Source of the DNA: Paenibacillaceae bacterium
Lineage (GTDB): Bacteria; Bacillota; Bacilli; Paenibacillales; NBRC-103111
Reading direction: 5' to 3'
Length of the DNA: 42,322 nucleotides
NCBI GenBank assembly: GCA_029256065.1
Contig: JAQSYT010000004.1
Coordinates: 1 to 42,322 of the forward strand
Positions 1 to 42,322 of the stretch are shown here, one piece after another. Position 1 is the first letter of the stretch; each line of letters opens with the position of its first letter. The translations under genes were made by a program, and so were the position numbers. The notes beneath the pieces are model-generated. The model was given only the letters and a program-made list of their open reading frames with translations. It was not told where the DNA came from and searched no databases.

Positions 1-293
1 ATTTGACGGAGGAGTTGTGCGGGTTGAGGGAAGGAACGGTGTTCCTGCAGATTGAGGATGGCATTGTGAAGACCTATGGTGTCCGCCATCGGCTGGAAAA
101 CCGGGTAGAGCTGGGCAAGGAAGGGGATTGCCATGTGGTGGCTGTCCGTCCGCGTCAGGTGGAGCTGCTCCGGGAAATGGCGACCGATGTGGTGAAGCGG
201 AAGACCCATTGGACCGCAGGTATGATGTCCTACCGGTTTGTGATGCGGAAGGGCTCCATTCATGTTTCGGTGGATTATAAGGAGCAAGCATAG
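1..293 (+). CDS. Conserved hypothetical protein, 3' part only (paralogue of the next gene)
   Basis: The window opens inside this gene; the reading frame is open from the first base and stops at 293, giving about 96 C-terminal residues. I do not recognise a named family. It aligns along its length with the next gene (446-820): shared blocks are EEL, GTVF-QI, KYGV/TYGV-H, the HW/NWT segment and a C-terminal FVMRKGSIHVSV versus FAMRRNVLSVSI. By that alignment about 18 residues of the N-terminus lie upstream of the window. A TTG at position 3 could be read as a start, but the alignment argues against it. The protein is small, soluble and basic, with no signal peptide or membrane segment. Tandem paralogues imply a duplication; function unknown. 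Confidence 0.7.
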   Translation, partial: LTEELCGLREGTVFLQIEDGIVKTYGVRHRLENRVELGKEGDCHVVAVRPRQVELLREMATDVVKRKTHWTAGMMSYRFVMRKGSIHVSVDYKEQA

Positions 294-349
294 AAATAAT
301 AAGTATAAAGTACCACATGTGTTAATTATTTGAACAATATACAAATTAG

Positions 350-378
350 TTGATATATCTACAAAATGTGACTATAAT
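350..378 (+). promoter_or_regulatory. Sigma-A-type promoter for the 446-820 gene
   Basis: TTGATA (350-355) and TATAAT (373-378) are separated by 17 bases in an AT-rich stretch, followed by the coding start about 70 bases downstream. Both hexamers are near consensus, so this is one of the best promoter matches in the window. It shows that the second paralogue has its own promoter and need not be co-transcribed with the first. Confidence 0.65.
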
Positions 379-445
379 AGGACTCAATACTTACATAATC
401 ATACAGAAGAATGACATAATCCCACATATTTTGAGGAGGTTAGGA

Positions 446-820
446 ATGCAGTCGGAACAGATTTCTTTAGCGAGACAGATGGACATGGTAATAAGGACCA
501 TGCAGGAAGAACTACGTTATTTGGCCTCGGGAACGGTTTTTGTGCAAATCCGCAATGATGTGGTGGGTAAGTACGGTGTTAAGCATGAGCCTATCGAGAT
601 CAGCGGAGAGGGGATACCTGCCCCGGAGATCTGTATGTCGGAGAGCCACATTAAGGCGTTCCGTCAGCTGGCAGTCGGATCGTTGAACCACAAGAAGAAT
701 TGGACGTATGGCGAGGTTTATTTTGAATTTGCGATGCGGCGGAATGTGCTCTCTGTAAGTATCCAACTGGAATCGAATTACAATATGGCAAATCTGTTTA
801 ACAAAATTCCTCCTCAATAA
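446..820 (+). CDS. Conserved hypothetical protein, 124 aa
   Basis: The start is the ATG at 446, preceded by GAGGAGG at 433-439 with 6-base spacing; an earlier in-frame ATG at 350 lies inside the promoter and is not used. The 124-residue product is soluble, with a helical N-terminal segment (about residues 1-25) followed by the domain shared with the truncated upstream paralogue: GTVFVQI near residue 29, KYGVKH near 41, NWTYGEVYFEFAMRR near 90. Charged and aromatic residues recur but no catalytic motif is obvious. The C-terminus carries an extra 15-residue tail (ending FNKIPPQ) that the paralogue lacks. Function unknown; it lies just upstream of ydcC but a terminator at 911-936 separates them. 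Confidence 0.75.
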   Translation: MQSEQISLARQMDMVIRTMQEELRYLASGTVFVQIRNDVVGKYGVKHEPIEISGEGIPAPEICMSESHIKAFRQLAVGSLNHKKNWTYGEVYFEFAMRRNVLSVSIQLESNYNMANLFNKIPPQ

Positions 821-910
821 GAAAGGGGGTAAGATGAGGGCTTTATAGCGCAGGGGCGTTGCTGTAGAGAAAATCCGTTTTTGAACTTATCCATTATAAT
901 GATTCTGGGG

Positions 911-936
911 GACTGCCGCGGCGGTCTCTTTTTTTG
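911..936 (+). terminator. Rho-independent terminator after the paralogue pair
   Basis: GACTGC (911-916) and GCGGTC (921-926) form a short GC-rich hairpin with a four-base CGCG loop, followed by CTCTTTTTTTG. It ends the transcript of the 446-820 gene before ydcC. Confidence 0.6.
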
Positions 937-1053
937 TATCTTTTGGGAGGACAAACTTTTTCCCGGGCTTGTCACGCTAGTCTGCATAATGGGCCAAGTC
1001 TCCTCATAGACATGTACCAATGTTTGAATCAGGTGCAGAGGGGATGATGAAGG

Positions 1054-2307
1054 ATGCGTCGTCGGATATGGGGTTTAAGCGTGGTGCTGCTGAGTGTGGT
1101 GCTGGCATTGGCAGGCTGCTTCGGAGGCAAGAAGGACGCGGGAGCAGTAGTGAAGGATTTGGACAGCCAGGTGGAGAAGCTGGAGAGTTATACCAGCTCG
1201 GGAACGATGACTCTTCATACCGGAACAGAGCCTCAGGAGTATCAGGTGGAGGTATCGTTTCAGAAGCCGTCATATTACCGGATATCTCTGTCCAATGACA
1301 AGAAGGATATCTCTCAGATTGTGCTGAAAAATGATGATGGAGTGTTTGTACTTACTCCCCACCTGAATAAGAGCTTCCGCTTCCAAAGCGATTGGCCGAA
1401 GAATCAGGGGCAGGTGTATCTGTATGAATCTCTGGTAAACAGCATTAATCAGGACAAGGAGCGGCAGTTCACAACGGATGGCGATTCATATGTGTTCGAT
1501 GTGCTGGCCAATTACTCCAATTCCTCCCTTTCCCGGCAAAAAATCTGGATCAACAAGAAGAGCTTCGCGCCACAGACTGTGGAAATTTACGACGCACAGA
1601 ACAAGCCGGTTGTGGTGATGAACTTCAATGACTTCAAGTTTAATGAGACATTCGAGAAGGATTACTTCGATATGCAGCGCAACATGACCAGCGCCCGGAT
1701 TACGCTGCCAACCATGGGGCTGGAGACGCAGCAGGGGAAGGCAGCGGCACAAACCGGCACCATTGACCAGACAGGCAAAGGAACGGCGCAATCTTCGGGT
1801 ACGGCCACACAGGGCACTTCCACACAAGGCACAACCCAACAAGGTACAGTCCAACAGGGTACTGTTACGCAAGGCAAGACGCAGCAAGGTGCAGCGCCTG
1901 TCCAAGGCAACGCTGCCGCCCAGCAGCCCGCCAGCTCCGCAGCCGGAACAACGGCAGTTCCACAGTCCCAGGGGATTTCGTTGATCGAACCCTCCTATAT
2001 TCCCACAGGAGTGGGCAAGCCCAAGGCAAGCGAAACCATGTTGGGTGAAAATGCGGCCATTCTTTTGAAATACACCGGTAATTACAACTATACGCTCCTG
2101 GAATCCAGACCGTCGGACAAATCGGTTTCTTACCAGGAAGGGGAGCTGGTGGATTTGGGCTACAGCTTCGGTGTCTTGACCGGCGGGGAAAAGAAAACCC
2201 TGCTCTGGATGGCGCAGGGTACTGAATTCAGGCTGTCCTCCGGCGATCTTCCCGTGGATGAAATGGTGCAAATCGCCATCTCTGTTCAAGGCATGTCCGG
2301 TAAATAA
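1054..2307 (+). CDS. ydcC: LolA-like outer-surface lipoprotein (YdcC family)
   Basis: A predicted lipoprotein of 417 residues. Residues 1-21 form a signal peptide ending in a lipobox LAGC with the lipidated cysteine at 22. Residues about 28-215 resemble the LolA/sporulation YdcC fold (outer-membrane-lipoprotein-sorting-like), with typical motifs around SFQKPSYYRI and KIWINKKSFAPQTVEIYD. Residues about 223-306 are a low-complexity Thr/Gln/Gly/Ala linker built of TQGT-like repeats. Residues about 307-417 form a second domain containing YTLLESR and GYSFGVLTGGEKKTLLWM, similar to the small C-terminal domain found in many Bacillota anchored proteins. The ATG at 1054 follows AGAGGGGA with about 9-base spacing. 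In B. subtilis ydcC also precedes alr and is a mother-cell sporulation gene; that role is inferred here from order and family. Confidence 0.85.
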   Translation: MRRRIWGLSVVLLSVVLALAGCFGGKKDAGAVVKDLDSQVEKLESYTSSGTMTLHTGTEPQEYQVEVSFQKPSYYRISLSNDKKDISQIVLKNDDGVFVLTPHLNKSFRFQSDWPKNQGQVYLYESLVNSINQDKERQFTTDGDSYVFDVLANYSNSSLSRQKIWINKKSFAPQTVEIYDAQNKPVVVMNFNDFKFNETFEKDYFDMQRNMTSARITLPTMGLETQQGKAAAQTGTIDQTGKGTAQSSGTATQGTSTQGTTQQGTVQQGTVTQGKTQQGAAPVQGNAAAQQPASSAAGTTAVPQSQGISLIEPSYIPTGVGKPKASETMLGENAAILLKYTGNYNYTLLESRPSDKSVSYQEGELVDLGYSFGVLTGGEKKTLLWMAQGTEFRLSSGDLPVDEMVQIAISVQGMSGK

Positions 2308-2412
2308 TCGCGGGAAAGTTCATTGACAGCTTTACGGGGAGCAAGTAACATAAGGCGTATGGGTTTTTTGAATGGGTGAAGGCCCGGTCAATTAATTGAT
2401 GATGTTAAAACC

Positions 2413-2457
2413 AGGGGTTACTGCGGGAGAGGAAGGCTCTTTCCCTGCAGTACCCCT
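2413..2457 (+). promoter_or_regulatory. Long hairpin in the alr leader
   Basis: AGGGGT-ACTGC (from 2413) pairs with GCAGT-ACCCCT (to 2457) around inner GAG/CTC pairs, giving an imperfect 45-base hairpin that ends about 10 bases before the alr ribosome site. There is no T-run after it, so it is not a standard intrinsic terminator. It could end ydcC transcripts weakly, protect the alr mRNA 5' end, or be a regulatory leader; which of these applies is not shown by the sequence. Confidence 0.45.
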
Positions 2458-2482
2458 ATCGATTTCAAGAGGGTGATGGGCA

Positions 2483-3658
2483 ATGGATGCGTTTTACCGT
2501 CCCACGTGGGTGGAAATTTCTCTGGATGCGCTGCGGCATAATCTGCGCTCCTTCCGGGCGAGTCTTCCTGCAGAGATGAGAATGATGGCTGTGGTCAAGG
2601 CGGATGCATACGGGCATGGAGCCGCACAGATTGCCAGGGAATGTATGGATGAGGGTGCGTCTTATCTGGCGGTGGCATTTATGGATGAGGCACTGGAGCT
2701 GCGGCGGGCAGGGATTGAGGCGCCGATTCTGGTATTGGGATATACTCCAGCGGAGGCAGTGCCGCTTGCCGTTAAATACAGAATTACCATTAATGTATAC
2801 AGCATGGATGTGTTAGAGGCGCTGGCCAACCGTGGACCTGAGGAGCCTTCTGTGAAAATCCACATTAAAATGGATTCAGGCATGGGGCGGCTTGGTTTGA
2901 ACCGGACGGAGGATGCCATCGCTTTTATTGAGCGGGCCTTATCCTTGCCGGGGGTTGAGGTGGAGGGGTTGTTTACCCATTATGCCTGTGCGGATGAAGC
3001 GGACAAAGGCTACACAATGGACCAATACACTAAGTTTGAGCGGGTAGTGGGATATTTTCGGGAACAAGGAATTTCATTCTCCTACGTGCATGCGGGCAAT
3101 ACGGCAACCGCCATTGATACGCCGGAAATCAGCTATAATATGGTGCGTCTGGGCATCGGCATGTATGGACTGTATCCCTCCGGAGAAGTGGATATGGAAC
3201 GGGTGAAGCTGCGCCCGGTGATGAGCTTGAAGACCAGGATTGTGATGCTGAAAAGCATGGAGGAAGGGGCAGGGGTTAGCTACGGCGCTTTGTACCATGC
3301 CTCAGAAGGCGAAGAAATTGCGACTCTTGCCGTAGGCTATGCGGACGGATTTTCCCGGATGCTTACGGGGAAGGCCCATGCTCTGGTACGGGGGAAGCGG
3401 GTCCCGGTGGTAGGGCGGATCTGCATGGACCAGTGTATGATCAGCCTGCAGGATGTGGGTGGAGCCGAAATCGGGGATGAAGTAGTCATGTTCGGCGAGC
3501 AGGATGGCCTGGTTCTGCCGGCGGAGGAGCTGGCGGAGAAGTTGGGCACAGTGAACTATGAGATTGTGTGTATGATTTCCCACCGGGTGCCCCGGGTTTA
3601 TATGGAAGCCGGGGAAGTGAAGAATACGGTGAACCCGCTGCAGCACCAGCTTAGCTAG
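2483..3658 (+). CDS. alr: Alanine racemase (PLP-dependent)
   Basis: Interconverts L- and D-alanine to supply D-Ala for peptidoglycan. The 391-residue length is normal for the family. The PLP lysine is K39 in the motif AVVKADAYGHGA; the opposing catalytic tyrosine is Y267 in GVSYGALYHA; the substrate-contact stretch MDSGMGRLG is at about 130-138 and the C-terminal barrel ends in HRVPRVY. The ATG at 2483 is preceded by AGAGGG with about 9-base spacing. The gene sits between ydcC and the ndoAI/ndoA pair, exactly as in B. subtilis, where the racemase is called dal/alr. The leader contains a 45-base hairpin (2413-2457). Confidence 0.97.
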   Translation: MDAFYRPTWVEISLDALRHNLRSFRASLPAEMRMMAVVKADAYGHGAAQIARECMDEGASYLAVAFMDEALELRRAGIEAPILVLGYTPAEAVPLAVKYRITINVYSMDVLEALANRGPEEPSVKIHIKMDSGMGRLGLNRTEDAIAFIERALSLPGVEVEGLFTHYACADEADKGYTMDQYTKFERVVGYFREQGISFSYVHAGNTATAIDTPEISYNMVRLGIGMYGLYPSGEVDMERVKLRPVMSLKTRIVMLKSMEEGAGVSYGALYHASEGEEIATLAVGYADGFSRMLTGKAHALVRGKRVPVVGRICMDQCMISLQDVGGAEIGDEVVMFGEQDGLVLPAEELAEKLGTVNYEIVCMISHRVPRVYMEAGEVKNTVNPLQHQLS

Positions 3659-3882
3659 GTTTGGCCGGCTGTGGTTTACTCCCCCGGAATAGGCCGGAAA
3701 CAGCGAGGATTTCCCATGGAGAAACTTTCCTGAGGATTTTTGTGCCAAAATGCAAAGGATTTTCCCGGTTGCCGCCGAAATATATAAAGTAAGGATTATA
3801 TCGGAAACGATAGCTCGATCATATAACATACCTGATATACGCTGAACATATACTAGCGTATGGCGCTTGAGGCAGGATAAGC
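3659..3882. other. Non-coding gap between alr and the toxin-antitoxin promoter
   Basis: No gene is supported here. The stretch has three loosely spaced copies of a GAGGATTT/AAGGATTT word (around 3701, 3732 and 3754) and is AT-rich towards the right-hand end, leading into the promoter at 3883-3910. No clear intrinsic terminator for alr was found. Confidence 0.4.
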
Positions 3883-3910
3883 TTGCGCAAACGCGGGGGT
3901 GTTGTATAAT
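3883..3910 (+). promoter_or_regulatory. Sigma-A-type promoter for ndoAI-ndoA
   Basis: TTGCGC (3883-3888) and a perfect TATAAT (3905-3910) with a 16-base spacer lie about 60 bases before the antitoxin start. This would give the antitoxin-toxin pair its own promoter independent of alr. Confidence 0.6.
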
Positions 3911-3971
3911 TTGCCTTTATTTGTATCATAATGGGGAAGTCAGGGCGGGTAGCTTTTGGAGGTGCGAGGAA

Positions 3972-4250
3972 GTGTCCAACGTGAATACGAAACGGATCAT
4001 GATCAGTTTGCCGGATCAGCTTCTGCAGGAGGTAGACGGGATTGTGGAACAGGAAAATTCCAATCGAAGCGAGCTGATCCGTCAGGCGATGAAGCTGTAT
4101 CTGACAGAGCGCCGGAAGCGCCAGCTGCGGGATTCCATGCAGCGCGGCTACATGGAGATGGCTAAGATTAACTTGAACATTGCTTCGGAATCTTTCCATG
4201 CGGAAGAGGATGCAGGTACAACGGTGGATCGTTTGGTTAGCGGGGTGTAG
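3972..4250 (+). CDS. ndoAI: Antitoxin EndoAI / MazE-type, ribbon-helix-helix
   Basis: Neutralises the mRNA interferase encoded next door and probably represses its own promoter as a CopG-like ribbon-helix-helix dimer. The start is the GTG at 3972, preceded by GGAGG at 3958-3962 with 9-base spacing; translation from further upstream would add a segment with no counterpart in the family. The 92-residue product begins with the DNA-binding strand TKRIMISLPDQLLQEVD, continues with NRSELIRQAMKLYL (helices) and ends with the toxin-binding tail GYMEMAKINLNIASE...TVDRLVSGV, the same layout as B. subtilis EndoAI. The stop is 3 bases before the toxin start, so the two are translationally coupled. Confidence 0.93.
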   Translation: MSNVNTKRIMISLPDQLLQEVDGIVEQENSNRSELIRQAMKLYLTERRKRQLRDSMQRGYMEMAKINLNIASESFHAEEDAGTTVDRLVSGV

Positions 4251-4253
4251 CGC

Positions 4254-4604
4254 TTGATTGTGAAACGCGGTGATGTGTTTTTTGCGGATCTGTCTCCGGT
4301 GGTTGGCTCAGAGCAAGGGGGGGTTCGTCCGGTGCTGGTCATTCAGAACGACATTGGCAACCGGTTCAGCCCGACAGTGATCATAGCGGCGATTACCGCC
4401 CAGATTCAAAAAGCGAAACTGCCCACACATGTGGAAATTGATGCGGAAACCCATGGCTTCGACAGGGATTCGGTTATTTTGCTGGAGCAGATACGCACCA
4501 TCGATAAGCAGCGCCTGACAGACAAGATCACGCATCTGGATGAGGACACCATGCGCAAGGTAGACGATGCCCTGCAGATCAGTTTGGGCCTTATTGACTT
4601 TTAG
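4254..4604 (+). CDS. ndoA: mRNA interferase EndoA / MazF-type toxin
   Basis: A sequence-specific endoribonuclease of the MazF/PemK family (B. subtilis EndoA cuts at UACAU). The 116-residue length is exactly that of the B. subtilis protein and the core is nearly invariant: [21 protein letters not shown] at the N-terminus including the catalytic arginine and threonine regions ([15 protein letters not shown]), and [13 protein letters not shown] in the second half. The start codon is TTG at 4254 (MIVKRGDV), downstream of GGGGTG in the end of the antitoxin gene. In B. subtilis the rsbRST-sigB operon follows; here a terminator (4620-4642) and a repeat copy follow, then tex. Confidence 0.96.
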
Positions 4605-4619
4605 CGGCGCAACGTAAAG

Positions 4620-4642
4620 CGAGGGGCAGCCCTCGTTTTTTT
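4620..4642 (+). terminator. Terminator after ndoA
   Basis: CGAGGG (4620-4625), loop GCAG, CCCTCG (4630-4635), then seven Ts. A clean intrinsic terminator closing the ndoAI-ndoA operon. Confidence 0.85.
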
Positions 4643-4697
4643 GTGCAGTTTTGGTTTGGAATATTCTGAGAGAGTATTTCTAAATAGGACATTAATC

Positions 4698-4756
4698 GGG
4701 GGCTCCCCCAAAAGTAATCGGATTAAACTTCGGAGGTTAACGTCACTTTTGGGGGA
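4698..4756 (-). repeat. 58-bp hairpin element, copy 1 (reverse orientation)
   Basis: On the minus strand this reads CCCCCAAAAGTGACG ... CTCCGAAG ... TTACTTTTGGGGGAGCCCCC. The outer arms (CCCCCAAAAGT and ACTTTTGGGGG) are exact complements. It is the same element as the copies at 23962, 26126, 27619 and 34028. It lies between the ndoA terminator and tex, about 26 bases before the tex start, so it would be in the tex 5' leader if transcription starts upstream. Confidence 0.85.
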
Positions 4757-4782
4757 TTATTTGGAGAGGTGGAAGAGGATAC

Positions 4783-7029
4783 ATGGCCAAGGAAACCAAA
4801 GAGACGGCAGGCATCACCGAGTTAGAGAAAGTGGAGGGAGGTTCCCCTGCGGAGCTGACACCCGAGGAGAAGGCCCGGGTGGAGGAGCGGATTCTGCGCC
4901 AGATTGCAGCAGAGCTGAAGCTTGCGCCGGGCAAGGTGAAAACCACGGTGGGATTGCTGGATGAGGGGAATACGATCCCGTTTATTGCCCGGTACCGGAA
5001 GGAAATGACCGGGGAGCTGGATGAGAACCAACTGCGGGATATTGAGGAGCGGCTCCAGTATATCCGCGGCTTGGAGGAGCGTAAGCGCGAGGTGCTGCGG
5101 CTTATCGGCGAGCAGGGCAAGCTGACGGACGAGCTTCGGTTGGCAGTGGAAGCCTCCGCCAAGCTGCAGGAGGTAGAGGATCTGTACCGTCCTTACCGGC
5201 AGAAGCGGAAAACCCGCGCCAGCGTTGCCCGGGAGAAGGGGCTGGAGCCTCTGTCAGCCTGGCTGTGGTCCCAGCCCCGCACAGGGGCGGCCATGGTGGA
5301 GGCGGCCCGGTACGTGGGTGCCGCCAAAGGGGTGGAGTCTGCGGAGGCGGCATTGGGCGGCGCCATGGATATTCTGGCGGAGAATATCGCCGACGACGCC
5401 AAGCTGCGGGCCTGGCTGCGCCGCTTCACCCACGATAACGGTGTGATTGCGACGGAGGCCAAGGATAAGGCTGCGGAGTCCGTGTACGAGATGTACTATG
5501 ACTATTCCGAGCCGGTGCGCCGCCTGCCGCCTCACCGGATTCTGGCCATTAACCGCGGCGAGCGGGAGGACGTGCTGAAGGTAAGGCTGGAGGTCGCCTC
5601 TGCGAAAATACACGACTATATGGCCCGCCAGTTCCTGAAGCGGGAATCTGCAGTCCGTGAGGTGCTGCTGGCGGTTATTGAGGACGCCTACAAGCGGCTT
5701 TTGGCTCCGTCCATTGAGCGTGAGGTGCGGGGAGAGCTGACGGAGAAGGCGGAGGAGCAGGCCATTAAGATCTTCGGCGGCAATCTGCGCAGCCTGCTCC
5801 TGCAGCCCCCGGTGAAGGGTAAGCGGGTTCTGGGTGTGGACCCTGCCTTCCGCACCGGCTGCAAGCTGGCGGCGGTGGATGATACCGGCAAGCTGCTGGA
5901 GATTGCCGTCACCTATCCTACGCCGCCCCACAACAAGGTGGTGGAGGCGAAAACGGTTTTCCGGCGGCTCATTACGGAGCACCGGCTGGAGCTCCTCGTC
6001 ATCGGCAACGGCACCGCCTCCCGGGAGACAGAGCAGTTCGTCAGCTCCCTGATCAGTGAGCTGAAGCAGCCTTCGCTGGCCTATTGCATCGTCAGCGAAG
6101 CCGGCGCCAGCGTTTACTCCGCCTCCAAGCTGGCCCAGGAGGAGTTTCCCAGCCTGGATGTGGCGGAGCGCAGCGCGATCTCCATTGCCCGGCGGATGCA
6201 GGACCCGCTGGCGGAGCTGGTGAAAATTGAGCCGAAGGCCATCGGCGTAGGCCAGTACCAGCACGATGTGCAGCAGAAGCGGCTTGCCGAAAGCCTGAAC
6301 GGTGTGGTGGAATCAGCGGTGAACCATGTGGGTGTGGACCTGAACACGGCCTCGCCTTCGCTCCTGCAATATGTGGCCGGTGTCAACGGCACTACAGCCA
6401 AGAACATCGTCAAGTACCGGGAGGAGAACGGGAAGTTCAATAGCCGCAAGGAGCTGCAGAAGGTTCCCCGTCTTGGCGCCAAAACCTTTGAGCAATGTGT
6501 AGGCTTTATGCGGGTCAGCGGCGGGGAGCTCCCGTTGGACAATACGCCTATTCACCCGGAATCTTACACTGTCGTAGACCGCCTGTTCCGCGAGCTGTCC
6601 ATCCCTCTCGACCGGATCGGCACGGAGGAGCTGAAAACCGCATTGCATGCAGTAGATTCCAATGCTATGGCGGACAAGCTCCAGGTGGGGGCGCCTACCT
6701 TAAGAGATATTCTGGACAGCCTGCAGCGCCCCGGCCGCGACCCCCGGGAGGAATTACCCCCGCCGGTATTGCGGACGGATGTGCTGAAGATTGAGGATTT
6801 GTCCCCGGGGATGGAGCTGCAGGGAACGGTCCGCAATGTGATTGATTTCGGCGCCTTCGTGGACATTGGGATTAAGAATGACGGTCTGGTCCATATCAGC
6901 CAGCTCAGCGACAGCTATGTGAAGCATCCCATGGATGTGGTATCCGTAGGGGATGTGGTAACGGTTTGGGTGCTTAGTGTGGATCTGAAGAAGGGCAAGG
7001 TTAGTCTGACCATGAAGCAGCCGTCATAG
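4783..7029 (+). CDS. tex: Tex-family RNA-binding transcription accessory protein
   Basis: A 748-residue cytoplasmic nucleic-acid-binding protein of the Tex/YdcI family, which binds RNA and influences transcription; exact role in Bacillota is unclear. Domain order: a helical N-terminal region with the family signature TVGLLDEGNTIPFIARYRKE (about residues 51-70) and IEERLQYIRGLEERK; a YqgF/RNase-H-like domain around 345-470 (VLGVDPAFRTGCKLAAVD, ETMA-less GNGTASRETEQ); helix-hairpin-helix motifs about 510-570 (GVNGTTAKNIVKYREENG, VPRLGAKTFEQCVGF); and a C-terminal S1 domain about 665-745 (GMELQGTVRNVIDFGAFVDIG). The ATG at 4783 follows GGAAGAGG. A short first 30 residues before the conserved core are less typical. 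In B. subtilis tex (ydcI) is likewise close to cmpA and sprT. Confidence 0.95.
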   Translation: MAKETKETAGITELEKVEGGSPAELTPEEKARVEERILRQIAAELKLAPGKVKTTVGLLDEGNTIPFIARYRKEMTGELDENQLRDIEERLQYIRGLEERKREVLRLIGEQGKLTDELRLAVEASAKLQEVEDLYRPYRQKRKTRASVAREKGLEPLSAWLWSQPRTGAAMVEAARYVGAAKGVESAEAALGGAMDILAENIADDAKLRAWLRRFTHDNGVIATEAKDKAAESVYEMYYDYSEPVRRLPPHRILAINRGEREDVLKVRLEVASAKIHDYMARQFLKRESAVREVLLAVIEDAYKRLLAPSIEREVRGELTEKAEEQAIKIFGGNLRSLLLQPPVKGKRVLGVDPAFRTGCKLAAVDDTGKLLEIAVTYPTPPHNKVVEAKTVFRRLITEHRLELLVIGNGTASRETEQFVSSLISELKQPSLAYCIVSEAGASVYSASKLAQEEFPSLDVAERSAISIARRMQDPLAELVKIEPKAIGVGQYQHDVQQKRLAESLNGVVESAVNHVGVDLNTASPSLLQYVAGVNGTTAKNIVKYREENGKFNSRKELQKVPRLGAKTFEQCVGFMRVSGGELPLDNTPIHPESYTVVDRLFRELSIPLDRIGTEELKTALHAVDSNAMADKLQVGAPTLRDILDSLQRPGRDPREELPPPVLRTDVLKIEDLSPGMELQGTVRNVIDFGAFVDIGIKNDGLVHISQLSDSYVKHPMDVVSVGDVVTVWVLSVDLKKGKVSLTMKQPS

Positions 7030-7064
7030 TCCTCCTTGAACAGCGGACAGAGGAGTGCGGAGAG

Positions 7065-7247
7065 ATGAGCGTAACGATTTATTTCTTATCCTTAATCATC
7101 AGCATCTGGGCGGTAACGGCGGGAAAGAAGCGGTTTAATAGCCGGGCCATTCCCGTTCTGGGCTGGATCGTGCTGACAATAAATATCCTTGTTCCGGTGA
7201 TCAGCTTTACTGCCGGCGTTATTGATGGCATGAAGGCGGCAGGATAA
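7065..7247 (+). CDS. Small two-helix membrane protein, 60 aa
   Basis: I do not recognise a family. Two hydrophobic segments, about residues 3-19 and 28-52, are joined by a short basic loop (GKKRFNSRA), suggesting a hairpin in the membrane with the loop inside. The ATG at 7065 is preceded by CGGAGAG. It starts 36 bases after tex and shares its strand, so it is probably the last gene of the tex transcript; a bidirectional terminator (7293-7322) follows. Confidence 0.6.
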   Translation: MSVTIYFLSLIISIWAVTAGKKRFNSRAIPVLGWIVLTINILVPVISFTAGVIDGMKAAG

Positions 7248-7292
7248 CTGATAAATACATGCCCAAGCCGGCCATCGGCAGCAGGGCACAAC

Positions 7293-7322
7293 AAAACCCG
7301 TCAGGTGCTCCTGACGGGTTTT
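7293..7322. terminator. Bidirectional terminator between tex operon and cmpA
   Basis: AAAACCCGTCAGG (7293-7305), loop TGCT, and its exact complement CCTGACGGGTTTT (7310-7322). The flanking A and T runs let the perfect 13-bp stem terminate transcription from both sides, which fits the convergent genes. Confidence 0.9.
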
Positions 7323-7360
7323 GCATGGACTGGATAGACAGCCGTTCCATGTATAATGGT

Positions 7361-7480
7361 CTACCGGGAATCCCCCGACTTGTTCCGGTAAAAATACCAG
7401 CAGTCGTTCAGCATCTGGATTTGTCTGCGGTTTTTGCTCTGGAAAGCGCGCATCAATTGATTGCTAAGCCATTGCGGCAT
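7361..7480 (-). CDS. cmpA: Cortex morphogenetic protein CmpA
   Basis: A 39-residue protein encoded on the minus strand, starting with ATG at 7478-7480 and stopping at TAG (7361-7363). The sequence begins MPQWLSNQLMRAF and continues ...RRQIQMLNDCWYFYR, matching the hallmark of CmpA: a short amphipathic N-terminus (PxWL), a QI-LLN-like centre and the CWYFYR aromatic patch. In B. subtilis the 37-residue CmpA is made in the mother cell and acts with ClpXP in quality control of spore-envelope assembly, degrading SpoIVA. AAAGGGG at 7489-7495 is a good ribosome site 8 bases away. Its position between tex and sprT matches B. subtilis. Being shorter than usual gene-calling limits it is easily overlooked. 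Confidence 0.9.
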   Translation of the reverse strand: MPQWLSNQLMRAFQSKNRRQIQMLNDCWYFYRNKSGDSR

Positions 7481-7564
7481 GCCGCCAGCCCCTTTCAGTA
7501 TATGGCATGATGTACTTTACCATATGGGGCAATTGCCTGCGGTGTGCCTGTCCTTAACCGTTCC

Positions 7565-7918
7565 TTACGCGTTCTCCTCGTACCATTGCTCCAGCTGTGC
7601 CTGAAGCGCCCGGATTTCCGTCAGCAGGGACACCAGCGGATAAGAGGTTTCTTGGATGGAGGCGAACGCCTGCTCCAGCTGGTTAATATATTCCAAGCCG
7701 TTCAGCAAGGGATAGCCCGGCTCCACCAGCTCCAGATTGTCGCATTCGGCAATAAGGCGGGGCAGCTCAGGCAAATTGTCGGCAGTGAGCTTGACGATTT
7801 CCTTATGCAGACGGCGGTTCACAGCGGTCAGCTGGTACATGTGGCTCTCTGGCATTTGCACAAACTCCAGGCGTTCCCCCAGCTTGAGGACGCCGTAGGA
7901 CTGTTTCTCCATTTCCAT
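7565..7918 (-). CDS. Conserved hypothetical protein, 117 aa
   Basis: I do not recognise a named domain. The protein is acidic and mostly helical: residues about 25-60 (YQLTAVNRRLHKEIVKL, NLPELPRLIAE) and 80-115 (NQLEQAFASIQ, LLTEIRALQAQLEQWYEE) have heptad-like leucines that could form a coiled coil or helical bundle. No signal peptide, no membrane segment, no metal-binding motif. It is transcribed from the minus strand ahead of cmpA (84 bases apart), so the two may share a transcript, and is divergent from the sprT-like gene. It could be a sporulation or house-keeping accessory; function unknown. Confidence 0.7.
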   Translation of the reverse strand: MEMEKQSYGVLKLGERLEFVQMPESHMYQLTAVNRRLHKEIVKLTADNLPELPRLIAECDNLELVEPGYPLLNGLEYINQLEQAFASIQETSYPLVSLLTEIRALQAQLEQWYEENA

Positions 7919-8054
7919 GATTTTCCCTCATTTCTAATTGAATCATAATATGGCTCGAGAATAAAACGCTGCCATGTTTTCTTACTTGACAGTGTATATC
8001 CTGCTGGTCTTAAATTCAAGAAGGAGAATGTTAACCGGACGGGGGAGGATGCCG

Positions 8055-8543
8055 ATGACGAACGAAGAACTTCAAGAATGGGTAGAGCAGGTCTCCCTTT
8101 CGTATTTCCGGATGGCCTTCCGGCATAAGGCTACCTTTAATTCCCGGCTGCGGACAACGGGAGGGCGCTACTTTACCAAGTCCCATCATATTGAGATCAG
8201 CCGTAAGCACCTGGAGTGCTTCGGGACAGAAGAGATGGAGAAGATTATTAAGCACGAGCTATGCCACTATCACCTCCATCTGGCCAAGGGCGGCTACCGG
8301 CACCGGGATGCCGATTTCAAGAAGCTGCTGGCGATGGTGGGGGGCGCCCGCTATTGCAAGCCTCTGCCGGGGGACAAGAAGGTGCAGCCCCACCGCTACC
8401 GGCTGGTCTGCGTCAATTGCCGGATGGAGTATTTGCGCAAGCGCCGCGTGGATCCCGGGAGGTATGCATGCGGCAGGTGCAGAGGGCGGCTGGAGATGAC
8501 GGTTTTGCCGGTGGCGGCTGCTCCGTCCTGTGCAACCTGCTGA
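8055..8543 (+). CDS. sprT: SprT-like zinc metalloprotein
   Basis: The 162-residue product from ATG 8055 (MTNEELQEW) matches the SprT-like/YdcK family. The putative metal site is HELCHYHLH (HExxH at about residues 68-72) with a downstream acidic/histidine region GYRHRDADF. The C-terminus has a zinc-ribbon arrangement: CVNC near residue 120 and CGRC near 140. An in-frame ATG at 8049 directly abuts the GGGGGAGG ribosome site, leaving no room for initiation, while 8055 has 6-base spacing. The final ten residues include an extra CATC. Family members are presumed metallopeptidases (eukaryotic SPRTN repairs DNA-protein crosslinks), but bacterial SprT function is not settled. Confidence 0.9.
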   Translation: MTNEELQEWVEQVSLSYFRMAFRHKATFNSRLRTTGGRYFTKSHHIEISRKHLECFGTEEMEKIIKHELCHYHLHLAKGGYRHRDADFKKLLAMVGGARYCKPLPGDKKVQPHRYRLVCVNCRMEYLRKRRVDPGRYACGRCRGRLEMTVLPVAAAPSCATC

Positions 8544-8548
8544 TCCAC

Positions 8549-8578
8549 TTGACTTCTGTCAGGGCTTCGCGCTAAAAT
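8549..8578 (+). promoter_or_regulatory. Promoter of the tRNA-Ser gene
   Basis: TTGACT (8549-8554) and TAAAAT (8573-8578) with an 18-base spacer, about 20 bases before the tRNA 5' end. It overlaps nothing but the sprT stop region, giving the tRNA an independent transcript. Confidence 0.7.
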
Positions 8579-8597
8579 TGAAATTGTCCGACAATAA

Positions 8598-8686
8598 GGA
8601 GAGATACCCAAGTGGCTATAAGGGGACCCTCTGCTAAGGGGTTAGACTGCGTTAGCGGTGCGAGGGTTCGAATCCCTCTCTCTCCG
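8598..8686 (+). tRNA. tRNA-Ser (anticodon GCT)
   Basis: An 89-base class II tRNA. The acceptor stem GGAGAGA (8598-8604) pairs with TCTCTCC (8679-8685), with G8686 as the discriminator base, as expected for serine. The anticodon stem ACCCT/GGGGT (8626-8630, 8638-8642) encloses loop CTGCTAA with anticodon GCT at 8633-8635, reading AGC/AGU. The long variable arm typical of tRNA-Ser follows (8643-8661), then the T arm GAGGG-TTCGAAT-CCCTC (8662-8678). The 3' CCA is not encoded: TACC follows the discriminator, so the CCA end must be added by tRNA nucleotidyltransferase. Confidence 0.97.
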
Positions 8687-8692
8687 TACCGA

Positions 8693-8728
8693 GAAGCTGG
8701 TTGCCATGTGCAGCCGGTTTCTTTTTTT
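8693..8728 (+). terminator. Terminator of the tRNA-Ser transcript
   Basis: GAAGCTGGTTGC (8693-8704), loop CATGT, GCAGCCGGTTTC (8710-8721), all twelve positions pairing including G-T wobbles, followed by seven Ts. It lies just before the 3' end of the convergent corA. Confidence 0.85.
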
Positions 8729-8732
8729 GTCC

Positions 8733-9668
8733 TCACATCCACTTTTTCCGCTTGAAAAACCAGTACAGCCCCACGGATACCCCCGCCATCAGCACCCACA
8801 CATACAGATAGCCAAAAGGCCAATCCAGCTCCGGAATGCGGTGGAAATTCATGCCGTAAAGCCCGACGATAAAGGTCAGCGGCAGGAAAAAGCAGCTGAT
8901 CACCGTCAGTGTCTTCATGATCTCATTCATCCGGTCGGACTTCATGGCCATTTGCAGCTCCAAGAGACCCGACAGGGATTCCCGGAACAGATCAATGGAA
9001 TCCACCACCCGGGAAATATGGTCATACACATCAAAAAAATAGACGTCCTTGTCCTGGGTGATATAGGGCAGCTCCTGATGGGTCAAGGCGCCGATAATCG
9101 TCTTCTCATCTACAAAAACCTTGCGCAGCCGGTGAAGCCTCCGCTTATGCCTGAAGATCTCATGGGTCACCTGGACGAAGGGATTCCGGTAGACCTGGCG
9201 CTCCAGCTGCTCCACCTGATCCTCGAAGTGATTCACCGTCTCACTGTATTCATCCACGCAGCGGTCCACGATCCGGTACAGCACCTCACTGGAGTGGTCC
9301 ATCATCCCTTCCTTTTGCAAAAGCTCCGTCTCCAGCTCATCCAGAAAAGGGATGTTGTCCTGGGAGATGGTCAACACATAGTTATGGCCCACCACAATGC
9401 CGATTTCCTGGAGCTTAAGCTGGGAACGCTCCACGGCGAAGAAGGTTAGAAACATATTCTGCTTGTACCGGTCCAGCTTGGTCCGCTGATTCAGCTTAAT
9501 GGCATCCTCCACCAGGAGAGGATGGCAGCCGAAAAGCTCCTCCAGCACCTGCTTGACCTTCTCCGGCTCAGGCTGCCTTAAGCGGACCCAAGCCACTTCA
9601 TTCTCCAAGGGGACGCGGATTTCCGGTTCCTGAATTGTTTTGCCGGTGCGGCTGTCGTATACCAGCAT
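8733..9668 (-). CDS. corA: CorA-family magnesium/divalent metal transporter
   Basis: A homopentameric channel for Mg2+ (and sometimes Co2+) in the cell membrane. The product from the ATG at 9668 is 311 residues, within the family range. A large cytoplasmic alpha/beta domain fills residues 1-250; two C-terminal membrane helices follow, the first ending in the diagnostic pore motif YGMN (then FHRIPEL), and the chain ends with a basic RKKWM inside the cell. The longer in-frame ATG at 9704 lacks a ribosome site; 9668 has AGGAGA upstream, though with long spacing (about 11). The gene is divergent from the germination operon. Confidence 0.93.
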   Translation of the reverse strand: MLVYDSRTGKTIQEPEIRVPLENEVAWVRLRQPEPEKVKQVLEELFGCHPLLVEDAIKLNQRTKLDRYKQNMFLTFFAVERSQLKLQEIGIVVGHNYVLTISQDNIPFLDELETELLQKEGMMDHSSEVLYRIVDRCVDEYSETVNHFEDQVEQLERQVYRNPFVQVTHEIFRHKRRLHRLRKVFVDEKTIIGALTHQELPYITQDKDVYFFDVYDHISRVVDSIDLFRESLSGLLELQMAMKSDRMNEIMKTLTVISCFFLPLTFIVGLYGMNFHRIPELDWPFGYLYVWVLMAGVSVGLYWFFKRKKWM

Positions 9669-9775
9669 GACCTCATCATCTCCTGTAAGGGTTCCTCCAA
9701 GCATAGCATAATTCGCCAGGGTTTGCGGATAAATGCGGCAGTGCAGGAAACGATAAGCATAAGAGGTGAGAGCGG

Positions 9776-11362
9776 ATGCGATATTTCACATTCAAAGGTA
9801 AAAAGCGTGGAGCTTCGCCGAAGAGTGCGTCTGCTCACGCCGCGGCTCCCAAACCGAAGCCAAAGCCAACCCCAAAACCGACCCAAATCGGGAAATGGGA
9901 AGCCGCCATCGCGGCCATGAAGGGTTTGTTCCGGGACTGCTCCGATGTGGTATACCACGAAATTGTATTCTCCCATGGCGTAAAAGGCTGTCTGATCTTC
10001 ATCGACGGGATTGTGAAGACGGATGAAATCGGGAATCATGCCCTGCTTCCGCTGCTGGGCCTGGAGGATGTGCCTGCGCAGCCCGCCGCACTGGAGCGGC
10101 AGACCTTGATGGTTCCCCAGACCTCCCGGTGCACCTCCTATGAGGAAGCGGCCGAGGCGGTGCTCGCCGGCAATGCCGTCCTGTTCGTCCAAGACCGGGA
10201 GGAAGCGGTTGTTCTCCATATTCGCGGCGGAGACAGGCGGGGTGTGGAGGAGCCGCAGACCGAGTCCGTTATCCGCGGCCCGCGGGAGGGCTTTGTAGAG
10301 AATCTGCGGACCAATACCGCACTGCTCCGCTTCAAAATCAAATCCGCCAATTTGAAGATGAAGCCCTTCATTATCGGCGAACAAACCAAAACCAGTGTGG
10401 TGCTCTGCTATATGGAGGGGATTATCGACCCGAAGCTGGTGGAGGAGGCGGCTAAGCGCCTTTCGGCGATCCGCATCGACGGGATTCTGGAATCCGGCTA
10501 CATTGAGGAAATGATCGAGGACCAGCCGCTGTCCCCCTTCCCGCAGCTGCAGTATACCGAACGGCCGGATGCGGCCTCTGCGGCTCTGCTTGAAGGGAAA
10601 TTCGCCATTTTTGTGGACGGTACTCCCTTTGTGCTGATTGGTCCTGTCACCTTCTGGATGTTCATGCAGGCCAGCGAGGACTATTATGAGCGCTATATCA
10701 TCGGCAATCTGATCCGGTGGCTGCGGATTTTCTTCAGCGCGGTTGCGCTGTTCTTACCCGCCTTATATGTGGCGGTAACCACCTTCCACCAGGACATGCT
10801 GCCTACCAACCTGCTTTTGTCCATTGCTGTAGCGCGGGAAACCATACCTTTCCCGGCGATTGTCGAGGCTTTAATTATGGAGGTAGCCTTCGAGGCTCTG
10901 CGGGAGGCCGGCATCCGCCTTCCCAAGACGGTTGGCCAAGCGGTGAGCATTCTCGGGGCGCTGGTCATCGGGCAGGCGGCAGTTCAGGCGGGGATTGTCT
11001 CTGCTCCTATGGTTATCGTCGTTTCGCTGACAGGCATTGCCTCCTTCACCATTCCCCGGTTCAATATGGCGATTGCCATCCGGATGCTGCGGTTCCCGCT
11101 GATGCTTCTGGCCGGTGTTTTCGGATTGTTCGGAATCATCATCGGCATCGTGATCATTTCTGCCCATTTGTGCGCTCTCCGCTCTTTTGGCGTTCCGTAC
11201 TTAAGCGGCATTGCCCCCTTCGATCCCAAGGAGCAGAAGGACATTCTCGTCCGGGCCCCCTGGTGGAAGATGGTCACCCGGCCGGGTGATTTTGCCCCGG
11301 TTAACCGCCGCAGGCTGGGGGAAAGGGGGACACTCAACGGGAAACGGAGAGGAGGTTCGTGA
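9776..11362 (+). CDS. Spore germinant receptor subunit A (GerA family)
   Basis: Subunit A of a GerA-type receptor in the inner spore membrane, which with B and C subunits senses nutrients and triggers germination. 528 residues. A positively charged N-terminus (FTFKGKKRG) is followed by a PKPKPKPTPKPT stretch at about 25-36; a soluble domain extends to about residue 295; membrane helices lie between about 300 and 475 (e.g. WMFMQASEDYYERY before helix 1, then WLRIFFSAVALFLPALYVAV). Conserved motifs include ETIPFPAIVEALIMEVAFEALREAG and GALVIGQAAVQAGIVS, typical of GerA. The stop overlaps the next gene start by one base (TGATG). It heads the A-C-D-B operon; no forespore sigma-G promoter could be identified with confidence. 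Confidence 0.95.
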   Translation: MRYFTFKGKKRGASPKSASAHAAAPKPKPKPTPKPTQIGKWEAAIAAMKGLFRDCSDVVYHEIVFSHGVKGCLIFIDGIVKTDEIGNHALLPLLGLEDVPAQPAALERQTLMVPQTSRCTSYEEAAEAVLAGNAVLFVQDREEAVVLHIRGGDRRGVEEPQTESVIRGPREGFVENLRTNTALLRFKIKSANLKMKPFIIGEQTKTSVVLCYMEGIIDPKLVEEAAKRLSAIRIDGILESGYIEEMIEDQPLSPFPQLQYTERPDAASAALLEGKFAIFVDGTPFVLIGPVTFWMFMQASEDYYERYIIGNLIRWLRIFFSAVALFLPALYVAVTTFHQDMLPTNLLLSIAVARETIPFPAIVEALIMEVAFEALREAGIRLPKTVGQAVSILGALVIGQAAVQAGIVSAPMVIVVSLTGIASFTIPRFNMAIAIRMLRFPLMLLAGVFGLFGIIIGIVIISAHLCALRSFGVPYLSGIAPFDPKEQKDILVRAPWWKMVTRPGDFAPVNRRRLGERGTLNGKRRGGS

Positions 11363-12537
11363 TGAAGCGCTTTGGACGGGCCGTAATCTGTAGCCTTGTC
11401 TGCTTGTGCTTGACGGGGTGCTGGGACAGGCGGGAGGTCAACGATATTGCTATTGTATCCGCTATGGCTGTAGACAAGGCGGGAGATAAGATCCGTCTGG
11501 CGATCCAGTTTCCACTGGCAGGCCAGCTTGGTGGACCGGGTGGCGGTGGGGGAGGAACCTCGGGAGGGAAATCATGGTATGTGGACTCGGCTATTGGCGT
11601 TACCATGAAGGATGCCAGCGACCGTCTGCAAAAATCCCTCTCCAGGCAGCAGTATTACGCCCACCGCCGGGTGATTATTCTGGGTGAGGCCTTGGCCCGG
11701 GACGGCATTGCCCCGCATGTGGATATTACCCTGCGGTCCTCCCAGAACCGGATGACCTCTCTATTGGTGCTGGCCAAGGGGTCGGCAGTGGATGTGCTGA
11801 ATGCGGATGCCTCCCTGGAGCAGCAGCCGGGGGAAATGATCCGGGAGCTGACCATCAATTCCATGAAAAATCCGCGGACAATCAAGCATGTGATGGAAGG
11901 ATTGCTGAACGACGGCGTGGATGTATCCACTCCGTATTATATTTCAGATAAAACGGATATCGGGGCTAAGGGCGAGAAGAAGCAGCGGATTACTTTGGAA
12001 GGGATGGCCGTGTTCCGTGACGACAAGCTGGTAGGACTATTGAAGGGAGAACAGGCTCAAGGGCTGCTGTGGGCGATGAATCAGGTGCGAAGACCGAGCC
12101 TCTCTGTTGCCCCTCCCGACTCGAAGCGGCTGATCACCATACAGTTTACGGAAACCTCTGGCCAGCTGAAGCCGGAAATTAAGGGAGACAGCATCCGGAT
12201 GCGGGTCATCCTGCGGGCCATCGGGCATGTTTTTGAAAACCAGTCCTCGTACAATGCTAATTTGGACAATATGGCGGTATTGACAGGGCTGGTTGGCGAA
12301 AAGCTGAAAGGTGAGGTGGAGGACAGTATCCGGACCGTCCAGGGTTATGGCTCCGATCCCTGCGGGTTCGGCGACGCGATCTTCCGGAAGGATCCCTCCT
12401 TATGGAAGAAAATCAAATCCGATTGGAGGCAAATTTACAGCAATATGGAGGTTGAAGTAGAAACGCATATCAATATGGAGCATTCGGGTGTCATATTGGA
12501 GCCGGCTACCCGTGGGGAAGGAGAAACCATCAAATGA
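11362..12537 (+). CDS. Spore germinant receptor lipoprotein subunit C (Ger(x)C family)
   Basis: The lipoprotein C subunit. 391 residues from ATG 11362; GGAGG at 11351-11355 gives 6-base spacing, while GTG 11359 is an alternative. The signal peptide ends in lipobox LTGC with lipidated C20, followed by the invariant WDRREVNDIAIV. The family signature LRSSQNRMTSLLVLAKG lies near residue 130, and the conserved C-terminal part has the typical WRQIYSNMEVEVETHINMEHSG. A glycine-rich insert (GGPGGGGGGTSGG, about residues 56-68) interrupts the first beta sheet. The stop overlaps the start of the following small gene by four bases (ATGA), showing translational coupling. Confidence 0.94.
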   Translation: MKRFGRAVICSLVCLCLTGCWDRREVNDIAIVSAMAVDKAGDKIRLAIQFPLAGQLGGPGGGGGGTSGGKSWYVDSAIGVTMKDASDRLQKSLSRQQYYAHRRVIILGEALARDGIAPHVDITLRSSQNRMTSLLVLAKGSAVDVLNADASLEQQPGEMIRELTINSMKNPRTIKHVMEGLLNDGVDVSTPYYISDKTDIGAKGEKKQRITLEGMAVFRDDKLVGLLKGEQAQGLLWAMNQVRRPSLSVAPPDSKRLITIQFTETSGQLKPEIKGDSIRMRVILRAIGHVFENQSSYNANLDNMAVLTGLVGEKLKGEVEDSIRTVQGYGSDPCGFGDAIFRKDPSLWKKIKSDWRQIYSNMEVEVETHINMEHSGVILEPATRGEGETIK

Positions 12538-12752
12538 TTATGGTCATTGCTGAAACCTGCATTTGGCTTGGCATCATCTACTTGCTGGAGCGGCGCAAGC
12601 TGAAGCAAGCCAATGCGGCTACCCGCTGGATGGCCATCGCTCTGCTGCTGGTAAGCGGGGTGGTTTGGCAGGCGTTGGTTCAGAATACAGGTATTTCCCG
12701 GCCTTACGAATGGATGAATACGCTTCTGAGCCCTTTGGTGCCTGTGCCCTGA
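12534..12752 (+). CDS. Small two-helix germinant receptor D-type subunit
   Basis: A 72-residue protein with two membrane segments, about residues 3-18 and 32-48, separated by a basic loop (ERRKLKQANAATR). Several Bacillus GerA-type operons carry such short two-helix D proteins that adjust receptor function; this one has the right size, topology and position, inside the receptor operon and overlapping the C gene by four bases (ATGA). That identification rests on context and topology rather than a strong sequence signature. The B subunit gene begins 22 bases downstream after AAGGAGG. Confidence 0.75.
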   Translation: MIMVIAETCIWLGIIYLLERRKLKQANAATRWMAIALLLVSGVVWQALVQNTGISRPYEWMNTLLSPLVPVP

Positions 12753-12774
12753 CGGAAGTAAAGGAGGATGTGCA

Positions 12775-13863
12775 ATGGAGATTATTTCGAATAGGCAGGC
12801 CAAGCTGCTTGGCATTATTCTGGCCATTGACGGCATGCTGGTCAGCTTGCCCAACAAAGTATTCCAGCTGTCGGCGAGGGATGCCTGGATGGCATATCTC
12901 CTTGCCTATCTGATAGTGATGGTGCTCTTGTGGATGCAGATCCGCACTACCTCCCGTTTTCCCGGGAAAAATTTATTTCAGATTATGGTTCAGCGCCATC
13001 CGGTTGTGGGAAGAGCTCTGGTGCTGCCGGTCCTTCTGTTTATGTTCCTGGTTATAATCCGGGATGTCCGGACCCTTTCGGAATTTGTGACGGTAGAGCT
13101 GCTCGCTTATACGCCGGTACCGGTTATCAGCGCGCTAATCGTGCTGGCCGTGGTAGTTACCGTAAGCAGCCGTTTTGAGGTAATTAGCCGGATGTGCGAA
13201 ATATGGCTGCCGTTGGTTCTGGTCTTTCTGGCACTGGTTCCGGTGCTGTTGTTCCCGGAGTTCGAGATCCGCCATACCCTGCCCATTCTGGAAAAAGGCT
13301 TTGTCCCTGTTATACAGGGCAGCTGGTATACAGTTGCCGCCATGGGCCAAATTCTGCTGCTGCCCTTCCTGCTGCCCTCTGCCCAGCTCAGGATGAAGGA
13401 TGGAATTTACGGCCTGTCGATAGCCTGGGTCACTATGGAATGGCTGAATCTGTGCATTCTGCTTTCTATGGGGAGCGCGGTTGCCTCCAAGCTGCAGAAT
13501 CCTTTTTACGAGATGGTGCGGCTGATCCGGGTGACAGACTTTCTGGACCGGTTTGAGCTGCCCCTCGACATGGTTTACGTTCCGCTGATGATTACAAAAG
13601 TGGCCTTTTTCCTGTTTGCCTTCATGTATGGTATGGAGCAGCTTATTCCGGCTCTGCATATGGACAAGCTGGTGCTTTCCTTCGGGGCCTGCTGCTTTTC
13701 GTTTTCCTTCTGGTTTTTCCGCAACGCCTCCCAGCTGTTCAGCTTTCTACGGACCTTGTCCTTATTCGCCTTAATCCTGGAGGTGGGTCTGACCTGCCTG
13801 ATTTTTGTGCTGTTCCGGCCCAAGCAAAACGTGCCCGGCGGCAGTTCTCCCGGCTCCACATAA
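12775..13863 (+). CDS. Spore germinant receptor subunit B (GerAB, permease-like)
   Basis: The B subunit is related to the amino acid-polyamine-organocation transporter superfamily and forms the likely germinant-binding pocket. 362 residues with about ten hydrophobic helices, starting MEIISNRQAKLLGIILAIDGML. Family features include DVRTLSEFVTVELLAYTPVPVI (residues about 84-105), GSWYTVAAMGQILLLPFLLP near 180-200, and the loop RLIRVTDFLDRFE near 242-254, the conserved (I)R(V)T-FL-R-E block of GerB proteins. AAGGAGG at 12763-12769 precedes the ATG. The C-terminus ends in a short hydrophilic tail. It closes the A-C-D-B operon; no strong terminator is seen before ywmB. Confidence 0.94.
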   Translation: MEIISNRQAKLLGIILAIDGMLVSLPNKVFQLSARDAWMAYLLAYLIVMVLLWMQIRTTSRFPGKNLFQIMVQRHPVVGRALVLPVLLFMFLVIIRDVRTLSEFVTVELLAYTPVPVISALIVLAVVVTVSSRFEVISRMCEIWLPLVLVFLALVPVLLFPEFEIRHTLPILEKGFVPVIQGSWYTVAAMGQILLLPFLLPSAQLRMKDGIYGLSIAWVTMEWLNLCILLSMGSAVASKLQNPFYEMVRLIRVTDFLDRFELPLDMVYVPLMITKVAFFLFAFMYGMEQLIPALHMDKLVLSFGACCFSFSFWFFRNASQLFSFLRTLSLFALILEVGLTCLIFVLFRPKQNVPGGSSPGST

Positions 13864-13956
13864 TCTTCAGGCGGACATCAGGTATAGGCTCTCTTATTTC
13901 TGTCCATCCTGTTACTAGATTCATAGAACGGACGGAAGAGATCAGGAGGCGGCAAC

Positions 13957-14676
13957 ATGGATGGCATACATGGACTTTGCAAAATAGTGCTGGCCGGATT
14001 GGCCGCACTGGGGCTCTGGGGCGCCAGTCTCCTGCCGGCTATGGCTGGAAATGAAGCATTGCCTGTATTCGATGTGGGGCCTGTCCTGGAATTCGCCTCT
14101 CTGAGCATGGCGGAGGGCTACACCGTCTCCCTCCAATGGTTTGGACATATGGATGCCGGGCAGGCCTCCGGTCTGAAGGAGCTGCTTCACTCCAACTTCC
14201 GGGTGGATGACACCACCGGCAGCACGGTCAGGCTTGTTGCCCAAGAGACCGGGAGCAGCCTGCAGGGGACCTGGAGCCGCCTGTCCGGCGGCCATGAAGG
14301 CGAAGCCTTCCTCCGGCTGGAAGCAGACGGCGCGGAAGCCGAAGCACTTGCCGCGGCAGGCAGCCGGATCGACGGCTGGCTCCGGGAAGCCGGTGCCGAA
14401 GGAGACTGGTCCGTCAAGGCAGCGGGGGTTTGGAAGGATACCGAAGCCCTGCAGCCGGAGAGAGCGGTAAGCGGACTGGCGGAAACACTTCTGGCAGCGC
14501 AGGAGCTGGATACCTATAAGGATCAAGGAATCGTGAATACCTTGTACAAGACGGAGCGGACCGGCCTGAAGGCGGCGGGAACGCAGGCCGGCCTTCAAAC
14601 CGCTCTTCACCGCAATTCGGAGACAGGGGGTTGGAATCTGGCTGTGGGAGCACCGATGCTGACGGGGGAATTTTAA
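13957..14676 (+). CDS. ywmB: YwmB-family secreted protein
   Basis: A 239-residue protein with an N-terminal signal sequence (hydrophobic about residues 10-28, AxA-type site near ALPAMAG). Similarity to the YwmB family (TATA-box-binding-protein-like fold, sporulating Bacillota) is suggested by length, the LSMAEGYTVSLQWFGHM region and the C-terminal signature GWNLAVGAPMLTGEF, which mirrors the usual G-P-(I/V)-TxEY ending. Function is unknown; in B. subtilis ywmB neighbours spoIID and murAA. The ATG at 13957 follows GGAGGCGGCAAC. The 14704 gene begins 27 bases later, so the two are probably co-transcribed. Confidence 0.75.
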   Translation: MDGIHGLCKIVLAGLAALGLWGASLLPAMAGNEALPVFDVGPVLEFASLSMAEGYTVSLQWFGHMDAGQASGLKELLHSNFRVDDTTGSTVRLVAQETGSSLQGTWSRLSGGHEGEAFLRLEADGAEAEALAAAGSRIDGWLREAGAEGDWSVKAAGVWKDTEALQPERAVSGLAETLLAAQELDTYKDQGIVNTLYKTERTGLKAAGTQAGLQTALHRNSETGGWNLAVGAPMLTGEF

Positions 14677-14703
14677 AGATTATCAAGAATCGGAGGATTT
14701 GCA

Positions 14704-15255
14704 ATGGGTAAACAGACGGGAGTATGGGCTGCCGCGGCGCTGCTGCTGTTGGCGGCTGTATCCTACACCAGCCAACAGAACGCCCGGGAGGTTAGTGCTG
14801 ACGTAGGCGCCAAGAGGATGGTAGAGCTTATCGGCATAAACGGCACCAAGGTGGGCCAGGCGGAGCTGACGGAGATGTCCAGGGGCGTCCATATTAAGGT
14901 GGAGGCCTTCAATCTTGCCCCAGGCAAACACGGGTTACATATCCATGAATCGGGCAAATGCGAGCCGCCGGGCTTTGAGAGCGCAGGCAGCCATTTTAAT
15001 CCCATGAACAAGCAGCACGGGTTTGATAACCCCAATGGTCCCCATGCCGGGGACTTGCCCAATTTGGTAGTGGGAACAGACGGCACGGTTGTGGCTGAGA
15101 TGGTTGCCAAGCATGTGACTCTGACGGAGGGACATCCCAATTCCCTGATCCGTCCCGGGGGAACCTCTCTGGTGATTCATGAGCATGCGGATGATTACAA
15201 GACAGACCCATCGGGCAATTCCGGCGGTCGGATCGCCTGCGGGCGCATCCAGTAA
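14704..15255 (+). CDS. sodC: Extracytoplasmic Cu/Zn superoxide dismutase
   Basis: Dismutates superoxide outside the membrane. 183 residues with an N-terminal hydrophobic segment (about 7-20) that anchors or exports the protein; no lipobox cysteine. All metal ligands of the family are present: copper H79 and H81 (GLHIHE), bridging H97 (GSHFNP), zinc H105, H114 and D117 (GPHAGDLPN), and copper H159 (VIHEHADD). The structural disulfide cysteines C86 and C179 and the active-site arginine R176 are also there. A complete set implies an active enzyme, unlike the B. subtilis homologue YojM, which is known to have lost copper ligands. A terminator (15286-15316) follows. Confidence 0.93.
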   Translation: MGKQTGVWAAAALLLLAAVSYTSQQNAREVSADVGAKRMVELIGINGTKVGQAELTEMSRGVHIKVEAFNLAPGKHGLHIHESGKCEPPGFESAGSHFNPMNKQHGFDNPNGPHAGDLPNLVVGTDGTVVAEMVAKHVTLTEGHPNSLIRPGGTSLVIHEHADDYKTDPSGNSGGRIACGRIQ

Positions 15256-15285
15256 TACGCTCTAGTGAAACGGTAAAAGCAATAG

Positions 15286-15316
15286 CCGGTGCAGAATCCG
15301 CTGCAGCCGGTTTTTT
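15286..15316 (+). terminator. Terminator after sodC
   Basis: CCGGTGCAG (from 15286) pairs with CTGCAGCCGG (15301-15310) around a short loop with one bulged G, followed by six Ts. Confidence 0.75.
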
Positions 15317-15330
15317 GTTATGGACAAAAG

Positions 15331-15363
15331 TTTATTCCAAAATGGAATAAAGTCAGGTATAAT
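15331..15363 (+). promoter_or_regulatory. chrA promoter with overlapping perfect palindrome (operator)
   Basis: TATAAT (15358-15363) has a weak -35 TTCCAA (15335-15340) 17 bases upstream. Overlapping the -35 is TTTATTCCA-AAA-TGGAATAAA (15331-15351), a perfect 9-bp inverted repeat with a three-base centre. This is the layout of a repressor or activator operator; the binding protein is not identified. The adjacent ROK regulator or an unlinked metal/oxyanion sensor are candidates. Confidence 0.65.
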
Positions 15364-15399
15364 GATAGTGACAGCTTTGTTTGTTCCAGGAGGCGAGGA

Positions 15400-16044
15400 A
15401 TGATGAATTCTATTTATAGATTGAATTGGCCGCTCTTAGGGCGTTTGTTTTGGTCGTTTTTTAAGATGGGTCCGGTGACCTTCGGAGGCGGCTATGCCAT
15501 GATCCCGGTGTTCCATCAAGAGGTGGTGGAAAAAAGGGGGTGGCTGGAGGAGGAAGAGGTGACGGATCTTTTCGCCATCGCCCAATCCACTCCCGGTGCA
15601 GTGGGGGTGAACGCTTCCGTCTTTGTAGGCTACCGGATTGCCGGCTTGTCCGGCGCCCTTGCCGCTTTGCTGGGAGTGCTGCTGCCTACCTTTCTGATTG
15701 TGCTGGTGTTGAGCATGGCGTTCCTTGCAGTCCGGGACCAGCCCAAAATCAAGGCCGCCTTCCTGGGCATCCGTCCCGCGGTAGTGGCGCTGATCGTCTA
15801 TGCGGGAATCCGGGTGGGACGGACCGCTATTAAGGATTTGGCCACGCTGGTGACGGCAGCGGGGGTATTGGTGTTATTAATCGCCACCGGCATTAACCCG
15901 GTATTTGCCTTATTAATGGGCATGGCAGTCGGTATGGTGATTGTACCCCTGCGCCTGCGCTGGACGGGAACCGACGTGCTGGCGGGCAGGCCAGGGAAGA
16001 CGGGCAGGTATGTGGAGGACTATTTCTTCGGGGACGGAATCTAG
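15400..16044 (+). CDS. chrA: Chromate transporter, first half-size subunit
   Basis: A short-chain CHR-family membrane protein, one half of a two-gene transporter that exports chromate (or related oxyanions). From ATG 15400 it has 214 residues; AGGAGG at 15388-15393 gives 6-base spacing (ATG 15403 is a close alternative). The family signature FKMGPVTFGGGYAMIPVFHQE appears near residue 18 and again TPGAVGVNASVFVGYRIAG near 65; about five to six membrane helices follow. The next gene encodes the complementary half in the same operon, the usual arrangement for short CHR pairs in Bacillus (ywrB-ywrA). The substrate is inferred from family. Confidence 0.9.
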   Translation: MMNSIYRLNWPLLGRLFWSFFKMGPVTFGGGYAMIPVFHQEVVEKRGWLEEEEVTDLFAIAQSTPGAVGVNASVFVGYRIAGLSGALAALLGVLLPTFLIVLVLSMAFLAVRDQPKIKAAFLGIRPAVVALIVYAGIRVGRTAIKDLATLVTAAGVLVLLIATGINPVFALLMGMAVGMVIVPLRLRWTGTDVLAGRPGKTGRYVEDYFFGDGI

Positions 16045-16082
16045 CCGGCTTTCCTTACAGAAAGCCCTTAGGAGTTGACATC

Positions 16083-16625
16083 ATGGAACTTTGGGCATTA
16101 TTTCAAACCTTTTTTATGATCGGTCTGCTTTCCTTTGGCGGCGGCTATGCCATGATCCCGGTTATCTCCCACCAGGTGGAAGCACATAAATGGATGACAA
16201 ATTCCGATTTTACGGATATCATTGCGGTAGCAGGCATGTCGCCGGGACCCATTGGCACCAACAGCGCCATTTTTGTCGGCTACCGGGTGGACGGTCTGTC
16301 AGGAGCAATTGCGGCTGCGGCCGGGATGACGCTGCCGTCCTTTCTGATCATTATTGCGGTGGCGGCGTTTTTTGCCAGGATGAATGAAAACCGCTACGTC
16401 CAAGCGGCCTTCTATGGGCTGCGGGCAGCGGTGACGGGGCTGATTCTCTACGGCGCGGTGAAGTTCGCCGATTCCAACGGGATGATCGGTTCGGTGTTTG
16501 ATATGCAGATGGCCGTAGCACTGGTTATTTTTGCTGGTTCGCTGGTTGCGCTGCTGGTTTACAAGATTCACCCGCTGCGGTTGATTGTGGTGGCGGGACT
16601 GGTAGGGATGGCGGTATACGGATAG
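16083..16625 (+). CDS. chrA: Chromate transporter, second half-size subunit
   Basis: The partner half, 180 residues, starting MELWALFQTFFMIGLLSFGGGYAMIP. The conserved FGGGYAMIP and MSPGPIGTNSAIFVGYRVDG motifs parallel those of the first half, showing the two genes are anciently duplicated; about six membrane helices. It starts 38 bases after the first subunit's stop, with TAGGAGTTGACATC ahead of the ATG. Short CHR proteins function as heteromers with opposite membrane orientation, so both are needed. Confidence 0.9.
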   Translation: MELWALFQTFFMIGLLSFGGGYAMIPVISHQVEAHKWMTNSDFTDIIAVAGMSPGPIGTNSAIFVGYRVDGLSGAIAAAAGMTLPSFLIIIAVAAFFARMNENRYVQAAFYGLRAAVTGLILYGAVKFADSNGMIGSVFDMQMAVALVIFAGSLVALLVYKIHPLRLIVVAGLVGMAVYG

Positions 16626-16692
16626 GCGTCCATAACCTTCTCCGGCCTTCAGCCAGGATTAGGTTATTTCAGGATAAAAGGAGTCGTGTTTG

Positions 16693-17850
16693 ATGCAGGC
16701 AGTGGAGCAACGGATTGCGGTGCGTAAATCCAAGGATGTGTACAGTCTGGTCCGGCTGCAGGATACAGTGGCCAAGCAGGAGCTTTTGGAGCAGAGCGGC
16801 TTGGCCCCCAGCACCCTGAACAGGATATTGGAAGAACTGACGGAGAAGGGAATGCTGCAGGAAGTTGGCTTCGGCGAATCCACAGGCGGGAGGCGGCCAA
16901 TTCTTTATTGCGTTAATCCCCAGTATGCGTATGCGTTTGGTCTTGAAATATCCCGGACCCGGTCCATGCTGGTGCTGACGGATCTGCGGCAGAATATTGT
17001 GGGCTCCACCGTGTGGCGCATGTCTGAGTCTGCCACGCCGGACATGCTGCTGCATGAGATGGCGGCTTCCGCCCAGTACATGCTGGAGGTGCGCGGCATC
17101 CCCCACAGCCAGGTGCTGGGTCTGGGCATCGGGGCGGTTGGACCTCTTGACCCGGTTAAGGGCACCATTCTCGATCCCTTATATTTCAAAGCGCCGGGCT
17201 GGCTGGATGTGCCGGTCAAGGAGCGGCTGGAGCAGGTCTTGGGCATCCCTGTCTATCTGGATAACGGGGCCAATGCGGCTTTGACCGGAGAATATTGGGC
17301 AGCCTCCTCCAAGAAAAGGCATCTGCTTTACGTTCACGTGGGAGCGGGGATACGGACCGCCATGATGACCGGAGGCGCCATCGTGTACGGCGCTGTGGAT
17401 ATGGAGGGTGCGGCGGGGCAGATGATAATCCAGGCCGACGGATTGCCCCACCGGGAGGCAGAGGGCAATAGAGGCGCACTTGAATCATATGTATCCATCC
17501 ATACCCTGGAACAGGGATGGAACGCCCTAGGGCGGACCGGCGGCTTTGCCGAATTAGCCGCTGCCCTGGAGGCAGAGGATGAGGCGGCTATCGGCTTGCT
17601 CCGGCAGGCGGGTACGTATATGGGTATCGGGCTTGCCAATCTGTTGAATATTCTCCACCCCGAGAAGGTGATTTTGGGCGGACCGGTTGCGGGGCTCCAT
17701 CCCGTGTTTTTCGAAACGGCGGCGGACAGGGCATTACAGGGAACCTATTACCGTCACAGCTACAAAGCGGAATTCAGCCGCGGCGAGCTGGGAGAGGCGG
17801 CCATTGCTGTTGGAGCCGCTGTTCTGGTCATGAACCGGTTAACCGTCTGA
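16693..17850 (+). CDS. ROK-family transcriptional regulator with degenerate sugar-kinase domain
   Basis: A NagC/XylR-type repressor, 385 residues. A winged helix-turn-helix occupies about residues 15-75 (VAKQELLEQSGLAPSTLNRILEEL, GGRRPI), followed by a ROK domain. The usual zinc motif CxCGxxGCxE is absent: at about 254-265 the sequence is HREAEGNRGALE with no cysteine, and the normal histidine of the EGH-like motif is Q243. The phosphate loop is also unusual (VHVGAGIRTAMM). The aspartate motif YLDNGANAALTGE (189-200) is kept. It therefore probably binds DNA but may not bind a sugar in the usual zinc-dependent way. ATG 16693 follows AAAAGGAG; TTG at 16690 is possible. No sugar operon lies next to it. 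Confidence 0.85.
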   Translation: MQAVEQRIAVRKSKDVYSLVRLQDTVAKQELLEQSGLAPSTLNRILEELTEKGMLQEVGFGESTGGRRPILYCVNPQYAYAFGLEISRTRSMLVLTDLRQNIVGSTVWRMSESATPDMLLHEMAASAQYMLEVRGIPHSQVLGLGIGAVGPLDPVKGTILDPLYFKAPGWLDVPVKERLEQVLGIPVYLDNGANAALTGEYWAASSKKRHLLYVHVGAGIRTAMMTGGAIVYGAVDMEGAAGQMIIQADGLPHREAEGNRGALESYVSIHTLEQGWNALGRTGGFAELAAALEAEDEAAIGLLRQAGTYMGIGLANLLNILHPEKVILGGPVAGLHPVFFETAADRALQGTYYRHSYKAEFSRGELGEAAIAVGAAVLVMNRLTV

Positions 17851-17907
17851 CAGGTCCCCGGGCCTTCACACAATGCGGACCGTGTGCATACGCTGGAGGG
17901 AGGGCGG

Positions 17908-17955
17908 AAAAAAGCTTCTGTTCTTCCCATTAAGGGCGGTGCGGAAGCCTTTTTT
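17908..17955 (+). terminator. Terminator after the ROK gene
   Basis: AAAAAAGCTTC (17908-17918) pairs with GGAAGCCTTTTTT (to 17955) around a 29-base loop with a bulged C. It closes the chrA-ROK region. Confidence 0.65.
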
Positions 17956-18028
17956 CGTCTGCGGGACCAATGACCGCAAGCAAGGAACTGTCAGGGAGAG
18001 TCTCTAAGGTCGGAAAGGGGTTGGGCTT

Positions 18029-18754
18029 GTGGCAATCACCTCGAACGAGCTGATCAGCCGGGTAGCGGCAATTTCCAAGGAGCTGTATGCGGGAGGATCG
18101 CGGATTTTCCCCTCCGTCCGGCTGGCGCAGGCCTTGCTGGAAACCGGCGGACAGGTTCCCTTCTGGAGCAACCTGTTCGGTATCAAGGTGGGCTCCGGCG
18201 TGCCCAATGCTTATTGGGACGGCCGTTTTGTGACTCGGACAACCCGTGAGGTATTAAACGGCCAGGTTTACGAAAATGTGCAGGCCCAATGGCGCTACTA
18301 TGCTTCCCTGGAGGACAGCGTCCGGGACCATGAGCTGTTTCTTCAGGCGTCCAGGTATGCTACCGTCCGGGCGGCGCGCACTCCCCTTGAGCAATGCCAG
18401 GCGTTATATGCCTCGGGATATGCTACCGATGCTCCGGCAGAGGTGGACGGGGATCCCTCCTATTGGGAGAAATTATGGGGCATTATCCAAACCCGGGGCT
18501 TTACCGGCTTTGATACGGCGGCGGCCGCTCTGCGCAGAGAGGTGCTGGAGCGTTTGGGTGCCCTGGAGCTGCAGTTGGGCAGGCTTGACATTCGTGCGGA
18601 AACGCTGGAGGCCGGCAGCCGTCTGGCTGTGGTGCCGGAGTGGGCAGGGGAGGCAGTGGAAGCTGCGGTTGCCCAGGAGGTTATCGATACCCCGGAGGGG
18701 GGCTCCATGGACTTCTACCGGATGCTGACCGTGCTTCACCGCCGCCAGCTGTGA
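18029..18754 (+). CDS. Glucosaminidase-type (GH73/FlgJ-like) protein with phage-like tail
   Basis: A 241-residue protein starting with GTG at 18029 after GGAAAGGGG (8-base spacing). Residues about 5-155 form a glucosaminidase domain that cleaves the glycan strand of peptidoglycan: LAQALLETGGQVPFWSNLFGIK near 32-53 holds the presumed catalytic glutamate, and W-YYASLEDSVRDHELFLQ near 90-108 is typical. There is no signal peptide. The C-terminal 45 residues (WAGEAVEAAVAQEVIDTPEGGSMDFYRML) resemble the short domain attached to phage and sporulation-associated proteins. It may act on the spore cortex or be a phage-derived remnant; context does not decide. Confidence 0.8.
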   Translation: MAITSNELISRVAAISKELYAGGSRIFPSVRLAQALLETGGQVPFWSNLFGIKVGSGVPNAYWDGRFVTRTTREVLNGQVYENVQAQWRYYASLEDSVRDHELFLQASRYATVRAARTPLEQCQALYASGYATDAPAEVDGDPSYWEKLWGIIQTRGFTGFDTAAAALRREVLERLGALELQLGRLDIRAETLEAGSRLAVVPEWAGEAVEAAVAQEVIDTPEGGSMDFYRMLTVLHRRQL

Positions 18755-18896
18755 ACAGAAGCGGCTCCGGGCCCGAATGAGGCATGGTCCGGAGACTCCC
18801 TGTTCCAAATAATCCTAAGGCCGTCTTGTTTCCGGGGGATCGGAAACTGTGTTACAATAGGTCAAATCCCCTATAGGAAAGGCGGAACTTTTGACC

Positions 18897-20030
18897 ATGT
18901 TGAAGATTGGCTCGCATGTTTCCTTCTCGGACAAAGGGCTGCTGAATGCAGCCAAAGAGGCGGTTTCTTACGGCTCCAGCACCTTCATGATCTACACTGG
19001 GGCTCCGCACAACACCAGGCGTAAGCCCATTGAGAACCAATATCTGAACGAAGGCCGGGAGATTATGGGCCAACACGGAATGGACGAGATAGTGGTCCAC
19101 GCCCCGTATATTGTCAATCTCGGCTCCTTTAAGGAAGAAACCTACGAGCTTGCGGTGCGCTTCCTGCAGGAGGAAATGCGGCGGACGGATTATCTGGGCG
19201 TGAAGAATATTGTGCTTCATCCGGGTGCGTATACGGAAATGGACGCCGCCTACGGCCTGTCCCGGATTGCCCAGGGCTTAACCGAGGTGCTGAAGGGAAC
19301 CTCCGACACCAACGTGAGCATTGCCCTGGAAACCATGGCGGGCAAAGGCACGGAGATGGGCAGAACCTTTGAGGAGCTGGCACTCATCATCGATAATGTG
19401 GAGAATAACGACAGGCTGACGGTGTGTCTGGATACCTGCCATATCCATGATGCCGGTTATGATATTGTCAATGAGTTCGACCATGTCTTAGAGCAGTTCG
19501 ACAAGCTTGTCGGATTGGACAGGCTGGCCGTCATCCACGTGAATGACAGCAAGAACCCCCGGGGAGCGGCCAAGGACCGCCATGCTCCCATCGGGGCCGG
19601 CAATATCGGCTTCAAGGCCATTCAGTCCATTGTGCAAAACGAGAAGTTAGGCCATCTGCCCTTTATTCTGGAGACGCCCTGGATCGGCAAAACCGACGGC
19701 AAGGAGCGTCCCATGTACGAGGTGGAAATTGCCCTTTTGCGCGGGAATGTTGTGGAGCGGTTCGGGCAGGAGTTTGTGGAGGATGTGGAGCGGATCGGCC
19801 ATTTCTTCGCTCAGGAAGGGGTCCATCACCGGGACTACATCCTGACGGTTTGGCATGAGCTGAAGAATGATCCCAAAGCCAAAAAAGCAGACAAGCGCGA
19901 GCCCATGGAGCGGCTTTATGACCGCCTGGAGGACGCTGCCCTTTTCCCGGAGTTGACGGAGGAGCAGATTAATCAGAGGCTGACCGCCTGGCTTTCGGGT
20001 GCGGATCTGCGGGCAATGGTAAATGCATAA
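18897..20030 (+). CDS. nfo: Endonuclease IV (apurinic/apyrimidinic endonuclease) with C-terminal extension
   Basis: Cleaves DNA 5' to abasic sites in base-excision repair using a three-metal centre. The TIM-barrel core is clear in residues about 1-280: all nine ligands are present ([43 protein letters not shown]). The product is about 377 residues from ATG 18897, against roughly 280-300 for most bacterial Nfo. The extra 95 residues after [14 protein letters not shown] form a helical, charged tail ([50 protein letters not shown]). TTG 18891 is an alternative start that better matches the AGGAAAGG ribosome site. Other family members start MLKIGSHVS, favouring 18897. Confidence 0.92.
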
Positions 20031-20093
20031 TAACAATTCCTCAAGTGAACATACAAAGCAAGGTTACAGGAAACAAGGAGGCTCTACTTCGTC

Positions 20094-20990
20094 ATGAATC
20101 GATTGGCTTCAAGCACGGGGAATAAGGAAGTGAAGAAGGACCGGGCATGCATGCTGATTTCCTGCCCGGACCAGCCGGGGATCGTTGCGGCGGTATCCCG
20201 TTTTCTGCATGAGCACGGAGCGAATATTGTCCAATCCGACCAGTATACCATGGACCCGGACGGCGGCATGTTTTTTATCCGCATCGAGTTCGATCTTCTG
20301 GAGCTGGACAGAAGACTGGATACGCTGGTGATGGATTTCTCCGAGGTGGTGGCCAACAAGTTCAACATGAACTGGCGCATTACGCCGGAGAACCGCAAGA
20401 AACGTCTGGCCATCTTTGTTTCCAAAGAGGACCACTGTCTGCTGGAGCTGCTGTGGCAATGGCAGGCGGGGGATCTGAACGCGGACATCGCGCTGGTGGT
20501 GAGCAATCATCCGGATATGCGCGAGCTGGTGGAATCCATGGGCATTCCTTACCATGTGGTGCGGGTTACGGCGGAAACCAAGCAGCAGGCGGAGGAGGAG
20601 CAAATGCGGCTGATCGCGGAGGCCCAGGCGGATTGTATCGTACTGGCCCGCTACATGCAGATTATTTCCCCTGCGTTTATCGAGCATTACAAGGGCAGAA
20701 TCATCAACATCCACCATTCCTTCCTGCCGGCGTTTGTGGGCGGCAAGCCTTATGCCCAAGCCTATAACCGCGGTGTGAAGATCATCGGGGCCACCGCCCA
20801 TTATGTCACCGAGGAGCTGGACGGGGGACCGATTATCGAGCAGGATGTGCAGCGGGTCAGCCACCGGGACGATGTGAATGACCTGAAGCGCATCGGCCGC
20901 CATATCGAGCGGATTGTACTGGCGCGGGCCGTTTCGTGGCATGTGGAGGACCGGATTCTGGTGCATGAGAACAAAACAGTCGTGTTTTAG
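20094..20990 (+). CDS. purU: Formyltetrahydrofolate deformylase
   Basis: Hydrolyses 10-formyl-THF to formate and THF, balancing one-carbon pools and supplying formate to PurT where present. 298 residues. An N-terminal ACT domain (about 17-95, SCPDQPGIVAAVSRFLHEHGANI) senses the folate/methionine state; the formyltransferase-fold catalytic domain follows with VSNHPDMRELVE, then INIHHSFLPAF (catalytic histidine), GVKIIGATAHYVTEELDGGPIIEQD (catalytic aspartate region). About 15 extra N-terminal residues (MNRLASSTGNKEVKK) precede the ACT domain. AAGGAGG lies at 20075-20081, 12 bases before the ATG, a longer spacing than usual. Confidence 0.96.
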   Translation: MNRLASSTGNKEVKKDRACMLISCPDQPGIVAAVSRFLHEHGANIVQSDQYTMDPDGGMFFIRIEFDLLELDRRLDTLVMDFSEVVANKFNMNWRITPENRKKRLAIFVSKEDHCLLELLWQWQAGDLNADIALVVSNHPDMRELVESMGIPYHVVRVTAETKQQAEEEQMRLIAEAQADCIVLARYMQIISPAFIEHYKGRIINIHHSFLPAFVGGKPYAQAYNRGVKIIGATAHYVTEELDGGPIIEQDVQRVSHRDDVNDLKRIGRHIERIVLARAVSWHVEDRILVHENKTVVF

Positions 20991-21016
20991 CAGGCAAACG
21001 CCATAACGGACGGCGG

Positions 21017-21051
21017 GCGGGGGAGGCGGAAACGCTCCTCCGTCTTTTTTT
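21017..21051 (+). terminator. Terminator after purU
   Basis: A GC-rich stem (GGGAGGCG / CGCTCCTCC, loop GAAA) ends in CGTCTTTTTTT at 21051. It closes purU. Confidence 0.75.
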
Positions 21052-21087
21052 ACACAATTGAGGCTAGCCGGCGGGGCAGCCGATCCC

Positions 21088-21157
21088 ACGGACACAGGCG
21101 CCGTTATTATTGGGGAAAACGGTGCTTATTGATCTGAGCGGACACAGGAGCCGTTAT
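21088..21157 (+). repeat. Two copies of an ACGGACACAG-type dispersed repeat
   Basis: Cores at 21088-21106 (ACGGACACAGGCGCCGTTA) and 21138-21157 (GCGGACACAGGAGCCGTTAT) are near-identical and are related to the copies at 30944 and 31044. Each has a partial inverted symmetry (ACGG...CCGT). They lie in the 575-base gene-free gap between purU and tkt, which otherwise holds terminators, a promoter and non-coding DNA with a CTGGAATTTTGGC word near 21230 also echoed near 31019. Confidence 0.75.
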
Positions 21158-21333
21158 GTGCCGGAAAGAGCCGGTTTGGGGGGCCTTTAGAGGAAATAGC
21201 GTACCGTGAGTCCTCGAAATCAGCAGAAACTGGAATTTTGGCAAAATAACGGATCCCCGGTCCGGATAGCTGGCCTCCAGGTGATGTGGTTAAGAACGTG
21301 GGTCCCGGCTAAAACGAATAGCGATCAGAAAAC

Positions 21334-21352
21334 AGCACCAGGTGCTATTTTT
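21334..21352 (+). terminator. Weak terminator-like hairpin upstream of tkt
   Basis: AGCAC-CAG-GTGCT (21334-21346) followed by ATTTTT. Short stem, so weak on its own; it may stop read-through from the repeat region. Confidence 0.4.
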
Positions 21353-21423
21353 GCTTAATCTGCTGTCGAATATGGCAGGGATTTGTCTTTGCTTGTTCAT
21401 ACATCGGCACAAGTGCGTTTTAA

Positions 21424-21451
21424 TTGTCGAATAAAACCCTTTTACTAAAAT
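21424..21451 (+). promoter_or_regulatory. Candidate promoter for tkt
   Basis: TTGTCG (21424-21429) and TAAAAT (21446-21451) with a 16-base spacer in an AT-rich stretch about 115 bases before the tkt start. A second -10-like TAGAAT is at 21504-21509 without a good -35. Confidence 0.45.
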
Positions 21452-21565
21452 AATTGGTAGGGTCCAATTATCATTTCTTCTAGCGTTTCGGGTAAGGTAA
21501 TGTTAGAATAAAAGCAATAGTGCCGGGGATTTTTTCCGGAGACTTCCTAAAGGAGGAAAGATCGA

Positions 21566-23587
21566 ATGACAGTAAGCTTTACGACAACCGATCAACTGGC
21601 GGTAAATACCATCCGGATGCTGGCTGTGGATGCCATCGAGAAATCCAAATCCGGCCATCCCGGCATGCCTATGGGAGCGGCTCCTATGGCTTATACCCTG
21701 TGGACCCGCCATATGAATGTGAATCCCGCCAACCCGTCCTGGTTCAACCGGGACCGCTTCGTCCTGTCCGCAGGCCACGGCTCCATGCTGCTGTACAGCC
21801 TTCTGCATCTGGCCGGCTATGGCTTGACTATCGACGACCTCAAGCAATTCCGCCAATGGGGCAGCCTGACTCCGGGACATCCGGAATACGGCCACACTGC
21901 AGGCGTAGACGCCACCACAGGCCCGCTGGGTCAAGGGGTTGCTATGGCAGTCGGCATGGCGATGGCTGAAGCGCATCTCGGCGCTACATACAATAAGGAT
22001 AGCTTCCCGGTAGTGGATCACTATACCTACGCTATTTGCGGCGACGGCGACCTGATGGAGGGCGTCTCCAGCGAAGCGGCATCCCTTGCCGGCCATTTGA
22101 AGCTGGGCAAGCTGATTGTCCTTTATGATTCCAATGATATCTCCCTGGACGGGGAACTGGGTTTGTCCTTCTCGGAAAATGCCCAAGCCCGCTTCGAAAG
22201 CTACGGCTGGCAGGTCATCCGCGTGGAAAACGAGAATGATCTGGACGAAATTTCTGCTGCCATCGAGAAGGCCAAGGCGGACACAAGCCGTCCGACTTTG
22301 ATCGAAGTGAAGACCACCATCGGCTTCGGCAGCCCCAACAAGGGCGGCAAGGGCGGACATGCGGGCCCCCACGGTTCTCCTCTGGGCACCGAAGAAGCCA
22401 AGCTGACCAAGGAAGCCCTGGGCTGGCCACTGGAGCCTGAATTCTATGTGCCGCAGGAAGTGCAGGTAACCTTCGCCAAGGTGAAGGCTGCAGGCGAATC
22501 CAAAAACGCGGAATGGGACGCTTTGGTGGACAAGTACGCGGCCTCCTTCCCGGATTTGGCCCGCCAGTTCAAGCAGGCGCTGGAGGGCGAGCTTCCGGAA
22601 GGCTGGGACAAGGATATTCCGGTTCTCACCTCCGCAGAGAAGGCAGTAGCCACCCGTGCCAGCTCCGGCCAGGCTCTGAATGCTATCGCGCCTAACCTGC
22701 CTACCCTTATCGGCGGATCTGCGGATCTGGAGTCCTCCACCAATACCCATCTGAAGGGCATTGACCAGTTTACACCCGCCAACTATGCCGGACGCAACGT
22801 CTATTTCGGCGTACGCGAGTTCGCCATGGCAGCGGCAACCAACGGCATGATGCTGCACGGCGGCGTTCATGCTTACTGCGGCACATTCTTCGTCTTCTCG
22901 GACTATCTCCGTCCGGCTGTCCGTCTGGCTGCGCTGATGAAGACTCCCAGCGTGTACGTGCTGACCCATGACTCCATTGCTGTGGGCGAAGACGGGCCTA
23001 CCCATGAGCCTATCGAGCAGCTGCCGGCACTGCGGATTATTCCCGGCGTAACCGTGCTGCGCCCTGCCGATGCCAACGAAACCATGGAAGCCTGGAGATA
23101 TGCTATCGAGAACAAGGATGGTCCTGTAGCCTTGATTCTTACCCGTCAAAACCTGCCTGTGCTGGAGAAAACCGCTGAGCTGGCCCGCGCTAACGTGCGC
23201 CGCGGCGCTTATGTGGTATCCGATGCCGCTAACGGCAAGCCCCAGGCGCAAATTATCGCCACCGGCTCCGAAGTCAGCCTGGCTGTGGACGCCCAGAAGA
23301 AGCTGGCAGAGGAAGGCGTGCAGGTACGCGTCATCAGCATGCCCAGCTGGGAGCTGTTCGAGAAGCAGCCGCAGGAGTACAAGGATTCCGTCCTGCTTCC
23401 CGATGTGAAGGCCCGTCTGGCTGTAGAGATGGCTTATCCTATGGGCTGGGAGCGTTATGTGGGAGACCAGGGCGCAATTCTCGGCATCAGCATGTTCGGC
23501 GCTTCCGCTCCGGGACCGAAGGTCCTGGCGGAATACGGCTTTACGCCGGATAATGTGGCATCAAAGGTGAAGGCGCTTTTGAAATAA
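21566..23587 (+). CDS. tkt: Transketolase
   Basis: Thiamine-diphosphate enzyme of the non-oxidative pentose phosphate pathway, moving two-carbon units between sugar phosphates. 673 residues, normal length. The N-terminal TPP domain has [13 protein letters not shown] and the diphosphate motif [20 protein letters not shown] (about 153-172). The pyrimidine-binding domain has [15 protein letters not shown] and [20 protein letters not shown] (about 470-490), and the C-terminal domain has TGSEVSLAV and [20 protein letters not shown] (21551-21556) is 9 bases before the ATG. Codon use is strongly biased, consistent with high expression. A GC-rich hairpin near 23593-23617 could terminate weakly. Confidence 0.98.
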
Positions 23588-23643
23588 GAACAGGAGGGCG
23601 CCGTCAGGCGCTCTTTCCTCATCATAGGGAGAAGGTAGAAGCG

Positions 23644-23955
23644 ATGTCCCAATTCGACAATGTATCCGTTGTGAAGAAAGCAAATATTTACTTTGACGGA
23701 AAAGTAACGAGCCGCACGGTGCTGTTTGCCGACGGCACCAAAAAAACCCTGGGCATCATGCTCCCGGGGGATTATGAATTCGGCACGGACACCATTGAAA
23801 TCATGGAAATTCTGGCCGGGGAGCTGAAGGTTCTGCTTCCGGGAGCCACAGAATGGCTGGAAATCAACGGTTCCGGCGAATTCACCGTTCCGGCCCATAC
23901 GCGCTTCAAGCTGGAGGTCAAGACGCCTGCCGACTACTGCTGCTCCTACATCTAG
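23644..23955 (+). CDS. ppnP: Pyrimidine/purine nucleoside phosphorylase PpnP
   Basis: A 103-residue single-cupin protein of the PpnP (YaiE, formerly DUF1255) family, which phosphorolyses diverse purine and pyrimidine nucleosides. Diagnostic features are [55 protein letters not shown] and the C-terminal DYCCSYI. The ATG at 23644 follows GGGAGAAGG. It lies 56 bases after tkt on the same strand; ribose-1-phosphate made by PpnP would feed the pentose pathway, a plausible functional link. A repeat copy and a strong terminator follow. Confidence 0.95.
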
Positions 23956-23961
23956 GATAAT

Positions 23962-24018
23962 CCTTCAAAAGTGACGGGTTGCTCCGAAGCCGATTCCGGG
24001 TACTTTTACGGGAGCCCC
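23962..24018 (+). repeat. 58-bp hairpin element, copy 2 (diverged)
   Basis: CCTTCAAAAGTGACG...GCTCCGAAGC...GGGTACTTTTACGGGAGCCCC. The inner AAAAGT/ACTTTT arms, the GCTCCGAAGC centre and the GGGAGCCCC end are kept, but the outer C/G pairs have decayed. It starts 6 bases after the ppnP stop and is followed directly by the terminator at 24029. Confidence 0.75.
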
Positions 24019-24028
24019 GCACGAAAAT

Positions 24029-24071
24029 AACCTCCGGACGCTTGCACCATGCAGGCATCCGGAGGTTTTTT
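24029..24071. terminator. Terminator between ppnP and lrgB
   Basis: AACCTCCGGA (24029-24038) pairs with TCCGGAGGTT (24058-24067) with additional GC pairs in the loop, followed by TTTTTT on the plus strand. On the minus strand it is followed by TTATTTTCG, so it can serve the convergent lrgB as well. Confidence 0.85.
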
Positions 24072-24086
24072 GACGTTTAGCAGATG

Positions 24087-24776
24087 CTACAGCAGCAAGG
24101 GAACGATCCAGGGTGCCGTACACAGGGTGAAGAAGGCGGTAAGAATCATGGCTACCGTAGAGACAGAGCCGGAGGCGGAGCTGAGCTCGAAGGCCTTGGT
24201 GGTGCCGACTGCATGGGCGCTGGTGCCCAGAAGCACACCGTGGGATACATCGTTCTTAAAGCGGAAGAAGCGGATAACCACAGGCCCCAGCACCATGCCG
24301 AGCACCCCTGTAGCCAGCACGAAAACGGCTGTAATGGCGGGAATACCGCCGATGAGTCCCGAAACGACCACGGCGATGGGAGTGGTGGCGGAGCGGGGGG
24401 CAATGCTGTCGATAATCGCCAGGTCCAGATGGAGCATCTTGGCTGCCCAGGCGGTACTGACAATCGCTACAGTAGACCCCGTAAGCACACTAATCAGAAT
24501 GGAGAGGGCGTGCTTTTTCATCACATGGCGGTTTTTGTATAGGGGAACGGCCAATGCCACCGTGGCGGGACCGATCATATTGCTTATGTAGCGGGTGCCC
24601 TCATGGTACGTATTGTAGGGGATATCCGTGAAGGCCAGAATGATGATAACCAGAAGCGGTGTCAGAATAACCGGGGTAAACAGCACCCGCCGGTGGGACT
24701 TGTAAAAGGTTTTGGAGCCGAAATAGACCAGCACGGTTAAGATAAAGCAGCTTATTCCCAGGATCATGACTGTCAC
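24087..24776 (-). CDS. lrgB: LrgB/CidB-family membrane protein
   Basis: A 229-residue integral membrane protein with about six to seven helices, matching LrgB/CidB. The family signature is seen in the middle: PRSATTPIAVVVSGLIGGIPAITAV and VLGMVLGPVVIRFFRFKND, ending with HAVGTTKAFE. It overlaps the LrgA gene by four bases (ATGA), so translation is coupled. In Staphylococcus and Bacillus, LrgAB affects murein hydrolase activity and programmed lysis and takes part in pyruvate transport (B. subtilis PftAB). Regulation is probably by the divergent LysR gene. Confidence 0.93.
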   Translation of the reverse strand: MTVMILGISCFILTVLVYFGSKTFYKSHRRVLFTPVILTPLLVIIILAFTDIPYNTYHEGTRYISNMIGPATVALAVPLYKNRHVMKKHALSILISVLTGSTVAIVSTAWAAKMLHLDLAIIDSIAPRSATTPIAVVVSGLIGGIPAITAVFVLATGVLGMVLGPVVIRFFRFKNDVSHGVLLGTSAHAVGTTKAFELSSASGSVSTVAMILTAFFTLCTAPWIVPLLL

Positions 24777-25135
24777 TTCCCTTCATGGGCCGACAGCTTC
24801 TCTGCGATCAAACCCGTTATGACCATAACACACAGTATGCTGAACACAATGACCAGGGTAATCCGTAAGCCATTCTCCAGCATTAAATCCTTGTATTCCA
24901 CAATGCCTACTACCGGAGGGATGAAAAACAGCAGCATCTCGGCCAATAGCCATTTGGAGCCCAGGTCCACCCATTCCAGCTTGATCACCTTGAAGTGCAA
25001 TAGCGCAAACAACAGCACAATTCCTACGATACTTCCCGGAACCGGCAGATGAAGCGCGGCAGTGACGGCGTTGATCAGCATGGAATATAGAATGAAGCAG
25101 ATCACCTGGCCGAACCCCCGTAATAATGGCTTCAT
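24773..25135 (-). CDS. lrgA: LrgA/CidA-family holin-like membrane protein
   Basis: A 120-residue holin-like protein with four hydrophobic helices. Signature motifs: LHLPVPGSIVGIVLLFALL near 30-48 and KWLLAEMLLFFIPPVVGIVEY near 63-83. The ATG at 25135 (MKPLLRG) has AAGGAGGG ten bases upstream; upstream in-frame codons lack a ribosome site and would cover the divergent promoter. It pairs with LrgB. Expected operon partner in control of lysis or pyruvate movement; the exact activity is not visible from sequence. Confidence 0.92.
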   Translation of the reverse strand: MKPLLRGFGQVICFILYSMLINAVTAALHLPVPGSIVGIVLLFALLHFKVIKLEWVDLGSKWLLAEMLLFFIPPVVGIVEYKDLMLENGLRITLVIVFSILCVMVITGLIAEKLSAHEGK

Positions 25136-25151
25136 GAAGAATCCCTCCTTT

Positions 25152-25176
25152 TGAAAGTGTACATCATGTGCTTTCA
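25152..25176 (+). promoter_or_regulatory. Inverted repeat between lrgAB and lysR (operator candidate)
   Basis: TGAAAG-N13-CTTTCA (25152-25157 and 25171-25176) is a perfect 6-bp inverted repeat with near-symmetric CAT/ATG within, placed between the two divergent starts. It resembles a LysR-type recognition site in spacing. It overlaps the lrgA leader, close to the ribosome site. Confidence 0.5.
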
Positions 25177-25236
25177 TTGGTAAAATGAATGAATCGAATG
25201 ATTTCCATTCCATTTAGCTATAGCGGGAGGACACCT

Positions 25237-26151
25237 ATGGATATCCGTCATATGCAATATGTTCTGGAGCTGGCACGAAGCGGGAGCTTCACCCGGGCAG
25301 CCCAATCTCTTCATATTACTCAGCCCACCCTAAGCAAGGCGATCAAGAGCCTGGAGGAGGAGCTGGGGGTGGAGCTGTTCAAGCGGGACGGCAAGCGGAT
25401 CGAGCTTACGGATGCGGGCAGAGCCATCACCGTACAGGCCCATAATATCACCGAAGCCTTCCATAATCTCACGCTGGAGCTGGAGGATCTGACCAATTTG
25501 AGCAAGGGGGCGATCCGCATCGGCATTCCTCCGATGGCAGGGTCCAGCTTTTTTCCCCAGGTGCTGAGGCAGTTTCGGCAGAAATATCCCGGTCTGGTGA
25601 TTCAAATGGTGGAAGACGGGGCAAAGAAGCTTGAGACCAAAGTGGCTGAGGGCAAGCTGGATGTGGGGGTGGTCCTTCTTCCGGTGGATGAGGAGCGGTT
25701 TGATTCCTTCACGGTGGTGAAGGAGCAGCTGAAGGTGATTGTGCAGGCCAACCATCCCTTGGCGGACAGTGGCTGCGTGCCCCTGCAGAAGCTGGCGGAG
25801 GAGCCGTTCATCCTGTTCAAGGAGGAGTTTGCCCTTCATGACCGGATTATCGCGGAATGCCAGCGGGCTGGCTTCAAGCCGAACGTCCAGTATGAAAGCT
25901 CCCAGTGGGATTTCATTTATGAGCTGGCTGCGGCGGGGCTCGGTGTGGCCATGCTGCCGGAAACCATCTGCCGGTCGCTGGATACGCACAGAGTCGCCGT
26001 GCTGGACCTGGTAGAGCCGCAAATTCCGTGGCATTTGGGGATGATCTGGGGTAAAAAGAGCTACCTGCCTTTGGCGGCCAGGGAGTGGGTGCGGTTTACC
26101 CGGGGAATCTTCGGGGAGAACGAACCCCCCAAAAGTGAAGAGAAGCGCTGA
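25237..26151 (+). CDS. LysR-family transcriptional regulator (CidR-like, divergent to lrgAB)
   Basis: 304 residues from ATG 25237 (GGGAGG at 25225-25230). The winged helix-turn-helix is at about 1-60: MDIRHMQYVLELARSGSFTRA and ITQPTLSKAIKSLEEELGVELF. The effector-binding domain spans about 90-290. The divergent arrangement with lrgAB matches CidR/YwbI, which activates cidAB/lrgAB-type genes in response to acetate or pyruvate overflow; that link is inferred. Its last ten codons and the TGA stop lie inside a copy of the 58-bp repeat (26126-26183), so the C-terminus PPKSEEKR is repeat-derived. Confidence 0.9.
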   Translation: MDIRHMQYVLELARSGSFTRAAQSLHITQPTLSKAIKSLEEELGVELFKRDGKRIELTDAGRAITVQAHNITEAFHNLTLELEDLTNLSKGAIRIGIPPMAGSSFFPQVLRQFRQKYPGLVIQMVEDGAKKLETKVAEGKLDVGVVLLPVDEERFDSFTVVKEQLKVIVQANHPLADSGCVPLQKLAEEPFILFKEEFALHDRIIAECQRAGFKPNVQYESSQWDFIYELAAAGLGVAMLPETICRSLDTHRVAVLDLVEPQIPWHLGMIWGKKSYLPLAAREWVRFTRGIFGENEPPKSEEKR

Positions 26152-26183
26152 AGCGTATACCGATTACTTTTGGGGGAGCCCCC
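26126..26183 (+). repeat. 58-bp hairpin element, copy 3 (overlaps lysR end)
   Basis: CCCCCAAAAGTGAAG...GCGCTGAAGC...GATTACTTTTGGGGGAGCCCCC. The outer 11-base arms are exact complements. The left 26 bases are coding sequence for the LysR C-terminus and its stop; the rest is intergenic, upstream of a minus-strand terminator. Confidence 0.85.
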
Positions 26184-26185
26184 GG

Positions 26186-26213
26186 AAAACAAAAAGCCCG
26201 GGAAGCCCCGGGC
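26186..26213 (-). terminator. Terminator of the dehydrogenase-PilZ gene (minus strand)
   Basis: On the minus strand GCCCGGG-GCTT-CCCGGGC (26213-26196) is followed by TTTTTGTTTT. It lies about 36 bases beyond the stop of the minus-strand gene at 26249. Confidence 0.85.
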
Positions 26214-26248
26214 CAATGTTAGACGGCAAGCTGTGGGACAGGTCCCGA

Positions 26249-27499
26249 TCAGCCCTCATGCCGCTTGATATAATGCTCCAGCTTGATCCGGGTATAAGGC
26301 GGCAATCCCGATAGCATACAGCCGTAGCGGAATTGACCTTCGCGGGAGTCAATGCGGATAATCTTGCCGGTAATGGGAGGCAGATCAGCCTCCTTAGGGA
26401 AGTGGATCACCACGAACATATCCTGGGCTAATGGGAAAGCCGAGCTGATCTGCAGCCCGCTTTCGGACAGGTCATGGAGGGTTCCTTCAATATTCTGCCC
26501 CGAGAAGCTGCCTTCCTGCTCCCACTGGTACACGGACAGGTGCAGCTTGATACCCAGGCTGATCCGGTTGGCGCCGCGGCGCTCCTTCTCTGCCGGTGCC
26601 GTCCTGTCGCCGGAGGGGGCAATGGTGAGCTTCATCCAGTCCTCATAGCATTGAATGACGGAGGATAAGTCCTGGTCACCCAACCCCTTGGCCAGGCCCA
26701 TCTGGAAAATGGAGGTGGCTGCATGGAGCAGCGGTGCAGGAAGCTGAAAGCCTGCCGTCAGCTTCTGGGCCAGCAGGAGATCCTTCAGCATCAGGGCAGT
26801 GGAGAACTGGTTGGAGAAATCCCGCTGAATGATCTTATTGCCCTTCAGCTCCGCCTGCCGGCTGTTAGCGCCGCCGGCGGTGACGATCTCCAGGAATTTC
26901 TCCGGAGAGAGGCCTGCTTTGGCCGCGATGGAGAAGCCCTCCATCAAGCCGATGGCATTGATGCCCACGATGGTATTGTGGGCCAGCTTGGCGTAGGAGC
27001 CGGAGCCGCTGTCGCCCATATACAGGGATTTGCTGCCCAGCACCTCGAACAGGTCCAGATGCTCCTCGTAGGTGGCGGCATCACCGCCCACCATGAACAC
27101 CAGAGAGCCGCTCTCCGCCGCAGGCTTGCTGCCGGTTACAGGGGCATCCAAGAAGAAAGCCTGCTGCGCCTTCAGCTCTTCGGCAATTCGGGAGCTGGTG
27201 GCAGGAGAGACGGTGCTGCAGTCAATTACTGTGAGTCCCGGCCGTACGCCCTCCAGAATACCCCCGGGTCCATACACGACCTCCAGTAATGCATCATCAT
27301 TGCTGACATTAGTAAAAATCACATCCGCATGGCGTGCAGCCTCCGCAGGAGTGGCCGCCTCAAGGGCGCCAAGCGCTTTCAACTCCTCGCGCTTGGAGGC
27401 CGTGCGGTTATAGCCGTATACCGTATATCCGCTTTTGAGCAGATTGACAGCCATGGGCATTCCCATGGTGCCAAGCCCGATAAAACCGATGGTTTTCAT
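26249..27499 (-). CDS. Beta-hydroxyacid dehydrogenase fused to a C-terminal PilZ domain
   Basis: A 416-residue two-domain protein. Residues 1-295 are an NAD(P)-dependent 3-hydroxyisobutyrate dehydrogenase-type enzyme: Rossmann motif GLGTMG (8-13), substrate motif DAPVTGSKPAAESG (118-131), catalytic lysine K171 in SYAKLAHN. Residues about 303-416 form a PilZ domain with both c-di-GMP motifs intact: RGANR (308-312, RxxxR) and DLSESG (343-348, DxSxxG). PilZ domains bind c-di-GMP, so the enzyme may be allosterically controlled or tethered by that messenger. The oxidised substrate is unknown; related enzymes act on hydroxyisobutyrate, tartronate semialdehyde or glyoxylate. The ATG at 27499 follows AAGAGGTGACAT. 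A single open frame with no break argues that the fusion is real. Confidence 0.93.
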   Translation of the reverse strand: MKTIGFIGLGTMGMPMAVNLLKSGYTVYGYNRTASKREELKALGALEAATPAEAARHADVIFTNVSNDDALLEVVYGPGGILEGVRPGLTVIDCSTVSPATSSRIAEELKAQQAFFLDAPVTGSKPAAESGSLVFMVGGDAATYEEHLDLFEVLGSKSLYMGDSGSGSYAKLAHNTIVGINAIGLMEGFSIAAKAGLSPEKFLEIVTAGGANSRQAELKGNKIIQRDFSNQFSTALMLKDLLLAQKLTAGFQLPAPLLHAATSIFQMGLAKGLGDQDLSSVIQCYEDWMKLTIAPSGDRTAPAEKERRGANRISLGIKLHLSVYQWEQEGSFSGQNIEGTLHDLSESGLQISSAFPLAQDMFVVIHFPKEADLPPITGKIIRIDSREGQFRYGCMLSGLPPYTRIKLEHYIKRHEG

Positions 27500-27557
27500 C
27501 TATGTCACCTCTTGTCCTTATCTTACCATGCGCCCGGAAGTATGTGAAAGACCTTAC

Positions 27558-27586
27558 TTGCAATTCGGGCATTGAATAAGTATTCT
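27558..27586 (+). promoter_or_regulatory. Candidate promoter for pgi
   Basis: TTGCAA (27558-27563) and TATTCT (27581-27586) with a 17-base spacer, about 160 bases before the pgi start. It would place repeat copy 4 in the pgi leader. Confidence 0.4.
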
Positions 27587-27618
27587 TATCATAGACACCA
27601 GATATATGCAGTAATCAT

Positions 27619-27721
27619 CCCTCAAAAGTGAAGCGCTGCCTGAAGTGAAGGCCCAGATTCTATCTTTTCATGGTACCCGGCGCATAGCGAAGCGGCAGCA
27701 GGGCTGACTGGGGGAGCCCCC
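27619..27721 (+). repeat. 58-bp hairpin element, copy 4 (diverged, with extra GGGGGAGCCCCC)
   Basis: 27619-27680 aligns over its length with copy 3 (CCCTCAAAAGTGAAG...GATTCTATCTTTTCATGGTACCCGG), but the right arm has decayed. About 30 bases further on a perfect GGGGGAGCCCCC (27710-27721) follows, as if a second right end were present. It ends 26 bases before the pgi start, next to its ribosome site AAGGAGG. Confidence 0.6.
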
Positions 27722-27746
27722 AATTGGATAAGGAGGTTTTTGACCA

Positions 27747-29096
27747 ATGAGCGGAAAATTGCAGTTTGATTACAGCAAAGCATTGGGCTTTATCGGCAAG
27801 CATGAGGTGGACAACCTGGCAGGCGCTATCAAGGCCGCCCACGATGACCTGCACAACGGCACCGGTGCCGGCGCAGATTACCTGGGTTGGATTGATCTTC
27901 CGGTGAATTATGACCGGGCGGAGTTCGACCGGATCAAGAAGGCAGCCGAAAAAATCCAGTCTGATTCGGATGCGCTGGTCGTCATCGGGATCGGCGGCTC
28001 CTATCTGGGAGCCCGTGCCGCCATCGAAATGCTGACGCATTCCTTCTATAATATTCTCCCGAAAGACAAGCGCAAGACGCCTGAGATTTATTTTGTCGGC
28101 AATAATATCAGTTCTACATATACGTCGCATCTGCTGCAGCTTCTGGACGGCAAGGATATCTCCGTCAACGTGATCTCCAAGTCCGGCACCACCACGGAGC
28201 CGGCTATCGCCTTCCGGATCTTCCGGGAGCTCCTGGAGCGCAAATACGGTAAGGAAGGCGCCCAAAAGCGGATCTACGCCACCACTGACAAAGCCCGCGG
28301 AGCATTGAAGAAGCTGGCTGCCGAGGAAGGCTACGAAACCTTCGTGATTCCGGATGATGTGGGCGGACGCTACTCCGTGCTGACTCCTGTAGGTCTCTTG
28401 CCCATTGCCGCAGCCGGCGTGGACATCGATGCCATGATGCAGGGTGCAGCTGAAGCCAGAACCGATTATTCCAGCCCTTCCGTGGCCGAGAATGAAGCCT
28501 ACCAATATGCAGCGGTGCGCAATGCCCTGTACCGTAAAGGCAAAACCACCGAAATTCTGGTGAACTATGAGCCTTCCCTGCACTTTGTGTCCGAGTGGTG
28601 GAAGCAGCTCTTCGGCGAAAGTGAAGGCAAGGATAACAAGGGAATCTACCCGTCCTCCGTGGATTTCTCCACAGATCTGCACTCCATGGGCCAATTCATC
28701 CAGGAGGGCAACCGCAACCTGTTCGAGACTGTCATCCAAGTGGCGGAAGTGCCGTATCACCTGACCATCGGCACCGATCCTACGGATCTGGACGGACTGA
28801 ATTTTCTGAGCGGCAAGACCATGGATTTCGTCAACAAGAAGGCGTTCCTGGGCACTCTCTTGGCCCACAGCGACGGTGGTGTTCCGAATCTGGTGGTGAC
28901 CCTGCCGGATATGTCCCCGTACACCTTCGGCTATATGGTCTATTTCTTCGAGAAGGCCTGCGGCGTCAGCGGCTACCTCTCCGGCGTCAATCCGTTTGAC
29001 CAGCCGGGTGTGGAAGCGTACAAGAAGAACATGTTCGCGCTTTTGGGCAAGCCGGGCTTCGAGAAGGAAAAGGAAGAGCTGGAGAAGCGCCTGTAA
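27747..29096 (+). CDS. pgi: Glucose-6-phosphate isomerase
   Basis: Interconverts glucose-6-phosphate and fructose-6-phosphate in glycolysis. 449 residues, as in the short Bacillus-type enzymes. Diagnostic motifs: [17 protein letters not shown] (about 74-90), [16 protein letters not shown] (about 143-158, phosphate binding), [14 protein letters not shown] (about 209-222), [12 protein letters not shown] (about 310-321) and [15 protein letters not shown] near the C-terminus with the catalytic lysine. ATAAGGAGG before the ATG at 27747. Its leader contains a diverged repeat copy. Confidence 0.98.
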
Positions 29097-29147
29097 GCAA
29101 GTTCACCCCAATTTTGATTTGAAAAGTGAATAAATATGCAATCCGGT

Positions 29148-29176
29148 CCCCTTTTCGAAAGAGAAGGGGGCTGTTT
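29148..29176 (+). terminator. Probable terminator after pgi
   Basis: CCCCTTTTC (29148-29156), loop GAAA, GAGAAGGGG (29161-29169), then GCTGTTTATAT. The stem is good; the T-run is poor. Confidence 0.55.
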
Positions 29177-29452
29177 ATATATTGAAGACATGTTAGATTA
29201 CATAACCAAAATTATGGCGATAAACGGAAATAATCAGCCCGACGGGAAAATATTTACTGACAAACGGCCAATAAGTCAGGTAATATAACGTTAAGGCCTC
29301 CTGGGAGAGTACAAATGTCCATCCGTCCGAGTATTTATGTCATGAATTGTTTGAGATATGTCACAAATAATTGAGTGAATAGTTATAGAAATCTGATTAC
29401 TTCTATGCTAGAATGCTTTAAAGCGACTCTATATGAAGGTGGATGCTGCTGC
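29177..29452. other. Non-coding gap between pgi and yigZ
   Basis: No gene is supported. The stretch is AT-rich towards the right end with a -10-like TAGAAT (29409-29414) that lacks a clear -35 partner. Nothing else recognised. Confidence 0.4.
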
Positions 29453-30088
29453 ATGCTATCGCAATATAAGACAGTCAGCCAATGGGGATCCGCTGAGATT
29501 GTCATTAAGAAGTCCCGGTTTATCGGGCAGGCCAGACCGGTGGAATCCGAAGAGGAGGCCATCGCTTTTATTGAATCGGTGAAGAAACAGTATTGGAATG
29601 CCACTCATAATTGCTCGGCTTATATGGTCGGGGAGCGGGACCAGATCCAGAAGGCTTCCGACGATGGCGAGCCCAGCGGAACCGCTGGCAAGCCGATTCT
29701 GGAGGTGATCCGGCAGCAGGGGCTGAAGAATGTGGTTGTGGTTGTCACCCGGTATTTTGGCGGCATTCTGCTGGGAGCTGGCGGATTGATCCGGGCATAT
29801 ACGGATGGGGCGGTAGCGGGTATCGCTGCTTCGGGTCCAGTCTGCAAAATGCTGCATCAGGATATTCACGTATCCGTTGACTATACTTGGCTGGGCAAGG
29901 TGGAGAATGAGCTGCGCAACCGCGGTACGCTAATGGGGGAAACCCAGTTTACCGACAAGGTAACCCTTATGTGCAAGCCCCTTGCGGAGGAGGCTGACCC
30001 GTTCATTTTGTGGATGACTGATTTGACCCAGGGTCAGGCGGAGATTCGGAAAGGCGAGGCGTCTTACATCGATCATCAAGATATATAA
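29453..30088 (+). CDS. yigZ: YigZ/IMPACT-family protein
   Basis: A 211-residue cytoplasmic protein starting at ATG 29453 (MLSQYKTVSQWG), with GAAGGTGG about 10 bases upstream; an upstream in-frame start would add an odd CCC-rich segment. The IMPACT domain fills residues about 15-125 with the family motif DDGEPSGTAGKPIL (about 69-82) and RYFGGILLGAGGLIRAY (about 100-116); a small DUF1949-like domain follows. Family members are thought to act in translation-related regulation, but the function in bacteria is not known. A TetR gene starts 37 bases later, probably in one transcript. Confidence 0.93.
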   Translation: MLSQYKTVSQWGSAEIVIKKSRFIGQARPVESEEEAIAFIESVKKQYWNATHNCSAYMVGERDQIQKASDDGEPSGTAGKPILEVIRQQGLKNVVVVVTRYFGGILLGAGGLIRAYTDGAVAGIAASGPVCKMLHQDIHVSVDYTWLGKVENELRNRGTLMGETQFTDKVTLMCKPLAEEADPFILWMTDLTQGQAEIRKGEASYIDHQDI

Positions 30089-30124
30089 ACATAGAAGATC
30101 GAGGAGAAAGCAGGTGGAGAGAGC

Positions 30125-30718
30125 ATGTGTGCAAGAAGAATAGTTGATCAGGAATTGAGCAGAGACAGGATTTTAGAGGAGGCCCGGGTGCTGTTTGTGA
30201 CCAGAGGGTATGACACGCTGACCATGCGCAGCATAGCCAAAGCACTTGGTTATAGCCATGGAGCGCTGTATTACCATTTCCGGGATAAAGCCGAGCTCTT
30301 CTATGCGCTGGTAGTGGAGGATTTCAACTACCTGCTGTCCCGCCAGAAAGAAATGCTTGACCGGTCCGAATCCTGTGATATCGGGAGCCTGAAGGAGGTC
30401 ATGCTGGAGTTTATCCGCTTCGGCATGGAAAACCCGCATCATTATGAGATTATGTTTACCGTCCGGGACGGTGAGCTGCGCAAGTATTCCCGGACCAAGC
30501 AGGCTCAATGTATGGAGATGTTTGCCACGGTCGTCAGGGGTGTGTTCGCCCATGATGAGCTTACTCCGGGCCAGCTGTATTCCATGCCGTGGATTCTGTT
30601 TATGTCCTTGCACGGGTTTATTTCGTACAGCATTCATTACTACCAGTCCTACGAGGAAGTGGAAAGCTTGGCCGTCGAGCATGTGGAGTTCCTATGCAGG
30701 AACATAACACCTGAATAA
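30125..30718 (+). CDS. TetR-family transcriptional regulator
   Basis: 197 residues. The N-terminal helix-turn-helix is classic: SRDRILEEARVLFVTRGYDTLTMRSIAKALGYSHGALYYHF (about 12-52), with the recognition helix around SHGALYYHF. The remaining residues form the ligand and dimerisation domain, with several aromatic and methionine residues lining a possible pocket. The ATG at 30125 follows GGTGGAGAG. Target genes are unknown; likely its own operon or nearby. A strong terminator follows. Confidence 0.92.
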   Translation: MCARRIVDQELSRDRILEEARVLFVTRGYDTLTMRSIAKALGYSHGALYYHFRDKAELFYALVVEDFNYLLSRQKEMLDRSESCDIGSLKEVMLEFIRFGMENPHHYEIMFTVRDGELRKYSRTKQAQCMEMFATVVRGVFAHDELTPGQLYSMPWILFMSLHGFISYSIHYYQSYEEVESLAVEHVEFLCRNITPE

Positions 30719-30815
30719 ACGCGTCTCTCTACTTTAGCGATTTAACGGGTTTAAACGTTGTAGTGTTGCTCTGCGAAAGACATTTTTCCGTTTCTGTCTA
30801 TACTGGGGAAACAAG

Positions 30816-30857
30816 ACGGCGCCTCGCGTGGGATTAACGCGGGGCGCCGTTTATGTT
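30816..30857 (+). terminator. Terminator after the TetR gene
   Basis: ACGGCGCCTCGCGT (30816-30829), loop GGGATTA, ACGCGGGGCGCCGT (30837-30850), all 14 positions pairing with one G-T, then TTATGTTTTT. Strong stem, adequate T-run. Confidence 0.85.
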
Positions 30858-30943
30858 TTTGTATAGGGCCGCCTGGGCTAACGGCAGGTGTAGAACAGTG
30901 ATCGGGCGTGCGTGATAAAGCCCAAGTTTCAGACTGGAGCTGC

Positions 30944-31067
30944 GCTAACGGACACAGCGGCGCTTATAGCGGATGTGTGGGTGGCTGGTGGCTGTAAAGG
31001 AACTCAACGGCTCTTAAAGCTGGATTTTCAGCTATTGGCGATTCTAACGGAACACAGCGACCGTTAG
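30944..31067 (+). repeat. Two more copies of the ACGGACACAG-type repeat
   Basis: GCTAACGGACACAGCGGCGCTTATAGC (30944-30970) and CTAACGGAACACAGCGACCGTTAG (31044-31067). The second is a perfect 7-bp inverted repeat (CTAACGG/CCGTTAG) around AACACAGCGA. A 31019-31034 CTGGATTTTCAGC word before it echoes that near 21230. Together with 31099-31177 these fill the gene-free gap 30858-31257. Confidence 0.75.
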
Positions 31068-31098
31068 CAGGCGTGGCAGAGGGAATCAGGCAAAATAA

Positions 31099-31177
31099 AG
31101 GCCTGTAAGGGCCTCTCAGTTCCGTAAAATGCAAAAACAGACCCAAAAGGGTCTGTAAGAGTCTCTAAGTTCCGTAA
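31099..31177 (+). repeat. Two direct copies of a 30-base GTCTGTAAG...AGTTCCGTAA unit
   Basis: AGGCCTGTAAGGGCCTCTCAGTTCCGTAA (31099-31127) and GGGTCTGTAAGAGTCTCTAAGTTCCGTAA (31149-31177) are about 50 bases apart and match at roughly 25 of 30 positions. Downstream is the 3' end of the minus-strand radical SAM gene. Confidence 0.6.
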
Positions 31178-31257
31178 GCGCAGGGTACAGTCCAGTGTTG
31201 CCCCTGCCGGAGCAGGAACAGGCCGGGTTCTTAGCTGGAGACCCGGATATCTGCCAG

Positions 31258-32475
31258 TTACTGCTGTCCCACAAGCTCCGCCCAGGCAGGCGGGGTGTAG
31301 GCGCAGGCGGGGTCGCTGCCCATATAATCGCCGGTGGCGGTATAGGCCCGGGCTCTGGAGCCGCCGCACATGCGGCTGTAGTCGCAGACGCCGCATTTGC
31401 CGGTGTACAGCTCCGGCGAGCGGATGGAGGTGAAGACCGGATGGTTCCGGTACACATCGGACAACTTCTCCTCCCGCACATTGCCGCAGACGAGGGGAAG
31501 GAAGCCGCTAGGGGATATTTCTCCCGTATGGGAGATGAAGACGAACCCGCTGCCGTCGGTGACGCCCCGGGGGGCCCGCATGGCGGCTTTGCCATCGCCC
31601 GCTCCGAAGGGGCTGCTGCTGCGCTGCGCGTGAGGATGCCCTGCCGCTGCGTGCGGTTGCCCGGCTGCCGCAGCGAAGGGATGTTTGCCGGTGGCGGTAG
31701 CCAGCTCCGGTACCCCCAGCATTCGCCCGGCTACCTCGCCGGGATGGCGTCCCGCCGCCTTGGCCCGTTGGTCCAGGACCCGGCGGTAGAAGGGGGCGGC
31801 GGTGGTTTTCACGCCGAAGGGCACCCGTTCCCCCAGCTCCGCCAGCCAATGAAGAATTTCCTCGCCCTCCTCAGGTGAGATCATGTCGTCATCCTTGCCT
31901 CTGCCCGTGGGCACCAGGAAGAACACACTCCACATGACCACACCCATTTCTGTCAGCAGGCTGGCGATGTTGGGCAGGTCGTTTTTGTTATGTACGCATA
32001 CGGTGGTGTTGATCTGCAAAGGCATTCCCAGCTCGCGGAGATACTTAAGTGAGCGCATGGTCAGGTCGAAGGAGCCGGAGGCGCCACGGAACCGGTCATG
32101 AATGGCGGCAGTGGAGCCGTCCAGGCTGAAGGCCCAGCGGTCAAGGCCGATCTCGGCCGCTTTTTTCATGGAATCGCTCGTGACCCGTGGAGTTGCGCTA
32201 GGGGTCATGGATACCCGGAGGCCGATGCTTTTGCCGTAAGCGGCCAGCTCGAACAAGTCCTCCCGGATCAGCGGGTCGCCGCCGGTAAACACGAAGATAG
32301 GCGAATCCATGCTTTGGATTTCGTCCAGCAGGCGCTTGCCCTCCTCCGTGGACAGCTCGTCCGGATGGCGCCGGTGCTGCGCTTCCGCCCGGCAATGCAC
32401 ACAATGCAGGGCGCATGCCCGGGTAATTTCCCACACTACAATAAATGGATTACGGTTAAAATCAACAGGCATCAT
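31258..32475 (-). CDS. Radical SAM/SPASM protein (heme-d1/AhbD-NirJ-like)
   Basis: A radical SAM enzyme of about 405 residues. The 4Fe-4S motif is CALHCVHC (CxxxCxxC) near residue 24, with the SAM-binding GGDP near 67. A C-terminal SPASM domain carries further cysteines (KCGVCDYSRMCGGSRAR and SDPACAY) that bind auxiliary Fe-S clusters. It resembles the TIGR04053 group related to heme d1 and alternative heme synthesis. An insert of about 65 residues rich in Ala, His, Pro and Gly (LDQRAKAAGRHPGEVAGRMLG on through GQPHAAAGHPHAQRSSSPFG) separates the two domains. ATG 32475 (MMPVDFNRNPF) has AAGGGGG nine bases upstream; ATG 32484 is too close to it. It is divergent from the next radical SAM gene. 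Confidence 0.85.
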   Translation of the reverse strand: MMPVDFNRNPFIVVWEITRACALHCVHCRAEAQHRRHPDELSTEEGKRLLDEIQSMDSPIFVFTGGDPLIREDLFELAAYGKSIGLRVSMTPSATPRVTSDSMKKAAEIGLDRWAFSLDGSTAAIHDRFRGASGSFDLTMRSLKYLRELGMPLQINTTVCVHNKNDLPNIASLLTEMGVVMWSVFFLVPTGRGKDDDMISPEEGEEILHWLAELGERVPFGVKTTAAPFYRRVLDQRAKAAGRHPGEVAGRMLGVPELATATGKHPFAAAAGQPHAAAGHPHAQRSSSPFGAGDGKAAMRAPRGVTDGSGFVFISHTGEISPSGFLPLVCGNVREEKLSDVYRNHPVFTSIRSPELYTGKCGVCDYSRMCGGSRARAYTATGDYMGSDPACAYTPPAWAELVGQQ

Positions 32476-32553
32476 ATCCGTCATCCCCCTTGGGTTCATT
32501 TTCCAAAAACCGCTTGTTAACAGTCTTACCATATCAAATCCGAAATCATTCCA

Positions 32554-32568
32554 TTATGATAATAATCA
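32554..32568. promoter_or_regulatory. Fur/PerR-like 7-1-7 sequence between the divergent radical SAM genes
   Basis: TTATGAT-A-ATAATCA (32554-32568) has 5 of 7 matches between half-sites, like Fur-family boxes. It lies in the short divergent promoter region shared by both genes. The match is imperfect and no clear -35/-10 pair was placed, so this is a tentative call. Confidence 0.3.
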
Positions 32569-32703
32569 CAGAGTTTGTCCGGCTGATTCGTTTACAATTT
32601 AGACAATATTGCCATTAAACGGCCCTTGCTCCTCTTATGATGGCGGGGATAGTTTATATGATTTTGGGGAACACAAGTAGGATGTATGAAAGGGGAGACA
32701 GCC

Positions 32704-33882
32704 ATGTTAGCCATATCTCATCTCCTTGCGGACGTGGAGTCCTACGGCGACCAGCTCCGGTATTCAGAGGGGTCCCGGGGCCACCGGACCGGTACCCATT
32801 CGGGAGCAGGACCGGTAGTCGTATGGAGCGTAACCCGTTCCTGCAACTTAAAATGTATGCATTGTTATGCCAATTCCGAGAATAAAAAGTACGAAGGGGA
32901 GCTGGATACGGCGGAGGCTCTCCGGCTAATCGATGACATGTCGGAGATGAAGGTCCCCGTCATTCTGTTTTCCGGCGGGGAGCCTTTGGCACGGCCGGAT
33001 ATTTTCCAGCTGGCGGAATATGCCATCAGCAAAGGGATCCGCATTACCTTTTCCACTAACGGCACCTTGATAGATGAAGCAGCTGCCCGCCGGATCAAGG
33101 AGCTGGGCGTAGGTTATGTGGGCATCAGCCTGGATGGTATCGGCGAGGTCCACGATTATTTCCGCAACCGGACCGGAGCCTTCGAGCTGGCCATGCGCGG
33201 AGTGCGCAACTGTATCGCCCAGGGCCAGAAGGTGGGCCTGCGCTTTACTATGAACCGGCATAACATCGCCCAGCTGCCGCTGATTTTTGAGCTGATGGAG
33301 AAGGAGGGCATCCAGCGGGCCTGCTTCTACCACATGGTCTATACCGGCCGGGGTTCCCTGTCCGACGATATCTCCCATGAGGAAACCCGGGCTGCGCTGG
33401 ACTATATCTTCGAGAAGGCCCGGGACTTCAACCGCCGCGGGCTGCACAAGGAGCTTCTCACTGTAGACAATCATGCGGATGCTGTTTACCTTTATATGAA
33501 GGCTCTGGAGCTGAACGGCGAGCGGGCGGCAGATATCCTCCGCAAGCTGCGGATGAACGGCGGCAACCGGACAGGCATTGCCATCTGCAACATTGACCAC
33601 CTGGGCAATGTCCATCCCGACCAATTTACGCCGGACGTCACCTTCGGCAATGTGAAGCAGGAGCCCTTCCGGGATATCTGGTTCGGAACCCATCCAGTGC
33701 TGGCTGGGCTCCGGGACAGAAAACCTCTGCTCACAGGGCGCTGCGGCAGCTGCCGGTACCTGGACATCTGCAACGGCAACTTCCGTTCCCGCTCTCTGGC
33801 AGTGCATGGCGAGCTGTGGGCGGATGATCCGGCCTGCTTCCTGAGCGACGAGGAAATCGGATGCGAGGTCGCTGCCCGGTAA
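32704..33882 (+). CDS. Radical SAM/SPASM protein, NirJ1/AhbC-like
   Basis: 392 residues. The 4Fe-4S motif is CNLKCMHC (CxxxCxxC) at about residue 46, with GGEPLARPDIF near 92 and a C-terminal SPASM cluster region GRCGSCRYLDICNGNFR and DDPACF. The N-terminus (ISHLLADVESYGDQLRYS) and core (KELGVGYVGISLDG, MNRHNIAQLPLIFELME, NIDHLGNVHPDQF) match the NirJ1 group of heme d1 biosynthesis and AhbC of the siroheme-based heme route. The organism also probably has a coproporphyrin heme route, so the substrate is uncertain. ATG 32704 has AAAGGGGAG six bases upstream; ATG 32686 lacks a good site. The partner gene is divergent. Confidence 0.88.
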   Translation: MLAISHLLADVESYGDQLRYSEGSRGHRTGTHSGAGPVVVWSVTRSCNLKCMHCYANSENKKYEGELDTAEALRLIDDMSEMKVPVILFSGGEPLARPDIFQLAEYAISKGIRITFSTNGTLIDEAAARRIKELGVGYVGISLDGIGEVHDYFRNRTGAFELAMRGVRNCIAQGQKVGLRFTMNRHNIAQLPLIFELMEKEGIQRACFYHMVYTGRGSLSDDISHEETRAALDYIFEKARDFNRRGLHKELLTVDNHADAVYLYMKALELNGERAADILRKLRMNGGNRTGIAICNIDHLGNVHPDQFTPDVTFGNVKQEPFRDIWFGTHPVLAGLRDRKPLLTGRCGSCRYLDICNGNFRSRSLAVHGELWADDPACFLSDEEIGCEVAAR

Positions 33883-33957
33883 CGGGGGAGCTTGCGCAAT
33901 CCGCTTTGCGGCATATTTTGCCTAGAGCCGGATATACACTATAATGATCTCAAACAA

Positions 33958-33995
33958 GCACCGGGAGAGAGGGATAACCTCTTCCGGTGTTTTTT
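33958..33995 (+). terminator. Terminator after the NirJ1-like gene
   Basis: CACCGG-AGAGAGG (33959-33972) pairs with CCTCT-CCGGTG (to 33989) around GATAA, followed by TTTTTT. A TATAAT (33940-33945) precedes it without a -35. Confidence 0.85.
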
Positions 33996-34027
33996 GCCGG
34001 CTGGCGTGTTACAATAGTAAAAACAGT

Positions 34028-34085
34028 CCCCCAAAAGTGACGAGATGCTTCGAAGCAAATTCCGGGTACTTTTGGGGGAGCCCCC
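34028..34085 (+). repeat. 58-bp hairpin element, copy 5
   Basis: CCCCCAAAAGTGACGAGATGCTTCGAAGC...CGGGTACTTTTGGGGGAGCCCCC, arms exact. It abuts the left 40-bp inverted repeat arm (sharing CCC at 34083-34085) and lies about 57 bases before the yfkK start. Confidence 0.9.
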
Positions 34086-34122
34086 GAATGAAAATGCTGC
34101 AGTCATGCATTTTCGTAAAAAA
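34083..34122 (+). repeat. Left arm of a 40-bp inverted repeat
   Basis: CCCGAATGAAAATGCTGCAG-TC-A-TGCATTTTCGTAAAAAA. The reverse complement of 34760-34799 matches it at 39 of 40 positions (A versus G at one). The arm contains its own AAAATGC...GCATTTT symmetry. It brackets the yfkK and 34394 genes from the left. Confidence 0.9.
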
Positions 34123-34141
34123 CCGCAAAGGACGGTAGACC

Positions 34142-34372
34142 ATGGACTTGTCCCGCAATACAGAGGAATCCATTGCCTATATGATTGAAGCGATTAAAAC
34201 CAAGCTGCGGGTAGCCAGCGGCGCGGCGATCCGGCCGGAATTTTTTGATGAGAACAAATACGAGGATTTGCAGGATATCTACGATCTGGTTTCCAGCAAG
34301 GAACGGTTCAGTGTCAGTGAGATCGATGCCATCGTCTCCGAGCTGGGCAAGCTGCGCAAGCCGCAGGCGTAA
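34142..34372 (+). CDS. yfkK: YfkK-family protein (UPF0435/DUF1128)
   Basis: A 76-residue acidic helical protein. It matches B. subtilis YfkK: the core is EAIKTKLRVASGAAIRPEFFD then LQDIYDLVSSKERFSVSEIDAIVSELGKLRK. Cytoplasmic, function unknown. The ATG at 34142 follows AAAGGACGGT. It and the next gene lie between the two arms of a 40-bp inverted repeat. Confidence 0.9.
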   Translation: MDLSRNTEESIAYMIEAIKTKLRVASGAAIRPEFFDENKYEDLQDIYDLVSSKERFSVSEIDAIVSELGKLRKPQA

Positions 34373-34393
34373 GCACAAGGAGGCAAAGCATAC

Positions 34394-34708
34394 ATGGATA
34401 CAATGTATAAATTGGGACGCAAGGTGACCTTTTCCAAGGAGTGGCTGGATCTGAAGCTGGGGGCGCATGACGAGGCCTTCTATGATGAGGAGCGGTTCAT
34501 CACCATCAGCCAGCAGCGGTACGCATTAAGAGGCCGGTCCCGTACCGAAGAGTCCTCCTGGGATTATAATGAGGTGTTTGAGGTGACCCGTGACCAGGTA
34601 ACGGCGTACCATATCACCACAGATTACCAGGATATGATGGAGCAGGATCTGGAGGAGCGCAAGGAACGCGGGGAAATCACCGATAAGGAAGACAAGCCCC
34701 GGGAATAG
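34394..34708 (+). CDS. Hypothetical protein, 104 aa
   Basis: A 104-residue acidic protein; no named family recognised. Distinctive stretches are EWLDLKLGAHDEAFYDEE and GRSRTEESSWDYNEVFEVT, followed by a hydrophilic tail (QDLEERKERGEITDKEDK). No signal peptide or membrane segment. The start follows AAGGAGG (34377-34383) at 10-base spacing. It begins 21 bases after yfkK and shares the same flanking inverted repeat; the transcript ends at the terminator 34724-34765. Confidence 0.65.
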   Translation: MDTMYKLGRKVTFSKEWLDLKLGAHDEAFYDEERFITISQQRYALRGRSRTEESSWDYNEVFEVTRDQVTAYHITTDYQDMMEQDLEERKERGEITDKEDKPRE

Positions 34709-34723
34709 TCTTATGGGAAAGCG

Positions 34724-34765
34724 AAAGACCGGAGGACGGAACCCGTCCTTGCCGGTCTTTTTTTT
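34724..34765 (+). terminator. Terminator of the yfkK operon
   Basis: AAAGACCGG (34724-34732), GGACGG and CCGTCC within, CCGGTCTTT (to 34760), then TTTTTT. Its T-run is shared with the start of the right inverted-repeat arm. Confidence 0.85.
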
Positions 34766-34799
34766 ACGAAAATGCACGACTGCAGCATTTTCATTCGGG
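34760..34799 (-). repeat. Right arm of the 40-bp inverted repeat
   Basis: Reverse complement of the left arm (34083-34122) with one mismatch. It overlaps the T-run of the yfkK terminator and lies 25 bases beyond the stop of the minus-strand pseudouridine synthase. Confidence 0.9.
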
Positions 34800-34823
34800 A
34801 AATTGTTTTTGGTTGTTGCGCAA

Positions 34824-35711
34824 TTATTGCTCTTCCCCGGAGCGCTTATAGAAGGACTTAGGCACCTTGGTTGCAAAACGCAGCGCCTCACCGGTTACGG
34901 GGTGGGTGAAGGCGATGGACTGGGCGTGCAGACCCAGCCGTCCCAGGGGATTCTGGCGGGAGCCGTATTTTTTGTCCCCGGCAATGGGGTGTCCGATATC
35001 CTCCATGTGGACACGGATCTGGTTCTTGCGCCCGGTTTCCAGCTCCAGCTCCATCAGCGTATACGCCTGGTTCTGCTGCAGAACCTTATAGCGGGTTACC
35101 GCTTTTTGGCCGTCGTTGGGATGGGGGCTGGAGTACATCTTCAGGGTTGAACTCTCCTTCAGCCAGGAGGTAATAACGCCTTCGGGCTGCCGCACCTTGC
35201 CCTCCACCAGCGCTACATAGATACGTGCCTCTACGGCGTTCTCCCAGTTGTTTTGCAGGGTTTCCTTGGCCTTCTCCGTTTTGGCGAAGATCATCACCCC
35301 GGAGGTATCCCGGTCCAGCCGGTGGACGACAAAAATCCGGTTGCGGGGATTGGTGCGCCGGACATAATCCGTCAGCATGGCGTAGGCGGTAAGCTGCTGC
35401 TCCTTATCGGAGGCGATGGACAAGAGCCCGGCCTCTTTTTCCACAACCAGCAGATGGTCGTCCTCAAACAGAACAGAGACGCCTTGAAGGATCTCCTCCT
35501 CGAAGGTTTTGGTCCAGGAGACAGCCACCTTCAGCCCTGGAGAGAGGGGGTGGTTGTGCTTGGTGGTGCGTTTGCCTCCTACATACACCTGGCCTCTGGC
35601 CAGAATGGCTTTCACATGGTTTCTTCCCTTGCCCGGCATATTGCGGATCAGGAAGGGGAGCAATTCTTCATGCTCCGAAGCGGTAAAGACAGTTTCATTG
35701 GACTTGCTCAA
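34824..35711 (-). CDS. RluA-family pseudouridine synthase
   Basis: Converts specific uridines to pseudouridine in rRNA or tRNA. 295 residues. An S4-like RNA-binding segment (residues about 20-75, RNHVKAILARGQVYVGGKR) precedes the catalytic domain, whose signature HRLDRDTSGVMIFAKT (about 130-145) holds the catalytic aspartate; GRKNQIRVHMEDIGHPIAGDKKYG (about 229-252) is the conserved second motif. ATG 35711. The B. subtilis homologue is of the YhcT/YjbO/YlyB group; which substrate is used cannot be told from sequence. Confidence 0.92.
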   Translation of the reverse strand: MSKSNETVFTASEHEELLPFLIRNMPGKGRNHVKAILARGQVYVGGKRTTKHNHPLSPGLKVAVSWTKTFEEEILQGVSVLFEDDHLLVVEKEAGLLSIASDKEQQLTAYAMLTDYVRRTNPRNRIFVVHRLDRDTSGVMIFAKTEKAKETLQNNWENAVEARIYVALVEGKVRQPEGVITSWLKESSTLKMYSSPHPNDGQKAVTRYKVLQQNQAYTLMELELETGRKNQIRVHMEDIGHPIAGDKKYGSRQNPLGRLGLHAQSIAFTHPVTGEALRFATKVPKSFYKRSGEEQ

Positions 35712-35908
35712 TGCAATCCCTCATTTTCTTTTAAAAATACGCTAGTGGCTGCCCTCTGGCCGCATAGGACCGGTTCCGGCATGTATAAAACAGCCTACGT
35801 ATGGGCATTTTACCATATACGGCATAAGTGTTCATCATCCGTTGATGTTTGCAGTGTACCATGGAAACGGGTTGAAGACCAAATGGATGCCTGAAGGAGG
35901 CTGAATGT

Positions 35909-36085
35909 ATGCTGTTGTACCGTATGACCAAGCTGGTGGAGGACCATTCCCGTCTGAAGCAGGATTTTACCGATCCCTTCGGAGAATTGATGGAAATGGC
36001 ACGCGCCCGGGAGCAAATGGAGCTGTCCCTGCGTGGAGTGGCTGAGGAGGACTGCTCGGATTGGGGCAGACACGCCACCTATTGA
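35909..36085 (+). CDS. Small hydrophilic protein, 58 aa
   Basis: A 58-residue reading frame starting at ATG 35909 with AAGGAGG (35894-35900) eight bases upstream. The product starts MLLYRMTKLVEDHSRLKQD and ends CSDWGRHATY. It is acidic, mostly helical and has no signal or membrane segment. Another ATG at 35905 in a different frame has only four-base spacing and yields a low-complexity chain. I know no family. A long hairpin terminator (36160-36220) follows, which supports a real transcript. Confidence 0.6.
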   Translation: MLLYRMTKLVEDHSRLKQDFTDPFGELMEMARAREQMELSLRGVAEEDCSDWGRHATY

Positions 36086-36159
36086 CCGGGGGAGAGCATA
36101 TGCGGATTTCCAGACATAAGCTGCTGAAGCTTACCGTACCTGATTTGTTTATTCGGAAA

Positions 36160-36220
36160 AAAAGGCTGTCCAGCCGGTAAGATTCCTGTCTTTCAGGATC
36201 TATACCGCGGACAGCCTTTT
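36160..36220. terminator. Bidirectional terminator between the small ORF and cysK
   Basis: AAAAGGCTGTCC (36160-36171) and GGACAGCCTTTT (36209-36220) are exact complements, with a second inner stem CGGTA/TACCG. A-run and T-run on the two sides suit termination in both directions; cysK ends at 36266 on the minus strand. Confidence 0.85.
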
Positions 36221-36265
36221 GTTTGGAATCTTTGCTTGGAATCTGGGACTGTGTGAAGACAGCCT

Positions 36266-37204
36266 CTAGTCGAACAAGCCGGGGACTGACAGATAGCGCT
36301 CTCCCGAATCGGGCAGCAGAGCAACAATAGTCTTTCCCTTGGATTCCGGACGGGCTGCCACTGCAGCCGCCGCCCATACTGCAGCCCCGGAGGAAATGCC
36401 TACCAGAAGCCCCTCCCGGCGGCCCAGCTCCCGGGTGGTTTCGTAGGCGTCAACGGATTTCACGGCAATGATTTCATCATAGACATTCTGGTTTAACACC
36501 TTGGGAATAAAGCCTGCGCCGATTCCCTGAATCCGGTTGGGGCCGGGACGGCCTCCCGACAGCACCGGAGAATCCTGGGGTTCTACAGCGATGATGCGGA
36601 TGGCCGGATTTTTCTTCTTCAGCGCCTCGCCTACTCCGGTAATAGTGCCTCCGGAACCCACTCCCGCTACGAAAATATCCACCTTGCCATCCGTATCCGC
36701 CCAGATCTCCTCCGCTGTGGTGGTGCGGTGTGTTTGAGGATTGGCCGGGTTGTCGAACTGCTGGAGGATGACGGAGCCGGGAATGGCGTCAGCCAAATCA
36801 TTGGCCCGCCGGATCGCCCCGCCCATGCCCTCCGCACCTGGGGTCAGCACAAGCTCCGCACCTAAAGCCTGCAGCAGGTTTTGCCGCTCCACACTCATGG
36901 TTTCCGGCATGGTGAGAATCAAGCGGTAGCCCTTGGCTGCCGCCACAAAAGCCAGGGCAATGCCGGTGTTGCCGCTGGTGGGTTCGATAATTGTGCCGCC
37001 GGGATGAAGCACACCCCGCTCCTCCGCATCCTGGATCATGGCATTACCGATCCGGTCCTTCACACTGCCTGCGGGGTTGAAGTATTCCAGCTTGGCCAGG
37101 AGCCGGGTGGTGTCCGGAAGGCTGTGGCTTTCCGCATATTTTCCCAGCCTTAGCAGCGGGGTGTTACCGATAAGATCCGTCAGGCATTCCGCAATTCGTT
37201 CCAT
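36266..37204 (-). CDS. cysK: Cysteine synthase A (O-acetylserine sulfhydrylase)
   Basis: PLP enzyme making L-cysteine from O-acetylserine and sulfide. 312 residues, typical. PLP lysine K49 in [25 protein letters not shown] (about 74-84) binds substrate; [16 protein letters not shown] (about 176-191) binds the PLP phosphate; [14 protein letters not shown] near 265. ATG 37204 with AGGAGG at about 37210-37215. A strong promoter sits upstream (37252-37280) and an AT-rich stretch between it and the start could hold a CymR-type operator, not confirmed. Confidence 0.97.
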
Positions 37205-37251
37205 AACAACCTCCTGAATTTAAATATAAATCCGATTGTTTTAGTATGTTT

Positions 37252-37280
37252 ATTTTACGTTTTTCAAGAGTTTATGTCAA
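37252..37280 (-). promoter_or_regulatory. Promoter of cysK
   Basis: On the minus strand TTGACA (37280-37275) and TAAAAT (37257-37252) with exactly 17 bases between. A consensus -35 and good -10. Confidence 0.75.
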
Positions 37281-37387
37281 TAAGGTGAAAAGCCATACCC
37301 GCCTATCGGCTCGGCTGCTTGCTCTCTCCCGACGTGCTCCAGCATTCCAGACAGCCGTAGACATTCGGACGGATAACATGTTGGACT

Positions 37388-37417
37388 TTGCTTTTAGAGG
37401 CGGAGTCTGGTTATGAT
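37388..37417 (+). promoter_or_regulatory. Candidate promoter for the B12 radical SAM gene
   Basis: TTGCTT (37388-37393) and TATGAT (37412-37417), 18-base spacer, 40 bases before the start codon. Moderate match. Confidence 0.35.
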
Positions 37418-37456
37418 AGAAGCAACTTATCTTATACGAATTGAGGCTTGATTCCC

Positions 37457-39250
37457 ATGAAGGTGGTACTCGCCGCCCTGAACGCCAAGTACATCCATAC
37501 CTCCCTGGCGCTGCGCTATCTGAAGGCGTACAGCGGCCGGGAGTTTGATATTGAAATTACCGAATATACCATCAAGGACCCGGTGATGCAGGTGGTGACC
37601 GACCTGTATCTGAAAAGCCCCGATGTGCTGGGCTTCTCCTGCTACATCTGGAACATTGAAGAGACGATCAAGATAATCGCTGCGCTGAAGCAGCTGAAGC
37701 CCGGGCTGACCATTGTGCTGGGCGGTCCCGAGGTTTCGTATGACACGGAGTATTGGCTCCGCCGCATTCCCCAGGCGGATTTCATCGTGATGGGAGAGGG
37801 GGAGGAGACCTTCCACCATTTGCTTACGGAGATCCGGGGAGAGAAGCGCTGGCGGGAGGTGCTGGGAGCCGCTTACCGGCAGGGTGAGGAGCTTGTGGTG
37901 AATCCCCCCAGACATAAGCTGGTGCTGGATACGATTCCTACGCCCCACCGCTTTGCGGAGGATGTGCCCGCCCTGCCCAACCGGGTAGTCTATTTCGAAA
38001 CCAGCCGGGGCTGTCCCTTCAACTGCCAGTTCTGCCTGTCCAGCACGGAGGTAGGGGTAAGGTATTTCGACCTGGACCGGACTAAGCGCGACCTGGAGTA
38101 CCTGGTGGATTCCGGGGCCAAGCTGGTGAAGTTTGTGGACCGCACCTTTAATATCAAGCGGGATTATGCCATGGATATTTTCGGCCACCTTATTAAGAAT
38201 CATGGCGGCTGCACCTTCCAGTTCGAGATTACAGCGGACATTATGCGGCCGGAGGTGCTGGACTTTCTGGCGGGGAATGCGCCTAAGGGGCTGTTCCGCT
38301 TCGAGGTGGGCGTCCAATCCACCAATGAAGAGGCCAACCGGCTGGTGGAGCGGCGGCAGAATTTTGAGAAGCTGGCCCGGACGGTGAATAAGGTGAAGGA
38401 GATTGCCGCCATCGACCAGCATCTGGACCTGATTGCCGGACTGCCCGGGGAGGATTACGCCTCCTTCCGCAAAACCTTCAATGATGTGTTTGCTCTCCGT
38501 CCGGAGGAGCTGCAATTGGGCTTCCTGAAGCTGCTCCGGGGGACGGGCCTGCGCCGGGATGCGGCCAAATACGGCTATGTGTTTATGGAGGATGCGCCCT
38601 ATGAGATGCTGAGCAACGACGTGCTTTCCTTCGACGATGTAATCCGTATCAAGCGGGTGGAGGATGTGCTGGAGAAATACTGGAATTCCCACCGGCTGGA
38701 CCGGACTGCGGAATATCTGATCCGGCATGAGTTTCCATCAGCCTTTGATTTTTTCCAGGAGTTCGGAGACTATTGGGAAAAACGGGGCTGGTCGCGGATC
38801 GGCTATCAGCTGGAGGATCTGTTCAGCCGGCTGCAGGCGTTCCTGCAGGAGTGGGGCATCGCCGGGCATGAAACAGCGCTGGGGCTGATGAAGCTGGATT
38901 ATTTCCTGAACCACAAGTACAAGCCCCGGAAGATCTGGTGGGACTTTACTCTGGGCAAAAATGGCCAGGCGGAGCTTTTGCGGTTGGCTGCACGGGAGCC
39001 TGGGGTGTTGTCCCCGGAGCTGGCCGGGACAGAGTGGAACGAGCGGGAGCTGCACAAATGGGCCATGGTGGAGGTGCTGCCGTTTAATCTCTCCGTGTAC
39101 GAGGAGAGCGGGGAGATTGTGCCGGAGGAGACGCTGCTGCTGGTGTTGTACGGCGGGGAAGGCGGTGCCGGTGGCGAAGGCGCAGGGCCGCGGTACTATT
39201 CAGCGCCGCTGGAGCGTCTGAGGAAGGGCGGCTTTATGGGGAGCAAATAA
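37457..39250 (+). CDS. B12-binding radical SAM protein (DUF4080 type)
   Basis: 597 residues from ATG 37457 (MKVVLAALNAKYIHTSLALRYLKAY). Residues about 1-135 are a B12-binding-like domain (GFSCYIWNIEETIKIIAALK, VLGGPEVSYD). The radical SAM core has CPFNCQFC (CxxxCxxC) near residue 186 and FRFEVGVQSTNEEANRLVER near 282. A DUF4080 C-terminal domain follows (about 370-560) with DYFLNHKYKPRKIWWDF. The tail is Gly-rich (GGEGGAGGEGAG). Substrate unknown; such proteins are often methyltransferases or methylthiotransferases. A TTG at 37448 is the upstream alternative. GAGG lies 10 bases before 37457. Confidence 0.9.
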   Translation: MKVVLAALNAKYIHTSLALRYLKAYSGREFDIEITEYTIKDPVMQVVTDLYLKSPDVLGFSCYIWNIEETIKIIAALKQLKPGLTIVLGGPEVSYDTEYWLRRIPQADFIVMGEGEETFHHLLTEIRGEKRWREVLGAAYRQGEELVVNPPRHKLVLDTIPTPHRFAEDVPALPNRVVYFETSRGCPFNCQFCLSSTEVGVRYFDLDRTKRDLEYLVDSGAKLVKFVDRTFNIKRDYAMDIFGHLIKNHGGCTFQFEITADIMRPEVLDFLAGNAPKGLFRFEVGVQSTNEEANRLVERRQNFEKLARTVNKVKEIAAIDQHLDLIAGLPGEDYASFRKTFNDVFALRPEELQLGFLKLLRGTGLRRDAAKYGYVFMEDAPYEMLSNDVLSFDDVIRIKRVEDVLEKYWNSHRLDRTAEYLIRHEFPSAFDFFQEFGDYWEKRGWSRIGYQLEDLFSRLQAFLQEWGIAGHETALGLMKLDYFLNHKYKPRKIWWDFTLGKNGQAELLRLAAREPGVLSPELAGTEWNERELHKWAMVEVLPFNLSVYEESGEIVPEETLLLVLYGGEGGAGGEGAGPRYYSAPLERLRKGGFMGSK

Positions 39251-39258
39251 GGTACATA

Positions 39259-39427
39259 AAATGATTGCTATTTCCTCAAATTGCTGCTTTTGAGACGAAT
39301 AAGACATATAAAATGTATGCTATTGCTCCATACGAGGAGCCGATTTGTGGTGAATCAGGGGAATAACATACATTTTATGTGCGCTATTTACCCTTTTTTC
39401 TATCATTTTTCCATATAGCAATCATTT
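39259..39427. repeat. Nested inverted repeat element
   Basis: The outer arms AAATGATTGCTAT (39259-39271) and ATAGCAATCATTT (39415-39427) are exact complements. Inside, 39304-39324 (ACATATAAAATGTATGCTATT) and 39362-39382 are complements at 18 of 21 positions. The left outer and inner arms also share a direct ACATAAAATG...GCTATT word. The whole 169-bp stretch is therefore a nested palindrome. It lies just after the radical SAM gene. Confidence 0.75.
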
Positions 39428-39468
39428 GTTGGCGCTTACACGAAGAGGTTGCTGGCACGGATATGGGC

Positions 39469-39686
39469 AGATGCTCCGAAGGTGCTGGGGCGATAATCCG
39501 CAGGTTTTGCGGCGACACTCGCAGGTGCTGCAACGATACTTGGCAGGTGTCCCGGCGATGCTCCAGAGGTGATGTGGCGATACTCCACAGGTGTCCCGGC
39601 GATGCTCCAGAGGTGATGTGGCGATACTCCACAGGTGTCCCGGCGATGCTCCAGAGGTGATGCGACGATACACCGCAGGTGTCGCC
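39469..39686 (+). repeat. Ten tandem 22-bp units
   Basis: Ten head-to-tail units, nine of them essentially 22 bases, with consensus CGATRCTCCRCAGGTGTCCCGG. From 39534 two versions alternate: CGATACTCCACAGGTGTCCCGG and CGATGCTCCAGAGGTGATGTGG, giving a 44-bp higher-order repeat with two exact copies. Because 22 is not a multiple of three, the array reads differently in each unit, so it is not coding. Two turns of DNA per unit would place a repeated protein site on one face. Seen only here in the window. Confidence 0.9.
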
Positions 39687-39733
39687 TTTCCCTAGTCGCA
39701 GACGAGCCGCCGCTTGGCGGCCGCCCCAAAAAC

Positions 39734-39767
39734 AAACCCCGCCTCCCTTTGGGGAGAGGCGGGGTTT
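39734..39767. terminator. Terminator of manA (and of the upstream strand)
   Basis: AAACCCCGCCTC (39734-39745) and GAGGCGGGGTTT (39756-39767), then TT on the plus strand; the minus strand reads GTTTGTTTTTG after it. Bidirectional, ending manA 12 bases after its stop. Confidence 0.85.
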
Positions 39768-39778
39768 TTGCTGCGCCT

Positions 39779-40744
39779 TTAGGGCACCAGGCTGCGGAGC
39801 ATGGTCAGCCTGCCGCTGAAGGCATAATCCCCAAGGGTGGCGGGGATCAGGAAGCAGTCGCCCGGCTTCGCCTGAAGCTCGCCATCCGCCCAGCGGAGGG
39901 TTCCTGTTCCGTCGCAGATAATATGGATGGCGAAGCTGTCTCCCGGGGAGGCCAGCCTCCAGGTGCCGTCCACCTTGCCCTTCTCCACGATAAAATAGGG
40001 AGAGTGGGCAATAGTAAGCCATGTGCCGGCCTCCGGCAGATCGGTGGTCATCCGGGCGGCGCCTGCATTGTCATACGCGATGACATTAAGGGAGTCCTCC
40101 ACATGCAGCTCCCGGGGCTTGCCGTCCAATCCCGGACGGTTGTAGTCGTAAAGCCGGTAAGTGGTATCGGAGTTTTGCTGGATCTCGGCCACCAGGACCC
40201 CGGAGCACAGGGCATGGACGGTCCCGGCCGGAATATAGAAGGTATCCCCGGCGGACACAGGCACCTCGTGAAGGGTGTCCATAATGCGGCCTTCCTCGAT
40301 AGCTGCGGTCACCGACTCCCGGGTTTCCCCGGCCTTCAGGCCGTAGATGATCTTCGCGCCCGGTTTGGCGTCCAGTACATACCACATCTCCGTTTTGCCA
40401 AGCTCCCCCGCAGGCAAACGGTCATACTCGTCGGTAGGATGCACCTGCACAGAGAGGTCGTCCTCGCAATCCAGCAACTTGATCAATAGCGGGAAGCGGC
40501 CTGTCCGTTCGGAAAAGCCCTTCTTGCCGAAGTATTCCTTGCCGAAGCGCTCACGGACTTCATCCAGGCCCGTTCCTGCCAATTCGCCGTTCATCACCTT
40601 AGTGGTACCGTTGGCGTGATCGCCGATGGTCCAAGCCTCACCAATTTTGCCCTCAGGCATTGTATAGCCGAAGCGCTCCAAATTACGGCCGCCCCATACC
40701 CGTTCCTTAAACTCGGGTTGAAATTGCAAAGGATAAGGCTTCAT
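39779..40744 (-). CDS. manA: Mannose-6-phosphate isomerase (class I)
   Basis: Zinc enzyme interconverting fructose-6-phosphate and mannose-6-phosphate. From ATG 40744 ([19 protein letters not shown]) the product has 321 residues, as in Bacillus ManA/Pmi. The zinc site is around [28 protein letters not shown] (about 93-120) with the histidine and glutamate ligands, and [27 protein letters not shown] (about 170-196) holds the final histidine and catalytic region. The frame stays open 87 codons further upstream, but that part is repeat-rich and has no ribosome site, so 40744 is chosen (GCGGGGAA upstream). Confidence 0.95.
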
Positions 40745-40854
40745 AATACCATTCCCCGCTTTCCATATAAAAGGTTTTATTCCATTGTAATCACCGGGCC
40801 GGATGCCGTAAAGCCTGTCCGCAGAAAAACCGGGTCTGTCTCCTGCCGAGACTC

Positions 40855-40937
40855 CTGAAAACTCTCCGGTCCGACTGCTGCAGAACCCCTGAAAACTCTC
40901 CGGTCCGACTGCTGCAGCACCCCGGAAAAGCCCCGGT
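40855..40937. repeat. 34-bp tandem repeat upstream of manA
   Basis: CTGAAAACTCTCCGGTCCGACTGCTGCAG... begins at 40855 and again at 40889, a 34-base period, followed by a degenerate third unit (CCCGGAAAAGCCCCGGTCC). It lies in the gap between ytqB and manA, probably within or near the manA leader (minus strand). Confidence 0.75.
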
Positions 40938-40973
40938 CCATTTTGTCCTAACCTGACTGAATCTGATCCGGTT

Positions 40974-41564
40974 TTACTTGGCGGCCTGCCGTTTCTCCAC
41001 GGCAATAAGATACGGAGGGGAGTTGCGCTGGTTCATGAACCGGTAGCACATCACCTGAAACTCCCGCTGTGCCAGCGACTCTGCCCACCGGTTCACGGCT
41101 TCCGCTTCCTCTGCTCCGCCCGGATGGCCGGAGTACACCACCACCGTCAACATCCCACCGGGCCGCAGAAGCTCCAGGGCGCTGTCCAGGGCCGTTAGCG
41201 TGGTCCCGGGCTGGGTAATGACATGATGCTCCGCTCCAGGGAGATAGCCCAAATTGAACATAACCGCCGAGATCCGGCCGTGTGGCTCCGCATCCACATA
41301 TTCCTTCATCCGGTCATGGGAGGCCAGATGCAGCCTGACTCCAGAAGAGCGCTCCGGCTGCTCACCGGAAAGCCTTGCGGCTGTGCTGGCCAAGGCCGTT
41401 TCTTGAACATCGAAGGCGTGAACCAAACCCTTCGGACCAGCCTCTTTAGCCAGAAATAGAGTATCCACCCCGTTTCCAGCCGTAGCGTCAATGCAGCAAT
41501 CTCCCGGCTCAATGCGCTGTGCAGCCAGTTCCTGGGCCATGGTCAGCACCGAAACAAATCCCAT
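40974..41564 (-). CDS. ytqB: YtqB-family class I SAM-dependent methyltransferase
   Basis: 196 residues. The SAM motif is DATAGNGVDTLFLA (about 26-39), with HAFDVQETALAST (about 49-61) forming motif II and NLGYLPG (about 104-110) the catalytic loop. Family PF06962 is annotated as rRNA methylase; B. subtilis YtqB methylates the tRNA wobble mnm5U. It starts 4 bases after the stop of the upstream ytqA gene, so they form an operon, as in Bacillus. Ends in a normal stop at 40974. Confidence 0.92.
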   Translation of the reverse strand: MGFVSVLTMAQELAAQRIEPGDCCIDATAGNGVDTLFLAKEAGPKGLVHAFDVQETALASTAARLSGEQPERSSGVRLHLASHDRMKEYVDAEPHGRISAVMFNLGYLPGAEHHVITQPGTTLTALDSALELLRPGGMLTVVVYSGHPGGAEEAEAVNRWAESLAQREFQVMCYRFMNQRNSPPYLIAVEKRQAAK

Positions 41565-41568
41565 CTTT

Positions 41569-42322
41569 TTATCCTCCTGTCCAAAGCTTGCCCTGCCAGG
41601 TGTCCCGCCGCCTCAGCTCATCATCGAAGGCATTCAACACCTCCCATTTCTTGAGGCTCCACATGGGGCCGACCAAGAGATCACGGGGAGCATCCCCTGT
41701 CAGGCGGTGGACGATCATATCCGGCGGCAGCCGCTCCAGAGTATCCACCACCAGCTCCACATACTCGTCCTTCTCCAAAAAGCGGAGCAGACCCTCTTCA
41801 TATTGGCGGACCATAGGCGTTTTTTTGAGCAGATGCAGTAGATGGATTTTGACGCCCTGCACATCCATATGAGCCACTGCGTCGCCGGTGGCCAGCATCA
41901 TCTCCCGGTCCTCGCCGGGCAACCCGTAAATAATATGGGCACAGGTGCGGATACCCCGCTTGCGCAGCTCCTCAAGCGACCTGTAGTAGGTGTCGGTGTC
42001 ATGGGCCCGGTTAATCAGCCGGGAGGTGCTCTCATGAATGGTCTGCAGCCCCATTTCCACCCACAGGTAGGTTCGGCTGTTCAGCTCCTCCAGATAATCC
42101 AGCACATCCGGCGGCAGGCAATCCGGCCTGGTGGCGATGGAGAGTCCCACCACACCCGGCTGCTCCAGAATGACCTCATAATATTCCCGCAGCTCCTCTA
42201 CCGGGGCATAGGTATTGGTGTAGGCTTGAAAGTAGCCGATATATTGAGCCTCAGGCCATTTGAGATGCTGGCGGTCCCGCACCGTATTGAATTGGGTCAC
42301 CAGATCATCCCTGCGTCTGCCG
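41569..42322 (-). CDS. ytqA: YtqA-family radical SAM protein (TIGR01212), 5' part beyond the window
   Basis: The C-terminal 251 codons of a radical SAM protein; the N-terminus with the Fe-S cysteines lies past 42322. The reading frame is open to the edge; the GTG at 42300 is an internal valine, preceded by GRRRDDL. Recognised by the TIGR01212/YtqA features: QAYTNTYAPVEELREYYE, VVGLSIATRPDCLP, VEMGLQTIHESTSRLINRAH and HIIYGLPGED. These proteins act with YtqB in making tRNA wobble mnm5(s2)U in Bacillus, which fits the four-base gap between the two genes. Confidence 0.93.
   Translation of the reverse strand, partial: GRRRDDLVTQFNTVRDRQHLKWPEAQYIGYFQAYTNTYAPVEELREYYEVILEQPGVVGLSIATRPDCLPPDVLDYLEELNSRTYLWVEMGLQTIHESTSRLINRAHDTDTYYRSLEELRKRGIRTCAHIIYGLPGEDREMMLATGDAVAHMDVQGVKIHLLHLLKKTPMVRQYEEGLLRFLEKDEYVELVVDTLERLPPDMIVHRLTGDAPRDLLVGPMWSLKKWEVLNAFDDELRRRDTWQGKLWTGG

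Follow-up and report, generated by a model that had tools for sequence, protein, structure and literature searches.

One gene in the 42,322-nucleotide stretch of Paenibacillaceae DNA analysed here (the window) joins a complete beta-hydroxyacid dehydrogenase to a PilZ domain that carries both c-di-GMP motifs. The product is probably, though by no means surely, an NADP(H)-dependent beta-hydroxyacid dehydrogenase or small-aldehyde reductase of the glyoxylate/succinic-semialdehyde/tartronate-semialdehyde type, in which the C-terminal PilZ domain would act as an allosteric c-di-GMP receptor. One of the two roles proposed in a preliminary description of the sequence, control of a metabolic step by c-di-GMP, is the best-supported reading, considering that the ligand motifs are kept, that the PilZ half is the more constrained, and that the enzyme is retained after PilZ loss.

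The preliminary description had joined both halves in a single frame at 26249-27499, and this frame was recovered intact; it lies on the minus strand, which had not been given, and the plus strand over 26249-27499 is interrupted by stops (Table 1). GLGTMG (residues 8-13), K171, RGANR (308-312) and DLSESG (343-348) are likewise where they had been placed. The Pfam profile search assigned residues 331-412 to PilZ (PF07238) with 41.5 bits against a curated cut-off of 22.5 (E 1.8e-10). The gene seems to form a stand-alone unit, judging from the flanking promoter-like and terminator-like consensus matches (two promoter-like matches against a shuffle mean of 1.0, and three terminator-like matches against 1.7).

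Table 1. Coordinates in the window of the fusion gene, its parts and the adjoining features
Feature	Position	Strand	Description and basis
Fusion gene, complete	26249..27499	-	416 aa, ATG start; divergent from pgi
Dehydrogenase half, aa 1-288	26636..27499	-	Pfam, alignment; pLDDT mostly >90
Linker, aa 289-306	26582..26635	-	Length and sequence variable; model confidence low
PilZ domain, aa 307-416	26252..26581	-	Pfam and model; six strands, C-terminal helix
RxxxR c-di-GMP switch motif (RGANR), aa 308-312	26564..26578	-	Sequence, alignments
DxSxxG c-di-GMP motif (DLSESG), aa 343-348	26456..26473	-	Sequence, alignments
Terminator-like stem and T-run	26195..26214	-	Directly 3' of fusion-gene stop; consensus match only
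Promoter-like site	27520..27548	-	5' of fusion-gene start codon; consensus match only
pgi, glucose-6-phosphate isomerase	27747..29096	+	Divergent neighbour of fusion gene, upstream

The N-terminal half shows the hallmarks of the beta-hydroxyacid dehydrogenase superfamily (PF03446 plus PF14833), namely the GxGxxG motif, the DAPV(S/T)G substrate loop, the catalytic lysine and asparagine, and the KD motif. They are laid out on a Rossmann domain (residues 3-162; NAD_binding_2, E 4.5e-48) and a helical C-terminal domain (165-284; NAD_binding_11, E 7.3e-28), with T96, T122-G123-S124, K171, N175, F232, K239 and D240 present, together with the cofactor loop N31-R32-T33. This loop follows the second strand and, as we take to be the rule in this family, points to NADP(H), so that a preference for NADP(H)/NADPH is suggested. 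The catalytic and substrate residues of plant GLYR1 (AtGLYR1) include Thr95, Ser121, Lys170, Asn174, Phe231 and Asp239 (PMC5399074). At an offset of +1, taken from the alignment with 3pef and not with 3doj, T96, K171, N175, F232 and D240 are identical and S121 is replaced conservatively by T122. The equivalent residues were invariant or nearly so in fused and unfused orthologues alike.

By sequence and fold, the enzyme resembles 3-hydroxyisobutyrate dehydrogenase less closely than it does the NADP(H)-dependent gamma-hydroxybutyrate dehydrogenase/succinic-semialdehyde, glyoxylate and tartronate-semialdehyde reductases. The Geobacter gamma-hydroxybutyrate dehydrogenases (3pef, 3pdu) and GLYR1 (3doj) are alike in fold and catalytic set, but none of the three has a PilZ domain. 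The first of them, 3pef, shares 40% identity with the window enzyme, fits its model with an rmsd of 1.1 A, and was solved with NADP+ bound at a similar N-R-S/T loop. Tartronate semialdehyde reductase, also without a PilZ domain, provided the best Foldseek match (1vpd, 36% identity) and the top NCBIfam scores, although these were far under the cut-offs (TIGR01505, 220.8 bits against an equivalog cut-off of 340.75; NF008592, 232.5 against 397). The 3-hydroxyisobutyrate dehydrogenase model TIGR01692 scored 198.3 bits against an equivalog cut-off of 291.6. All substrate-specific NCBIfam cut-offs were missed, so that these scores name no substrate. The enzyme had been called 3-hydroxyisobutyrate-dehydrogenase-type; that it is a complete member of the superfamily holds, whereas the specific label does not.

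Modelled alone (pLDDT 88), the tail formed a barrel of six strands followed by a helix at the C-terminus, and this predicted PilZ fold matched solved PilZ domains with Z up to 12.6. The best fold matches were all c-di-GMP-binding PilZ proteins (BcsA, PP4397, MotI, YcgR, Alg44 and MrkH; Z about 11-12.6), and the rmsd to the c-di-GMP-bound structures of BcsA, PP4397, YcgR and Alg44 was about 2.5 A. A sequence-profile search of the PDB with the tail returned nothing significant, although the fold comparison was clear. In the full-length AlphaFold2 model, built from 48 sequences, mean pLDDT was 90, and residues 300-311, which contain most of the RxxxR motif, fell below 50. BcsA also has RxxxR in a flexible linker ahead of the barrel (review PMC12564702). 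It resembles the window protein further in joining an enzyme to a PilZ domain on the C-terminal side, with DxSxxG in the barrel (Z about 12 to our model), but it is a membrane-bound glycosyltransferase that makes polysaccharide, whereas the window protein is a soluble oxidoreductase. YcgR, MotI and PP4397 share the PilZ fold and c-di-GMP motifs; unlike the window protein, they carry another small barrel as N-terminal partner, and their known target is the flagellar motor.

Considering that the window's genome is a draft of 492 contigs and 79% completeness, an assembly or frame artefact that fused two genes had to be weighed, and the preliminary description had itself named an assembly error as what would overturn it. 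Another genome of the same genus contains a full-length copy with 96% identity. About half of 60 related genomes had fused full-length matches without internal stops; most of the remaining strong matches covered only residues 1 to about 300, one of the shorter matches (genome G047) proving to be fused on inspection. We then used aligned PilZ tails as the query for a scan of 84,980 species genomes and analysed the best 80 of 90 confirmed matches. At all 80 loci, a single reading frame ran from the dehydrogenase into PilZ, and both RxxxR and (D/N)xSxxG were present. These best 80 came from Paenibacillus-type organisms, except one metagenome-assembled genome (MAG) titled Bacilli; nearly all were Paenibacillus, joined by Gorillibacterium, Gordonibacillus and two MAGs. 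The fusion is thus common to at least about 80 Paenibacillus-type species. Since several fused records are complete chromosomes, and the identical architecture occurs in isolates from many species, a join created by the draft is excluded and the artefact was rejected as having next to no probability; the fusion stands as the genuine, unusual architecture that had been proposed. Outside the order, no fusion was found among the strong matches in 300 genomes of the class and 299 of the phylum, which stopped near residues 290-306. The tail scan detects close relatives of this tail only, and independent PilZ-dehydrogenase fusions may exist elsewhere.

The divergent pgi gene adjoined the dehydrogenase gene in all 34 same-order loci compared, whether fused or unfused, mostly with yigZ past pgi and tkt-ppnP on the opposite side, and this arrangement was lacking in 5 of 5 loci outside the order. 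This shared setting indicates that the fused and unfused genes of the order are orthologues. Neither a conserved partner gene nor a conserved membrane gene was found in the neighbourhoods compared. Downstream of the fusion gene, a convergent cidR-like gene follows; lrgA-lrgB, together with this CidR-like LysR regulator, which is divergent from them, occupy 24087-26151 of the window, between ppnP and the fusion gene. Among the compared loci, this set of genes was present at the site only in the window's genus and did not lie here in the others. Elsewhere in the window, 31258-32532 (minus strand) encodes a radical SAM-like protein with CALHCVHC near its start and, in mid-protein, a His/Ala/Gly-rich stretch (about GKHPFAAAAGQPHAAAGHPHAQ) with the look of an insertion.

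In a maximum-likelihood tree built from the dehydrogenase half, all fusions fell into one clade of the order (46 rows, support 100/99), which also contained 16 unfused rows; the unfused proteins of other orders fell outside. The distribution of fused and unfused proteins needs seven changes, four of them forced by well-supported branches alone. With the base of the clade unresolved in this tree, the simplest reading would be one ancient fusion close to the root of the order, followed by about six losses of PilZ. In the unfused orthologues, the active site was unchanged and the enzyme intact. Searching the unfused genomes with the tail (E 0.01, without a positive control) revealed no fused-type PilZ as a separate gene; these genomes do carry other PilZ genes.

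The selective constraint on the two halves was compared in 23 species pairs, one of them counted twice. Median dN/dS was 0.055 for PilZ and 0.076 for the dehydrogenase, with the PilZ value lower in 20 of the 23 pairs; dS was obtained by simple counting and is underestimated for distant pairs, which affects both halves alike. The linker evolved much faster than either half (median dN 0.136, against 0.039 for the dehydrogenase and 0.025 for PilZ). When 30 fusions were aligned, 24 of the 110 PilZ columns proved invariant. PilZ is no less constrained than the dehydrogenase, and both halves are under selection; the low dN/dS and the invariant columns mark a domain in use.

The window's genome had 18 GGDEF and 4 PilZ matches, and every fusion-bearing genome counted had at least five GGDEF domains. 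We rejected the idea that PilZ retention tracks GGDEF number, since fused and unfused genomes showed no overall difference (P 0.30); the difference within the family (P 0.02) weakened to P 0.18 per megabase, in statistics that ignore relatedness. Therefore, the PilZ half was lost in several lineages where c-di-GMP signalling is rich. GGDEF is missing from a single genome, a member of the same family (G011, 2.4 Mb, 99% complete); its enzyme is unfused and PilZ of any kind is absent, an apparent total loss of c-di-GMP signalling in one family member. This single case is suggestive but does not amount to a correlation. Two further genomes drew attention: a small one of the same order (G046, 2.7 Mb) has an expanded PilZ set, with 17 PilZ against 7 GGDEF matches, and in another (G047:C33:9975-10244) a PilZ match within a 669-codon open frame is a possible further PilZ fusion.

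The c-di-GMP-tuned enzyme may be pictured as follows. At low c-di-GMP, the RxxxR-bearing linker would be disordered and the enzyme would run at its basal level. With rising c-di-GMP, R308 and R312 together with D343, S345 and G348 would clamp the ligand, upon which the linker would become ordered and fix the PilZ barrel at a different position relative to the dehydrogenase; alternatively, the oligomer might change. Either event would alter turnover, with the RxxxR linker as the switch. Here we infer the binding of c-di-GMP, the effect on catalysis and its sign, and the substrate. A docking surface on the dehydrogenase was not evident, as the conserved positions specific to fused proteins were few and within the range of shuffling (5, against a shuffle mean of 1.2 and a maximum of 6).

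The flexibility of the linker is also compatible with action of the PilZ domain on a separate partner, and PilZ domains often work in this way. The PilZ half could bind c-di-GMP and pass its output to another protein, the dehydrogenase being an NADP(H)/hydroxyacid sensor or a dimerising platform, so that metabolism would control the PilZ output; this is the second role offered by the preliminary description. The length and variability of the linker are in keeping with it, as are the matches of the tail to the structures of MapZ-CheR1 and MotI, where PilZ acts through a partner, and the PilZ residues conserved outside the ligand motifs (among them E329, G330, F332, E370, A371, L373-P375 and Y392-C394), which could form a partner surface. 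However, no catalytic residue is missing and the enzyme survives by itself where PilZ was lost, so that catalysis seems to be the main function, and we regard a partner-directed output as unlikely, if worth keeping in mind. It is quite improbable that c-di-GMP determines where the enzyme sits, how stable it is or how it oligomerises, and not its turnover, with PilZ as a tether or scaffold. The linker is flexible, and whole-protein pTM reached only 0.70 despite two well-modelled domains, in line with such a role, but the neighbourhood contains no conserved gene for a partner or a membrane protein. The roughly sixfold loss of PilZ, and GGDEF counts that do not follow its presence, would suit a ligand-free structural appendage unrelated to c-di-GMP. 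This we consider very improbable, given that RxxxR and (D/N)xSxxG were kept in every fusion examined, in about 110 sequences across the order (some species counted twice).

Direct signal control of such an enzyme has a precedent in the Firmicutes, since the Bacillus subtilis oxidoreductase YkwC, of the 3-hydroxyisobutyrate-dehydrogenase family, is inactivated by PrkC phosphorylation at Ser281 (PMC6213207, PMC2965388). YkwC and the window enzyme belong to one superfamily, but in YkwC control is by phosphorylation, without a PilZ domain. PilZ-enzyme fusions are a known kind (PMC10333796), with BcsA and, in Leptospira, PilZ-PrsW (PMC12943098) as examples. The form with a soluble oxidoreductase was not described in the literature searched, and an earlier mention or a database listing may exist.

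The effectors of c-di-GMP known so far belong mostly to motility, exopolysaccharide, secretion and transcription. We see roughly an even chance that the fusion represents a c-di-GMP effector of a new class, in which the PilZ domain gates the soluble NADP(H)-dependent oxidoreductase that it is joined to, an enzyme of small-molecule metabolism, and which is conserved in several families of the order. The same-locus orthologues that lost PilZ are natural controls, so that a comparison of natural fused and unfused proteins can probe what the receptor half does. In Paenibacillus and its kin, the targets of c-di-GMP are little studied; in the literature searched, five papers bring PilZ, Paenibacillus and c-di-GMP together, and judging by title and abstract, a Paenibacillus protein is the focus of none of them. 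If the proposal is true, a PilZ-controlled oxidoreductase would tie c-di-GMP directly to small-molecule metabolism, and a second messenger of motility and biofilm formation would itself set metabolic flux or redox balance.
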